DNA from: Brachionus manjavacas
Lineage: Eukaryota; Rotifera; Eurotatoria; Ploima; Brachionidae
DNA length: 64,000 bases
Direction of reading: 5' to 3'
Assembly (NCBI GenBank): GCA_019054805.1
Contig: JAHQIY010000001.1
Coordinates: 3,982,501-4,046,500, forward strand
Positions 1 to 64,000 of the stretch are shown here, piece by piece. Both the position numbers and the translations under genes were made by a program. Under the pieces are notes generated by a model, which was given only the letters and a program-made list of their open reading frames with translations, made no database searches and was not told the DNA's origin. The first letter of the stretch is position 1. Each line of letters opens with the position of its first letter.

Positions 1-985
1 TTTTGGTATTATTTTATTCGATTTTTTTGAAGTCATAAGTGATTTTAAAAATATGCTCAAATAAACTTTTAATTATCGTCTTTTTATATTTTTTGTGAAT
101 AGATAATAAGTAAAATAATTAAAAGTTAAATTTAATTCAATGACAGATGTAACCTAAGAACGTAGTCATTTAAGGCTAAAATTAATTAAGATTTCGTCAA
201 ACAATATTTATTAATTATAAAATTTTTGGAAACGTTTAGTTGGATCTATTTTAGGCTATTCTTACCTCTGCCTTAAAAATAAAAGCTTGTTATTTTTTAA
301 TTTTTATTGTCAGTTTGATTAATTTAGTTTCAATTAGAAAAAAAAAATATTAAATTAATCTCTTATGCAATGTATTTTTTGTTGTTTTCATAATAAAATT
401 AAAAAAACCTGTGACATTTACAACAGCTTTAACAACAAAAGGGTTAGGATAAAAAAGTTGATTAAAATATGACTATGACAAATTTTGTTGCTTATTAAAT
501 TTAAATTATTTATAAAAAATAAAAAAAAAATTTATGTTATTCTAAAGGCTTTTATAAACAATTAATTACCAGGTCGAATTAAGTGTTTGAAAAGCCCAAT
601 CGACCTAGATTGATTAAACTGTTCAGCTATGAGACAAAGTGAACGGTCAGCTCGTGTATTGCTCGTCTCCTCGGAAAACAAATTTAGATCTAGCTTAAAT
701 CCCGTTTGAAAAATATGCTTTCAACTTAGTAAAAAAAAAAACTAAAAAAAAAAACTAAAAATGAACAAAACAAATCTTCTCATATAGTTTTTGGCTCGTT
801 TAAGCTCTTTTGACACAACATACACGCTCATACACAAACACTCATACATAGACACACTTAAATGAAGCAAAATCTTAATGCAAATATTAGCTTTAGCATA
901 AATCCAAAGACCTTAATAATAAATTAATTTAACTCTCTTTATTTTTGTTGTTTCGCTTGTGTTCAGTGTCCTTATTTTATTTATT
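1..985. other. Upstream region of the G-alpha gene, no gene seen
   Basis: AT-rich, with stops in all frames. A somewhat GC-richer stretch lies around 585-705, and a CA/ACAC-rich low-complexity stretch lies around 815-862. These probably belong to the 5' leader or promoter of the G-alpha gene, but no specific promoter element is recognised. Confidence 0.4.
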
Positions 986-2168
986 ATGGGCTGTATTCAA
1001 TCGTTGAGCGACTCGGACAGATTGGGCGCCACCACTCACCACGGCAAGTCGCGTTCCGAAGCAATAGACAAACAGCTAAAGCTGGACGGCCTACGAGCTG
1101 CAAGCGAGGTCAAATTGTTGCTGTTGGGCGCCGGAGAGTCCGGCAAATCGACCATAGTCAAACAAATGAAGTATGCATTGACAAAATTAAATTTAAAAAA
1201 AAATAAATTTTTTTTAAATTTTATTAATTTTTTAAAATGTTATAATTTTAAAAAAAAAAAGAATAATTCATGAAAAAGGCTACAGTCGGGAAGAGTGTCT
1301 GCAGTACAGACCGATTGTTTTTAGTAACACAATTCAGTCGTTGATCGCGATAATCCGGGCCATGGGTCAGCTCAAGATCGGTCTGGCCGATCCGGAGCGA
1401 GTGGAGGACGCCAAGAAACTGTTCTCGCTGGCCAACACGGTCGAAGACTCGGACAACTTGTCGGCCGAGCTTGTGCAGTGCATGCGCAGGCTCTGGTACG
1501 ACCAGGGTGTCAGAGAATGCTTTGCTCGTTCAAGAGAGTACCAGCTGAACGACTCGGCGGCCTATTACTTGGACTCGCTGGACCGCATATCGGCGCCCAA
1601 CTATGTGCCCACTCAACAGGACGTGCTCCGAACCCGGGTCAAGACCACGGGCATTGTTGAGACCAATTTTAACTATAAAAATTTGAACATAAAAATGCTG
1701 GATGTGGGTGGACAGAGGTCTGAGCGAAAAAAGTGGATTCACTGCTTTGAGGATGTGACTGCTATTATTTTTTGTGTGGCCATGAGCGAGTATGACTTGG
1801 TGCTAGCCGAAGATGACGAAATGAACCGCATGAGAGAGAGCATGAAGCTATTCGAGTCCATATGCAACAACAAATGGTTTGTAAATACTTCAATTATTTT
1901 ATTTCTGAACAAAAAGGACCTTTTTATGGAAAAAATTAAGCATTCGCCGCTGAGTATATGCTTTCCGGAGTACGCCGGTCACAACACCTACGAACATACA
2001 TCTCTTTACATAAAAAGCAAATTCGAAGAGTTGAACAAGTCGCCACAGCACAAGGAAATCTACGTGCACTTTACATGCGCCACTGACACCGAGAATATCA
2101 AGTTTGTGTTCGATTCTGTGACGGACATAATCATAAAAAACAACCTCAAAGACTGTGGTCTTTTTTAG
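986..2168 (+). CDS. GNAI: G-protein alpha subunit, Gi class
   Basis: Two exons, 986-1170 and 1262-2168, joined in phase across a 91-bp GT-AG intron inside the KQMKIIHE motif, give 363 aa. Heterotrimeric G-protein alpha subunit that binds and hydrolyses GTP below seven-helix receptors at the inner plasma membrane. The start at MGC supplies Gly2 for myristoylation and Cys3 for palmitoylation. Visible motifs are the P-loop GAGESGKS, the helical domain, switch [12 protein letters not shown] with its catalytic Arg, switch [18 protein letters not shown], and TCATDT for guanine recognition. The tail [10 protein letters not shown] carries the Cys at -4 that pertussis toxin modifies in Gi proteins, so class Gi is well supported. 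It is slightly longer than the usual ~354 aa because the N-terminal helix holds extra residues (around [14 protein letters not shown]). Exon GC is far above its surroundings. AATAAA occurs at about 2375. Confidence 0.95.
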
Positions 2169-2935
2169 AATGCCGGACATGCGTGTCAGAGTGAATGGGT
2201 CTAGAACAACACAACGTAACCAATTAATTGGTCTTTTAAATTTTTTTATTTTATAAAATTTAAAAATTTGATTAGATTTTTTCATTTTTTTTAAATTGAC
2301 TGTGGGTTTATAATTTTTGCCTTGCTTTCACAAAAACTCATTTTTTCTTTAAAGACTGGAGTAGAATGTAAATGAATAAAGAAATTTTCGAATCACTCAT
2401 TTAAAATTAGCAACAATAACAACAACAACAACAAAATACAAATACAAATAAAGTACTAGGTTCTATGTGTGTAAATCTCTTTTTTTATCAGTTATTTTAT
2501 CTTAGAATAAAAAATTTTAAATAAAATACTTTTTTAATTTGACTATGATTTTTTTATTTTATTTTTTTCTATTTCTGTTAAATATTTTGAATAAATAAAT
2601 ATTCGAAAAATTCAAATTAATATGACTGATTTTTATTTCCTTTTTCAAAAAATGATTTGGACTTATTTTATCATTAAATAAGGTTTTTCACTAGAAGTCA
2701 AAATATACAGTCTTTGTATTTGATCATTGAATTTACAGAAAAATGGTAAAATATTAACAGTCCAAAAGAACGATTTTTTGAATAACCATATATTAATTGA
2801 TTAGTATAATAAATATTTCGATCAGTATTTAATGTAAAATGTTAAGTAAAATTTAAATATTAAAAGTAAAATCTATTAATTTGTAATGAAATGTTTTATT
2901 GGAAAAAAAAAAAACAGTCAAATAAATAAAAAGGA
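2169..2935. other. 3' flank of G-alpha gene, intergenic
   Basis: AT-rich non-coding DNA with a short CAA/AAC microsatellite at about 2410-2437 and likely polyadenylation signals (AATAAA near 2375 and 2450). No gene seen. Confidence 0.5.
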
Positions 2936-2939
2936 ATTT

Positions 2940-3960
2940 TAATCAATTAATAAAGCTTTTGTTGCCTTATTTGGTCTTCCTCTTTTGCGTTTTTTACCAA
3001 TCGGCACATTTTTTGCTGCTGATGGTGGTTTGACGTATATTAATCTAATTGCAAGACTGACTAAATGTTTGCACATGTAATGCTTGAAAAAGGTTGGACA
3101 AGTTCATTTAACTTCTTTCCAATTGACTGCCATATCATCTAAATTTGGTAGAGTCATGATATTGGTTGATAAACAGCGAAAGCTCTCTTTTTAAATAGGC
3201 AAAAAGTGTTCCAACGCATTCCTTTCAAATTTCTGATTTCTTCTTCACTTGCCTTTGATTCTTCACTAGCTGGTATGTGGTATTCTCTTGAGGCTTCATA
3301 CACGCGCGAGGCAAGTGTTTTTTTGCTTTTAGCCCAATGATAGCCTTCAGTCAATTTTTTGGGTTCAATTGTGGGCGATTGAATGAATTGTTTGTCATTG
3401 TTTGCATATTCATTTGAACATTTTTCATTGTTTTGAGACGTTGTTGCAAAAATCGTGCTAATGGAATTCGTTCTCTGAGTGTTTCAGCTTTATTGATCAC
3501 AAGATTATGATCACAAGGCTTCTAATGCATTGTTGGCTGATGGTGTTTTGTGTGCAGCTTCTTCATGCCAGTTTTGATGAGTAGTTATCCACGATTTCTT
3601 CAAGCAATCGATGAAAATTTTCTGCTTCTTGCCTAGTCACTTCTTGATAAACGAATCCGGTGCTCTCATTTCATACACGTCATTACTGGTTGACAATTGT
3701 AGAGTATCACGACCAGCCGGATAAAGATATTTTGCAACATTTAGACGCATATTGAATTAATCAGCAGCACATTTTCACACTTCTTTGACTGCAATTCGAA
3801 TTGCATCAGAAGCATCGGAAACCAATGTATGTACTTGAATTGTTTCCTGCAACTGCTCGATCCCCTTTTCTTAAGCCTTGAAGATAAATTTGAAGTCTTC
3901 GTCAATTAAATACTGATTGACACAATTAATTACTTTTCAACCGAATATTGATCAAAAATA
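2940..3960 (-). pseudogene. Degenerate MULE-type transposase with SWIM finger and AT-hook tail
   Basis: The minus strand, read across several frameshifts and stops, gives pieces of a Mutator-like transposase in the correct order. A segment like LVSDASDAIRIAVKEV lies near 3780-3840. Next comes a segment around WHEEAAHKTPSANNALEAL near 3500-3580, the typical W...P.(T/S)NN.lE motif. Then comes a SWIM zinc finger, CPTFF(KHY)MCKHLVSLAI, near 3050-3110. The basic tail has PIGKKRKRGRPNKATKA (AT-hook GRP) near 2945-3005 and a terminal stop. The only sizeable open stretch, 3154-3354, lies between these pieces. This is a dead copy; no terminal inverted repeats were located. Confidence 0.6.
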
Positions 3961-4520
3961 CTGATTATTTAAATCATTAACTTTAATTTTTAATTAAATC
4001 CTGATCATATATATATTATACTGGTAAATTTTAGTGATCAAAATATTTAAAATACTGGTAATTTAAATACAAGCCTTTTTGAATTTCAAAAAATGATTGA
4101 CAAAAATTTAAATTGCAAGCGATTTAACTTTTTTGTACAGATAAAAAATGATTTTCCTTTTTTAAAATTGAATCTATTTTTTGAGGAATTTATTTAAATT
4201 TATTATTTAAATTTGAGTAAATTTATTTAAAAAGTATAAATTTAAATGAAAAATATAAATTCTAGATAAAATAAGTGATGTTGGTTATTGACTGGTTGGT
4301 TTTAAGTTGAACAAAAATATATTATTAAATTAAATTGTTTTAATTTATTACAAAAATTAAATAAGATCATCAAACCTCAAAAAAAAGTACTAACTTGGTT
4401 TGAAGAATAAAAAGAAAATTTTTAGTTTCAAGTTTTAAACTAATTTATCTAAAATGTCTTTGTCGTAAATTAAAAGTATTTTTTCGTAGTTTTTTTTTTG
4501 AAAATATTTCTCCGGTCCCA
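3961..4520. other. Intergenic AT-rich DNA, nothing recognised
   Basis: Very AT-rich, with stops in all frames and no repeat or RNA gene recognised. Confidence 0.4.
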
Positions 4521-4529
4521 AAGTTGATA

Positions 4530-4610
4530 GCCTTATAGCTCGTATTGCCGAATGGTTTGTGTGTCAATCATAGAAGCAGAGAATCAAAGGTTCAAAGTCC
4601 GCTGAGGAAG
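4530..4610 (+). other. tRNA-like (Ser/Leu-like) sequence, possible SINE head or tRNA relic
   Basis: The stretch contains TTGCCGAATGGTT, close to the internal A box of tRNA-Ser (GCCGAGTGGTT). About 45 bases on it has GGTTCAAAGTCC, close to a B box (GGTTCGAATCC) but with one extra base. This order and spacing fits a class II tRNA or a tRNA-derived SINE promoter. I could not fold a convincing acceptor stem, so a functional tRNA is unlikely. Confidence 0.25.
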
Positions 4611-4850
4611 AAAAATCTTTAAAAATATCCAGTAATCCAATGCATCGATATTACTTCTATATTTCTTATATTCATTGAGCTCTTTTCTAATATCAATTGA
4701 TTCTTCGTCTTCGTCACATGAATTTTCAGAGTCTTCAAAGTTAAACTTTTTCCTTAATTACTGGGCTCTTATGCTGCCCTCTTTTCTAGCACTAGGACTT
4801 AGTTTATCAAATCTTTTTGATTTAGAAAGATATAAACATAATTAACCTTT
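4610..4850 (-). pseudogene. hAT-type transposase fragment (degenerate)
   Basis: A minus-strand reading with one internal stop gives an acidic stretch followed by ELNEYKKYRSNIDALDYW. This resembles the (E)..Y......(D).L.WW segment that precedes the hAT dimerisation domain. It is preceded by RFDKLSPSARKEGSIRAQ. Too short and broken to be a gene; assignment rests on the motif only. Confidence 0.35.
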
Positions 4851-5375
4851 TTGATTATGTAATTACGTTCATTTCGGTTATGTGAACTCGGATTCTATGT
4901 AAAAAGGGTGTGAGGAAATTAATGCTATTAAAAATCGTTCAATTTAAGATCATATGTATTACTGTAGTGATCATAAGATTTTTTAAAAGCATTTTTTCAA
5001 TCTTTGCTATACTTTATGTCATCTTCCTTTAGGGCTAATTTTGTTTCAATAAATTTTAAATCAAGTATTATCATACTCAAATCGTATTTACCATTTTTTT
5101 TTAAATTGTCTCAAGTTCAGAAATTTTTCAATGCCTTGGAAAAATTCTAAATTAAAAAATCGTAATCTAATTTCAATCGAAAAATTAAATAAATTAACTG
5201 AATTAAAATGATTTCTGATTAAAATTCAGAGACTAAATAAATTGTAAAATTGCTTTTAGCCTGAAGTTAAATTTTATTATTTGATTTTAAAATGAAAAAA
5301 AATTAATTGTTTTTGATTGTGTATAACAATTACTTTGATGGAAACCTGAGAATTTTAAGAATAAACAATTTTAAC
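4851..5375. other. Upstream region of the F-box/WD40 gene
   Basis: AT-rich DNA without an open frame or recognisable element. It must hold the 5' leader and promoter of the gene starting at 5376. Confidence 0.4.
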
Positions 5376-8300
5376 ATGGCAGTAAGTATAAGAGAAAAAT
5401 TGGATACAGAATACTTGTCAAATAGAATGTTCGATTCGGATTCTGTTGAGCTAAAACAAATAACCAAGATGTACTTTAACTTGAATTTGAGCGAAAAGAA
5501 AGTTTTTATCTACAACTTGATTCTATTGTACTTTTTTTGGGATTTAACTTTTTAAATGCTAATTTTTTCCCACAAGATTTGATCAAGACTCTTTGAGAAA
5601 TTTAAATCTAACTTTGGAATCATTAAGACATAACGACTTTAATTTAAACTGTAAATACAGACAAAAAATTCAGCTAATTGATTCCAAACAGCCTAAAGTG
5701 GTCAAATTCCCGCCCATTAATCAACCAAGAAAGCGTACAGCTAAGAACCAAGATATTAAAAACGAATCGATCCTAAAGCCCGTTGTGAACCGAGCAGCAA
5801 GCACACTCAGACAAAAGTCATGTGTTAGATTTAACTTGAGGTCAAGTCCTAAGGAAACAAGATTAAGAGATTTGGAAAATTTTGTTAGAAAAAAAAATAT
5901 GCAGGAATTGGATGAAGCATATCAATTTAAGACAAGAAATTTGACTGAACTCAGCCTAGAAAGTAATCTTCGCTTGACACCTGAAAACCAAAATGTGTCT
6001 GAATATGTGAGGAATTTTTTTGAACGAAAAAAAGAAAAAAATCATGGGTTAAAAATTTATCAAAAAAAAGATGATTTTTTTAGTGAACTCACTGTGACAA
6101 ATCGAAATTCGAAGCGAAGTGGACGACAGACCAAACATTCCGGTAGAAGAAATTCTATTTATATTAAAAAATTAAAAGGAAATTTTTACGAGAAAAAACT
6201 TCTTTTTGGTCTTGGCATTAAGAGCAATAGTTCGAGTAAATTTAACATCTATTCGGATAAATTTATCAGAAATTACAATACAGAATTTAGTATCTTGAGT
6301 AGCCGAGATAATTCAAAGCTACATGAGAATTCTAGTATATTTTTATAATTTTCTAATTTTATATTTTTTAACTTTTTTTTAGCATACCAAAAAAATGTTC
6401 CCAATGAGCTGCTTGAAGACAGTGATAAAATGAATAGTGTTCAAAAGTTTGTTTTTGAAAACTCGTTTAACGAGCGCAATCAATTTATGGAAGAAATTTT
6501 GGCCCATTTTAAAGTAATCTAATCTTTTTAGTAAGATTGATAAAATTTATGGTGAAATTAATTTATTTTAATAAATTTGAAATTATTTTTTGTTATTTCA
6601 AAAATTTGTTTACGATTAAATTAAGTTTCAATTGATTTAAAGCACCTTCAGAACAATTTTTCTGTAAAATTTCTCAAAGTCTATTTCTCTTTACTTTATT
6701 CTTGGTAAAAGGTTTGTTAAAAATTGAATAAAAAGACTTTCACTATTTTCTTCACTAAAAAATATATCTGTGATTAAAAATATTTACGTTTTATAAAATA
6801 TCTTTATTTAAATAAAATTTCTTATAGATAAAAAGTATCTAATTTAATAAAAAATTTTCCTTGACTAATTTTGTTAATTTTGTTACTTATTATTTAATAA
6901 GTTTTTCATTACTTTACTATTTTTTTTAATTTTCTTAAATTTTTGGCATCAAAAATAAAAAATTTTACCCAGTATTTGGATGCATTAGATTTTTCGAATA
7001 AATAAATTTAATATTATTGGAATATTAGATTCGTATTAAGGAAAGAGATTTTTTGTTTAGAGAGAGAGATTTTATATTTAAAAAAATATTGAATTTTGTT
7101 GATTAATATTTTCAAAAAACGAATAGATTTTGTTTAAATTTAATTTTTAGTCTGTGAGAAAAGAATAAACTATTACAAAAAAATTTGTTTAAAAAAATTC
7201 ATAAAAAAAGTCCTAATTCAAAAGATTTACCTTTTTCTTATTAGGACAAGGTCTAAATAAAAGAAAAAATCTAATTTCAGTTCTTTTTATAACTATTTAT
7301 TAAAAAAATAATCCAATTAATATAAAAAAATTCAACCTCATCAAAATTTTTTTCAGTTTTTAATCTCGCCTTCTTCTTCTTACTTCAAGCGTTTCAATTT
7401 ATTTTTATTTTTTAGTGAGTGAGATAAAAAAAGTTATCATAATAAAAATTAAATATAATATGAAAACTTGCAGTTTTTACGGCTTTTTAATTTTACCAAT
7501 TCTTTACTAAAGTTAGTTTTTACACCATATTCAAAGATTTTTACAGATCTTTGGAAATTTCAATTTTTTTGATGAATTTTTATTTTAAAAAAATTAAAAA
7601 ACCTTTTGAGCAACCCTGTTTTCTTAAAATCTTAAATAAAAAAGATTTTTTTGAAATTTTTTTTTCAGACAATGAAAGCATGGTCAATACCACGTATAGA
7701 GTCGCTATTAATTTTGCTGTTAAGCGAAAATTTATCAAAAATTTTAGAATTTATGAGAAGAATAGTTGAAAAACGTTTGAAGCCACTAGAATACACAATG
7801 AACTATTTGCCTGATCAAATATTGATGAAAATATTTTCGAAATTAGATGATAAAAGTTTAACAATATGCAGTTTGATTTGTAAGAGATGGTATTATTTGA
7901 CAAATACGCAAGAATTGTGGTTTTATAAATGTAAAATTCTGGGTAAATCTCATGGAATTTATCGTATCGAAAATGAAATAATAAAGGAGATGTATATTGA
8001 TGAAGATATTGATTGGAAATTGGCATATCAAGAACTAAAGCAATTTATTTTACAAATAAAGCAATACTTTTTGAAAAAAGAGATGCAAAATTTAGAATAC
8101 CACTTGGATGTGAAGCCAAAATTACAGTCGAGATCAACAACGTCGCATAAGAGCTATGGTCAGTTTAGAGAAGAATAAAAATTTATTTTATTTTTGACTT
8201 TTTTTTTTAATTTTTAAGAAAGTGATTACGATAATTTTTATAAACCCATTGAGAACGAAGAATTTTTATCGGAAAATAGCGTCGATCTGAATGAAAGCAA

Positions 8301-11300
8301 AAAAACAAATGAAGGTAGTTTAAATTTTAACCTCAATAGTAACCAATAATTATTAGATCTAGTAAAGTCTTTTGGCTTCGATTTAGAAAAAAATGTTGAA
8401 TTTGAGTATGATCCTGATTCTCAAACAAAGTAAAATTGATTAATTTTAATTGGAAAAGATATTAATTTTAATTAATAATGCTTATTTTTTTATTAGGCTT
8501 TTGTTTGGTGATGATTCAAATTATATTGATAATAATATTGGCCAGTCTGAAAATATTTTGGTAATTATTTTTTAATTAAAATATTCTAAAGAACGTAAAA
8601 TTTTTAAAATAAAAATATAAGAATGGCCTTAAATTTAGATCCATCATAATTGTTAAAATGATGTAAATCTTCTAAACTTTAGGTCTAGTCTTTAATTTGA
8701 TCACTTGATCACATAGCTGAAATAATAAAATAAAAATTTAAAATTTAAATTCGTTTTAAATACATTAAAGTAATTAAATTTGATTACTATTCTTAGAAAG
8801 TTTTAAAATGAAAACTATTTAAATAATTTTTCAAACCTTCTTTCAACCTCAAAATTTTTACATTAATATTTTAAAATTATTTTTCAAAAGTTTTCTCGCT
8901 GTCATCATCATTTCGATTTTGGAATTTTTAAAATTTATAACACCATTTTCTAAAAAATATGGAAAAGATATTAAGGATAATTAATTAAAAATAATATGTA
9001 GTGCAAAGTTGTTCTTCCCTCTTAAGCAAGAATACATCGGACAAAAAATTATTTTTAAGTTTTCGTTCTACTGAAATGAAAAGAAAATTGAAAAAAAAAT
9101 TGAGCAAAATAATTCTTTTTTTGATAAATTAAAAGAGCAATAAAAATTTTTGAAGCATTTTTTTGAGATTTCAGTTCTAGAATTAAGAAAAAAAGTTTTT
9201 TCTTTCATTTTAAATCACCAAAAAAGAAAACATTTTTCTTTAAATTTTGTTAAGAGGCTTAGGATTGGATTCATTGGGCTTTAAAAATTTTCCATTTCCT
9301 TTTTTTTTGATTAACCTTTTATTCTATCTTTTTTATATTTTGGACTGACCCGCTAGAAAAAGTGGTTCTTCAAAGTTATATAAAAAGTGTTGTATTGCTT
9401 AAAAGATCTGATGTATTTCATTTTATCACATTTTTCTAAAACTAAAATATGATGTACCATCCAACATTACTAATCACGTTAAGTAAGGCATTTGTTAGAG
9501 AAGGATTGTGCAAATCTTTTCCATTTGCAGCAGATTTCGAATCAAGATTTATTGAGTACTCAGTACCAGACTTGGGCAAAAGTAAAAAAAAAAAGTCATT
9601 TTAAAGTCTTTTTAAGTCGGTGACTTGACTTTGAAAAAAAAAAATTAAAGCCAAGTCATATGACTTGACTTGACTTTGACTTAATGACTTTTGCCCAAGT
9701 ATGCTCAGTACCCTTATCTTAATTGTAATTACTATATCTCCTTTTTTTGCAGAACCGAGTCAAACTTAAAACCTTTAAAAAATGTCATTTTCCAATTGAC
9801 TTACCCTATTTTAAAAATTTCTATTAATTTTAATTTTTCTTAAATTTATTTTCCTGAATTTGAAAGAGCTATTTCTTGATAGAAATAAAAAATTTTTTTT
9901 GAAAAAAATTAATAATACTTTCCATTTAGCTTATACATAAAAAATACTTTTTGACTCAAAAGTGTCAGAATAAGATTTTTAAACATTTTAGAATGGAGAT
10001 GGCTCTGATCAAAAGTTTAAATTGAAAAATCAAGATGAATCATTGTATAATTTAAATGCCAGCGAAAAAGTGCTATTTCGAGTAAACTCAATAGACAAAG
10101 TGGTCTATTTGCAAGTAAATATATTTTTTATTTCTTATTGTCTTGTTTTTAATTTTCTTTTCAAGGACCATCTGCATGGAATAACTTGTATGGACTTTGA
10201 TAAAAAAAGGTTAGTTACTGGTGGCAAAGATCGGATAATTTATGTCTATGATCTGAAAGATGGCAGTAAAATTGGTAAACTCGTTGGACACAAAGGTGGA
10301 ATTTTATGTTTACAGCTATTGTCGAATAGACTCTGTTCTGGTTCATGGGACACCACAGTCATTATATGGAATATGTACACATTTCAATCAGTAATTAAAA
10401 TAAGCGTCAATTTAGATTCAATTACATCACTCTATTTTGATTACCAATATTTGTAAGCTATTTTAGTCTCTTTGCGAGAAGCAGGTTTAAAAACTTCAAC
10501 AAAAAAATTTATAATCAAAGCCTAAATTTTTATTCATTTACTGAACCATTTTTTTAAGAATTTGGGGTGGCTTTGATAAGACTATAAACGTATGGTCATT
10601 TGTCAAAGGATATTCAGAAAAAAACGAAACAAATTCAGAAATTCGAATTGATCAAGTAGTAAAATTTGAGTGCTTAATACTTCATCACAAATCATCTATT
10701 AAAAGCTTGTCATATGATGGTTTAGGTTGCATAATTTCGGCAGACCTTTCAGGGTAAGTCCTCATTTTTATAAAGAGCTAGTGTTTAAGCAATTACTTAA
10801 GTGTTGTACTCATTACTGCAATTGATGGCACACTTATTAAAGAACTTACTGCTCCTAAGTATGCCGAACCCATTACCTGTTTAAGGGTAAGTATTAATTT
10901 AAATTTAATCTGAGTTGTTGAAAATTAAAAAAAATTTAAAGATTTAATTAAAAACGAATATTAAAAAAAAATTTTAAAAAAATGGCTGTTAAATGTCAAG
11001 GCTTGACTAATACTTTTGACCAACTCTGAATTTCATAAAGCAGTTTAATAGCGTTTGAATTTAGTTAGTGGGTGCTTTGATTATAACATCTACGGTAAGT
11101 GGACGAGTTATCTTCTGGAATAGAAGAAGCAATACTTGCGAAACGATAATTAAATGCCATGATTCAGCTATTAATTCAATTGCATTTTATGATCAAAAAT
11201 TTTATACAGCTGGAAGGTATTTTTACAAATAAAAAGATAATAAATCTAAATAGATAGCAATTTAGCGACAGTTACATAAAAGAATGGGATTTGTGTACAT

Positions 11301-11470
11301 TTAGATGCTTGAGAAGGCTCAAAGCTCATAACAATGCGGTGTTGGATATTCTTGTTATGGAAAATAAAATAGTTACTTGTGACACGCACAAAGTTATAAT
11401 ATGGTACATCAAACCAAAAAAAAAATTAAAAAATAAATACAAGAGTATGGTAGATGAGAAAAAGGTTTAG
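5376..11470 (+). CDS. FBXW10: F-box and WD40 repeat protein, FBXW10-like
   Basis: Thirteen exons give about 936 aa: 5376-5527, 5577-6334, 6383-6513, 7669-8158, 8219-8314, 8357-8429, 8497-8560, 9992-10114, 10166-10452, 10559-10753, 10802-10886, 11065-11216 and 11266-11470. All have GT-AG junctions with matching phase. The F-box (LPDQILMKIFSKLDDKSL ... CKRWYYL) lies near residues 390-435 and would bind Skp1 in an SCF ubiquitin ligase. It is followed by an acidic linker and a series of WD40 repeats (for example HGITCMDFDKKRLVTGGKDR) for substrate binding. The N-terminal part has a helical region LSEKKVFIYNLILL and, just before the F-box, NQFMEEILAHFK joined to WSIPRIESLLILLL. As I remember human FBXW10/CDRT1, these two regions have the same pattern. 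The first three exons alone could also end at a stop at 6522 if the 1155-bp intron is retained, so they might be a separate 349-aa gene. I favour one gene because the splice phase and family similarity agree. FBXW10 orthology is inferred. Confidence 0.7.
9505..9560 (+). repeat. Short LINE fragment in an F-box gene intron
   Basis: The stretch TTCGAATCAAGATTTATTGA near 9536-9556 matches part of the LINE 3' coding region seen at 56430-56500 and its reverse copy at 58530-58610. Only a few tens of bases remain. Confidence 0.35.
9568..9703. mobile_element. Foldback (MITE-like) element with 9-bp target duplication
   Basis: About 136 bp bounded by the inverted ends GACTTGGGCAAAAGT (9569-9583) and ACTTTTGCCCAAGT (9687-9700). 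The interior is built from AAGTCA/TGACTT words and can fold on itself. It is flanked by the direct repeat CTCAGTACC at 9559-9567 and 9704-9712, the expected footprint of insertion. It lies in the 1.4-kb intron of the F-box/WD40 gene. Confidence 0.65.
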
Positions 11471-11730
11471 ATAAAACAAATTTAAATTGGACATTTAACT
11501 TAAAGGAAATTATTTAAAAATAATAAAAACTGATTTTGATAATAAATATTTAAGAACAAAATTTAAATAAAAATGGTGGGGTTTTTAATTTTTTCTAAGT
11601 TTCAAAAATTTTTTTGTTGAACAAGAAAAACTATGGATTGATTTATTTAACTTTATTCTTGAAATTTTTATTTATTTAACGATTAATTATCGAATTTTTT
11701 TAGATTATCTTCTTATTTTTTGGAATTTTT

Positions 11731-13229
11731 CTAAATTGAATTTAACGAATCTCTGAAATTTTTATTTAAATTTCTAAACAAAATAATTGAATAAGAATTG
11801 GATAAAATATAAAACTGTTCACTAAATTCTAAATAATTTGAGCATATTCGACTAAAATTGAAACAAACATTATCGCTTCCTCTATTAGAAGACATTTTTT
11901 TCACAAATATGTAGAGAGAAACTCCAAAATGGAAAAATTTTAGAGCAAATACGAACAAAAGATTCCAGCAAATTGTAGAATTTATTATTTTTCTAGTTTT
12001 TTCTAAATTTTTTTCTTCATTAGTATCTAGTCTTTTAGCAAGTTTAGCTTTAAACTTTAATTTTAGTCGTAAAGATATCATTATAAAACAATCAATCAAA
12101 ATCAAAGCCAAATATAATAAAAGATCATTCACAGTGAAGTTAATATGAAAGCGGCATAAAAAAAAATGGCTTTCTGATAAAAATACTTAATTTGCTCCGA
12201 AGAATGGAATCCGACTTCACGAAAAATTCTCAGCATAAAAGTATTTTTGTTGGGAAATTCTTCATAGTTTTGGTAATCTATAAAAAAGAAATTTTCATTT
12301 ATTCTGGCGGTGAATAGCTTGTCAATAGATAGAATAATGCTAAAAATTAAAAATAAAGCAATTAAAATTTTTGATTTTTTCTTTTTTGAAATTTTTATTA
12401 AGAACTTTATGCAATTATTATGATTAGCTAGATGACACAGTCTTACCCACGAAATTCCAATAATGGTAATATTAGACCATATTTTCAGTATATTCAATAT
12501 AAATTCCACAAAAATTATGTCAAACAACTGGACATATCTATGTCGCAGAACGTCTGAACAAAATATTCCGTTTACATATACGCATTTGTTTATCAAATGG
12601 ATAGAGTATATCATAGAGTAAATTAAGTTAATTATACTGTTCACTGCCATCAAATTGTTTGCAGTGGACCTTTTAATAGCCTTCATATTTGCTAATACTT
12701 TAAGGTTCATTAAATTAGTAATTATGGTTATGAAACAAATTACAGGTGACACCAAAATGGTAAGAAAATTTAAAATTTCTGAAATATAAATTACGTCTTG
12801 ATCAGTTAGTTCTGGTTTTGCGTAGAAATTTGTTTTTTGATGACACAATTTTGTGATAGAATTAAAAAGTTTGTTTTCCAAAGTAAAATTCATGGGACTA
12901 CTATAATAATTAAGAGACACTCTATGGACTTTAATGAAAATGGCAATATCTTGATTATAATTGCTGTTTCTTAGAAGCATTTTAAAGTGTCTGTGCATTT
13001 ATAATTGGGTGTGTTGATAAATACTAATGTGGAATTTGAAGCGTAGAAATCTTTGAACAAGCAAAAATCTTCATTTGGAAATTGGTAGTTATCAACTATT
13101 CGTATTTGGATGACTCGTAAAAATTTTCTTTATTTAATATAAATTCGTGTAGTGATTTTGAATTTTTATAAAAAAATTCTCTTAAATTTTTTATTGATAA
13201 TTCCAAGTAAGCAAGTCTGTCAAAATTTC
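11731..13229 (-). pseudogene. 3' half of a broken LRR-7TM receptor gene
   Basis: The minus strand encodes the C-terminal two thirds of a receptor paralogous to those at 47240-49495 and 59656-62019. It starts at NFDRLAYLEL (about 13227), then gives QFPNEDFCLFKDFY, the pre-membrane region and all seven membrane segments, ending FSEQFYILSNSYSIILF. At least three frameshifts break it, at about 13115-13130, 12980 and 12145. The open stretches 12998-12129 and 12132-11731 are pieces of one frame, and MHRHFKML at 12998 is not a real start. The first ~260 residues are missing here but are found on the opposite strand at 15231-16015, which ends exactly at the matching residues. It appears to have been broken by an inversion, then decayed. 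A LINE-tail-like motif (CTGAAGGAGCTTA on the minus strand) abuts its 5' limit at about 13240. Confidence 0.8.
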
Positions 13230-15230
13230 AAGGCATAAGCTCCTTCAGAAAGATTTTAGTATTTTAGTAGATTTTTAATTATGTTTTCATTTGTATTTAG
13301 TTTAATATGAATAATAAAATAATGAAAATGTTTATGATCTAAAGTTTAATATAGATTATATGTTATTTTGATAGGGTTAGAAGAAAATGAATTATAGATT
13401 CATGAAAAGTAATTTTGAATGACTAGATAGCAATTACATAATGGAGTTGGTCTATCAATCATACGTGATTCAAATAATAAAAATACAAGTGAATAAATTT
13501 TCTAAATAAAACCTTTAACCGGAAGGTAAAAGAGCGAAAGCTCACTCATTTAAAATAAAAAAATTAACTGTAGAAAGAAATTAATTATTTCATTATTAAA
13601 AAATTATTTCATTGAAATTTCATTAAAATCTCATAAGATTTAAAGAAAAAAAATATTTTTTTAAATTTGAACCTTATTATATCCAATTCAATTTTGAACT
13701 ATTTAATTCCAAAAAATTTAACTGAATGTAATGATTTAATTGTAATATCTCTGAGTGTTACTTTTATTCAACCAAACATTATTAAGCCAAACATTATGCA
13801 AAAACCTATCATGTTATAACAGGAAATAATGTTATCGTCAGTGATAAAGAAATCTTTTAGTAGCAAAATTTGTTATCACTCTGATAACCAAATCGGTAGA
13901 CTCAAGGAAAAAATTATAGAATCTATTCTATATTCAACTTTATTTTTGAATTTTGATTTTTTATTCTAAAAGAGCTTTAGCTCATCAAAAATAACAAATA
14001 AATTAATTAAACAACTTTAATGACAAAAATTATTTTTTCACTACCCAGTCAACCTTATTTTAAAGGATCTTTAAAGAAATTTTAGAGAAATTTGTAGAGT
14101 TTTTTCAGAGGTTATCGTACATTTTTCTCTAGAATATCTTTGAAAATTTCTTTTAAATTTCTCTAAAATATCTTTCAAGTTTCTTCGGTTCGGGCCAAAT
14201 TAAGAGTTATGATGTCTAAACGTTACATTAATATTTTTTTCATTTAAAAATCTAAAAATCAAGAAATGAACAAAAAGTTAAACAATTTCAAGAAAAAATT
14301 AAAAAGAAGAGTTGTTTAAAATTCACAAGTCTTAAGTCAACTCAAAGACTGGCTTGGACATTAATTTCAGTGAGTATGCTTAAAATAGGGTGCCAAAATA
14401 ATTATCAAGAACGACCATTCATCAGTCATGATTGCGGTCTTATAAATTATTTGCCGTTTCAGGGAGTTATTTTGGCGGTAAAGTTTAAGACAAAGCTAAA
14501 ATTAAAGTCCAGGTCCGCAATTTAAAAAATTATTATAAGTTCGGACTTTAACTTGACTTTTTAACTTATGACTTTTTAACAATTATATTAAAAAGAAGAA
14601 AATTTCCTTATTACTTTAATTAAAATTTTGATGTAAATAAAAAATAAACGTCAATTTGAATTGCTAAAAGAAGATTGTATTTCTTTATTTTGAATAAAAT
14701 CTGATGAATTTGAATATTTATCAATTAAAATAATATTTATGAAAAGTTTTTTTTTTTATTTTTTTTTTTAATTCAAATTAAAATAAATTCAAAATTTCTT
14801 TAATTTTTTGTTTATTCGAATTTAATACTGGATAAAAATCTGTTGATTGATTTTAAAAATAAATGTAAATATTGGTCATTTTGCAAAATCTTTAAATTTG
14901 ATTCTTGATCTTTTGAAATAATTTTTAAGAATTCTTGAAATTTAAGATGTTTATTTTATTATTTTCTGTATTAATTGGCTTATCCGATATTTTTTCATTT
15001 TTTTCAGTTGATAATGATATCAAAAAAACATAAATTTATTTCAAAAAAGCAAAATATAAAGAACCGATATAATAGAAGATTAACTATGGCTTTTCTTGCT
15101 GCTTGTTTTATTGATTTATTGAAATTTCGATGAAACCTAGGGGATGCATTTGAATAATAATTAGAAAATTTTCTTTAAATAAATTTGAAATCTTTTATTT
15201 TTTTAAATAATACTAGAAGCTAAAAAAAAC
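13230..15230. other. Non-coding segment with repeats, probably the inverted promoter side of the broken receptor gene
   Basis: No gene. It contains a LINE scrap on the minus strand at about 13425-13480 (GCAATTACATAATGGAGTTGG, also at 58537). A foldback block at about 14066-14185 uses words such as AAAGATATTTTAGAGAAATTT on both strands. A member of the GCCGTT(T/C)CAGG-AGTTATTTTGGCGG repeat family lies at about 14385-14570. The rest is AT-rich. Confidence 0.45.
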
Positions 15231-16015
15231 ATGATTTATTCTCTATTATTTCTGTTCATTAATTTTTGCTATATTAATATTTATATGAGTAATAGAGTGC
15301 CAATAATAAATGAAAATTGTACTAATTTGAAAGTTATAACAACAAGTTATATATTAAGCGGATATTCAGCAGAAGTAAATGTGTTTTTAAATGACAAAAT
15401 GAGTCAAGTCGATTCAGAATGTTTTTATTGGGATAAAAATTACTACATCATAAAAATAAATTGGAATACGAAAAAAGTTTTAGATGAATCATTTAAATTC
15501 ACAAGATTAAAGACTTTTCAAGAATTTGACATTATGTTACAATTTATTGATATCATAGCTTTCAAATTAGATTCAAATCTATTTTTTGAACTATCTAAAA
15601 TTGTAAAATCAAATTCTCTTTCTTTCCACTATTCAAAACTCAATATTTTATCAAATGGTTCTGTTAATTGCATCAACATGCAGACAAAAAAATTGAATTT
15701 TTTTGGAATACTCAAAACTGTCATATTTACATTCACTGTGACATATTCAAATAAAACATGTCCGCTTATATTTTCCAATTCTCAAATTGATTTTATTTAT
15801 TTTTATGACTTATCCGACTCTTTTTTCAAGCAAAATATACTTGGATTTTTTCTGCTAACTATTCTTTAAATAATGTTGTTAAAAGTGTCCATATCTATGG
15901 CTATAAACTTGATTTAGATAAACAAATGTTAAGTGCGGATATATTCAAAAAGATAATTTTTATGTATATTTTTGGACAATTCAAAATAATCGATAGACAA
16001 ATTTTACAAAATTTT
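15231..16015 (+). pseudogene. 5' half of a broken LRR-7TM receptor gene
   Basis: Encodes a signal peptide (MIYSLLFLFINFCYINIY) and an ectodomain closely following that of the receptor at 59656: the block FKLDSNLFFELSKIV, the motif KTCPLIFSNS and the block FFKQNILGF. One frameshift in a T-run at about 15846-15852 ends the open frame at 15869. The other frame continues (SLNNVVKSVHIYGYKLDLDK ... DRQILQNF) to 16015, where similarity stops abruptly. The next residues expected from the paralogues (FD.L.YLEL) begin on the minus strand at 13227. With 11731-13229 it would make a receptor of about 760 aa, matching the paralogues (751 and 787 aa). The half is unlikely to be functional by itself. Confidence 0.8.
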
Positions 16016-16071
16016 TGAACTTTTTGAACAAAACTTCACAATTCTTCATTTCATATGAAACTTTTAAAATC

Positions 16072-16368
16072 TTATTCTCGTCTCATTTGTTTTTTTATTT
16101 TGTATTTCCTGTTCCTTTGGCGACAACTTTGAAAACTCATCGCATTGCACTCATTCTTCGACAAGCTCACCACCTGCTTATTCTGTAGCCGCTGCGACTT
16201 TCGCTTCGATAGCTGCTTTTCTCTGTCCACCTTTTGAAACAAGGCCGGCATCTCGGGCAAGTACTGACTCTCGATCAGCTCTCCTATCTCTTCGTCATGC
16301 ATTTGCTTCTTTTCCCCAAGCTGCTTGTTCTTTGCGCGCAGCCGCCTCGACGACCCGGTCGAGCGCAT
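16072..16368 (-). CDS. GC-rich hypothetical ORF, basic and coiled-coil-like
   Basis: 98-codon ORF rich in Lys, Arg, Gln and Glu (RRLRAKNKQLGEKKQ ... SKRKSQRLQNKQ), probably helical, with no recognised domain. Its GC content (about half) is far above the surrounding AT-rich DNA and similar to the exons of the G-alpha gene, which argues for real coding sequence. Both borders are abrupt, with a T-run at 16370-16384. A good donor-like site (AAGCAG then GTGGTGAG on the minus strand, near 16165) means it could be one exon of a spliced gene. No partner exon is found to its left, where the broken receptor half lies. It may be a remnant cut off by the same rearrangement. Function unknown. Confidence 0.35.
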   Translation of the reverse strand: MRSTGSSRRLRAKNKQLGEKKQMHDEEIGELIESQYLPEMPALFQKVDREKQLSKRKSQRLQNKQVVSLSKNECNAMSFQSCRQRNRKYKIKKQMRRE

Positions 16369-16384
16369 CCCCCTTTTTTTTTTT

Positions 16385-17137
16385 CACAATTTTGCTTTTG
16401 ATCTAAGTGGTGTAATTTACTATTTTTGTGGTTACAGCTTACTATAGTCCTTTAATTTAGCCTTTGTTGGCCTTTCATTGTATGTATTTTAAGCTTGATT
16501 AATTATTTTTCGATATTCCAAAATTAAATAAGATTTTATAAAGTATTCTAAATAATACTGATAATACTGTTGATTTCCGTCTTAAAATTGAATTTTTTGC
16601 TCTGTAAAGCATTAAAGAAAGTGTTTAGTTTCAAGTTATTCTACTCATTAAATGTAAAATGAATCATTGTTTGTTTAAATTTTAAATTTTAAAGATTAAA
16701 AAATTTTTTTTAGTGATTTAAAGACAAATTTAGGGTTAACTATCTGATTTCAGTATTCCCAAAGCAAATACTGCATACGACAATTTTAAATTCAAGGCTT
16801 TTCTTTTTGATAAACTATACGTGTTCGCTTAAAAATCATTTTCTTCTAAATACTTGTATAAATAGAGCCAAATTTGAAAAATATTAACAATTGAAAAAAT
16901 AATAAAATAAAGATCAAATAATGATGACATTTTACCCAGCTCTCTGAATAAGAGTGAAAGAAAAATTTTAATAAATCTGAGTTTGATCTTATAAAAAACA
17001 CATTGATCTCTGGCTTACTTTTGGATATAAGATGCTTACATAATTAGCAATTTTAATAATTTATACTAAATAATAAAATTTGAAATTTCAAAGTCCTCAT
17101 TTGAAAAAAAAAGAAACTTGCTTTACAATGTTTTAAA
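16385..17137. other. Upstream region of C2CD5
   Basis: AT-rich DNA with no open frame or repeat recognised; presumably the promoter and 5' leader of C2CD5. Confidence 0.4.
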
Positions 17138-20100
17138 ATGCCTGGTAAAATCAAAATTGGGATTTTAAAAGCCAGGAATTTGCCCATAATGGACCGGAGC
17201 TCCGAGAGCTCCGATGCATTTGTAGAAGTATATTTTAACATAATTTAGTCCCATTATTTAAAAATCAAACAACTTAGGTGCGATTTGGAACTGACAATTA
17301 TTATAAGACCCCTGTTTACAAAAAATCTCTTGATCCAGAGTGGAATTCAAGATTTTTTTTTGAGGTTGAAGAAGACGAAATCCAAGAAGAACCACTTCAA
17401 ATAAGGTTATTATCATCAACACGCTTTTAAGTCCTTTTTTTACTCTTGGTTCTCCTAGAGTGCTTGATCATGATACCTATTCTTCCCATGATGCAATCGG
17501 CAAAGTTTATATTGACTTAAAACCGCTTTTGAACCCCAACGGTCCTAGCGCTTTAAATGGTTCCATTTAGATCTAATTTATTTTCTTTTAAAGAATTAAT
17601 TTTGATAAAACTATAAGGTTTTTTTCCAATTTTTGACACACTACATGGAATTCGAGGTGATATCAAAGTTCAAGCCAGGCTCGAGATTCTTAGCGATTGT
17701 AACGAGTACAGAAAATCCTCATCCGGTGTCCAATTTTTTACCAGTAATTTCAAAAAATAGTTAATTAGATTTTTTAAATAAAAAGATAAAGGCTCTAGAG
17801 TTCCCGAAGGGTATAGTTTGCAGAATTTTTGCGGATTTGTTGAAGAGATGGTTTTAAATGATGATCCAGAATATCAGTGGATTGATAAAATACGAGCCCC
17901 TCGAGCTTCTAATGAAGCTAGACAAAAATTGTTCACTAAGTTATCTGGTGAAGTGCAGCGCCGCATAGGACTCAAAGTTCTCGACATGGACGCTAATTGT
18001 GTACTTGGTTATCAACAATACTTTGATTTGGAAGGGGAGTATGGAATTGTGGTGCGTGGAATTGGAACTGCAGCTAATATAGTAAAACAAGCTGGATTGT
18101 GCAAATCTCAAATTTTTCCTGAAATCAGCAAACCTAGTAAGATTAGTCCGAATCGTCTTAGCAAAAAAAATCACTCAGATACCGATCTCAATTTTCAAAA
18201 CCTAAATAATAAACAAGAAAACCAAAATCACGTTTTAAATCATTCCATATCGGAAAAAATAGTGAGTAAATAATTTTAAAATATGAAAAAAAAATTTGTC
18301 AAGAATTTTTGACTAAAAAATTTTTAAATGAAAAAAATTAAGTAATTGATTTTTAAAAAAACAATTCAAAGTAATTTCAATTATAAAATATTAATAAATC
18401 TGAATATCTTAGTTATTTTTTCTTCAAAACTATGAATTTATTTTCAGATAAAAATTGAATGATTAATATTATTATTCTAGGGCAAACTTTGCGACAAAAA
18501 GCTAGGAGATAGACTAAATTATCATGCTAAAAACTAATTTTTTTAGATCTGGCGTTTTTTTTTCATTAAGATTTTAATTTTTGTCTCAATAAGACAAATT
18601 ATATAGGGCTTCAATTCGTTTCGATAAAAAAAAGTGTTTTAAAAATTCTTCAAAATATTTTCTATAGTGATATTATTAATTCGTGAGCAAATTCTTAACT
18701 TAAATTACAAATTTATCAGCAGTTTTACAAGATAAATTTGAAAATACCTTTTTATTCATAAAGTTACTTAATTGATTCAATTTATTTAAGAAAACAAGTA
18801 TGATGCTGATTTTTCCAATTTTTATCTAAATTAAAAATAATTAATTTTTTCTAAAAACAGATTTTTCATCAATGCCATAATCTTCTAAATTATCTAAATA
18901 TTTCTCTGAATCGGCTCTATAAATTTTCATAGCAGATAATTTTTTCATTGCAAACAATTTTTTATGGTGGATTATTTTTTGATTGCATAAAAATTTCATT
19001 TACAAATTAATCAAAGTAAGAGCTGGAGAAATGTTTATTAGACCGGCTGAACAAGTAAAAAAAGATTCACGTTTGCTTAGTTTAAATTGTATAATAAAGA
19101 AGAATTGTGTCATTATATTGAAGATTTAATTTTTAATTTTGAAGATTAGACATTAAATTTAATTTAATTATTTTATTTTTTATTCAATTAACAATAAAAC
19201 ATTTTTTTTTCCTTATTCACTTCTTGTGAAGCATAGGGTCATTACTTTTGATTTCCACTCAAGTCGATCTTTTGCCTTTACCCTTGCTTCTCCCCATGTC
19301 ATACCCATTTCGATGAGCTCTTTCGTGATTGTTGACCTCCATGTTAAATAAAACATTTACTATTTTTAAATTAACTTTATTTGCAATCAATTAATCAAGG
19401 TAAATTTTTCTTTACTTGGCTATGAAATTTACCTTGCTATGATTTTTTCTTGCGATGAAACGTTCTAATGCCCTCTGAATCAAATAAACACCCTTCTGTG
19501 GCTAAAAAAAATATTGAAATCAACTTTTAATTTACAATTTAAATACGATTAAGATAGATTATTCAGATAATATCAGTTATACAAAATTAGTAATTTTAGC
19601 CAAAGCTTCAGTGGTTTTATTTTAAAAATTCAGTCTTATTAAGTTGCCTAAATTAGAGATATCAATATAAAAATATATTGTATTGAGTTTACATGATTTT
19701 CGATGGTAATTTATTTATACAATAAGTTTGTTTTTTGTCCGATTTTTTTCTTATTTTACAGTATTTTACTGTAAAAGATTTTGAATTAACAAAAATTTAC
19801 GTTATTGTTTTTAAAAGTAAAAAATTTTAAAAAATAATAAAATCTTCAAAATTCAACGAAAAGCACCAAAAAGATAAATTTTTGTCTCTTTTACAATTTA
19901 CTAAAAAAAAGTAAATTTTCGGAATTTTACGTTTATTATCATAAATTAACCGTCGACCATCATTCCAAAACTATACTGTACCATAGTTAAGTTTTTTTTC
20001 TGAAATCGATCACATAATTTAATATTTATCTTGTAAATTTAGCTTTAAATCGTTCCATAGATTCTGTTGTGTTTCAATAAAATCAATAAAAAAATTTTTA

Positions 20101-22780
20101 ATAAATAAAATTTATTTTTAAAAGCACTGTTATGATTATCTGTTTTTACAAAACTTTGGAAAATTGGGAGAGTTTATCATGTAATCAATTTTAAATAATT
20201 CTCTTTATTATTACCTCTAAAAAAATTTAATAATCTTTGTATTAATTGGCTTATGGGAATATATTTTGAACCAAAATAGGCTTTGATTTTCTGCTAACTT
20301 TACTATTTACTATTTAAAAATCGTGGCTTGGTTGACTCGGTTAAGTTTGTGTGCTCGCAAATAAAAATCAATATGGAACTAAAATTGGATTACTTTTATT
20401 TTTATAAAATTTTAAATGATCTTTTGAGAGTAAACTTTTTTTACTTAGTAACACTGGTGCAATTTTCTTTCTTTTTTTTTTTAATTTATCTCGAATTTAA
20501 TGTAATTTTTTGTAATTTTGCTTGGGGCTTTAAACTAATAAATAATAATAATTATAATTATTTAAAAAATCTAAGAAATTTAACTAACTCTCACACTACT
20601 TTACATGAAATTACAAAATTTAACTTTGGGAATTCCTTTTGAAATAAATTATAATTTTCATTGTTTTTTGGTCAGTATTATTTTTTATTTAATAAATAAT
20701 TTGAATTTGAATTTTATATCAATGCAAATGAATAATTATTAAAAAAAATCTGAATACTTGAATTTTTTTCGCATACTTATTCTTTCTGCTTGATTATTTT
20801 TACATTATTATTATTTATAATTTAAAAAAATGTGACTTTTGTAAAAATGAAATGGGCTAAATAAAAATTTCTCAGAATCAAATTTATTTTAATTAAGGTG
20901 TTTCAAAATGTCAGCTTGATATTTAAAAAAAAAGTAGAAAAATATGAAAATTGAAACAAGTCATGCTAAAGATTTGAATTGTGGGACACTTTAAGAGAGA
21001 AAGAAAAGAAAAAAATTACGAAAATTTATAAATTTTTAATTGTATTTAATTAGGTGTTATTTTTTGTGCGATCAATTTTCAGAGTTTAATATTCTCTTAA
21101 ATAAAGCCCTAAGAAAGTGTTTTTTACATTTTATTCAAAAAGGATTGTTTAAAAATGATAAATTTGGCATCATAATAATCAAAAAATTAATTAAAATCAA
21201 TTTTTTTTATTCTTAAGGAATATCCATTTTTAACTTTACAACAATATCCGAATGGCTTCATAAAATCCCTTTGTGGCATAGTATGTTCACGGTCAGTAAA
21301 GCTTCTTAACACTAACAACGATTTAGACGATTTGGAGTCACGTGACAAATGGTGGATCGAAATCCGAAACGAAATACGCTCACATATGAAATCTCTCGAT
21401 TGTCACGTGGTTCTTGGCTACAACGAGACCAAAAGTATATGCGAAGACGTTTGTGTCCTATCAGCCTTTGGAACTGCCGCAATAGTTAATGAAGCATTCT
21501 TTACCAATATGAACAAACCAGCTGACGAGAACAGTCAGGAAAGATGCTCTATATGCCACGTGCCATACAACATAGCAGAGTTACCATTTCCGGTGGCTTT
21601 GTCACCATGTTTTCTGTGCGGTCAAGGCCAAGTACCAGACGTTATCTTCACGTCCATTCAGCCAATTCCAGAAATACACATAATCGGCAAGGGAAGTCTC
21701 ATAAAAGCAATTGTGTCGCGTCCTCGTAAAAAAAGCTCTGGCGAAATAAGTGCAAAAATGATCAGTGACTACTTGCCTTTTATGGAGTACGAGCTGCACC
21801 GTCAACTACTGGGAAAGCTTAAAATAAAAGGCATGAACATGCTCTATGGTCTCAGAGTGCAAATATCAATAGGTGAAAATTTGTTGATGGCGATTGCCGA
21901 AGCAACAGCTTGCTTTGCGGCCGCCCTGCCAAAACCTATACTTCCGAAAATAGTTAACGATAAATCAAACCGAGAATTCAAAGAAATAGAAAACCTAAAA
22001 AAAGCTCTAATGGAAGAAATGGAAAAGAATATTGAATTCTACGATCTTGGTTCTCAGCCAAAGCCAACAAAAACAGCACAGACTGATTCGGATTCTGAGT
22101 CAAAAGCATTGCTAAAAATAGAGCTGGACGATTATCGCGAAAAAGAGAACATCTACCAATTGATGGACTCGGCTGCCAGAAAAAATCTTCCAGCTTGTAG
22201 CACTGAATACATGCCAGGCATAGCATTTAGCTCTAACTTACAAATGTTTACAAGTATTTATCGTTGTGAAGCTAAGTTGGTTCAAATGAACACAAAAAAA
22301 TTCAACGAAATATTCGATTATGTCCTTGAAGGTCTAAGCTACAAATTCCGTAAGTACAAAAATTGCGTCCTAGCTAATTTGTCCATAGATACTAGTTTAT
22401 TCGATGATGACCATGCTATGATAATATTGACCGGATCTTGCTTGACTTTTGGAGAGAGTACTTTGGATATTAAAAACAATGTTGAGATTACCAATTTGTC
22501 CTATGTCCCTAATGCTCGGATAGAAAGGTATCTTGGCCTGGTAAATCTTTTTCTTATTCGCGAAAGCACACAGATTAAAGAAAATGGTGGCCTGTCCGGT
22601 TTTATGCATTGTTTTATAACCGAGGTTCTGGCAATGGTGCGAGCTCATGTGTTAAGCTTGGATGGAAATGCTCTTGTTTCATTTAAAATGACCGAGTGTG
22701 TTCTTTTAGATAATCCTCATCGTAATCAAGGTCAGTGCTTGATTAATGTTACTGGAGATGCTGTACGTATTGTTAAATAA
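17138..22780 (+). CDS. C2CD5: C2 domain-containing protein 5 (C2CD5/CDP138 family)
   Basis: Six exons, 17138-17227, 17278-17405, 17459-17559, 17618-17743, 17786-18261 and 21218-22780, give about 827 aa with consistent phases. The start MPGKIKIGILKARNLP begins the N-terminal C2 domain directly, as in vertebrate C2CD5. That domain includes SDAFVEV, LDPEWNS and LDHDTYSSHDAIGKVYID, where acidic Ca2+-binding positions are visible. The middle carries GFVEEMVLNDDPEYQWIDK and GLKVLDMDANCVLGYQQ. The last exon holds GTAAIVNE, a four-Cys knuckle-like CSICHVPY ... CFLCGQG, LPFMEYELHRQLLGKLKIKG, and the conserved end RAHVLSLDGNALVSF ... QCLINVTGDAV. In mammals the protein acts in Ca2+/phospholipid-dependent trafficking of glucose-transporter vesicles. 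It is shorter than the ~1000-aa vertebrate protein, mainly in the linkers. The 2956-bp fifth intron contains a LINE scrap and a repeat. Confidence 0.93.
19200..19350 (-). mobile_element. LINE C-terminal fragment in a C2CD5 intron
   Basis: The minus strand reads WRSTITKELIEMGMTWGEA and then KAKDRLEWKSKVMTLCF before a stop. This is the Trp/Asp-Arg-x-x-Trp pattern that closes many non-LTR retrotransposon reverse transcriptase ORFs. Only about 45 codons survive. Confidence 0.6.
19840..19988. repeat. Short (internally deleted) copy of the 24.5-26.0 kb repeat
   Basis: Begins AATCTTCAAAATTCAACGAA (compare 24505) and ends with AAATTTTCGGAATTTTA ... ACCATCATTCCAAAACTAT (compare 25917-25990). It therefore joins the two outer ends of the larger element and lacks its ~1.35-kb interior. 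It lies in the long C2CD5 intron. Confidence 0.6.
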
Positions 22781-24499
22781 ATGATCAATGATATAAAATA
22801 AAATTTTTATTTTTATTCATTATTCTTATTTCTTTTTTTTAAACATGGCTGTAAAAAGTCATTTGACAAATTAAATTTTGAAACTAATTTTTAGGGATGT
22901 GTGACAAAGAATTTTTCTTAAAAAAAAATAATAAATAATTTGTGCAAATAGAGAAAAAATTAATAGAAAAGAAAAATTGAATAAAAAAATATCCTTTATT
23001 TTGATGTGGATGTCAATTTTATTTATCTCGTAATTTTTCCACAGTATTTTTTTGGATTCTTTCTCTTTTAAATTTGCCTTTTTTAATTATTAAGCCTTCA
23101 AAATTTTATATATAATTAAATTTATTTAAAGAAATGCTCCAAACAGGTATACGATTAATTAATTTAAAATATAACTAGTAAATACTATTAAGTTAAAATA
23201 AAATATAATAATAAAAATTAAAGTGTATAGTAAAATTTTAATAAACAAATCAATAAATGAATTAATATTTATAAATATGTAGTCTTAAACCTATCTCGTC
23301 TTCACAGATAGCCTCCACAGATTCCTCATTTGTAAAATTTTTTTGGTTCCTTTGCTCGACTTTATTGATTGCTTTTCGAGGAATTGATAGTTTATCTTCT
23401 TCCAAGGCTTATATTAAATTTGATGACTTATTTATCTTTAACTATCAACTCTGATCTCTTCTGGCAATGGATCAGTTGTGTCCAAACTACTATTACTAAT
23501 TTAACTATTAATTAATTAAATGTAAGTACAATTTTCATGGTGTTACATTAAAATCATCAGTTGATTTACTCACTGTTTATTCAACATGATTGTAGCGAAC
23601 CAAATCTTCTTCGACCTCCTCTTTATCATCGTTTTCACATTTCAGCTCTATTTTCTTTGTCGTCTGTCAAGGATTCAAAAATTGATCCAGTTTCATCACC
23701 TTTTATGTGAGCAGTTTTTAAATGAGTTAATATTAAAGCGTTAATTAAAATAAAGTCAATTGCATTTATTTTTCGAAAATTAAAGTGATAGTTGCCACAA
23801 ATTTAAGTTAAATGTCTTTTAAAATATATCGCACAAAGCCAAATTAAAGAAAATATCATCAGTTAAAAAAAATTAATAAATAAATTAAATAAATGCTTCA
23901 GCAGGCATCGAATAATTCCAGCTGAAGCAGAATTTCTATGTTACTATTCACCCTTTGAACTTAAATTAATTCCTAGTATGATTCTAGAACATTATAAAAA
24001 TGAAATTCCATGAAAATTTATTCGGCATTTAATGTTTCAAAAATAAAATTGATTAAAATTCAAATAGGTTAATTTTTCGTATTGACAATTTATACTTTAT
24101 ATCAAAATCAGTATTTATATATTCTATTTAATTAAAAAAATATAATTTAATACTTTTTAGTTCTATGTAATATTTAAAAAATTTAAAAGATAAATGACAA
24201 TTATTAATGAGGGTTCGCCTAACTTACTTGGCCCAAATTTTCGATAAGAGAAGATAAAACTTCATAAAACTCTGTTCTCCACAAAATTAACATAGAAAAT
24301 AAGCCATTTACCTTGTTTAATATCGTCAGATTATAAGCTGCAAATTATTTTTTTTAATCTAATTCACTTCAATTTATTTAAATTTTTATATTTTTTAATC
24401 TTTATATCAATCAAACAAAAATTTTTTTCATTTGATATTTTACCTTTCGATTATTTAAATTATTCTTAATTATAATATATACAAGAAAGACATAGCATT
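22781..24499. other. Intergenic region with a possible degraded coding remnant on the minus strand
   Basis: AT-rich. Around 23290-23730 the minus strand has a few short readable pieces: LTHLKTAHIKGDETGSIFES and LSIPRKAINKVEQRN near 23350-23400. The first ends like a BED or C2H2 finger (H-L-K-T-A-H). These could be a decayed transposon protein or tiny exons. No coherent frame could be built. The rest holds nothing recognisable. Confidence 0.3.
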
Positions 24500-24630
24500 A
24501 TTCAAATCTTCAAAATTTAATGAAAAGCGCTGAAAAGAGAAATTTTTGTCTCTTTGGTTTTGTGAAATTCAGTACAAATTGATAAAACGAACAGAAAAGA
24601 ATGTAAAAAAATTGAATGACTTTTTTTCTG

Positions 24631-24747
24631 AAGGTTTAAAATAAGTTCTGTGAAAGCAGCATAGTGCAACATTCAAAGTTGCATCAAATATCCGAGTCTG
24701 ATAAATTTGCAGAGTTTAGCAGAAATTGAATTTCAATATTATCAAGC
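24631..24747. repeat. 117-bp direct repeat, left copy
   Basis: From AAGGTTTAAAATAAG to TTATCAAGC. Matches 25637-25753 with a single visible mismatch. The pair brackets the LINE fragment exactly, so it reads as an exceptionally long target-site duplication. Confidence 0.75.
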
Positions 24748-24781
<34 letters not shown>

Positions 24782-25636
24782 AGACCGCGTGGCGAGATAA
24801 CTCGTAGGGATGCCCCTCAAAGCGGTCGTCTTATTTGATAATGGTCGTATTTGGTTTTAAAGGAGTCCACAGTCTCAGTTGAGACTATGTCGTCTGGCAG
24901 TTCGTTCCATGCATTAGCTATCCGATTGATGAAGAAGTTGTGTCTTTGCTGACAAGATGCCACGATCTCACGCCGTAGTTGACTTCTCCTCGTGTCTCTC
25001 GGAGCCGACCAATTTGGCTCGTTGTGCCACGTTATGTCATCTTTAATCCTGCTGACTTTGTATAGTTGAATTAAGTCACCACGTTGTCGTCTTGTCTCCA
25101 AAGATGTAAGACCCATCCGCTCAAGACTGTTCTCGTACTCCATGTCTTTCAAGGCAGTGGGGACTTAGCATTCCTAGAACTTGGTTAGCTTTTGATGCGG
25201 CATTAGCGTACTGTGAGCTGAACTTAAAATTAGGCGTGAGAATGATGCCCAGGTCGCGTTCTTCCGATGTTTTTTTAAGCTGTGTTTTTATGCAAGAGCC
25301 ATCCTTCTTTTTTAGCGTATAAGACCTGGTTTTTGCTATATGCTCGTTGCTACATAACCTTAATTTTAGACTCGTTTGCTTCCATCAACCAAGTCCAACA
25401 CCATTCAGCTACTGTGTCCAAATCAGCTTGAAGACTATTCATCGCCTCCTCGGATTCCACCTGCGCTATTATTTTTAAATCATCGGCAAAAAGCTTGCTT
25501 GTGTTGCAAGTGGCTTTGTAGGTCATTGATGAAGATTGCGAAGAGAATTGGGCCTAACACACTACCCTGAGGTACGCCCGAAGTGACATCTTTCCGATTT
25601 GAAGCGTGCGAACCTAGAACCACACGCTGCTTCCTA
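24748..25636 (-). mobile_element. 5'-truncated LINE (CR1/L2-like reverse transcriptase) with (ACT)n tail
   Basis: On the minus strand the element runs from about 25636 to 24748. It contains the reverse-transcriptase motif [20 protein letters not shown] near 25520-25590, which then becomes frameshifted. The clear C-terminal segment is ERMGLTSLETRRQRGDLIQ ... FFINRIANAWNELPDDIV (25152-24817). It ends in a trinucleotide run (AGT on the plus strand, 24748-24782) that serves as the tail. It is flanked by 117-bp direct repeats. The 5' part (endonuclease and ORF1) is missing. Confidence 0.8.
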
Positions 25637-25753
25637 AAGGTTTAAAATTAGTTCTGTGAAAGCAGCATAGTGCAACATTCAAAGTTGCATCAAATATCCG
25701 AGTCTGATAAATTTGCAGAGTTTAGCAGAAATTGAATTTCAATATTATCAAGC
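25637..25753. repeat. 117-bp direct repeat, right copy
   Basis: Right-hand partner of 24631-24747, directly abutting the 5' end of the LINE fragment. Confidence 0.75.
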
Positions 25754-26393
25754 GAAGTACATTTTGCACATCTTTAGCAAACTTTTACAGTTGATGCAAC
25801 TTTAAATGTTGCACCATGCTGCATTCACAGAACTAATTTTAAACTCTTAGAAAAAAAGTTATTTAATTTTTTTACACTTTTTTCTGTTCCTTTGTACTGA
25901 ACTTTACAAAAAAAAAGTAAATTTTCGGAATTTTAGATAAGTTATCATAAATTAACCTTCGACCATCATTCCAAAACTATACTATACCATAGTTTTTTTG
26001 TTTAAAAGTTTTTTTTCTGAAATTGTTTTAGATGGTTCGAAAAAAAAATTTATCTTTTTAATTAAGTTATATCTAGAAAAATTATATCATTTAAAATTAA
26101 CGAGATTCTAAGGGTCATATATTTACGTAATTCTTTCCAGTTTACTTGCATTATTACCATACTTTTATCTTAAAAGCATAAATTTTCTTTTTCAACATTT
26201 TTCAAATTGATAAAAACAAGATATAATGAATTCGAATCAAAATTTTCAAAGGTCGTGTACTTCCAAACAAAAAGGTATCACCTAATTTTTGGAACTATAA
26301 AGTTTTAAAAAGAATGAAAAGTATTTAATCAAAATCCTAATTCAAAATTTTTTTCTTGCGAATTAAGCTAACATTAAAAATATGAAAATTATT

Positions 26394-26570
26394 GAAATGC
26401 TCAATGGTTAAGCAAATTTGCTAATCCAAAAATATATATCTGCCACAACTCTGCAATGTAACTGCACTCTTGATTAGAATACTTTTTAGTGGCGTGCAAA
26501 ATGCAGAAAATTGCAGAGTATTTTGGAGACTTATTTTACTGCATTAAGCAAATTTGCTGTTAAGCATTTC
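26394..26570. repeat. Small foldback repeat
   Basis: Inverted ends GAAATGCTCAATGGTTAAGC at 26394 and the reverse complement of GCTGTTAAGCATTTC at 26556-26570, each followed by AGCAAATTTGCT. Resembles the inner arms of the 24.5-26.0 kb element in sharing TTCTGTGAAA and TGCAGAG words. No coding sequence. Confidence 0.4.
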
Positions 26571-26954
26571 ACAGAACCAAATTATCTATTTTTGTAATAA
26601 AGTTACTCAAGTTTTTCTGAATTGAAAAGATCGAATTGAAACGAACTTCACAACTTCACAAATTTTCTAGTATATTTTATTATTATTTTCTTTAAAAAAA
26701 AAAATGACAAAGATTATACAAATTAAGTATGTTTAAAAAATATTTAGGTGAGCTAATCAGTCAGATCCGAAATTCTAATTTCGAAAATATTCTTAAAAAT
26801 AAAACTAAAATAAATGACAATAGGAGCTCTGTATTATATTAATTGAAAGATTTAGAAAAAATCATCTAGAATTTCAAAAATTAATAAATTAAAAACAGAG
26901 CTAAAAAACTAATCGAGAAATCGAATTTTAAAAATTAAATTATCATTGTTTCTT

Positions 26955-27405
26955 TATATAGTAGTACTAGTATTATTATTAGTATCTGCAGTATAGATAT
27001 TTCTATCTACAATAACGCTCAAAAGCGTTTAGCTTTATAAACTAAGGCTTTGGCAGACTTTGCTTTTCAGCATTCCAAAAACTTGATTGTCAATGGCTGC
27101 TTTGAAGCCATTTAATGTTTGCGCACTAACAGCATTAACGGACAAGCTGTTCCATAATTTTACGCAGCGATTTGTTAATAAATTATATCTTAAAGAGCCT
27201 CTGCAATTTATTTCTCGGACCAATCTATTGTCATGTAGTCTTCTAAGGCTTTTTACACCACAAGCGAAATTGATGCCATTTGTTAACAATACTTTTTCAA
27301 AACCTTTATAAATTTTGTATATTTGAATTAAATCTCCCCTTAAACGACGATTTTCAAGTTTCATAAGATTTAAGTATTTCAATCTGTCTTCATAAGTCTA
27401 CATAA
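26955..27405 (-). mobile_element. 5'-truncated LINE C-terminal fragment
   Basis: The minus-strand frame 27382-27035 reads YEDRLKYLNLMKLENRRLRG and then DLIQIYKIYKGFEKVLL, ending in LWNSLSVNAVSAQTLNGF. This is the typical end of a CR1/jockey-type reverse transcriptase ORF. It ends in an AGT/ATT-type microsatellite (about 26961-26985), like the LINE at 24748. It lies just upstream of the CRAT start codon and may sit in its promoter or 5' leader. Confidence 0.75.
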
Positions 27406-27500
27406 TCCTAATTTAAAAAAAATCAGATAAATTGACTTTTTGAAAATTTGATAATAAAAAAATGTAATAATTTTTTTTCACCAGTTAAGAAATTAATAAA

Positions 27501-30500
27501 ATGATAAGTCAAAACAAGTTGAGAGTCGTGATGAAAAACGATTTTATAGGAATCACAAATCGTTATCGTGAAGTTCTAAAATATTATGGATCAAGTTTTT
27601 CTTATCCGATTGTTCTAAAGAATACACGTACTTTATCGCACCAAACCTCGTTACCAAGATTGCCTGTTCCCCAACTCCAATCAACAATCGGAAAGTATCT
27701 AACTGCTGTTAAACCATTATTAAACAACAATGAATTTGAGGCGACACAAAAAGTAATTAGATAAATTATTTTGGTTCAAATTTATTCAAAATTTTACATC
27801 TAGGCTGCAATGAAATTTCTAAGTAGTGATGATGCCGAAAATCTTCAACGTTTGCTAGTCGAAAAGTCTAAAAAGACAGATAATTGGGTATTTTTTAAAC
27901 TAGAATTTTTAAAGCACCATTTTTAAAGCAAAGAGGAAATTATTTTTTTAGAAAAATAAATAAATTTTAAATTTAAATATTGGTGTTTTAATAATAAGAA
28001 ATATAAAATAAATAAAAAATTATTAAGATAGCAGACTGGTGGTATGACAAAGTTTATCTTGAGCCACGTTGTAGTTTACCAATAGTTATCAATCCGGGAA
28101 GTATTTATCCTCAAGCAGATTATCAAACTATAGATGAACAACTTCAGTTCGCCACCAAATACATCTTAGGAATGCTTAACTTCAAATCATCGATTGATAA
28201 GTAAGTTAATTAATTATATATTTTAGGTTACAATATCTATTTGAAAATTTTCACAAATTTTCCAAAAAAAAAATAATTGTTGTGGCACTAAAATTTTCTT
28301 TTGTTACACTTAACTTTTTAATTAATAAATAAAATATTGTATTTATTAATTATTTTTCTATTAATTGTATTATTACTTTTCAAAAACTTGAGTTTTCTTT
28401 TATTATTATTATTTTTATTAGTATTAATTTCAGCCTCATAGACAAATACAAAAAAGAAAAAAAGTCGTATTTTTTATTTTATTTTAAGCCTAAAGCAAAG
28501 GCCGCTGCGCGACCACTTTCCAGTACGCTGTGAAATAAAGCGTACTGCATTTTGTTTACAATTTTAAAATTAAAGTTAATAATTCCGTATAAAAATTATT
28601 TCATATTTACATATCAGTTTATGGCCTAAAAAAAATTAAAAAATTTAGTAAAGGATCACAAGATTACAATAATAAAAGCAAAGCATATGAGTAGTCGTGT
28701 AAAAAGAGTTGTAGAATTTGACTATTTCAAAAAGTTTTCTTGATAGTTCTTGCTTGTTTTGCATGTTAATTATTTTGCGTACAGCGTCAACTTTTTGATT
28801 ATTTGATGACATTGCTTTCATGTCAGTTTTAATGTGATATTTAATTATTTGGCATAGGTTTGTCGTGTCAGTTTCGCTTTCTATGCCATAGTTGTTCTTG
28901 ATATCATTTATTTCAGACTGGATGCATTTTGTGTGTGTCTTAGTCTCGGTTATTGTATTTGTGTAGCTATTTGTAGTCAGTCGAAGATAAAAGTCACATT
29001 TAGTTCTATCTAAACGCTTTACAGTTGGTTCTATATTCAAGGCTAGGAAAAGGTCTATTGTTCGGCACCTTGTAGGAAGGCCTATCATCATTTTAACAAT
29101 GTTGCCTTCTATTCTTTTTAATTTTAGTTTTTCTAATTTGTTTAGTGAAAGATTTTCTAGTCCGTAGAATAAGACCGGTCTAATGTATGTGTTGAATAGG
29201 TGACCTTTCATGTTCGGAAGGCTCTCGTTTGTGAGAAGTTATAGGTCTTTTAGTCTATTTAACGCTTTGAGTGCCGATTTTTTACATTTGTCAATGTGTG
29301 CTGCATTCTTATCATCGTCTGTTAGCATCATACCTAGGTATTTCATTTTTGATACTCGTTTAATTACATCTCCAAAAAAAGTCGTATATTTAAATATAAA
29401 AGAATTTAAGTTACATTGAAGACTTTGAGTAAAATTTTCAAATTATCATTAAAGTTAAAGTGTTTTAGTATTCTTTTTAAAAGTGTAAAGGCTCATGTTA
29501 TCAAAGTCATTCTAATATTAGATTTATTCTGATTTTAACTTAAAAGTTTCTAACAATTTTCTTAAGTCAAGAGTTTTCTGTCGAAAAATCCGGTGATTCT
29601 TATTTTTGTATGGATCAGTATTATAAACTGTTAGGAACATGCCGCATTCCACAAAAACACAAAGATCAAATCAAAATAATGCTCACTCAAAATTTTGACT
29701 TGTCAAAAAACAATCATGTAACAGTCCTTCACAACAATAGAGTAATTTAAATAAATTGATTTAAGTTTAATTTTTTTTTATTAGTATAGTTTTTTTCTCT
29801 TAGAGTCATTGATCCTAAAACTGGTTTAAATTTGGACCCGACAGAAATATATCTAAATTTAAAATGGATTGTCGAACAGTCAAATGAAGAAAATGAATTG
29901 GGCATTGGTATACTTACTAGTGATGACAGGGACATATGGGCAAGCGCTTACGACATTTTGAGCAAGAGTAATAATTTAATTTAATTAATATTTCAAACTA
30001 ATCTTTTTTCAAAGATAAAATTAACCAAAAGAATTTTGAATCAATTCACAACAGTTTATTTGTTTTATGTCTTGATACAAGGGATGGTTTAATAGAAGGA
30101 TATCCTGATAAAAAGTCAGCCCATGCAGCTCAAATCCTACACGGAAACAAACAATTTGGCGCAAATCGATGGTTTGACAAAACTATTCAAGTGAATTTTA
30201 GCAAAAAAAAATTATTCAAAACTCTTGAATAATTTAAAAATCATTTTTTAGGCAATAATTGGTACTAACGGTGTTTGGGGCACTAATTTTGAGCATACTG
30301 TGGCTGAAGCAGTGCCTCATGCTGTTATGAATGATCATATTCTAAAATATATGTAAATTAAGTATTAATTTATTAAGTTTAAATGGACTAATTTTAAATT
30401 GTAGTGAAAACAACAAAATAAACTTTTCGGAACAAAAAACCTTAGATCTTAGTGAAGAACTAATATTCGAAGTACCGGACCAAGTAAAAGACCAAATAAA

Positions 30501-31241
30501 AAAATCAAAAGAAACATTAAATAGGTAAATTGAAAAATTCAATTTAAAATATTTTCATTTTTGTTAAGTCAAATTGATAACTTGGATTTGTATGTTTTAA
30601 TTTTTGACTCATTTGGAAAAAATTTTCCCAAATCACAGAAAGTAAGTCCAGACGCTTTTGTTCAAATAGCGTTTCAGCTGGCTTTTTATCGAGCTCATAA
30701 AAAGCTGGGAAATGCGTATGAAAGTGGATCGTTGAGAAAATTTAAGTTGGGTCGGACTGAGGTTATACGAGCTAGTTCTTTAGAAACGCTGGATTTTTTG
30801 AGGTCAATGACTGATTCGAATGCCGAAAACCAAGTCAGAACTGAATTATTGCTCAGAGCAATTAAAGGACACAGACTCTTGACTGTAAATGCAATGAACA
30901 ATCAGTCGTTTGATAAGCATTTTTTTGGCCTCAAACAAATAGCTTTGGAAAACGGAATACAGTTGCCAGAATTATTCAACGATAATGGCTACAAAAAAGT
31001 TAGTTATTATTATTTATCAACTAGTCAAGTGTCGAGCAAATTTGAAGCGGTGACTACTTTCGGACCCTTGGTAGATGATGGCTATGGCACTTGTTATAAC
31101 ATAATGGAGAAAAAAATTCTTTTCGGAATTAGTTCTTACAGGTCGTGTGCTATTACAGATTCAAAAACTTTTGGTCAACATTTGAAAGATGCTTTGCTAG
31201 ATTGCCAAGCTTTATTGACTAAATTTAGATCTAAGCTATAA
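27501..31241 (+). CDS. CRAT: Carnitine O-acetyltransferase
   Basis: Nine exons, 27501-27752, 27804-27887, 28028-28200, 29567-29741, 29790-29967, 30015-30190, 30252-30352, 30405-30524 and 30569-31241, give 643 aa with agreeing phases. Transfers short acyl groups between coenzyme A and carnitine. LPRLPVPQLQ opens the acyltransferase domain. FEHTVAEAVPHAV carries the catalytic His, the QLAFYR block is present, and STSQVSSKF matches the STS(Q/T)...S carnitine/CoA-binding region. NRWFDKTIQ, LGRTEVIRASS and FGPLVDDGYGTCYN are also conserved. The sequence follows CRAT better than CPT1, CPT2 or ChAT, and it lacks the CPT1 membrane segments. The N-terminus is basic and Ser/Tyr-rich, fitting a mitochondrial presequence. 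The C-terminus is -SKL, a peroxisomal PTS1, so dual targeting is likely, as in other animals. The 1366-bp third intron contains a LINE insertion. Confidence 0.95.
28471..29373 (-). mobile_element. 5'-truncated LINE in CRAT intron 3, with 14-bp target duplication
   Basis: The minus strand encodes the C-terminal part of a non-LTR reverse transcriptase. KMKYLGMMLTDDDKNAAHID near 29290-29350 runs on, past one stop, into HLFNTYIRPVLFYGLENLS and RIEGNIVKMMIGLPTR (29211-28645). The 3' UTR is GC-richer and ends in a T-rich run on the plus strand (A tail on the minus). Direct repeats AAAAAAAGTCGTAT at 28457-28470 and 29374-29387 mark the target duplication. The family differs from the 24.7-kb LINE. 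Confidence 0.8.
28521..28547 (-). other. Hairpin in the LINE 3' UTR
   Basis: Perfect 9-bp stem CAGTACGCT / AGCGTACTG with a 9-base loop, near the 3' end of the LINE. Such structures in LINE 3' UTRs often serve recognition by the reverse transcriptase; that role is inferred here. Confidence 0.55.
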
Positions 31242-32299
31242 TTTTTCAGAAATTTTTATTCATTAAAATTTTATTTAGAAATAAATTTTTCTTTCAAATT
31301 CCAGACTTCATTAATTGCTAATATTGATTAAAAATTATTAATAATTTTCTTTTTTTTCTAAATTATAGTTAAAATTTTAATTTATTGATCCGATTAAATA
31401 ATGGTAAGATTTAAATTTAATTCAATATTTTGACAAAAGTTTTTAAGCTAATGAATTATTTTGCTTGAATATTTTAAATAAATGATTAATTTTAATTTTT
31501 CTTTATTTTATTTTTGAATACAAACTGATAAAATCAGATAAATAAAAACAGATTAATATTTATAGATAAATTTTTAAATGTTCGATCTTCATTTATACTT
31601 GGTATTTATATTTGAATTTTAATAAGATTTTTAAAAAATCTTGTAAGAAAATCAAATGTTAGTTTTTTTCGTCTAACATAAAAGTAAATCAAAAATAGAA
31701 AAGTTTACTGTTTAGCTTAAGATTTTTTGTTGCTTTCTAACTTCACCAGCTTTTTCATTCGACTTTATTGCTTCCATTATTTAAGACAATTTGTGAGTAA
31801 AACATTAGAGATAAAAGCTTGATTTTTTTGACAAGAGAAACTTTTTCAGTATAAAATATAAATTAAAATAAAAAAATTAAGATAAAAAATTATTGTAAAA
31901 AATTAGTGTATATGAAATAAATTTTCAATGAAAGTATTTCTAATTTTTATAAGTGTTTTATTTTTAAATCTATTTGACTTTCATTTTTATAAATGTTTTT
32001 ATAAAGTATGGGAAAACTCTGTTTTACCAATTTTGTATTTTGTATTTTTGATATTTTATTTTAACAAAATTCTAAGTAAAAAATATTTTAATTTTATTAA
32101 ATTTTCTCAGTAAAATTGACCTCGTCATGGCCGTCTTTGTTGAATCCAGTCTATCTAATTTCAGTCTGCCAATTTTTGCAGCTAAAAATTCTGGTAACCA
32201 AGCTTTGAAATAAATTTTCAATGAAAAAAAAACATGTTTTAATCTCGTATTTATTTAAATAAAAAGTTTAATAAATTAGGACACGATTTTACTTAAAAC
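31242..32299. other. Intergenic region between CRAT and VPS16 3' ends
   Basis: Convergent gene ends. AT-rich; no gene, repeat or RNA recognised. Open stretches here (for example 31928-32113) are low-complexity and Phe/Leu-rich. Confidence 0.45.
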
Positions 32300-35200
32300 T
32301 TATTTATTTATTAATTCTGCTCTGTACATTTTTGCTTTATCAATTAAAACTTTTTGAGTTGAAGGATCACATTTTCCAATCACAATATTAACTTGTTGAA
32401 TGTCCTTTTTTTGGTAAGCCAAATCAAGAGCATCAGTTAGGCATCTTATATTTAAAAAATAAACTGAAAAAAACCTAAAAAAAATAAATCAAACTTCATT
32501 TTAATTAAACAATTGAATCGGCTATCAGGTGCGACCTTCGGAAAATATTTTTTTGCTTCCTGAACATTGTTCGCATCCATGCAATAAGTAACAAATGGTT
32601 CATAGCCAATTGGGGATTTTTTTGATTTTGAAAATTTTTCCAATTCATCCCAACAAGAACCTTTGGCTAAATTTTTTGCTTTTAAATGCCACCATGCTTC
32701 ACTCGAATCTGAAATTTTAAACTCTTTGCGCATTTTTTCCGCTTCGTCCAAAAATTTGAGTCTTATCAATTCGCCTATAGTTTCAAACAAACTTTTCCCA
32801 TTGAACTTTTTGCCATAATTCCTTTCCAAATTCATTTGAATTTTAATTAATTTAATTTCATCATTTAAAATCTATCAAATTTATTTAATCTTTTAAGGAA
32901 AAAGAAAATTGAAAATTACATTAGTGTTGAATAATTCTTTGCTAGCGTAGAGACGTCTTGCTTCGTCAAACATTTGCATTTTTTGATCAGCTCTCTATTA
33001 AATAAATTGGTAAAAAAATATAAAAGATTATATTTTTACTTGTTGTTTTAATGCCACTTTTACTATTGAACAAACTTGTTCAGTAATTAAATTTTCTTGA
33101 TTCAGTATATCATTGAATTCATTGAAAGTTTCTTCATCTTGACTTTTTTGTCGAAAATACTGAAGCATCAAGTTAAAAGCGATCGGGTATTTTTTGCTTA
33201 TATCTTTCATAAAGTCTGATACATTATTAAACTTGCTCTGATACCAGAACAGTACCATGTATACTTAAATGAAATATTATTTTTTTCATAAAAATATAAA
33301 GTAATGTAGAAATAAATTTAAAAATAAGATTTTGACTTTATTTTATACAAGCTGAAAATTAAATTTTTTTTTAAAATTGAACTAGAAGTTTAGAAAATGT
33401 TATAAAAGAAAAAAAATCAGTTGTTGTGGAAGATCAAATAGAATTTAAAATATCTTGTTTAAATCCTTTAGTTAAAAATCAGCAATTAACAGTTAACTTA
33501 CTTAGATCAGTATCACCGCTTTCCATGGCCTTTTTGATAGCCAACTCAGGGATATCAATCTCTATATATAGAGGAACTTGTTCGGACGCTTTGACTTCAT
33601 AATCTAAAAGCTGAAAATGAATTTAAAATTTTTTATTTTAAGTGAAAAAATTTAACTAACCCTAATTGCAAGTCCTGAGCGTCCGGCACTGATGGCTCGC
33701 CTGGCTATTTCAGCATAAGAAATCCCAGGTGTATCTCCAAGTTTTGACTTTATCATCGCCGCTATCTGGTTATCTTCAACATCAGTTTGCGATACTTTAT
33801 ACAAAGCCCAGTTGGATAGGATTTTGATAATTCCTTCTTCATCAGTCATATTTAAATATTTACATATTTCAATTGCTAGGGCAAAGTGACGCCTAGTTAT
33901 TAGTCTATTGATTACTACACTTGGACTGAGGGCTTCATATTCCAGATAGGTAAGTGGAAGTCCAATTTGTGAGTGCCTAATAGCATTGAGTACCCTAATT
34001 ATCTGACACATTTTTACATAAGAGGCGGCATTTGCATAGTCATCAAAATAGCGTCCAAACAAAGCAGCTCGGAGTATTTCAGCTTGATACTTTGGATCAA
34101 ACTCATGCGGCGCTGCTTGTATACAATTGGCTATTGCGTCCTCTAAAACTCCTTTTTCTTTTATAGACCTGATGTATTCTTCTGCTTTTTGATTTTTATT
34201 CTCGTAAAAAGCAATAGATGATTCAAACAATGCTGATGAGGCATCGAATGAAGCTATTTCAAAAATGTCTCTTAAAGGCTTCGGAACTACTTGAAGAAGC
34301 ATGTTACAAGTAGAAGTCAGGATTCTGACTCCGTCAAGCTCTTGTGTTAGAAAACATGGTGAAGAATAGTATCTAAAATTAAATTTTTCATTTTTTTAAA
34401 AATTTTGTTCAAGATCTCCCTTATCATCACACATCGAAAATTTAAAAAAAAAAAGCGTTATTTTTTTGATCCATATTGGTACTCTTTTTGCTTTTTTAGG
34501 AAATAAAATAATATATTTTAAAGAATTGTTTTTTAATTTGATAAACATTTTCTTTGAATAATTTTCCTTTGAAAAGAAACGGGCCAAATTTTTCTTAAAT
34601 TCAATTTATGGTCAAACAAAAACAATTCTTTAAAAATTTTTTTCAATTTTTTCGGAGTTTAGTCAAAATTCAAGTCAGGAAAAAATTAATTTTAAAAAAA
34701 GATACCAAGTCAGAAAACTCTATTTTTATTTTTTTTATTGGAAATTGTGTGTTGGTAAGATCGATGAAATTAAATGTTCTTTTTTTATTAAAAATAAATT
34801 TACATCTCAAAGTGATTTTTGATATCATCGCTACCAAGTGGAATTAAATATAAATTATCCCATAAAGCCAAAATTGCTTTATTTGAAACCCAAGCAATAT
34901 CCAACGCAGTTTCTGTGCTATCAGATTTATATTTGTGTATTATTCGGTTCATTTCACTGTTACAAACTATTAAATATCCAGTGTCGGTATTTAATGCGAT
35001 AAAGTCGTGGCCAAATGATACACAAATTTTTTTCATGGAATTATATTCCACTCCGAAATTAAGTTTCTTGAAACAAATGAATTAAATAATTTTTTTAAAT
35101 GGTGAATTTAATTAGAGATCGTTGCACCAAAAATATTATTAAGAGTCTTTTTAATTTTTCATTTACATTTCAAAACATAAGCCTAACTAAAAAATAATTT

Positions 35201-38200
35201 TTCGCTTTAATTTTTTCCAAAAAACCTTAGTTTAAATATTTAACAATCAAAAAAAATCTTACATTACTCCCAAATCCACTCTTTGGCATAAGATTACAAT
35301 TCATTTTCGTGATTAAATTAATAAATTTACTTCTTTTTATTTTAAATAAAATTTTTTATTTACTAATTTAGACTCACAATTTAACTTCCTGACTGTTAAC
35401 AGAGATTCGCGCTTTAGATCATTAAGTTAAAATTCGGGAGAGCGAAAACTTCATTCTTTAAAAAAAAAGTTAATATTTATGGTGCAGAGAACTTAATAGA
35501 AAAAATTTGAATTCAAAATTTTAAAATTTAGAAATCCGCTTTAACTTTTTTTTCTAAAATTAAACATATTTTTCTAATGGCATATATTTTTTTGAGTAGC
35601 TAATTTACTTTTCAAAATAGCTAATTTATTTTTGAAAAATAGATTATAAAAGTAGCTAAATTATTTTTTTAAGTAGCAACTGATAAAAAATTAATTTTAA
35701 TCTAAAAAGCACTTAATTGGCATCATATAAGTGACAATTAGATAAGAAGTCAGAATTCTATAATTTTTATAATGGTAATTATAATGTTTAATTATTATGA
35801 GTATAAAATTAACAGACTTTTGAGTAATTTCGAAACAAAAAATTTAAAGTAAAAACAAAATATGAGCCAAGAAAATTCTGAATCATCAACGACTTCACTT
35901 GTTCGACGAGAGGATGAATATGATGAAGCTAATCAAACTGACAACGACCCCGATGAATTGCCTACCAAAAAGTTTCGTGGCTCTTCTAAACCGTATGATT
36001 CTTACAAAACGTATGAGAATCTAGAAGAGTGTATAAGAGAACTTCCTTCGGGTCAAATCGAACAAACAACTTGGGCAAAAAAAGAAAAAAAAATGGTGAA
36101 GCAGGTGAAAAACGTTATTACAAATGTTCATTTTGCTCCAAACGTCTATATATTCTGATTCATCGTACAAGTCTTCAAGTGAAACAAATGATTCTCAGCC
36201 AGTCATAAATGAATTAACAAATCAATCAGCCCCAACAAAGCGCCCAAGAGGTCGCCCAAGAAAAAATAAAAATTAATTTTTGTGTATTTTTTTGTTTTTT
36301 TTTCGATTTTTTGTTTTCTATTTTTGCTACTGACAAAAGTATTTTTGCTTCCTTTTTGAATATTTTAGCTACGAAAAAAAATTATTTTTGCTACTTTTAT
36401 AATCTATTTTTCAAAAATAAATTAGCTATTTTGAAAAGTAAATTAGCTACTCGAAAAAAATAAATTAGCTACTCAAAAAATATATGCCTTTTTCTAATTG
36501 TATCACTATTACACTTTTAGAAATAATGTTCAAGCGGCTTTTCTTGTTCACAATATCTTATTTTTTATTTGAATTACTAGTAATTGAGGAACTCCACCAT
36601 ATACTATTTGATAAATCTCGTTTTGTCTTGATGCCAGTATGGAACAATTTCTGTCTGTTGATATTATACACCAACTATCGAGCTCACCAGAACCTGGTAC
36701 ATCTGGAAATTGCTGAATTTTTGGATCATAGACATCTTTAATAAGGATCAGTTTGTTTTTAGCACTTAGAATCACGCATCCAGTAGTAAAAGATCCAGTA
36801 TAAGTGTTAGCTGTGTTAAATATTCTGAAGTCGATTGCCCTCGAATCTTTGATTACATTGAACACGTTTTTAAGATGACCGTAAATGGTCCGAATCTGAA
36901 TTTCCCCATTCTCAAAAATAATCATTAAATCTTCACTACTTGTCCATCCTATGCCAATTATCATTGCCTTTTCTTCAAGCTGAAATGTCTTAATTGCATA
37001 GCCTGACTGTGAATAGATCGATATAAGTGGACGAATGTCCGGCTTATTCAAGTCACGTGTTAGTGCTTTTAAATAATAAAAAAAATAAAAGATCTCTGGG
37101 AAAATATTAAAATATAAAAAATTTATATATTTATAAAATAGCTATAAAGCATTTATAAATGTTTAGATAGTTGAGGAAAATCGATTAATTTTATATTTCA
37201 TTTTAAATTTTAAAATTTCAATTGAATTCGTTTTGTTTTTTAAAGTCAAATTTCTTTTTATTTTAAATTTAGAAAAACTAAAAGGTCGAGTTAATTACAC
37301 TAACATTTTAGTTAACTTTCAATTTTTTTTTCTAAAATTAACATGATATTTTTTCTTTTAACCAATTTTATTGTATGACCTGAAAAATTAAACTAATAAA
37401 TGGTTTAATTTTTTGTGTTTGAATTACAAAATGTATCCAATGTTGAAATAGCATTGAAAAAGTGCGATGTTCCAAATATTTTTTTCAGTTTCAAAAAAAA
37501 TTATTTTAAGTTAATATTGCAAACATGAAAAACTTTGAGTTTTTTTTTTTTTAATTTTGACTTTGGGTTTGTGATATGATGATCCTTAAGATGATGTTTG
37601 TAGTTTAGAAAACTATCTACGCTCTGTAATCCATTTTTTATCAATTGAGTTTTTTAATGCATCAAAGAAATGTCAATTATCACTAAATTCAAAATTTAAA
37701 AAGAAAAAATCAAAGTTTTTGAGGTCTAGTTACTGGAACAATTCTTGTTCTCAGATTTTAGTTCACCTATATTGAGTTTTTTTCATCTATTTAGAAAAAG
37801 CTAAATATAATGTTAGAAAATAGGATAGAAAAAAAAAATAAGATAAAAAATTTAAAATTGGGTGGTGTAGGTAAGATCATGCGATATTTAGGTGAATCGA
37901 TGTTAACACCAGATCAACTAGATCAGACAAAATTTTATTTCTAAAGCTCCTTCAAATTTACATAAAAAACAAAAAATTAATAACTTCAATTGTTCATTTA
38001 TTGAATAGTTTTATTCAATTTATTCACATACTTTGAAATTTGTTCACCTAATTCTATTTTGGTTCACCTTCACCTTTACGTGAACCAAAAAAATTAGGTG
38101 AACTAATAGTTCAGAAAACCTAGTAACAAGAATTGTAAATCATGGTTCGTCTAACCGACTTAGATTGATAAATTTTAATCTAAGCGAATTTTGAATTCTT

Positions 38201-39608
38201 TTTTTTTTCTTATCTTAATTAATTTTTTTATTCTGAAGGAGCATTAGCTCGGTACAGATAAATAAATAAATAAATTATTTAAAATTTAAAAAAAGAATTT
38301 TCGTTATTTTTTTAATTTCCATAAAAAAATAAAATTCATACTATTTCATTATCAAGTTTAATTTCAAATATGAAAATACTTGCAATATTAACTTAAAATT
38401 ATTTTTTTATTTGAAACTGAAAAAAATATTAGAAACATCGCACTTTTTCATTGTTATTTCAACATTGGATACATTTTGTAATTCAAACTCAAAAAATTAA
38501 ATCGAAATTAAAATTAAAAAATAAAATTTTTAGAAATTTAATGTAAAATAAAATTATTCATTAACGAAAAGTGTTCAAATCAGAAAAAATAAAATAAATT
38601 TTTAAAGCTTAGTCTTTTTATCTTCAAAAAATCCATATGGATAAAAACCTCTACTTGGTAAAAAAATTTTTTATTAAAAGTAATTTAAAAATCTGAAATC
38701 ACATAAAAAGCTTTATTTTTAAGAATTTGTGTTTTTGAAAAATAAAATTTCACCCAAGCTTTTAAAAAAATTTTGATAATTTATTTGAAATATTTGATTA
38801 ATTTTTTGAAATGAAACTTAAACAGTATATTGGGTGCATTGAATTTTTCAAATTAAAATATACATTGAAATTAAATAGATTAAAGGAAATATAGGATATT
38901 TAGTTTTTATTGTTTTAAAGCAAAAATCTTAATTTTATTCATATTTTTATTCAAATAAGAAAATAACTTTGTTTAAAAGATAAATTTTATAAAAATTTAA
39001 AATAAATAAAAATATGTATAATAAATAAGAACGTTTTTTAAAAAATTTCAAATTTTAAAAATTTATTTAAAAGCTTTAAATTTTTTAAGTAAGCGAATGG
39101 CTTTTATAATGCGAAAAAAAGAGTTCCATTCCTGAACTGAATTTTTTTTTTACGAAATAAACCATAAAAAGTTTCAAGATAATAAAAGTCTTTATATTTT
39201 TATAGTAAAGTTCTAGCAATATTTAATAAGTCATTATTTACAGAGAAAGATAACTTTTTAAACAACATCAATCCAAAAAGCGAAAAAATACACCTGGACT
39301 TAATGATGAAAGTTTATTGCATGAAAAAGAATGTTTAATGAAAATAAAATGGCAAAATGTGAATAAGTCAAAACAAATTCTATTTTTTATGAAAAAATAA
39401 AAAAATTAAATGAATAAAATTTAATGTTTTTAATTATCCCCGTTTTTTGAATTATTTTTTAAAATTTTATGAATTTACCGATTGGTCCTGCAAAACTTGC
39501 TGCTCTGACAACAGAATTATCAATATTCCACTTTAGATCATAAAAATCATTTTTTCTGAATATTTCAGTTGTTTGATCGACATAAATCCAATTTTCGGTA
39601 TGGCTCAT
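32300..39608 (-). CDS. VPS16: Vacuolar protein sorting-associated protein 16
   Basis: Nine exons on the minus strand: 39608-39479, 37065-36593, 35066-34804, 34372-33661, 33610-33502, 33263-33040, 32994-32920, 32871-32495 and 32444-32300. They give about 835 aa (human 839) with agreeing phases. VPS16 is a core subunit of the HOPS and CORVET tethering complexes and drives endosome-lysosome fusion together with VPS33. The N-terminal beta-propeller includes WSSEDLMIIFENGEIQIRTI near residues 75-95 and FIALNTDTGYLIVCN near 215. The C-terminal helical region includes IRVLNAIRHSQIGLPLTYLE, KLGDTPGISYAEIARRA and the near-invariant WDELEKFSKSKKSPIGYEPF. Introns 1 (2.4 kb) and 2 (1.5 kb) are swollen by mobile elements, while the rest are about 50-430 bp. 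The small first exon (MSHTENWIYVDQTTEIFRK) and exons 7 and 9 are too short to stand out as open frames. Confidence 0.94.
35579..36488 (+). mobile_element. Non-autonomous MULE-like DNA transposon in VPS16 intron 2
   Basis: Inverted ends begin GGCATATATTTTTT(T)GAGTAGC at 35579 and close with the reverse complement at 36488. They match for about 90-105 bp, and one GAGTAGCTAATTT subunit is duplicated in the right arm. A perfect 10-bp target duplication, TTTTTCTAAT, flanks it (35569-35578 and 36489-36498), within the 8-11 bp range of Mutator-like elements. Inside, 35862-36157 encodes the N-terminal part of a transposase-like protein. The frame then shifts to GEKRYYKCSFCSKRLYIL, a zinc-knuckle-like segment. 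A third frame supplies a C-terminal tail SAPTKRPRGRPRKNKN ending at about 36275 (AT-hook). The catalytic core is missing, so it must rely on an autonomous relative. Confidence 0.85.
35862..36275 (+). pseudogene. Internally deleted transposase gene of the MULE-like element
   Basis: Starts MSQENSESSTTSLVRR, an acidic N-terminus followed by YENLEECIRELPSGQ. It loses frame near 36095 and again near 36160. It joins N-terminal zinc-binding and C-terminal AT-hook parts without the DDE catalytic region. The C-terminal tail resembles the tails of the degenerate copies at 2945-3005 and 41885-41935. Confidence 0.65.
37402..38503. mobile_element. Inverted-repeat element in VPS16 intron 1
   Basis: Terminal inverted repeats of about 135 bp match at roughly 90%. 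The left arm starts near 37402 with GTTTGAATTACAAAATGTAT and continues through AGTGCGATGTT and TTTTTTTCAGTTTC. The right arm ends near 38503 as its reverse complement. The interior holds a second foldback (about 37725-38150, with TTAGTTCACCTAA/TTAGGTGAACTAA words) and a LINE 3' tail. No transposase is visible and no clear target duplication was found. Confidence 0.65.
38231..38275 (+). repeat. LINE 3'-tail motif (nested)
   Basis: TTCTGAAGGAGCATTAGCTC followed by GGTACAGATAAATAAATAAA. The same tail ends the LINE at 56683-56730 and appears reversed at 57715-57755. Only the 3' end of the LINE is present here. Confidence 0.65.
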
Positions 39609-39747
39609 CTTGACACATTAATTTAATTAGTAACAACCAAGTGGTAAAACAAATCGTTTTTTATTACGATTAAAAATAGAAAAATATCTAAATTAAATCA
39701 CTAGAATTTTATTAAAAAATTAAAATAAAGTTTTTAAGTTTCCTTAT

Positions 39748-40509
39748 TCAAAGATCAGATTTTGCTAGACCCCCCGCTAGCTGTACTTTCTCGCCTGGCT
39801 TGAAAGCAGGCATTCCTAAATAGGGACAACTAGCGCACCTGAACGCATCGCCTAAGTAACAACTTCCACAAGCCGATTTAACTGTTTCTTGATTCTTCTT
39901 TTGCACTCCAGTCGCTTCGCTTTCCAGCTCTTCGGCGAGACCACAGCTGCAATTCTTACATGCCTTTTTTTTACCACTAGCCGATGTACCACAGTCGAAT
40001 TTGTCCATCACTTGTGGTTTCTTTAGATCAAGATCGTCCAGCAAGTCGTCTGTGTTGATCAGATCATTTTCTTGAATGTCATCGGCATCAAACTGCCAAA
40101 CTTTTTGAGCAGACTTGAAGTTTAACTTGCGGGTGGCACCTACGTCAAAGTTTGGTTTTTGTGCCACACAAAATGAATCTTCTTTGACAAAGTTCTGAAA
40201 TCCATTTAAAGTAAGAACTGATTGCAAATTTTCTCGGTCAGCTATTAAAATTTTTCCATTTGGCTTGAGAATTTTAAAATAAATTTCGTAATTATAGTCG
40301 CCGTTTAGGGATATAATTAAATCATAAGTTGGTAATGAGACATCAATTTGAGCTGAATTTTTTACATCCAATTTGCTCACCGATCTGCTAGGAATTTTGC
40401 TAATCAACTGGTCGAGCTCGCTAGGCACCAATTCACTGTCATAAACCGCTAGAACTTCTGAATTAGCATCAATCTTATTCAAAATATTGTTTAGACTTAT
40501 TTCGTTCAT
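39748..40509 (-). CDS. CIAPIN1: Anamorsin / CIAPIN1 (Fe-S cluster assembly protein Dre2 family)
   Basis: Single exon, 253 aa. Cytosolic electron carrier that, with the diflavin reductase NDOR1/Tah18, feeds electrons to cytosolic iron-sulphur protein assembly. The N-terminal half is a degenerate methyltransferase-like fold ([20 protein letters not shown], then [18 protein letters not shown]). An acidic linker follows ([20 protein letters not shown]). The C-terminal Fe-S domain has the [2Fe-2S] motif [20 protein letters not shown] and the twin CX2C motif [15 protein letters not shown], followed by [14 protein letters not shown]. The first motif is C-X10-C-X2-C-X-C, two residues longer in its first gap than the C-X8-C I remember for the human protein. 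The start codon is the first in frame and lies only about 150 bp from the divergent GPATCH4 start. Confidence 0.95.
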
Positions 40510-40662
40510 TTTTTGCTAGTCACAAGATAAATGAATTTATTAAAAAAATTGTTAATTTATATCAACTGCGGCTGTGTGAGCTTAGTTGAGAAATTTTATT
40601 TGAATTTAAAATTTTCTGTGCAAGTAGTATCTTGCAACGAGATTTTATTTGTTTGGAAAAAG
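40510..40662. promoter_or_regulatory. Shared promoter interval of CIAPIN1 and GPATCH4
   Basis: The two start codons, facing away from each other, are separated by only about 153 bp, so both transcripts must start within or near this interval. No individual motif is claimed. Confidence 0.5.
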
Positions 40663-41421
40663 ATGAAAAATTTTTCTTCAAAATTTGCCGAGAACCAGCT
40701 CAAAAAATTTGGCTGGAAAGAAGGTAGAATTTTTTATTTTTTTTCAAAAATAAACATTTCTTAAAGGTGATGGACTGGGCAGAGATAATCAAGGAAAGTC
40801 GGCTCCGATAAAAGTTTCCTTCAAGTTTGATACTGCCGGGGTAGGTTTTAATCTATCCGAGCAGTTTACAAATAACTGGTGGGAGAACTTGTTCGACTCG
40901 ACATCCAAGGGTCTTGAGGATGCCGAGCAAAGAATTGGCAAGGAAGAAAAACCAACCGTGGCAATGAACCGAAAAGAGTATTTTTATTCACGATTTCAGC
41001 AGGAAACTGTTCTGGTAAGCGGACAGGAAATTAAAATCGATCCCAAGTCCGAAGACCAAAAAGTGGAAAAAAAAGAGATAAAAGAAAAGAAGGAATGCCA
41101 AGTAAAAAATGTTACTGATGAGGATTTGTATAAGCTATGTAAAGGCCGGACTGCGCACAAGTAATTTAAGTTGATGGTTTAATTTATGGACTATTACCGA
41201 TTTAAAGGGGAGCTCGGCATGGTATTAAAATGAGTGCCAAACTAGCTCGGATCGAAGAGCAGGAAAGACTGTTGGCCGAAAAAATGCTTGCTAAGCTTGA
41301 TTCTGTGGATAAAAAAAGAAAAGAGCAAGACTCGGCTGACCAAGAAGATCATGAGGCTGGTGAGAAAAATCGAATTAAGAAAAAAAAGAAAAAATCAAAA
41401 ACTTGTGATTTTAATGAATAA
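40663..41421 (+). CDS. GPATCH4: G-patch domain-containing protein 4
   Basis: Three exons, 40663-40723, 40767-41160 and 41208-41421, give 222 aa with matching phases. The G-patch spans the first junction (KFAENQLKKFGWKEG joined to DGLGRDNQGKSAPIKV). The family block FTNNWWENLFDSTSKGL follows, then the conserved CKGRTAHK and RHGIKMSAKLARIEEQE. The tail is basic (RIKKKKKKSKT), fitting the nucleolar location of the family. G-patches generally activate DEAH helicases such as DHX15. It is shorter than the human protein (over 370 aa) because the repetitive lysine-rich tail is reduced. The chosen start MKNFSSKF lies immediately before the G-patch; an in-frame extension back to 40531 overlaps the promoter interval and looks non-coding. 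Confidence 0.9.
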
Positions 41422-41869
41422 AAATTTAAAATTTATTCGAAAATTATTTTCATAATGAAACATTGAATCTTTGAATTTATTTGTTTCACCTAATTGTTAA
41501 GGAAATATTTATTAAAAAAAAAATCATGAAATTTATTAGATATGCTGTGAACTAGATTTAATATTGTGAAGACAAAATGGCATAAAAAAAATTAAAAAAC
41601 AAAAATTGATTAAATTTATTTATAAAAATATGATGATAAAATATGGCTAGAAAAGCATCGTGATTATTTGTAGATATTTGTATTTGGAGGCTTTTGAAAG
41701 AATCAATGCAAATTTTTTTCATTCTTTTTAGCTTTGAAAAGTTTTTTCCTAACTTAGATTTTTTTTCTGACATCAAAATTTTTGAATGGACTTTTTCTTA
41801 AAGAAGAAATTGATGTTATGATATCGACAAATTTGATTCTTAAAACTCTTCAATTATATCAATAAAGCA

Positions 41870-42295
41870 AAATAAAGTTTTTGATTGTTGGTCTCTTTTA
41901 CGTTTTTGACCGATTGGTAAACATTTTGCTTGTAGAGGTACTTGGCAGAGATTTAACCTACTGGACGTGGCTATGATATATTTACAAAAAAAGTTTGTAT
42001 TAGCCAAAATTTACAAGTACAAGATATAGTTTATAAAAAATTGATCAACTATTTTAATTTTTAAATTTTGCAAGAACTGTCCAACCGTCATTCTTTCACG
42101 CAAGGTGCCTTAAGTTTTAATGAAATTATGTGTTGATGCTATTACGTTATTGTGACCAGGTGCTTGAAAAGCAACACCTTCAATAAGCCTTTTTGTAGAA
42201 ACGATTTTGAATCTTCAGGTATTTGATAGTTTGAAGCAAAGACATCATCCTCATCAATTGGAATATCCAGATCATGAACGACTATTTTTTTTTTT
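41870..42295 (-). pseudogene. Degenerate MULE-type transposase tail
   Basis: The minus strand gives DLDIPIDEDDVFASNYQIPE near 42215-42275 and, about 300 bp on, a basic tail AKCLPIGQKRKRDQQSKT near 41885-41935. The tail parallels NVPIGKKRKRGRPNK of the remnant at 2945-3005. Frames are broken between the pieces. Confidence 0.45.
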
Positions 42296-42539
42296 TTTCA
42301 TTTATTAACCTTTTACCGTTTGACCAACTGGTCCAAATTGATTTATCTTGAAACGCTGCAAAAAGTTGCTAAGTTGTGTAATGTTTAGAAAAAAAATAGG
42401 ATTAAGAAAAAATAATTGAAATTTAAATGGAAAAATTTTGCTTGTAGAAAGAAACAAAGGTCCTAAAAAGGAAATCAGAATCTGAAACATTTTTTTCTTG
42501 AAATTTTATTTTATTGTATACAGAATGAAGTAAAAATCA
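42296..42539. other. Intergenic, nothing recognised
   Basis: AT-rich DNA without coding or repeat signal. Confidence 0.35.
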
Positions 42540-42975
42540 TGAAATCTTAAGTTTAAAAGTCCGAGTCAAAGACTTAAATTAATTTTTTTTTAAAGTCCGG
42601 ACTTAAAATTTAATTTCTTTTCTTTTACTCTGACTTTAAGTCATCAAGTTATTTTTAAGTCAAAATTATTATTTGAATTTTTACCGTTCTAGGTAGTTAT
42701 TGTGGCGGCCTAGTTAAAGTTTAACTCACTAAAATTAAAGTCTTTAACTTGAGTCCAGTCAATTCAACTTAATTAATTTCAGGCTTTAACATTAGACCTC
42801 ATCGTTCTTTATTAACATCAAATTACAGAAAAATAACAATGATAAAATGTAATTTAAAAACATTGAAATTCGAGAACTAAATTTTATTTAAAACGAAAAT
42901 TTTTAAAAAAGAATTTTAGTTTTAGCCAAAGTCCAGACTTGACTTTGACTTTTGGGCAACTCTGCTTTTAAATAA
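42540..42975. repeat. AAGTC-word foldback repeat with GCCGC-AATAACTACC core
   Basis: Dense in AAGTC/GACTT words (AAAGTCCGGACTTA, TGACTTTAAGTCATC), so it can fold on itself. Its core TTTTACCGTTCTAGGTAGTT, then ATTGTGGCGGCCTAGTTAAA, recurs in reverse at about 57065-57110 and, diverged, at about 14450-14495. Confidence 0.5.
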
Positions 42976-43314
42976 CTTTGCTGAAAAGCAATGTAAAAGG
43001 CTAAATTTTCTCTTAAGCTAAATAAGATATATTGATGTAAATTAATATTATAATTTGACAAAAAATTTAGAAAATTTTTTAAATTTTGGATAATAAATAA
43101 TTTAACAAATTTTTTTTGATTTAGAATAATCGATATGAAAATATCTTATAAAGCAGGTTTTAATAAAAAAAAAAACGGATTTAGGATTCGATTCCGCAAA
43201 TGTAAATATTAATTAATATTAATCAATTTAATTTAAGTAAGAATAAAATTCGGAACTGATTTAAATTTAAAGAATAAATTTTCAGTTTCATTTTGTTCTA
43301 TCAAAGTCTCTAAA

Positions 43315-46300
43315 ATGAACAAAATATTGTTTGGTTTTGTAATGATAGGAGCCAATGTGTCATTTATCTCTTGTTTATTAGAATACAACGATCGATTCTA
43401 TAATAATAAGAGTTACTCGGATTACATAAATGAGAACCACTTTTCAACTAGATACGACTCTATCGTAATTAATAGCAAAAATTTTAATATTTTGCCCAAC
43501 TATATTTTCAATGTGGTTTATTGCAAAAATTTAGATTTGTCCAAGAACCAGATACAATCATTTAACTTAAATACCTTTACGCAAATAAAAAATCTCGAAT
43601 CATTGATTTTAAGTTACAACAAAATAAAATCTGCTCAAAATTTTTATTCAGCCAATTTAACCCAACTTAGGTCTTTGAATTTGGCTTTCAATCAAATCGA
43701 ATTTCTAAATGGAACTTTTTCGGCCGATTTTAAAAATCTAAAATTTCTGGATTTTAACAAAAATCTTATAGATTTTATTCGCCCGGATTCATTTAAAAAC
43801 CTCGTTACCATCGAGTCAATCAATTTATCAAACAACAAATTACTCTTCATACCCTGTGAGACTTTTCACTCTCTGTCAAATCTTAAAACACTCAATCTTG
43901 GTTTCAATAAAATAGAAAATATCTGTCCAGATTCATTTAAGGGACTTGGAAATTTGAAAAACTTGTATCTCACCAACAACAATGTGAAACAATTCAATAC
44001 AAGACTTTTTTCAGAATTGATTTGCATTGAGACTCTAAACATTGGCTATAACAAAGTAAGAGGTCTTGACCCAAAATTACTGCAGAATTCAAGCCAAATG
44101 CGGAAACTCTTCGCTTCTAGTTCACAATTATCATCTTTTAAGCTCATACGACCAATTGCCAAAATTACTTGTCTAATTCTGGAAAAATCATGCATTTCTT
44201 TGATAAGTCCAAATGATTTAAATCACTTGACTGATTTGTTTAAACTTTCATTAAAAAGCTCTAAAATAGAGAATATCCAAGACAGTAGTTTTCGTAATCT
44301 AAAGAGACTCTCAAATCTTAACTTGGATAGGAATAAAATTTTAAATATTTCTAAGTTTACTTTCGAGGGTCTTACATCTCTGGACACATTGAGCGTAAAT
44401 CAAAATATTTTGAGACTAATAGACTCCGAGGCGTTTGTTTGGTTAAAGGAAAATTTGACCAGACTATATCTTAACTCTAACCTTCTGTGTAGAATAGAAA
44501 AACTTCTATTTTCCGGAATGACAAAATTAGAAATATTGGATATAAGTTATAATGAGATAGAATCAATAGAGGTGGGCTCTTTTTCCAATTTGCCATCTCT
44601 CAAAAAATTGCTCATCCAACAAAATAATTTAAAAGCTTTAAATAAATTTGATTTACCAAAATTAACTATTTTGGACTTATCAGACAATTATCTGGAATCT
44701 TTAGCATCAGGCACATTTAAAAAGTGTTCTAGGCTTAAAGAATTATTTTTAGACAAAAATCGGTTGGATCATTTTAGTTCTGAATTGCTGGGAAATTTAA
44801 GTCTCAACTTTCTGGGCTTAAATAAAAATTATATTTTGAATCCGTCAACACTACCAGCAACAAAATTGGAAATTAAGCGCAACAAACTGGAATCGGTCAA
44901 CAATGATTTATTCGCTAAGTCAACAATCATAGACCTAAGTCACAATAAAGTTGTATCTATTACAAATGGGTCTATTTATGGTAATTTTTTAGTCAAGAAA
45001 ATTTATTTGCAATTTAATAAATTAAAAAAAATCGATTTTTTACTAACAGAATTTACTGATCTGGAAACATTGGACTTGCGCGGCAACCTAATCGAAGAGC
45101 TTAAAATTGAAAATTTTAATTATGTTTTAAAATTAAAATATTTGAATTTGTCTTTAAATCCAATTTTGCATATAGAGCCTGATTTTTTTAAAAATTTAGC
45201 TCAAATTAAGTTTATTGATGTCAGTAATTTGTATCTATCAAATCAGCATATCCAAGATATTCTTAATTTGTATCACATAAAAGAAGTGAATTTTGGATAT
45301 CTCAAAAATACTGAATTTAACTTTAGTCAGTTGAAAAAAAAATCACTAAAAAGTATTTATCTGAACAATTTAAATATTGATTATACAGTGGACATAGATT
45401 TTAGAAATTTTCCTTTTTTGGAACTAATCGACGCAAGCTTTACGCGGAACAGATTTTTGGACAACATGGATTTTTATAATCTAGGAATGTTTCGTTCGTT
45501 GGAAATGTCTGGTTGTGGACTTACTTCAAACAATTTGACCAATTTAAATAAATTTAGATTGATTAAGCATTTAAATTTAAGCTTCAACAATATTGGGTGT
45601 TTGAACACGAGCATGTTTGAGGGAATGCAATCACTAGGTGTTTTAGATTTAAGGAATAATCAGATAAAATCAATAGAAGAAAATATTTTTTTTAGTTTTG
45701 CTTTTTTCACTCTCAATTTAGATAATAATTTTATACAAACTCTTCAAGATTTGAAAGTGACCCAATTGAGGACTTTAAAACTGAGGAATAATATAATCAA
45801 ATATATTGACAAGATTGATGAACCATTTTTCAAATGTTTAGAACTCGACTTGGCTTTTAACCAAATCGAAAATGTTTCATTGCATGAAATGATTGATGAT
45901 TACAATCAATTGAGTTTGTTGGATCTGAGCAATAATCGGATTATTCGTCTTGGAAAAGAATTTGTCAGCCATATATTTGAGCTTAAGATTCTTTTTTTGC
46001 ACAACAACCAAATTATAGATATTGATGAGGACTCGTTTGTTAGTTTGACCATGTTGGAAAATCTAAACTTGGCAAACAATTCTATCAAAAATTTGCCGAA
46101 TGAAATTTTCAAAGAGCTTATTTCTTTGAAATATTTGAATTTGAGTCATAATAAATTAGAGATTTTGTCAGAAAGCATCTTTAAAAATTTGTTCAATGTG
46201 TTGAATATTGATTTAGGATCAAATCGTTTAAAAAAAATAGAAAATTTTGCTTTTAAAAATTTTAATTTACTCGAAAGTTTAAATTTAGAAAATAATCAAG

Positions 46301-46596
46301 AATTATATTTGAAAGAAAATTCACTTTACGGTCTTCAGTCAATTCAATTTATTAATATGTCTTATAGAACAGCAAAAGAATTCAAGCAAACGATTCTGAA
46401 TTCTCTGATGGTTTATCAAGAAAAAGTGGTTAATGGAATTATCTACTACAAGAGTCTAAATATACGTTTCAATGATCATGACCCTGATTGTGAATTGATC
46501 TTAAATTTTATTAGACACAATATTCATTTAAATTTAATGTTTTTATATGAATATGAAGAATTTATTAAAAATTGTAACAAAATGTTTTTATATTAA
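43315..46596 (+). CDS. Large secreted leucine-rich-repeat protein
   Basis: Single exon, 1093 aa. A signal peptide (NKILFGFVMIGANVSFISC) is followed by about 35-40 LRRs of the ~24-residue extracellular type. The pattern is LxxLxLxxNxIxxIxxxxFxxL (for example LEILDISYNEIESIEVGSF and LRSLNLAFNQIEFLNGTF), running from about residue 60 to 1030. The tail carries two late Cys and no membrane segment, TIR domain or GPI signal, so the protein should be secreted or pericellular. The repeat style recalls Toll-type ectodomains and chaoptin-like adhesion proteins, but no specific orthologue is recognised. It is encoded without introns in a neighbourhood where conserved genes have many, like the 7TM receptors nearby. 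Its 3' end faces the receptor at 47240-49495. Function unknown: adhesion, ligand binding or partnership with the receptors are guesses. Confidence 0.88.
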   Translation: MNKILFGFVMIGANVSFISCLLEYNDRFYNNKSYSDYINENHFSTRYDSIVINSKNFNILPNYIFNVVYCKNLDLSKNQIQSFNLNTFTQIKNLESLILSYNKIKSAQNFYSANLTQLRSLNLAFNQIEFLNGTFSADFKNLKFLDFNKNLIDFIRPDSFKNLVTIESINLSNNKLLFIPCETFHSLSNLKTLNLGFNKIENICPDSFKGLGNLKNLYLTNNNVKQFNTRLFSELICIETLNIGYNKVRGLDPKLLQNSSQMRKLFASSSQLSSFKLIRPIAKITCLILEKSCISLISPNDLNHLTDLFKLSLKSSKIENIQDSSFRNLKRLSNLNLDRNKILNISKFTFEGLTSLDTLSVNQNILRLIDSEAFVWLKENLTRLYLNSNLLCRIEKLLFSGMTKLEILDISYNEIESIEVGSFSNLPSLKKLLIQQNNLKALNKFDLPKLTILDLSDNYLESLASGTFKKCSRLKELFLDKNRLDHFSSELLGNLSLNFLGLNKNYILNPSTLPATKLEIKRNKLESVNNDLFAKSTIIDLSHNKVVSITNGSIYGNFLVKKIYLQFNKLKKIDFLLTEFTDLETLDLRGNLIEELKIENFNYVLKLKYLNLSLNPILHIEPDFFKNLAQIKFIDVSNLYLSNQHIQDILNLYHIKEVNFGYLKNTEFNFSQLKKKSLKSIYLNNLNIDYTVDIDFRNFPFLELIDASFTRNRFLDNMDFYNLGMFRSLEMSGCGLTSNNLTNLNKFRLIKHLNLSFNNIGCLNTSMFEGMQSLGVLDLRNNQIKSIEENIFFSFAFFTLNLDNNFIQTLQDLKVTQLRTLKLRNNIIKYIDKIDEPFFKCLELDLAFNQIENVSLHEMIDDYNQLSLLDLSNNRIIRLGKEFVSHIFELKILFLHNNQIIDIDEDSFVSLTMLENLNLANNSIKNLPNEIFKELISLKYLNLSHNKLEILSESIFKNLFNVLNIDLGSNRLKKIENFAFKNFNLLESLNLENNQELYLKENSLYGLQSIQFINMSYRTAKEFKQTILNSLMVYQEKVVNGIIYYKSLNIRFNDHDPDCELILNFIRHNIHLNLMFLYEYEEFIKNCNKMFLY

Positions 46597-47239
46597 AAAA
46601 ATGTATTTTTTTTTGGTTCCATTAATCAAACAAATGAAATAAAAAATTTGAATAAATAAAGGAGTTTTTATTCAATTTAAAAAACAAATTAAATAAATTA
46701 AAATAAAATAATTAATTTAAAAATTTGTTATTTAAAATTATTTAAAGGCAATAAAATTTAACATTTAAAATTGCAGAATTTTTTTTCAAAATTATGACAA
46801 AAATGAAAAATTTCATTTTAGATATATAAAATTTTAAAAAAGATAACCGGAAAAATTATCAAATGGTTAGATTTTATTAAAGGAGATATTTTGATTTATT
46901 ATCTTTGTTTTTTTCTAAACAAAACAAATTCTTTTATTACTTTTATTTAAATATTTTTAAAAATATGTCATTTACATGTGTTTTGAGCAAATTTAGGTAA
47001 TTAAGCATTAATTGACCAACAAAATCTTAAATTTTGTAAAGTTACTTTGTTATGGAATTAATGGACATTATTTAACTAATATTTAGAAAAACATTTAAAA
47101 GGTAATTATTGAATATTCAATTTTCATAATTATTTTAAGCTTTTTTAGAAATTAGATATTTTTTGTTAAGATGGTATGGATAAATTTATTTAATATTTAC
47201 AATTGATTTTAAAAATTCAAGCTTTTACTTGTTAATTAT
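46597..47239. other. Interval between convergent LRR and receptor genes
   Basis: AT-rich; contains the 3' ends of both genes (an AATAAA-rich stretch at about 46650-46660). Nothing else recognised. Confidence 0.4.
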
Positions 47240-49495
47240 TTAAAGACTTTTTTGGATGAAGTTGAAAATTTCATCAAAAGATATCTTAAAATCTTTGTTT
47301 AAATTTAGGAATAAAATAATCGAATAAGCATTTGATAAAATGTAAAATTGTTCACTAAATTCTAAATAATTTGAGCAAACCCTACTATAATACAAGCAGA
47401 CATTTGAATCATTTAAATTCGAAAATAATTTTTTCAAAAAAACATAAAATGAGACTCCGAAGTGAGCTATTTTTAAACTAAAAACAATCATTAGATTCAA
47501 ACAAACTGTAACATAAACTTTTATTTTTACGACTTTTATTTCACGGTTTTCTTTTAATTTCAGTTTTAATGCCAGACTTTTCTTATCTTTAATTGTATTA
47601 CGAAAAAAATAAAGAATTGAAATGTCTATTATAAAAAGCAATAAATACACCAAAAGATCATTTAGAAGAAAATTGCAGACAAAAAATGCATAAAAAATAG
47701 TGGCTTTTTTTCCAAAATAATAAATACCTTCCAAAGAATGTTGTCCAACACCACGAAAATTGTTAATCAAAATAGTATTTTTGTTCGGAAATTCCTCATA
47801 GTTACTTTCGTCCATTACAAAAAACTGCTGATTCACTCGAACAACAAACAGTTTATCCATAGAAATAATAAAGCTGAACACAAGAAAGCATGTTACAAAT
47901 ATTTTTGACTTTTTATCTTCTTGAAATTTGCTTATTGTTTTAACCCAGGGTTTGTCTTTGATCAATCGACTAAGTCTCAGCCATGATATACAAATGATTG
48001 ACGCATTCGACCATATCTTTAATACACTCAATAAAAATTCAACAAAAATAATGTCGAATAGCTGAACAGATCTTTCTCGCAGAATGGCTGAACAAAATAT
48101 TCCGTTTACAAAAACACATTTGTTGACCAAATGAAAGCAATAGATTACAGAATAGACCAAGTTGATTACGCTATTGATCATCATTAGTTTATTTGAAGCG
48201 GAAAACTTGACTTTTTGAATGTTTGATAGAATTTTAAGGTTCATCAAATTGGTGATGATTGCGACCAGACAAAATATTGGTGTCATGAAGATGGTTAGAA
48301 AATTTAACTTTTCCGAATCATAAATCAAATCTGAAGCTGAGTATGTTGAATATTTTACCAAAAATGAAGAATTACATTTATTCAATTTGTTTTCAATTTT
48401 ACACTCTTCAACTTTTAGTGTATCAATGCACTCTTTGGAAAATCTTTGAAACAAAAACAAGTCTGCTGAACTAGACAAATTTAGTAGAAGAAATAAAGTA
48501 CATGAACAATGAAAATAATTTTTTGTCAATTCTACCTTTATCTTTTTTAAGTAATAAAGACTTTTAAAATAGCACAAATCTTTATCTGGGAATTCATATT
48601 TTTGATTGTAAATTTTTAGCGATTTTAATTTGCTTTCATTATTAGAATCTATTTTTTTTAATGTCACTCGATTAAAATGAATAAAATCAATCAAATTGTC
48701 TAATTTTATATTTATTGATTCAAGCTTTTTCAATTTATCGATTGAAGTTATTCTAATTTCACCTTTCAATTCTAATTCATACACATCTTCAAATACATTC
48801 GAATCCAAAATGCTTTCAGACAAATCAATTCTGTAGGCTTTAACTTCTAACTTTTGAATAGATGAATTGATTTTACTATTTAATGTTGAAAAACCAAGTA
48901 AATTTCTTTTCAAAAAGGTATTTGTTAGACCATGGATCTGAAGCAAATAAATGTTTGAGTTTGCAAAAATGAGTGGACAAGTTTTTTCAAAATAGTGAAC
49001 ACTTAATCCGAACCCAACTGTTGCTCCTCTAAAAAAAAAAGAAAAATTCTCTGTCCCATTTATAAAACAATTTTCGGTCCCATTTGATAAAATTTTAAAC
49101 TCCGAATAAAAGAAATAGATAAGGTGGATAATTATTTTTTTATTTAGACGAAAAAAAAATCGAGAATTTAAATCAAATGAACTAATTTTATAAAATTGTA
49201 AACAAATTGTTCTATCTGAATCGATTCGAGGCTCTTGAAATTTGAACGAACTGTCTAATTTAAAAGCTTTATTTGATAAAATATTAAGAATATAATTGTT
49301 TGAATTTAGATAAAGACAATTGAAATTTATGCCATTGTTTGACTCATAATATAAATTAACATGTAATAAATAACCTTGATTAATTAAAATAGTTTCTTTT
49401 ACAGTTTTAAAATTACTACAAGTTTTGTTTGATTCACAAATTCCAGGAAATAACCCAGTTATCAAAATGAATAAAATAAACTTTAACACTACCAT
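47240..49495 (-). CDS. Orphan seven-transmembrane receptor with LRR-like ectodomain (copy A)
   Basis: Single exon, 751 aa. A signal peptide is followed by a ~370-residue ectodomain with degenerate leucine-rich pattern (VYELELKGEIRITSIDKLKK) and the family motif KTCPLIFANS. A Cys cluster just before the membrane part resembles an LRR C-terminal cap (HCSCTLFLLL ... CIDTLKVEEC). Seven hydrophobic segments follow at about residues 399-423, 435-459, 478-508, 531-550, 601-630, 660-686 and 715-732. TM1 has an Asn-rich TNLMN. The DRY motif is replaced by SWLRLS, and TM7 has LSNAYSIILF in place of NPxxY. The shape resembles LRR-containing class A GPCRs, but no known ligand class is recognised. Residues ~406-534 are almost identical at DNA level to copy B. 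A Gi-type G protein lies in the same window, but no functional link is implied by that. Confidence 0.85.
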   Translation of the reverse strand: MVVLKFILFILITGLFPGICESNKTCSNFKTVKETILINQGYLLHVNLYYESNNGINFNCLYLNSNNYILNILSNKAFKLDSSFKFQEPRIDSDRTICLQFYKISSFDLNSRFFFRLNKKIIIHLIYFFYSEFKILSNGTENCFINGTENFSFFFRGATVGFGLSVHYFEKTCPLIFANSNIYLLQIHGLTNTFLKRNLLGFSTLNSKINSSIQKLEVKAYRIDLSESILDSNVFEDVYELELKGEIRITSIDKLKKLESINIKLDNLIDFIHFNRVTLKKIDSNNESKLKSLKIYNQKYEFPDKDLCYFKSLYYLKKIKVELTKNYFHCSCTLFLLLNLSSSADLFLFQRFSKECIDTLKVEECKIENKLNKCNSSFLVKYSTYSASDLIYDSEKLNFLTIFMTPIFCLVAIITNLMNLKILSNIQKVKFSASNKLMMINSVINLVYSVIYCFHLVNKCVFVNGIFCSAILRERSVQLFDIIFVEFLLSVLKIWSNASIICISWLRLSRLIKDKPWVKTISKFQEDKKSKIFVTCFLVFSFIISMDKLFVVRVNQQFFVMDESNYEEFPNKNTILINNFRGVGQHSLEGIYYFGKKATIFYAFFVCNFLLNDLLVYLLLFIIDISILYFFRNTIKDKKSLALKLKLKENREIKVVKIKVYVTVCLNLMIVFSLKIAHFGVSFYVFLKKLFSNLNDSNVCLYYSRVCSNYLEFSEQFYILSNAYSIILFLNLNKDFKISFDEIFNFIQKSL

Positions 49496-50200
49496 TGATA
49501 TTAATTTGAATATATTGAGTTGTTTAAAAATTATTTATGAAAAAAAATTTGTGTACTTAATATAATATATATTTCTAAATATATTTATCAAAATAGTTAT
49601 TTTGTAATGTAAAAATCTAAAATGTCTGAAAAATGAAAAAATATTCTTTAAATATATTTAAGAAAAAGAAATCAAAAGACTAAATTTCTATTCAAAAATA
49701 ATTCAAGACACATTAGTGTCAAAATTCTTTCATCAATAAAGAGAGCTTAAAAGCTTTTTAAAAAAAATAATGTAATGAACTAGACAGTGTTTAATAATCA
49801 TTAATTTTAAAGATTAATCAGTATTAAAACCTAAGTATTTATAATCAAGCATCTTTACATTAATGAGTTAAAAAAAATTTTCGTAGACAATAAAATATTA
49901 AACTTTTTATATTTTCATTGTTTTCGAATATTGACTGTTTCTATGTTTATTCTTATAGATTTTTAAGGTCTTTTTTCTTAAGCGACAAGATATAAAAATC
50001 ATTTGACATCCAACCTGTTGAGATAATCTTAAAAAATTGAATTGATTAAGATTATCTGGTAAAAGGATCTCTGGTAAAGGTGATGCATAAGCTATCAAAA
50101 AAAAACAATGAATGACTAAATAATTAAAAGAGATAATGAATTCTCATTTTTGGATCTATGATGAAAATTTACTTGCCAATAAATAATTTTTTTACTACAC
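49496..50200. other. Upstream region of receptor copy A
   Basis: AT-rich, no gene. Presumably the promoter of the minus-strand receptor; no motif identified. Confidence 0.4.
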
Positions 50201-50201
50201 T

Positions 50202-50329
50202 GAAAAAAAAAAAGCGTCTTGCGGACGCTTTTAAAGGCGGATATTAAGTCGGATAAAAAGCCACTTCTATTGTTTTTTTAAGTCACTTTTAAGAAGCTTT
50301 TAAAGATGGAATTTGAGTGACGCTTTTTT
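50202..50329. repeat. Small MITE-like inverted-repeat element
   Basis: Ends AAAAAAGCGTC (up to 50218) and GACGCTTTTTT (50319-50329) are inverted copies. An internal stem AGCGTC/GACGCT lies at 50213-50229. About 130 bp, non-coding; no clear target duplication. Confidence 0.45.
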
Positions 50330-50899
50330 CTTGGCCAATACTTTAATTAAATCGAGGATTTCATTTTAAATATTGATTTTTAAATAAAAAGTTAATTTTT
50401 GTAAAAATTTATTTGGAATATTTAAATTTTTTTTTCAAATATTATTTAGAATTAAAAGAAAAAATTTGTTTTTAATTTTACAAAAAGGTGAAACAAATAA
50501 AAACTAGTTATTAAATTCTTCCACAATCAAAAATTCTTCAATATTGTTCCTTTTTTTGATAAGACAAATTCTTAATGATTTCACCGTATTCTCATCCAAA
50601 TTTATTGTATCATCTATATTGAATTTAAAAAAAATTAAATGAAGAATAATTTTAAATTTATAAAATCAAATTAATAGCTTATAATTATTTAAAGAGCTGT
50701 TTAAAAGTCTCAAGTCATGTCCATTTCCAAACATTTTTTTTTCAAAAGTCCGACCAAAGATTTATATAATTTTTTTATATGAAGCCTGATCTGGCAAATT
50801 TAAAAAATAAGCCCGGACTTAGACTTTTTTTTGGATCTTTTAAACTACTCTGATTTTTTAATCTATTTAAAATTATCAAATAGATTTAAAAATCAAAAT

Positions 50900-52100
50900 G
50901 TATCAAATTGTATAATCTTGAATAAACTATTCGTTCCAGTAACTTTCCAAAGCAACTCGTTATGCTAATTGGTCTATAATTTAAAGGGTCTAGTACAGTA
51001 GAGGTCTTTTTTTGGATCATAGTAATGTTCGAAGTTTTCCACGCTTTCGGGACCTTACCTTCTCTAAGAGATAAATTAAAAAGTTCTATGATTTATATTA
51101 ATGAATTTCTACGTAATCTTATTAAAATAAAATTATGTATTTGGTCAGGTCCTGATGCCGCTTCATTTTTCAATCTTTTTAGAGCCATAATTAATTCATT
51201 TTAGCAAATTGGATCATTTAAATTACACAAATCATAATTTCTAAATAAATCAAAGTTAGAATTAAGTATTTCGAATTCTTTCTCAGTATCAATTAAATCA
51301 GAAATAGGACTAAATATTGAAGATAAGAGTTCTTCAAGGCATTTTCCCTTTTCTTCATTAGTTTTGAATTCCTTGTCATTTAAAAACAAATTTGGGATTA
51401 AATTTGACCCTTTTTTTGATCTAAATTTATTAATTTTTTTCCAAAAATGTCTACTTGTCAGTGGGTTTTTTCCCATTTTCTCAATAAAATCAAACCAATT
51501 TTGATTCCAGAATTTTTTTAAAGAGGTCTTTAACTCAAATGTAAGTTGATTTTATTTTTGCTTGAGCTTTTGACAGCGAGTTTTTTGAAAGTTTCTTCTT
51601 ATTGCTTTCTTTAATCAGAATAACAATGTTCAGGGGAAGACTGGTTTTGTAGATTTTCTGAGAAAGATAAGGAATGCTTTTATGAGAAGCAGAAATGAAT
51701 TTTTCTATAATTTTATCATTTAGTTGATCTATAGTGATGGAAATTTCAGGGATAATAACTATTTGAGAATTTAAGATCTCGCTAAATAATACCCAGTTCG
51801 TTTTCTTATAGTTAAATTTTTTAGCTGCTGTTTTTTTTTCTAATTGATGGCCCATAGAAATTGATGCTTCGATTGGGAAATAGTCACTAGTCAAGTCTTG
51901 ACTATTTAAGACATTAAAGTCGATAATTTTGTCAATGAGTGAAGATGAAACTAAAAAAAGTAATTTCAAAGTAATTCTTATTAAAAATATTGAAAGTAGG
52001 ACGCTTATCATTTACTACTGAAAAGTCTAACTCTTTGATTATTCTTTCCAACATTATACCGTTTTCATTTTCCCCTATGCAGCCATTAAAAATTTAATTA
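50900..52100 (-). mobile_element. Partial LINE: endonuclease end, linker and start of reverse transcriptase
   Basis: Read on the minus strand. NENGIMLERIIKELDF (about 52020-52075) leads, through a frameshift, to LTSDYFPIEASISMG near 51850-51900, the SDH-type end of an APE endonuclease. The linker HFWKKINKFRSKKGSN follows at 51476-51201. The first reverse-transcriptase block comes next: ASGPDQIHNFIL, VPKAWKTSNITMIQKK and LNYRPISITSCFGKLLERIV, near 50930-51190. The catalytic YADD part is missing. The 51300-51840 segment is nearly identical to the plus-strand copy at 55505-56045. Confidence 0.8.
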
Positions 52101-53249
52101 TTTTTAATGGATATTTTCAAATAAAGTTGACTCCATTTCGTTAATACGCGGCTTTTTCTTCTGAGCTTTACTTGTTCAAATTTTTTGCTATGACAGTTGA
52201 ATTGAAAAAAACGTCAGCAACATTTCAATGGGCAATTAATAAATTGATTTAGGTAGCAATAAAAAATGGAATTTTTGAGATTTTTACAAATTCTTACAAT
52301 TTATCCAAGCTCTTAGAACATGTAAGAAAAGTATTAGAAATTTAAAAAAAAGAACGGTATTCCGGTATTCAAATTAAACCAAAAAAAATGCTTGTATAAA
52401 AAACAATGATGAAATCGAATATGCATATTCGAACCGATATTCGAATGAAATTTAGCTTCGATTATAATATTTCAATAAAAAAAATTGAGTTACATAATTG
52501 AAAAATAATTGAATTTATGAAATATTCGAATAAAAATTAGAAAATATAAAATTATCGAATCAAAAATTGATATTCAATTGAGTTTTTGAAAACAGAAATA
52601 TTTCAAAAAAAATTAAAAAAAAATTTTGAATAAAAATTTGAATTGTAAAAAAAATCAAAAAATTAATTGATTATAGATGCGATTTTGATACTAATATTAT
52701 GTCAGATTTTGACCAATTTTGTTATGACGGTCTCATACATTGTAGCTTGCATATGAGAAAATTTGTTGTGACGGAGCCGAAGTTGCAGGAGTACAAAAAA
52801 CTCTGAAGAAAATCTGATAAAAAAAAGGAAAGTTATTTTTGTTTTGTTTTCAAAACTCTTAAGGCTCATTCTTTTTTGCGGGTTCCAAATTATATCTATA
52901 AAATTCCTTTTCTAAGATATTTAATTTTCAGTACGATTTTTTAGACTGATAATCAGTCGTAAAATCGAAAAATTGTAATCGGCCTTCTTCTGAATAAGAA
53001 TATAGGGTAAGATCGATTTGATTATTAGATTCTGTTTATTTGTTACAGTTTAAGGAATCGGCTAAGTTTAGTTTTATTTTGAGCTCAATTGGAAACTATT
53101 CAACTAAATTTCTAATATAACATTTAGCGATGCTAATATATTCCTTTTTTTTGCCAATCTGAACATCTTATAAAATATTTAGTTCGTATGTCTAAAAAAG
53201 TAGCAGTAATCAATTGAATATATTTAAGAATAATATATTTTTTAACATA
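52101..53249. other. Intergenic DNA with ATTCGAAT-type palindromic repeat
   Basis: No gene. Between about 52360 and 52600, self-complementary words (ATATTCGAA, ATATGCATAT, TATTCGAAT) recur many times in both orientations, making a foldback-prone block. The remainder is AT-rich and unrecognised. Confidence 0.4.
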
Positions 53250-54125
53250 TTATTCCATAAAGTATAAAATATATTTTTTAAAAGTGTTAGAAAACATGGA
53301 ATCTTTTTCGTTTTCTAATAACCTGTTTCTTGAACTAAATATGATAAGAATAACGATCGAAATTATTAGATATTTAACTGCTGACAGCTCATTTGTTGCA
53401 TCCCAAAAAGACTTTATTACTGTTACTGAGTCATTTAGAATCTTGATTTCATTTTGATTTAGTATCAAATTTTCAAACTTATTATTTAACTTCCTATCTG
53501 TTAATGTATCACTAAGAGGCATTCTTTTTGCTCAAAAATTCTGCATAAAAAAGAGGAGTTCCATCTTGTTTGAATGTCTTGAATTATCTTAATTGGCTTT
53601 AATTTTCTATTTTTTTTTTTTTTCAAAATTTCACACGCAACAGTCGATTGACGGAACATTGAAAAAATGACATGTAATGCTTAAATAACTATAACGCTGG
53701 TTCGAAGTCCATCCATCAAGCGTAACTGAAACAGCATATTCTTGAAGAAGCTCATTCTTTATCCGTTTTTTAGTATTTGAAAATTCTTCCGGCAAAATTT
53801 GGGTTGTTAATTTGCAGCAAGTTGGAATAATAAAACTTGGATTTAAAGGCTGAACAAACTTTTGGAAAAAGGGATTTTCAATATTAACGAACGGTAACGT
53901 TGCGCTTACAAAAAACTGTTACAAAAATGTCTCGGTTTATTTAAATTAGTTTTTGTTTTTTTTACATTTGGTTGTTCAGATTCCGAGTCGACAGAATGAT
54001 CAGATTCAAAATTTGCTTGTCTGCAAGGCGAAATACCATGATCATTTTTCAGATGATTTCTCATACCAGCGGTTGATTTATTTGAGTAACTAGCGTTAAA
54101 ATGATTACAGCGTCTCATATCTCCG
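53250..54125 (-). pseudogene. hAT transposase remnant with BED finger
   Basis: Pieces appear in N- to C-terminal order on the minus strand. A BED-type zinc finger (CNHFNASYSNKSTAGMRNHL, then NDH) lies at 54118-53906. A segment with PSFIIPTCCKLTTQILP and VTLDGWTSNQRYSYLSITCH lies at about 53830-53640. LSDTLTDRKLNNKFENLIL and VTVIKSFWDATNELSAVKY lie at 53522-53250. The frames are separate, and the C-terminal dimerisation domain is absent. A plus-strand fragment at 62970-63581 has the missing domain, but on another copy. Confidence 0.7.
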
Positions 54126-54399
54126 AGTAAAGTGGAATGCTTATTGAAGATTAAAGAATTTTTTCTATACTCTTTTCTCTTTCGAGGGTTATTAATTGTT
54201 GTGGGAGTCGTTTGACAATTTCTTATCTCTTATCTCTTGACTATAATACCCTAAAATTTTTTTACATAGATTGATCCCTTAATTTTTCGAAATTTGAGCA
54301 GTTTTTTTGTTGAAAATCTTTATTAAGATTAACAGGAGATTTAAAATTTTTGAAAATTTTGGAATTCGACCTTTGGCTTAGCAACCTTGTTCATAATTT

Positions 54400-56740
54400 T
54401 ATCGTTATCACGTGATTTAAAAGCTATATTTCAAATGGAAAGTTAGCTAGCGAACCCAAGAGAAATTCAACGAAATTTTAAGAAACAGTCAAACTGAATC
54501 TTAAAAAGTTGGTTAAACCTTTTAATCACAAAAAAATCTTTAAGCAACTCCAATGTGTACTCAGCGAATCGGAATTTAAAGAAATTACAGCAATCTACAA
54601 TTTCTCTTCGAGAAAAATATCGATTATAAAGTTCGATCACGCCTTTACCGCATCGAAAGTCTTTTAATGTTCAATCGAAATTAATGGTGAATTAAATAAG
54701 ATTGAGGATGCAAAAAAATTGCCGGTGACAAGAAGAAACTCGATATTTAGGTTTCACTATCTCCCTGAAGATTTCAAAAAGAAATTACTTCGATACTTTT
54801 TCGATGCTATTAAAATCAATGGTCTCAAAGCTGAACAAATTTTAGAAGAAATATACAAAAAAGTCATGTTAAAAACGGTGTGAAACGAGTAAAATTTTCC
54901 TTACCGAAAGAATCAGAACGATTATTTAAAAATTTACTGGTCCAACAGTTCTATACGATTTAAAGTGCGTAATTTCAATTGCTGGACAGAAACAAAGTTC
55001 CTTTTTTGTAATGGTGAAGGGCACAACATTGCCAGATGTCCTGTCAAGAACCAAGCTTGCAAAAACTGTAATCAAAAAAGACATTTGACACGGAAGTGCT
55101 CTTTAGCTTAGAGGCTTAAATCGATTCAACGAGCAAAAATCGACTAGCGAACTAGCGATTCAAGAAGAATAAGAAGAAATTTCTCAAATAGAAACAAACA
55201 TGTTTGACATGATAACCAAAACTCCACAGTTCCCAAATAAAGAGTAAACAAATGAAGAATCCCATTTGTCGTCACAGTCTTGTTAAAAAAAGTATGCATA
55301 CTCCAGTTCTATCACTTAATCTTAATTAAGATTCTGATCAAATAAACTGCTCAAATTTTGAAAAATTAAGGGATCAATCTATTAAGTCAAAAAAATACCT
55401 TGTTACCAATGTTCCAACAAGTAAGCAAATCAAGCGCGTTTCAGAATCCGACAATTCACAAACAGCTGAATCGAAAAAACTAAAAGATCAAACTAATGAA
55501 AAGTAAGAAAAAAAAACAGCAGCTAAAAAATTTAACTATAAGAAAACGAACTGGGTATTATTTAGCGAGATCTTAAATTCTCAAATAGTTATTATCCCTG
55601 AAATTTCCATCACTATAGATCAACTAAATGATAAAATTATAGAAAAATTCATTTCTGCTTCTCATAAAAGCATTCCTAATCTTTCTCAGAAAATCTACAA
55701 AACCAGTCTTCCCCTGAACATTGTTTTTCTGATTAAAGAAAGCAATAAGAAGAAACTTTCAAAAAACTCGCTGTCAAAAGCTCAAGCAAAAATAAAATCA
55801 ACTTACATTTGAGTTAAAGACCTCTTTAAAAAAATTCTGGAATCAAAATTGGTTTGATTTTATTGAGAAAATGGGAAAAAACCCACTGACAAGTAGACAT
55901 TTTGGGAAAAAATTAATAAATTTAGATCAAAAAAAGGGTCAAATTTAATCCCAAATTTGTTTTTAAATGACAAGGAATTCAAAACTAATGAAGAAAAGGG
56001 AAAATGCCTTGAAGAACTCTTATCTTCAATATTTAGTCCTATTTCTGATTTTAATTGATTAAAGAACGCTGCAACAAGAAGAAGGCTAAATATTAGTAAA
56101 ATATTGTCAAACAAAAAATGGGGTCTCAATCAAAACACACTAGGAAATTTATACAAATTTGTAGTCGGATCAATTTTAGACTATTCTTTTCCTTACTTAA
56201 ATTCATGTTCTGAAAATAATATCAAAAAACTACAAGCAATTCAAAATACAGCAGTAAAATCTATCCTTAAGTTAAAATATGATACTCCTTCCAACATCGT
56301 GCATAAAGAAGCTTTTAATAAACTTAAATTACTAACAGTCTCAAATCGGCTTTTTGAGTTGAGTGAGAGATATGTTGGGACAGAACTGAGTCATTCTATT
56401 CCATTGGTTGTAAGACTGGTGGAGGAATACAATAAGTTTTCAAATCGAGATATATTGAATGCCCAACTTAATTGTGTAATTGCTACCTCACTATTCTTCC
56501 TTTTTTCCTGAAACCTGAACTATGTAAACATGTGCCACATGAAACAATCTTTTCCAATTTATGTCTTTTCGACTTTAATTTTTTTTAGCTTATTTACTCT
56601 ATTTTGATTCTTTTTTTTTATCTAATTTTTTTAACTTTAATTTTATTTTTATTTTATTTTTTTATTTTATTTTTAATTTATTCTGAAGGAGCTTTAGCTC
56701 GGTACAGAAAATAAATAAATAAAATAAATAATAAATAAAT
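54400..56740 (+). mobile_element. LINE copy with ORF1 zinc knuckles, internal deletion and complete 3' end
   Basis: ORF1 remains are broken by stops. They include two CCHC-type knuckles near 55005-55110 (CNGEGHNIARCPVKNQ, then ACKNCNQKRHLTRKC) and an acidic/basic end near 55385-55505. The sequence then jumps straight to the endonuclease end (NYKKTNWVLFSEILNSQ, from 55530) and the linker. After a second deletion at about 56050 it continues with the end of the reverse-transcriptase ORF (KWGLNQNTLGNLYKFVVGS ... FPYLNSCSENNIKKLQAIQN, 56104-56511). The 3' end is CTGAAGGAGCTTTAGCTCGG plus TACAG and AAATAAAT repeats (56683-56740). Zinc-knuckle ORF1 with an APE endonuclease suggests a jockey/CR1-group element. 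Defective. Confidence 0.8.
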
Positions 56741-56979
56741 AAAAAAATAATTAAAATTCAATAGATTAATTATCAAAATCAAATCCAAGATATTAACTAA
56801 AAATTAAAAAAAAATTACATAATGTCAAATCAATGTTTTTAAATATTTTTTTGTCTCACTATTCCTTGGATATCTCGCTTTCTGCATAAAATATCCCGCT
56901 ATTCTTAAATTGTCTCACTATTTCAAAGATATCTCACTTATTCTATTAAAAACTTTTTTTTCTTAATATCAGACTTGTT

Positions 56980-57225
56980 TATGAGTCAGAGTTTTAAGTC
57001 TGAGTCACAAAAATTAAAGTAAAAAGTTATGACTTGAATTAAATTTTAGTGACTTTGACTTTAACTAGGCAGCCACAACAACTACCTGGAACGGTAAAAG
57101 GAACATTTGGCCGCAGCAATAACTATCTGGAACGGCAAAAAATTCATGTTGCTCAGACTTTTTTTTAAAAAAATTCATTGACTTGACTTGAGACTTCTAA
57201 TTTTAAACAAATTTTTAAATATCAT
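56980..57225. repeat. AAGTC-word repeat with tandem GGCCGC-AACTACCTGGAACGG units
   Basis: Reverse-orientation relative of 42540-42975. It carries two tandem copies of a ~45-bp unit: CAACTACCTGGAACGGTAAAA at about 57080 and TAACTATCTGGAACGGCAAAA at about 57127. These are flanked by GACTT/AAGTC-rich arms. Confidence 0.5.
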
Positions 57226-57292
57226 ACTAATCCCGAGTAATCTCAAATCGTAAATAACTTCCCTTTTTTCGCATTTTTTTGTACCCTTAATC

Positions 57293-57535
57293 TAACTAAT
57301 TCGACTAAACTAAGTTTTAGTCGACTAAAAATAAGTTAACTAAAATTTAGTCGACTGTTTTTAGTTAACCAAAATTTAGCCAACTAGTTTTTAGTCGACT
57401 TATTTTTAGTCGACTAGTTTTTAAATTTAGTTAACTAAAAATAAGTAAACTAAAAACTAGTCGACTAAATTTTAGTTAACTAAAAATTAGTCGACTTAAT
57501 TTTAGCCGACTAAACTAATTAGTTAAGTTAGGACC
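57293..57535. repeat. Palindromic array of AGTCGACT and AGTTAACT words
   Basis: About 240 bp in which TTTAGTCGACTAAA and TTTAGTTAACTAAA type palindromes recur every ~15-18 bp with A/T spacers. The two ends (CTAACTAATTCGAC on the left, the reverse complement of AACTAATTAGTTAAG on the right) are loosely inverted. No coding potential. Confidence 0.75.
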
Positions 57536-57710
57536 CATCACTAATAAAGAGACCTTCTTTAACATAAAAATAATCTGTTCCAGGTATCGATGTTTGTTTT
57601 GTTTTGTTCAAGCAATTCCATCCATAGGCGTCATTCATGTTTTGTTTAGTGATATCGGGTACTGTACTAAATTTTTGAAGTTTTTAAATTTCGATTAATC
57701 AAAATATTAT

Positions 57711-57760
57711 TTATTTGTTTTCTGTACCGAGCAAAAGCTCCTTCAGATTAAAAAAAAAAA
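57711..57760 (-). repeat. LINE 3'-tail motif, reverse orientation
   Basis: TTTTCTGTACCGAGC then AAAAGCTCCTTCAG, the reverse complement of the LINE 3' tail at 56683. The upstream body of the element is no longer recognisable. Confidence 0.6.
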
Positions 57761-58084
57761 AATCAAAATAAAATAAAGTTAAATAAGATAGAATAAAAAT
57801 TTTAAAAAATAAAATGTAATAAAATGGTTTAAAATAGAGGAAAATTAATCAAATTGAAGGACGTTAATAATGGCCCACTCTTTTTTAATAAAAACAACAT
57901 CTAATTTAATAAAAACAACATCTTTTTTTTTAAACCAATTATCTTTTATTTATTTTTTATTCTTTTATAATAAAAAATATCTAATCTAATAAAAGATAGA
58001 TAAAAATAATAAGAAATATATAATTTTAATAAAAAAAACACAAAATTAATTAGAAATAATTTTTTTTAATAAAAAAATACTCAA

Positions 58085-58480
58085 AAAAGAAGATAATTAA
58101 TTTTTTCTAACATTTGTTTTTGCAATACCAATATCTTCTTTTAAGCATTGGAATGTTGCATTTTGGACAATTTTGTTGATCTACACTTCTGATGATTGAC
58201 TTTTGGCTTTTTGTTTTTTTGTAACTTGGAGAACAAGCTCATCATCGTTAGCATTTTCTCCTTGTTGTTTATTGTATGCATTAGCTGTTTCTGATTGTGG
58301 ACCTCTTTTTTTATTGCGTTCAATTGGTAAATCCATTCCAATAGAGTCAAAGCTGCATAATTTAGATCGATAGGCACATGATATAACGTGAGAACAGTGA
58401 AGATATTTAAGCCAATATGAGCAGGAGCACATGCTAAATTTCCAATTTTCTTTATTTAAATTGAACTACAGAGTTAAAGG
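58085..58480 (-). pseudogene. SWIM-finger transposase fragment with a zinc ribbon tail
   Basis: The minus strand gives a SWIM finger, CSCSYWLKYLHCSHVISCA, then DLPIERNKKRGPQSE. After a frame change comes CPKCNIPMLKRRYWYCKNKC, an apparent zinc ribbon just before the stop at about 58085. SWIM fingers close MULE-type transposases; the zinc ribbon is unusual. No start or catalytic region lies upstream, so this is a fragment. Confidence 0.5.
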
Positions 58481-58529
58481 ATACATATTTTTAAAAAATT
58501 GATTGTTCAGTGAAAAAAAAAGAAATTGT

Positions 58530-58610
58530 AAGGTAGCAATTACACAATGGAGTTGGGTATTCAATAAATCTTGATTCGAAACCTAATACGAGTAACCTAA
58601 TAATTTTTGA
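58530..58610 (-). repeat. LINE fragment
   Basis: Reverse complement reads CGAATCAAGATTTATTGAAT then ACCCAACTCCATTGTGTAAT and TGCTACC. This parallels 56440-56495 (ATATTGAATGCCCAACTTAA, then TTGTGTAATTGCTACC) of the plus-strand LINE. A similar scrap is at 13425-13480. Confidence 0.5.
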
Positions 58611-59655
58611 GGCTGAAAATTAATTAATTAGATGGATTTTTAGTTAATTAAAGAGGTTTTAATCAATTAGATAGACATTTATATAATTTGTTTGATTTTT
58701 AATAAAAAGTTTTTTTTTAATTAAAAGAGTTGGTTTCATTTTTTTGACACTTTTATTAATATTTTGAGGTATTTTTTAACAAATTAGAGGTAATTTTTAA
58801 TAAATGAGAGGTATCAAAAAACCGATAGCCTTTACCATTGGTTTACATTTTCAAAATTCTTAAATTAGATCTATACTTTTACTAAAATTTAATGCTCCTT
58901 TCAACATTTTAAATTTAGGCCCTAAATTATTTTAATTTAGGAGCTTTTAATTATTTATTTAATTTTCTTTACTGAAGAAACTGAAACGTGAAACAGTTGT
59001 TATAAGTAAATAAATAAATATTGTTAAAATGGTGAAAAATACCACGGTTTTTAATATTCCTTTGAAGGAACGTAAAGGTGACATGAGCGGGACTCAGGAG
59101 TCAAAATTTGGTAACTAAAAAATTGGTTAGATAAAATTTTGGCGTTAGTTTTAGTTCGAAAACTTAATCATATTTTTTACTAATCACATTACCAAATTTG
59201 AGCATTCAACCAAACCAAGCCTAAACAATTTCAAAAATAAAAAGCATTTGATCAGTGATGTTTGCATTTTTTTTTAATTAAAAGGAAGAAAATTAATTAT
59301 TTTTAAATATTTTTTTAATTTTAGAAAAACAAATTCAAAAATCCCCCCATTCATTCGAAAAAAGTTCAACTTTAACCTAGGTTCTTTAAAAATTAGAGTT
59401 CCTGAAAACAGACTGTGTTTTTTCTTTAGTCGATTAAAAGTTTAATTGCTTTTTATTTAATTGAAAAACATCAGTGAAAGAAACGATTTTTGTCTGGAAT
59501 TATCATCCGAAATTTTTTCTATTATCAGAGATTTTGTTCTTATTAAAATTAAAAATATGTTGAAAAACGTGCTTTTGAATCTCTTGAAAGAGAATCATTT
59601 TTATGATTAATATGAAAATATATAAAGAAGAAAAGTCTTCTTTTAATTTAATGAA
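58611..59655. other. Upstream region of receptor copy B
   Basis: AT-rich, no gene. A run of imperfect AATTAGA(T/G)-type repeats lies at about 58620-58810. Promoter elements were not identified. Confidence 0.4.
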
Positions 59656-62019
59656 ATGTATTTAGAGAACAAAATTTTAATTTCGTTAATTTTAGGAATT
59701 TTTTCCATGATGAAAATAAATGGCACAAAACCGTATTTGGATGATAGTTCATGTGAACCAATAAATGCAAAAATAAAAATTTTGGATGATAAAACGATTA
59801 GTTTTTATTTTTCAATAGTTATATCTAATTTTAATTATTTTAAACCATTTGATCTCAAATGTATTAATTTAGAAAATTATATATATTCCCTGAATTTTAT
59901 ACCAAATAAAAAAATTATATTTGATCAATCAATTAAGTTTAGGATGCCCAAGGCAAAACAAAAAAATTCTATAGAATTAAAATTTGCTAAAATAAATGCG
60001 TTTGATCTAAATTCAAATTTATTTTTAAATTTTGAAAATTTAGTCGATATATATTCGATCGAATTTTACTACTCAGAATTAAATATTATTTTCAATGGGT
60101 CACACGTTTGTCCCACCAACGGATCCCAAGACATAATTTTTTTCCAAAAAATTTCAAAACTGGGATTCGGATTTTCAGTACGCTATTCAAGAAAAACATG
60201 TCCACTGATATTTTCCAAATCTAGAATTTATTTTCTTCAGTTTTACGGTTTGTCCAATACATTTTTAAAAAGAAACCTTCTTGGATTTATAACCCTAAAC
60301 AACTCGATTAACAGTAAAATTAGACATCTTTATTTTCGTTCGTATATGTCGGATTTGGACAATGAATTATTGAGTCGACAAGTTTTTCAGAGCTGTGTCT
60401 ATTTGTATCTTCATGGATCATTTAAACTAGTCAAAAAAGATTTTCTTAATAAATTTGACAAACTTGTTTATTTGGAATTATTCATTGAAAATTTTAAAAA
60501 ATTTATTTACAGCAATTTTAATACATTGAGAGAATTTACTACTAATAGAGAAAATACAACTCGAATCATTCAGTTGAAAGTGCCAGAAGATTACCAATTT
60601 CCAAATGAAGATTTTTGTTTATTCAAAGATTTCTACAATTCTAATTCAACATTTATTTTCATTAATACAAACGCGATTAAATGCACCAACACATTAAAAA
60701 TGCTTACCAGTAATAGTGTTTTTAGTGAGAGAATTCTTAATTTTATTGAAAAATATAGAATCACTTTAAGTTTAAAAAGTTGTTCATTTGATCAAATTTC
60801 TGAAAAATTTATTTTCGATTTAATTTTAATAAATTGCCATGAGCCCAAAAGTTATCAAAAAAAATCCAAAATGTCCTATACAGATTTGATATTTCTCTCG
60901 GAAGTACTAAATTTTTCAACTATTATTTTTACGCCAATATTTTGTCTGGTCGCAATCATCACCAATTTGATGAACCTTAAAATTCTATCAAACATTCAAA
61001 AAGTCAAGTTTTCCGCTTCAAATAAACTAATGATGATCAATAGCGTAATCAACTTGGTCTATTCTGTAATCTATTGCTTTCATTTGGTCAACAAATGTGT
61101 TTTTGTAAACGGAATATTTTGTTCAGCCATTCTGCGAGAAAGATCTGTTCAGCTATTCGACATTATTTTTGTTGAATTTTTATTGAGTGTATTAAAGATA
61201 TGGTCGAATGCGTCAATCATTTGTATATCATGGCTGAGACTTAGTCTATTGATCAAAGACAAACCCTGGGTTAAAACAATAAGCAAATTTCAAGAAGATA
61301 AAAAGTCAAAAATATTTGTAATATGCTTCTTTGTGTTAAGCGTTATTATTTCTATGGATAAATTGTTTGTTGTTCGGGTGAACGAGCAGTATTTTGTAAT
61401 TGACGAAACTGACTATGAGGAATTCCCGAACAAAAATAGTTTCATAAGTATTCTTTATAGAGACGTAAGCCTAAATCAGAATTTTAAAGGAATAGTATTT
61501 TCTGGTACAATTTCTTATATTTTTTATATATTTTATTTTGCCAATTTTATTCTAAATGATTTTTTAGTTTACCTAATGATTTTTGTACTAGATGCAATAA
61601 TGTTGTATTTTTTAAAGCAGCATATTGAATCAAAGAAAAAGTTGAAGAAAAAATGTCAAGTTGATGATAAAGCCAAGGAATTACTTGAAAATTTCGAATC
61701 TAGAATCTCGAGCACTGTCATAATAAATCTAATTTTTATATTTTTGTTTAAATCGTTACACTTTTCGATAAATTTGTTTATTCTTTTCAAAAAATTACTT
61801 TCAAATAAGCCAGACAAACTGAACATTTGCTTTTATTATAGCCGTATTTGTTCAAATATTCTTGAGTTTAGCGAATTGTTTTTTTTAATTCCAAATACCT
61901 ATACAATTTTACTCTTTTGTAATCTCAACAAAAATTTTAAATTATCATTTGAAAAAATTTTCTTTGGAAAGCCAATTTCGAATGCTTCTTTAAACAAAAA
62001 AGTTGAAAACAAACAATAA
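59656..62019 (+). CDS. Orphan seven-transmembrane receptor with LRR-like ectodomain (copy B)
   Basis: Single exon, 787 aa, the same architecture as copy A. A signal peptide (ILISLILGIFSMMKINGT) is followed by an ectodomain of about 390 residues with FDLNSNLFLNFENLV, KTCPLIFSKSRIYFLQFYG and FLKRNLLGF. The pre-membrane Cys region is CLFKDFYNSNSTF ... CTNTLKML ... CSFD. Seven hydrophobic segments begin at about residue 419 (FSTIIFTPIFCLVAIITNLM). TM7 is FSELFFLIPNTYTILLF, so the NPxxY-like site reads PNTYT. The DRY position again reads SWLRLS. Outside the TM1-TM4 tract, similarity to copy A is moderate. The 3' end has a ~25-residue tail rich in Lys/Asn. The pseudogene halves at 15231 and 13229 are closer to this copy in the Cys region. 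Confidence 0.85.
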   Translation: MYLENKILISLILGIFSMMKINGTKPYLDDSSCEPINAKIKILDDKTISFYFSIVISNFNYFKPFDLKCINLENYIYSLNFIPNKKIIFDQSIKFRMPKAKQKNSIELKFAKINAFDLNSNLFLNFENLVDIYSIEFYYSELNIIFNGSHVCPTNGSQDIIFFQKISKLGFGFSVRYSRKTCPLIFSKSRIYFLQFYGLSNTFLKRNLLGFITLNNSINSKIRHLYFRSYMSDLDNELLSRQVFQSCVYLYLHGSFKLVKKDFLNKFDKLVYLELFIENFKKFIYSNFNTLREFTTNRENTTRIIQLKVPEDYQFPNEDFCLFKDFYNSNSTFIFINTNAIKCTNTLKMLTSNSVFSERILNFIEKYRITLSLKSCSFDQISEKFIFDLILINCHEPKSYQKKSKMSYTDLIFLSEVLNFSTIIFTPIFCLVAIITNLMNLKILSNIQKVKFSASNKLMMINSVINLVYSVIYCFHLVNKCVFVNGIFCSAILRERSVQLFDIIFVEFLLSVLKIWSNASIICISWLRLSLLIKDKPWVKTISKFQEDKKSKIFVICFFVLSVIISMDKLFVVRVNEQYFVIDETDYEEFPNKNSFISILYRDVSLNQNFKGIVFSGTISYIFYIFYFANFILNDFLVYLMIFVLDAIMLYFLKQHIESKKKLKKKCQVDDKAKELLENFESRISSTVIINLIFIFLFKSLHFSINLFILFKKLLSNKPDKLNICFYYSRICSNILEFSELFFLIPNTYTILLFCNLNKNFKLSFEKIFFGKPISNASLNKKVENKQ
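60934..61321 (+). repeat. 388-bp tract nearly identical to 47893-48280 (reverse)
   Basis: I compared this stretch base by base with the reverse complement of 47893-48280. It differs at one visible position (CTTAGTCTATTG here, CTTAGTCGATTG there). Similarity falls sharply on both sides. It covers TM1 to the start of TM4 of the two receptors. Confidence 0.9.
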
Positions 62020-62900
62020 TACAATTAAAAAATTGAATTTTCTTTTTCTAATAAAAATTTTAATTTTATTCTTAAATGGTATTCAAAAATAGCAATGTTT
62101 AAAAACTGAAAAAAAATCTAAAATTTTATATAAATATTTAATTTCTGTATTTAAAAACTTTTTGAACCTTTGTTTAAATTCTAAAAAAATAAACAATTAA
62201 AATTATATTATTTTTTCAAATAAAAATATAAATTAATATAAAGTCTTTTTTATTATTCCAAGTCACAATTGTATTAATAATTTTATTTTTTTCTTCTGAT
62301 AGAAATATCAACAAAATTTGAATTTTGTCACTAAGGAATATCTGAAAAAAACAGCAATTTAAATACCTATGCGATCTTGATTTTAAAAATTTATTTTTTA
62401 ATTTTAAAATTTATAATTTCCTAAAAGAGATTTTTAATTTTGGACAATTGTTTGTATCATCTAGTCCATCAACAATTCCTATTCAAACAAAGTAAAGATA
62501 ATCGAGTTTATCGCTGCTTGCTGCCGAAATTTTCGATCGTGAAATCAACATTAATGGAACCAATTTCAGGCTTGAAGACACAAATAAAGGTTCGAATCTC
62601 AGAAGGTTCTGTACTTTTAGTTTTTACTTTTTGCCATCTAATTTCGAGAATCCACTGCTTAAAACCCTTTTTAACTTTTTATTCGAATTGATGGAATAAA
62701 CATTGAATGCATCATTGAAAAAAATATCAAGATTAACCCGAGATGAATAATGATATAAGAAAAGTTAGAATATATTTTTCAAAGGAAGCTGAAAACATTA
62801 TTGGAAGCTTTTTTGGCCCCACATAAATGTATGGTTTTTAGTGTGCTTGGTCAATTCTTTGAAAAAATCAAAGAAGACATTTTTGCCATTTCGCAGTGAT
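62020..62900. other. Intergenic region downstream of receptor copy B
   Basis: AT-rich; no convincing gene. The short open stretch at 62440-62691 has no family pattern and may be part of the truncated hAT copy that follows. Confidence 0.35.
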
Positions 62901-62902
62901 TG

Positions 62903-62945
62903 AAATACACTGCTATATGGATCACTGCCATATAGCAGTGTATTT
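62903..62945. other. Perfect 18-bp hairpin
   Basis: AAATACACTGCTATATGG (62903-62920) and its exact reverse complement (62928-62945) are separated by 7 bases. Related words (TGCCATA, ATACTGCCATATA) follow at once. It could be an element end or a small foldback; function unknown. Confidence 0.6.
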
Positions 62946-62969
62946 ATGCCATACTGCCATATACAAAAT

Positions 62970-63581
62970 ATGCTCATTTAAAATTAACAATCGATGCAAT
63001 GTTAAAAAAATTAAAAGAGTATTGGATTTTAATAAAACCTACAGCTATGATTTGTGCTATTTTTGATCCTCGGTTGAAAAAAGGCTTTTGAGATAAAAAC
63101 GATAAAAAAATTGGAATTTAGCTACTTTAAGATTTTTTAAAAGTCTATCAACAAAAGAATCAAGATGTAAATGAAACTCAAGACATAAATTTAAAAACAA
63201 CAAAGAAAGGTGCGTGATTTATCTATTTTTTTTAAATATTTTTTTAATTCAGTTTTTAAGATAAGCCTTTATCTATGATGGAAAGATTTTTCAAAATAAA
63301 AATTGTGTTTCGGACTCACGTTCACGTCACAGCTTATTCAATATCTAAATTCACCAAGAGTCGAGAATGTACCTGGTTGTGATGTGATTAAAAGGTGGTC
63401 TGATAGTTACTTAAAATACCTAAAATTAATAGCTAAAGACTATTTATGTATAATTCCAACAAGTGTTCCTTCTGAAAAGACATTTTCTTCGGCTGGTCAG
63501 ACAATAACAAAGGATAGAACTTCATTAAATTCTAATAATGTAAGAAATCTGATGTGTTTAAATTGCACAAAAAATTTATAA
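62970..63581 (+). pseudogene. hAT transposase C-terminal fragment with dimerisation domain
   Basis: AMLKKLKEYW and AMICAIFDPRLKK near 62995-63085 are followed, after frameshifts, by an open stretch. It reads VIKRWSDSYLKYLKLIAKDY, PTSVPSEKTFSSAGQTI and DRTSLNSNNVRNLMCLN, ending at 63581. This is the hAT dimerisation domain (W...Y..L...A..yL.I..TS...E..FS.aG....R.sL). The N-terminal part is lost. Confidence 0.75.
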
Positions 63582-63719
63582 TTTTCATGTTTCATTTTTA
63601 TTACTTAATGATTAAATAAAATAAAAAATATAAAAAATAAATTTTTTCATAAATTAAATAAGTTTTATTTTTCTTGATGTCTCACAGTCAATAAATCAAA
63701 ATTTATATTTTTTAAGAAT

Positions 63720-63835
63720 TTATCTTCAAAACCGGTTTTAAAACCTGTTTTGTTTGTCGAATCGGTTTTTCAACCGGTTCTAATTTTAGACCGGTTTCAT
63801 TAAACCGGTCAACCAGCCCTAATTTCAATGATATA
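63720..63835. repeat. AACCGGTT-rich palindromic repeat
   Basis: Five to six ACCGGTT or near-identical words occur within about 110 bp (AAACCGGTTTT, TCAACCGGTTC, AGACCGGTTTC, TAAACCGGTCAACC), in effect self-complementary. Non-coding, and of the same general design as the GTCGAC array at 57.3 kb. Confidence 0.55.
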
Positions 63836-64000
63836 CCCAAAAAAAACCAAAAAAATAGTGATTTCTCTCTTCTTTTTGACCATGACTTGGTCACATTCTA
63901 CATTTAAAAAATAGGGAAATCTTGAAAATAAGATAAACAAATACTTAGACGAATTAGAAAAATTATTCTACAAGAGGAAGATGAAAATGATCGTAAAAGT

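What the first reader, a model, noticed from the sequence alone, without database searches (positions are those of the whole stretch)
60934..61321. 388-bp near-identical tract shared by two divergent receptor genes: recent gene conversion
Receptor copies A (47240-49495, minus) and B (59656-62019, plus) are only moderately similar in ectodomain and TM5-TM7. Over 388 bp (47893-48280 against 60934-61321) I found a single differing base, including silent sites. The tract covers TM1 to the start of TM4. Abrupt edges and perfect silent-site identity inside old paralogues are the mark of ectopic gene conversion between inverted copies about 11 kb apart. It would homogenise the receptor core while ligand-facing parts diverge.
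Basis: seen in the sequence. Interest (0 to 1): 0.8.

Follow-up and report, generated by a model that had tools for sequence, protein, structure and literature searches.

The report
Rotifer receptor genes swapping their core
In what looks like a Brachionus-type rotifer, five neighbouring membrane-receptor genes share a virtually identical middle piece although two of the types are old, very different genes, best explained by recent copying of DNA between genes, and the same thing appears to have happened separately in a second rotifer sequence.

Summary
A (47893-48280, minus) and B (60934-61321) differ at 1 of 388 bases. Silent differences are 0 of 81 sites inside; outside pS is 0.65-0.69, near saturation. 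None of 2000 shuffles reproduces the run.

Three corrections. (1) The tract lies in five genes within about 123 kb: A, B, and E, C, D beyond the window. A, E, C, D are young paralogues; B is old. (2) In B the tract is 492-505 bp: A and E carry private changes past 388, and E matches B at 428-491. B is a mosaic, C/D-like first, E-like at its 3' end. It runs from mid TM1 into the TM4-TM5 loop. (3) It is not a one-off: in another record a B-type and an A-type protein are identical over B residues 479-594 but 32% in the ectodomain.

Best reading: recurrent interlocus gene conversion homogenising the 7TM core of a GPCR-like family with an LRR-like ectodomain. Donor direction is not settled. Without reads, polishing could inflate the identity, but would not create the double edges. 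Closest parallel: mammalian TLR1/TLR6. New member of a known kind.

The parts
59656..62019 (+). Receptor gene B, single open frame, 787 aa, B subfamily
   Evidence: flank tree groups B with P0003 (99/98) and both with P0004 (100/99)
47240..49495 (-). Receptor gene A, single open frame, 751 aa, A subfamily
   Evidence: flank tree groups A with E and C (100/100)
60934..61321 (+). 388-bp tract in B as reported, 1 difference from A, 0 from C
47893..48280 (-). 388-bp tract in A
60934..61438 (+). Full converted tract in B: 3' limit between 61425 (last E-type site) and 61438 (the base before the first B-only site); codes B residues 427-594, mid TM1 into the TM4-TM5 loop
   Evidence: Variable-site table; edges printed; helices from the model
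61362..61425 (+). E-like 3' part of the B tract (offsets 428-491): B carries the E allele at all 8 sites where E and C differ; A has it only at 428
47872..47892 (-). Stretch of A just past the 388-bp limit (offsets 388-408): changes private to A at 395, 396, 408, its own base at 404, and a base shared with E at 388; the reason the A-B tract seems to end there

Best explanation
Recurrent interlocus (ectopic) gene conversion among five linked receptor genes has kept the segment from mid TM1 into the TM4-TM5 loop nearly identical, while the ectodomain and TM5-TM7 of the A and B subfamilies have diverged to near saturation. Shown: the double-edged identity, silent-site identity, core/flank tree conflict, mosaic 3' end of the B tract, and a second case at protein level. 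Inferred: repair of a break in one copy using an inverted or direct paralogue as template; heteroduplex rejection or selection placing the edges where the subfamilies start to differ; for the 3' part, E or an E-like allele as source (the part shared with B lies inside a longer stretch, about 402 to 600, in which E differs from A, C and D); and a benefit from a shared signalling core.
For: Five copies. Silent differences in the tract are 0 or 1 of about 81 in all 10 pairs; upstream and beyond 504, pS is 0.63-0.70 for B against A, E, C and 0.05-0.16 among A, E, C. Fisher p (7 of 10 pairs tested): AB 7e-34, CB 1e-33, EB 2e-31, AC 7e-5, AE 3e-4. Shuffles: 0 of 2000 in 7 of 10 pairs, namely the four with B and A with E, C, D. 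Flank tree rejects A+C+E+B as one clade (AU 6e-8); core tree has A+B+E+C at 100/99 and rejects B+P0003 (AU 7e-7). Second case: P0003 (B-type) and P0008 (A-type) are identical at B residues 479-594 but 32% in the ectodomain and 45% from residue 600 on; core tree 99/96. Silent sites of the segment are near saturation against C4a, C8, C6 (pS 0.65, 0.85, 0.75 with A).
Against: No reads or second haplotype were available. C-D shows no excess (994 and 1413 of 2000 shuffles reach it; silent sites p=0.087), E-C is weak (p=0.059; 10 and 1 of 2000), and E-D is reached 49 and 7 times. Direction is unresolved and the signs disagree: the core tree of 19 proteins puts the tract with A-types P0007, P0009, P0008/P0003 (88/87); a tree of TM1-2 alone (48 columns) puts it with the B-type P0004 (85/78), and neither grouping is rejected (AU p 0.169 with P0004, 0.352 with the A-types). 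TM1-2 of the tract is closer to P0004 (0.67) than to P0007, P0009, P0018 (0.62, 0.56, 0.46). E is not a clean donor: it differs from B at 86, 313, 342, 388 and 402-404. The second case is protein only; that P0003 and P0008 lie on one contig is inferred from equal contig length (20395) and source.
Confidence: 0.9

Rival explanations
1. Assembly or polishing artefact: reads from one copy overwrote the others, so the tract in B (or A) is not real.
For: No reads were seen; short-read polishing can homogenise segments that are already nearly identical (general knowledge). The copies lie within about 123 kb on one contig.
Against: B has B-type sequence on both sides with one unbroken 787-codon frame; polishing needs prior near-identity, so it should not make a 500-bp tract inside flanks of about 60% identity. 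Copies keep private bases: E at 86 and 342, D at 255 and 343; C and B share 313. A second record shows the same kind of event with a different 5' edge. Exact zero could still be partly inflated.
Confidence: 0.05
2. Strong purifying selection (protein plus silent sites, for example an overlapping element) keeps the segment identical without any exchange.
For: The core is strongly conserved at protein level: 15 of the 27 invariant columns of alignment A1 lie between B residues 437 and 576.
Against: Silent sites of the same segment are near saturation between A and three paralogues of the same genome (pS 0.65-0.85). Core trees put the copies of one genome together rather than B with its flank sister P0003. 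Sharp edges.
Confidence: 0.02
3. One single old transfer followed by duplication of A, E, C, D, with no continuing exchange.
For: A, E, C, D are young duplicates of one another, so four of the five copies could share the tract by descent.
Against: The tract has 0-1 silent differences where A-E and A-C flanks have pS 0.115-0.163, so it is younger than those duplications. B combines a base shared only with C (313), a C/D base (388) and E alleles (429-491), which points to more than one exchange or a mosaic, unsampled donor.
Confidence: 0.15
4. cDNA-mediated conversion: a reverse-transcribed A-type transcript served as template. It is a sub-case of the best explanation. The genes are single-exon, so DNA and cDNA templates look alike.
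For: Long frames without introns in A, B, E, C and in the paralogues C4a, C8, C6, C4b.
Against: Signs such as polyA or target-site duplication were not looked for; linked copies within about 123 kb favour a DNA template.
Confidence: 0.05

Closest known systems
Gene conversion between mammalian TLR1 and TLR6 (Kruithof et al. 2007, PMC2077338; abstract and 12 of 29 found passages seen)
   Same: Two linked LRR-ectodomain receptor paralogues in which one block, including the transmembrane part, is homogenised within species while the N-terminal part diverges; independent events in several species with near-identical borders.
   Different: Single-pass Toll receptors in nine mammals; here a 7TM-like family, five copies in one genome plus one pair in another record, the latter at protein level only. 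Here everything after the tract (TM5-TM7) diverges; in TLR1/6 the last quarter of the TIR domain does.
Concerted evolution of the mate recognition gene mmr-b in the Brachionus plicatilis complex (PMC3495898; 9 found passages seen)
   Same: Same genus-level group (if our identification holds), multicopy gene homogenised within genomes, low silent divergence.
   Different: mmr-b: near-identical tandem repeats inside a gene, female surface glycoprotein; here a segment shared by old, divergent receptor genes at separate loci.
Gene conversion in vertebrate chemoreceptor families such as V1R and TAS2R (search listing only)
   Same: 7TM receptor gene families; the listed papers hold the term gene conversion.
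   Different: Not read here; families without a large LRR-like ectodomain (recalled).

Membership tests
Interlocus gene conversion tract | Identity much above the surrounding level, silent sites included, with limits on both sides | tested here: met
Interlocus gene conversion tract | Paralogue trees of tract and flanks conflict | tested here: met
   (AU 6e-8 and 7e-7; D, P0014 and P0015 left out)
Interlocus gene conversion tract | Non-reciprocal: donor unchanged, recipient changed | tested here: inconclusive
   Direction not resolved
Interlocus gene conversion tract | Present in raw reads at both loci | not testable with these tools
   No reads
TLR1/TLR6-type recurrent core homogenisation | Independent events in more than one species | tested here: met
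   P0003/P0008, protein level only, species of that record not named
TLR1/TLR6-type recurrent core homogenisation | Borders at the same place in different species | tested here: inconclusive
   3' border at B residue 594 in both cases, 5' borders differ (identity runs start at 426 and 479); residue 594 closes a conserved motif, so the shared border may only mark where the subfamilies begin to differ
G protein-coupled receptor | Seven membrane helices | tested here: met
   Model of B has seven long helices after the ectodomain (408-450, 454-482, 496-532, 549-571, 618-667, 671-715, 729-748); mean pLDDT 70.5, so medium confidence; the TM assignment is mine, no membrane predictor was run
G protein-coupled receptor | Match to a GPCR profile | tested here: inconclusive
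   None of the 15 members of A1, A and B among them, matches a GPCR family; of 10 further relatives scanned one, P0030 (26% to P0005, E 9e-7), passes 7TM_GPCR_Srw, 30.1 bits against cut-off 22.2
LGR-like LRR receptor | LRR ectodomain | tested here: inconclusive

The most novel reading that the evidence does not exclude
Core exchange is a standing feature of this rotifer receptor family: in lineage after lineage the TM1-to-TM4/5-loop block is copied between A-type and B-type receptors, with the 3' border fixed at the same codon, so that receptors for different ligands keep one interchangeable signalling or dimer core, as in TLR1/TLR6.
Probability: 0.35. Interest if true: 0.65.

Novelty: new member of a known kind. 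Interest (0 to 1): 0.5.

Why it matters
It gives a natural experiment in which parts of one protein evolve by different rules: shared by copying in the middle, diverging at both ends. If the same block is exchanged in many rotifers, one can ask which signalling partner or dimer contact demands it. It also warns that orthology calls made from the 7TM core of this family would mislead: core and flanks give conflicting trees. None of 15 members matched a GPCR or LRR family of Pfam.

Tried and rejected
Chance and silent-site constraint were rejected. Direction of transfer: not resolved. In a first reading (note) I took all changes at 388-408 as private to A; on recount 402 and 403 are private to E, and at 404 both A and E differ; the report uses the recount. 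A family-wide count in this genome by protein search was not obtained: the genome search did not answer in 12 attempts. Only the DNA search (10 matches, 5 at 99-100%) and the loci fetched stand for the genome. Comparison of the model with solved folds was not possible. Rfam: no match in the window at gathering threshold. Literature: I saw no paper on this receptor family in the listings (open-licence PMC only; one search listed 20 of 22 papers, 6 of 7, 20 of 36), judged by titles and abstract openings; no paper held all five terms. DNA for P0003 and P0008 was not sought, since no collection on hand was expected to hold it.

Rows dropped: trees left out D (broken frame), P0014 and P0015 (partial), so 19 of 22 proteins; one search also left out P0010-P0013 (15 rows). 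P0018 and P0019 were found later and are in the alignment only. P0016 and P0017 and the distant hits P0020-P0034 were not aligned. Fisher tests covered 7 of 10 pairs, C-D for the upstream part only. The regression used 265 of 276 pairs; the 10 pairs among the five copies and P0003-P0008 were kept out of the fit; pairs are not independent, so its z values are only a ranking.

Full report
What was checked. A and B are single open frames of 751 and 787 codons. The window lies at 3,982,501-4,046,500 of contig C1 of a 114-Mb genome in 61 contigs. Of 15 relatives found with B, the two that bear an organism name are Brachionus calyciflorus proteins, 44% and 30% identical to B, so the source is most likely a Brachionus-like monogonont rotifer other than that species (inference).

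Five copies, not two. A DNA search of the whole genome found 10 matches, five of them at 99-100% over all 388 bases: A, B, and three copies beyond the window on the same contig: E (C1:4,050,460, minus), C (C1:4,142,236, plus), D (C1:4,153,219, plus). A, E, C and D are young paralogues (91.6-98.8% over 2.4-4.6 kb), while B aligns with them at 87-88% over only 712-736 bp, tract included. E and C are intact frames of 749 and 748 codons; D stops after 607, its C-terminal part continuing in another frame.

Silent sites. In the tract the ten pairs show 0 or 1 silent differences in about 81 sites. Upstream and beyond offset 504, B against A, E and C has pS 0.63-0.70; among A, E and C pS is 0.05-0.16. 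The stretch 388-504 is more diverged among A, E and C (pS 0.19-0.32) than their other flanks. Fisher tests of tract against the rest, 7 of 10 pairs: AB p=7e-34, EB 2e-31, CB 1e-33, AC 7e-5, AE 3e-4; EC 0.059 and CD 0.087 (upstream only) are not significant. Column shuffles (2000 each, longest exact and one-mismatch run): never reached for the four B pairs and for A with E, C and D; EC 10 and 1 times, ED 49 and 7, CD 994 and 1413. So B against the rest is beyond doubt, A against E, C, D strong, E-C and E-D weak, and C-D not distinguishable from plain recent duplication.

True extent. The variable-site table shows B-only differences up to offset -1 and none from 0 to 504. B equals C from 0 to 418 (exact run 419). 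At 388-408 A and E carry changes (A alone at 395, 396, 408; E alone at 402, 403; both at 404; A and E share one at 388), while B equals C and D. At 428-491 B has the E allele at all 8 sites where E and C differ (A shares it at 428 only). At 503 B has T as in A; the first B-only base is at 505. The tract in B is therefore 60934 to between 61425 and 61438, and a mosaic: C/D-like in its first 400-odd bases and E-like from 428. On the B model (mean pLDDT 70.5) with long helices at 408-450, 454-482, 496-532, 549-571, 618-667, 671-715 and 729-748, taken here as TM1-TM7, residues 427-594 run from mid TM1 into the TM4-TM5 loop, which is modelled poorly (573-616 under 50).

Tree conflict. Flank columns put B with P0003 (99/98), these with P0004 (100/99), and A with E and C (100/100); A+C+E+B as one clade is rejected (AU 6e-8). 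Core columns put A, B, E and C together (100/99) and reject B+P0003 (AU 7e-7) (19 of 22 proteins). Silent sites of the segment are near saturation between A and paralogues C4a, C8, C6 (pS 0.65, 0.85, 0.75), so it is not frozen at silent sites.

A second case. P0003 (B-type) and P0008 (A-type), each from one contig of length 20,395 in the same source and so probably the same contig, are identical at B residues 479-594 but 32% in the ectodomain, 44% at 427-474 and 45% from residue 600 on. The core tree joins them at 99/96. Of 276 pairs of 24 proteins, P0003-P0008 (z 5.3) and the four B pairs (z 3.9-4.0) stand farthest above the trend of core against ectodomain identity; the next pair has z 3.0. 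The identity runs start at 479 and 426 and both end at residue 594 (for the window genome the end is that of B against E). Residue 594 ends a conserved motif (EEFPNKN, read), after which the subfamilies differ, so the shared border may follow from homology alone.

Direction. E differs from A, C and D over a stretch from about 402 to 600, and the part shared with B (428-491) lies inside it, which suggests E, or an allele like it, as source of that part; but E differs from B at 402-404, so it cannot have given the whole tract. Trees do not decide: the 19-protein core tree sets the tract with A-types (88/87); the tree of TM1-2 alone sets it with the B-type P0004 (85/78), and holding it with P0004 (p=0.169) or with the A-types (p=0.352) is not rejected. 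In the second case the shared core is closer to the A-types P0009, P0007 and P0018 (0.78, 0.76, 0.72) than to the B-type P0004 (0.70), weakly in favour of A-type to B-type.

What the genes are. No Pfam GPCR or LRR match for any of the 15 proteins of alignment A1. The profile of A1 finds LGR4 and other LRR proteins at E 0.09 and worse for the ectodomain, and neuromedin-U receptor 2 at E 0.45 for profile positions 613-755. A distant relative, P0030, passes 7TM_GPCR_Srw. The family is best described as a 7TM, possibly Srw-like family with an LRR-like ectodomain; ligand and coupling are unknown.

Against known work. TLR1/TLR6 show the same design in nine mammals, with independent conversions and conserved borders (PMC2077338, abstract and passages). 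In Brachionus, concerted evolution is described for mmr-b (PMC3495898, passages). I saw no paper on this receptor family in the listings. The finding is therefore real, a new member of a known kind, with the second case as its most interesting part.

Noticed in passing
window 11719-13245 (minus) and 15231-16042 (plus): A broken copy of a third subfamily (54-72% to P0005): N-terminal part on the plus strand, the rest on the minus strand with frame changes, as if split by an inversion.
   Followed up: partly
G000:C1:4148941-4150072: Truncated copy between C and D holding only ectodomain sequence (P0001 residues 1-367, in two frames).
   Followed up: no
window 51288-51841 and 55506-56059: Inverted repeat, 99.1% identical over 555 bp, between A and B; copies at about 90% near C1:4,146,000-4,147,000.
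   Followed up: no
window 43315-46596 (plus): 1093-aa protein with 13 LRR_8 stretches beside gene A.
   Followed up: no
offsets 388-408 of the tract in A (window 47872-47892) and in E: Both A and E carry private changes packed into about 14 bases (A 395, 396, 408; E 402, 403; both 404), and E stays divergent to about 600; possibly conversions from unsampled paralogues.
   Followed up: partly
window 1341-2168 (plus): Open frame of 275 codons matching profile positions 70-333 of the G-protein alpha subunit.
   Followed up: no
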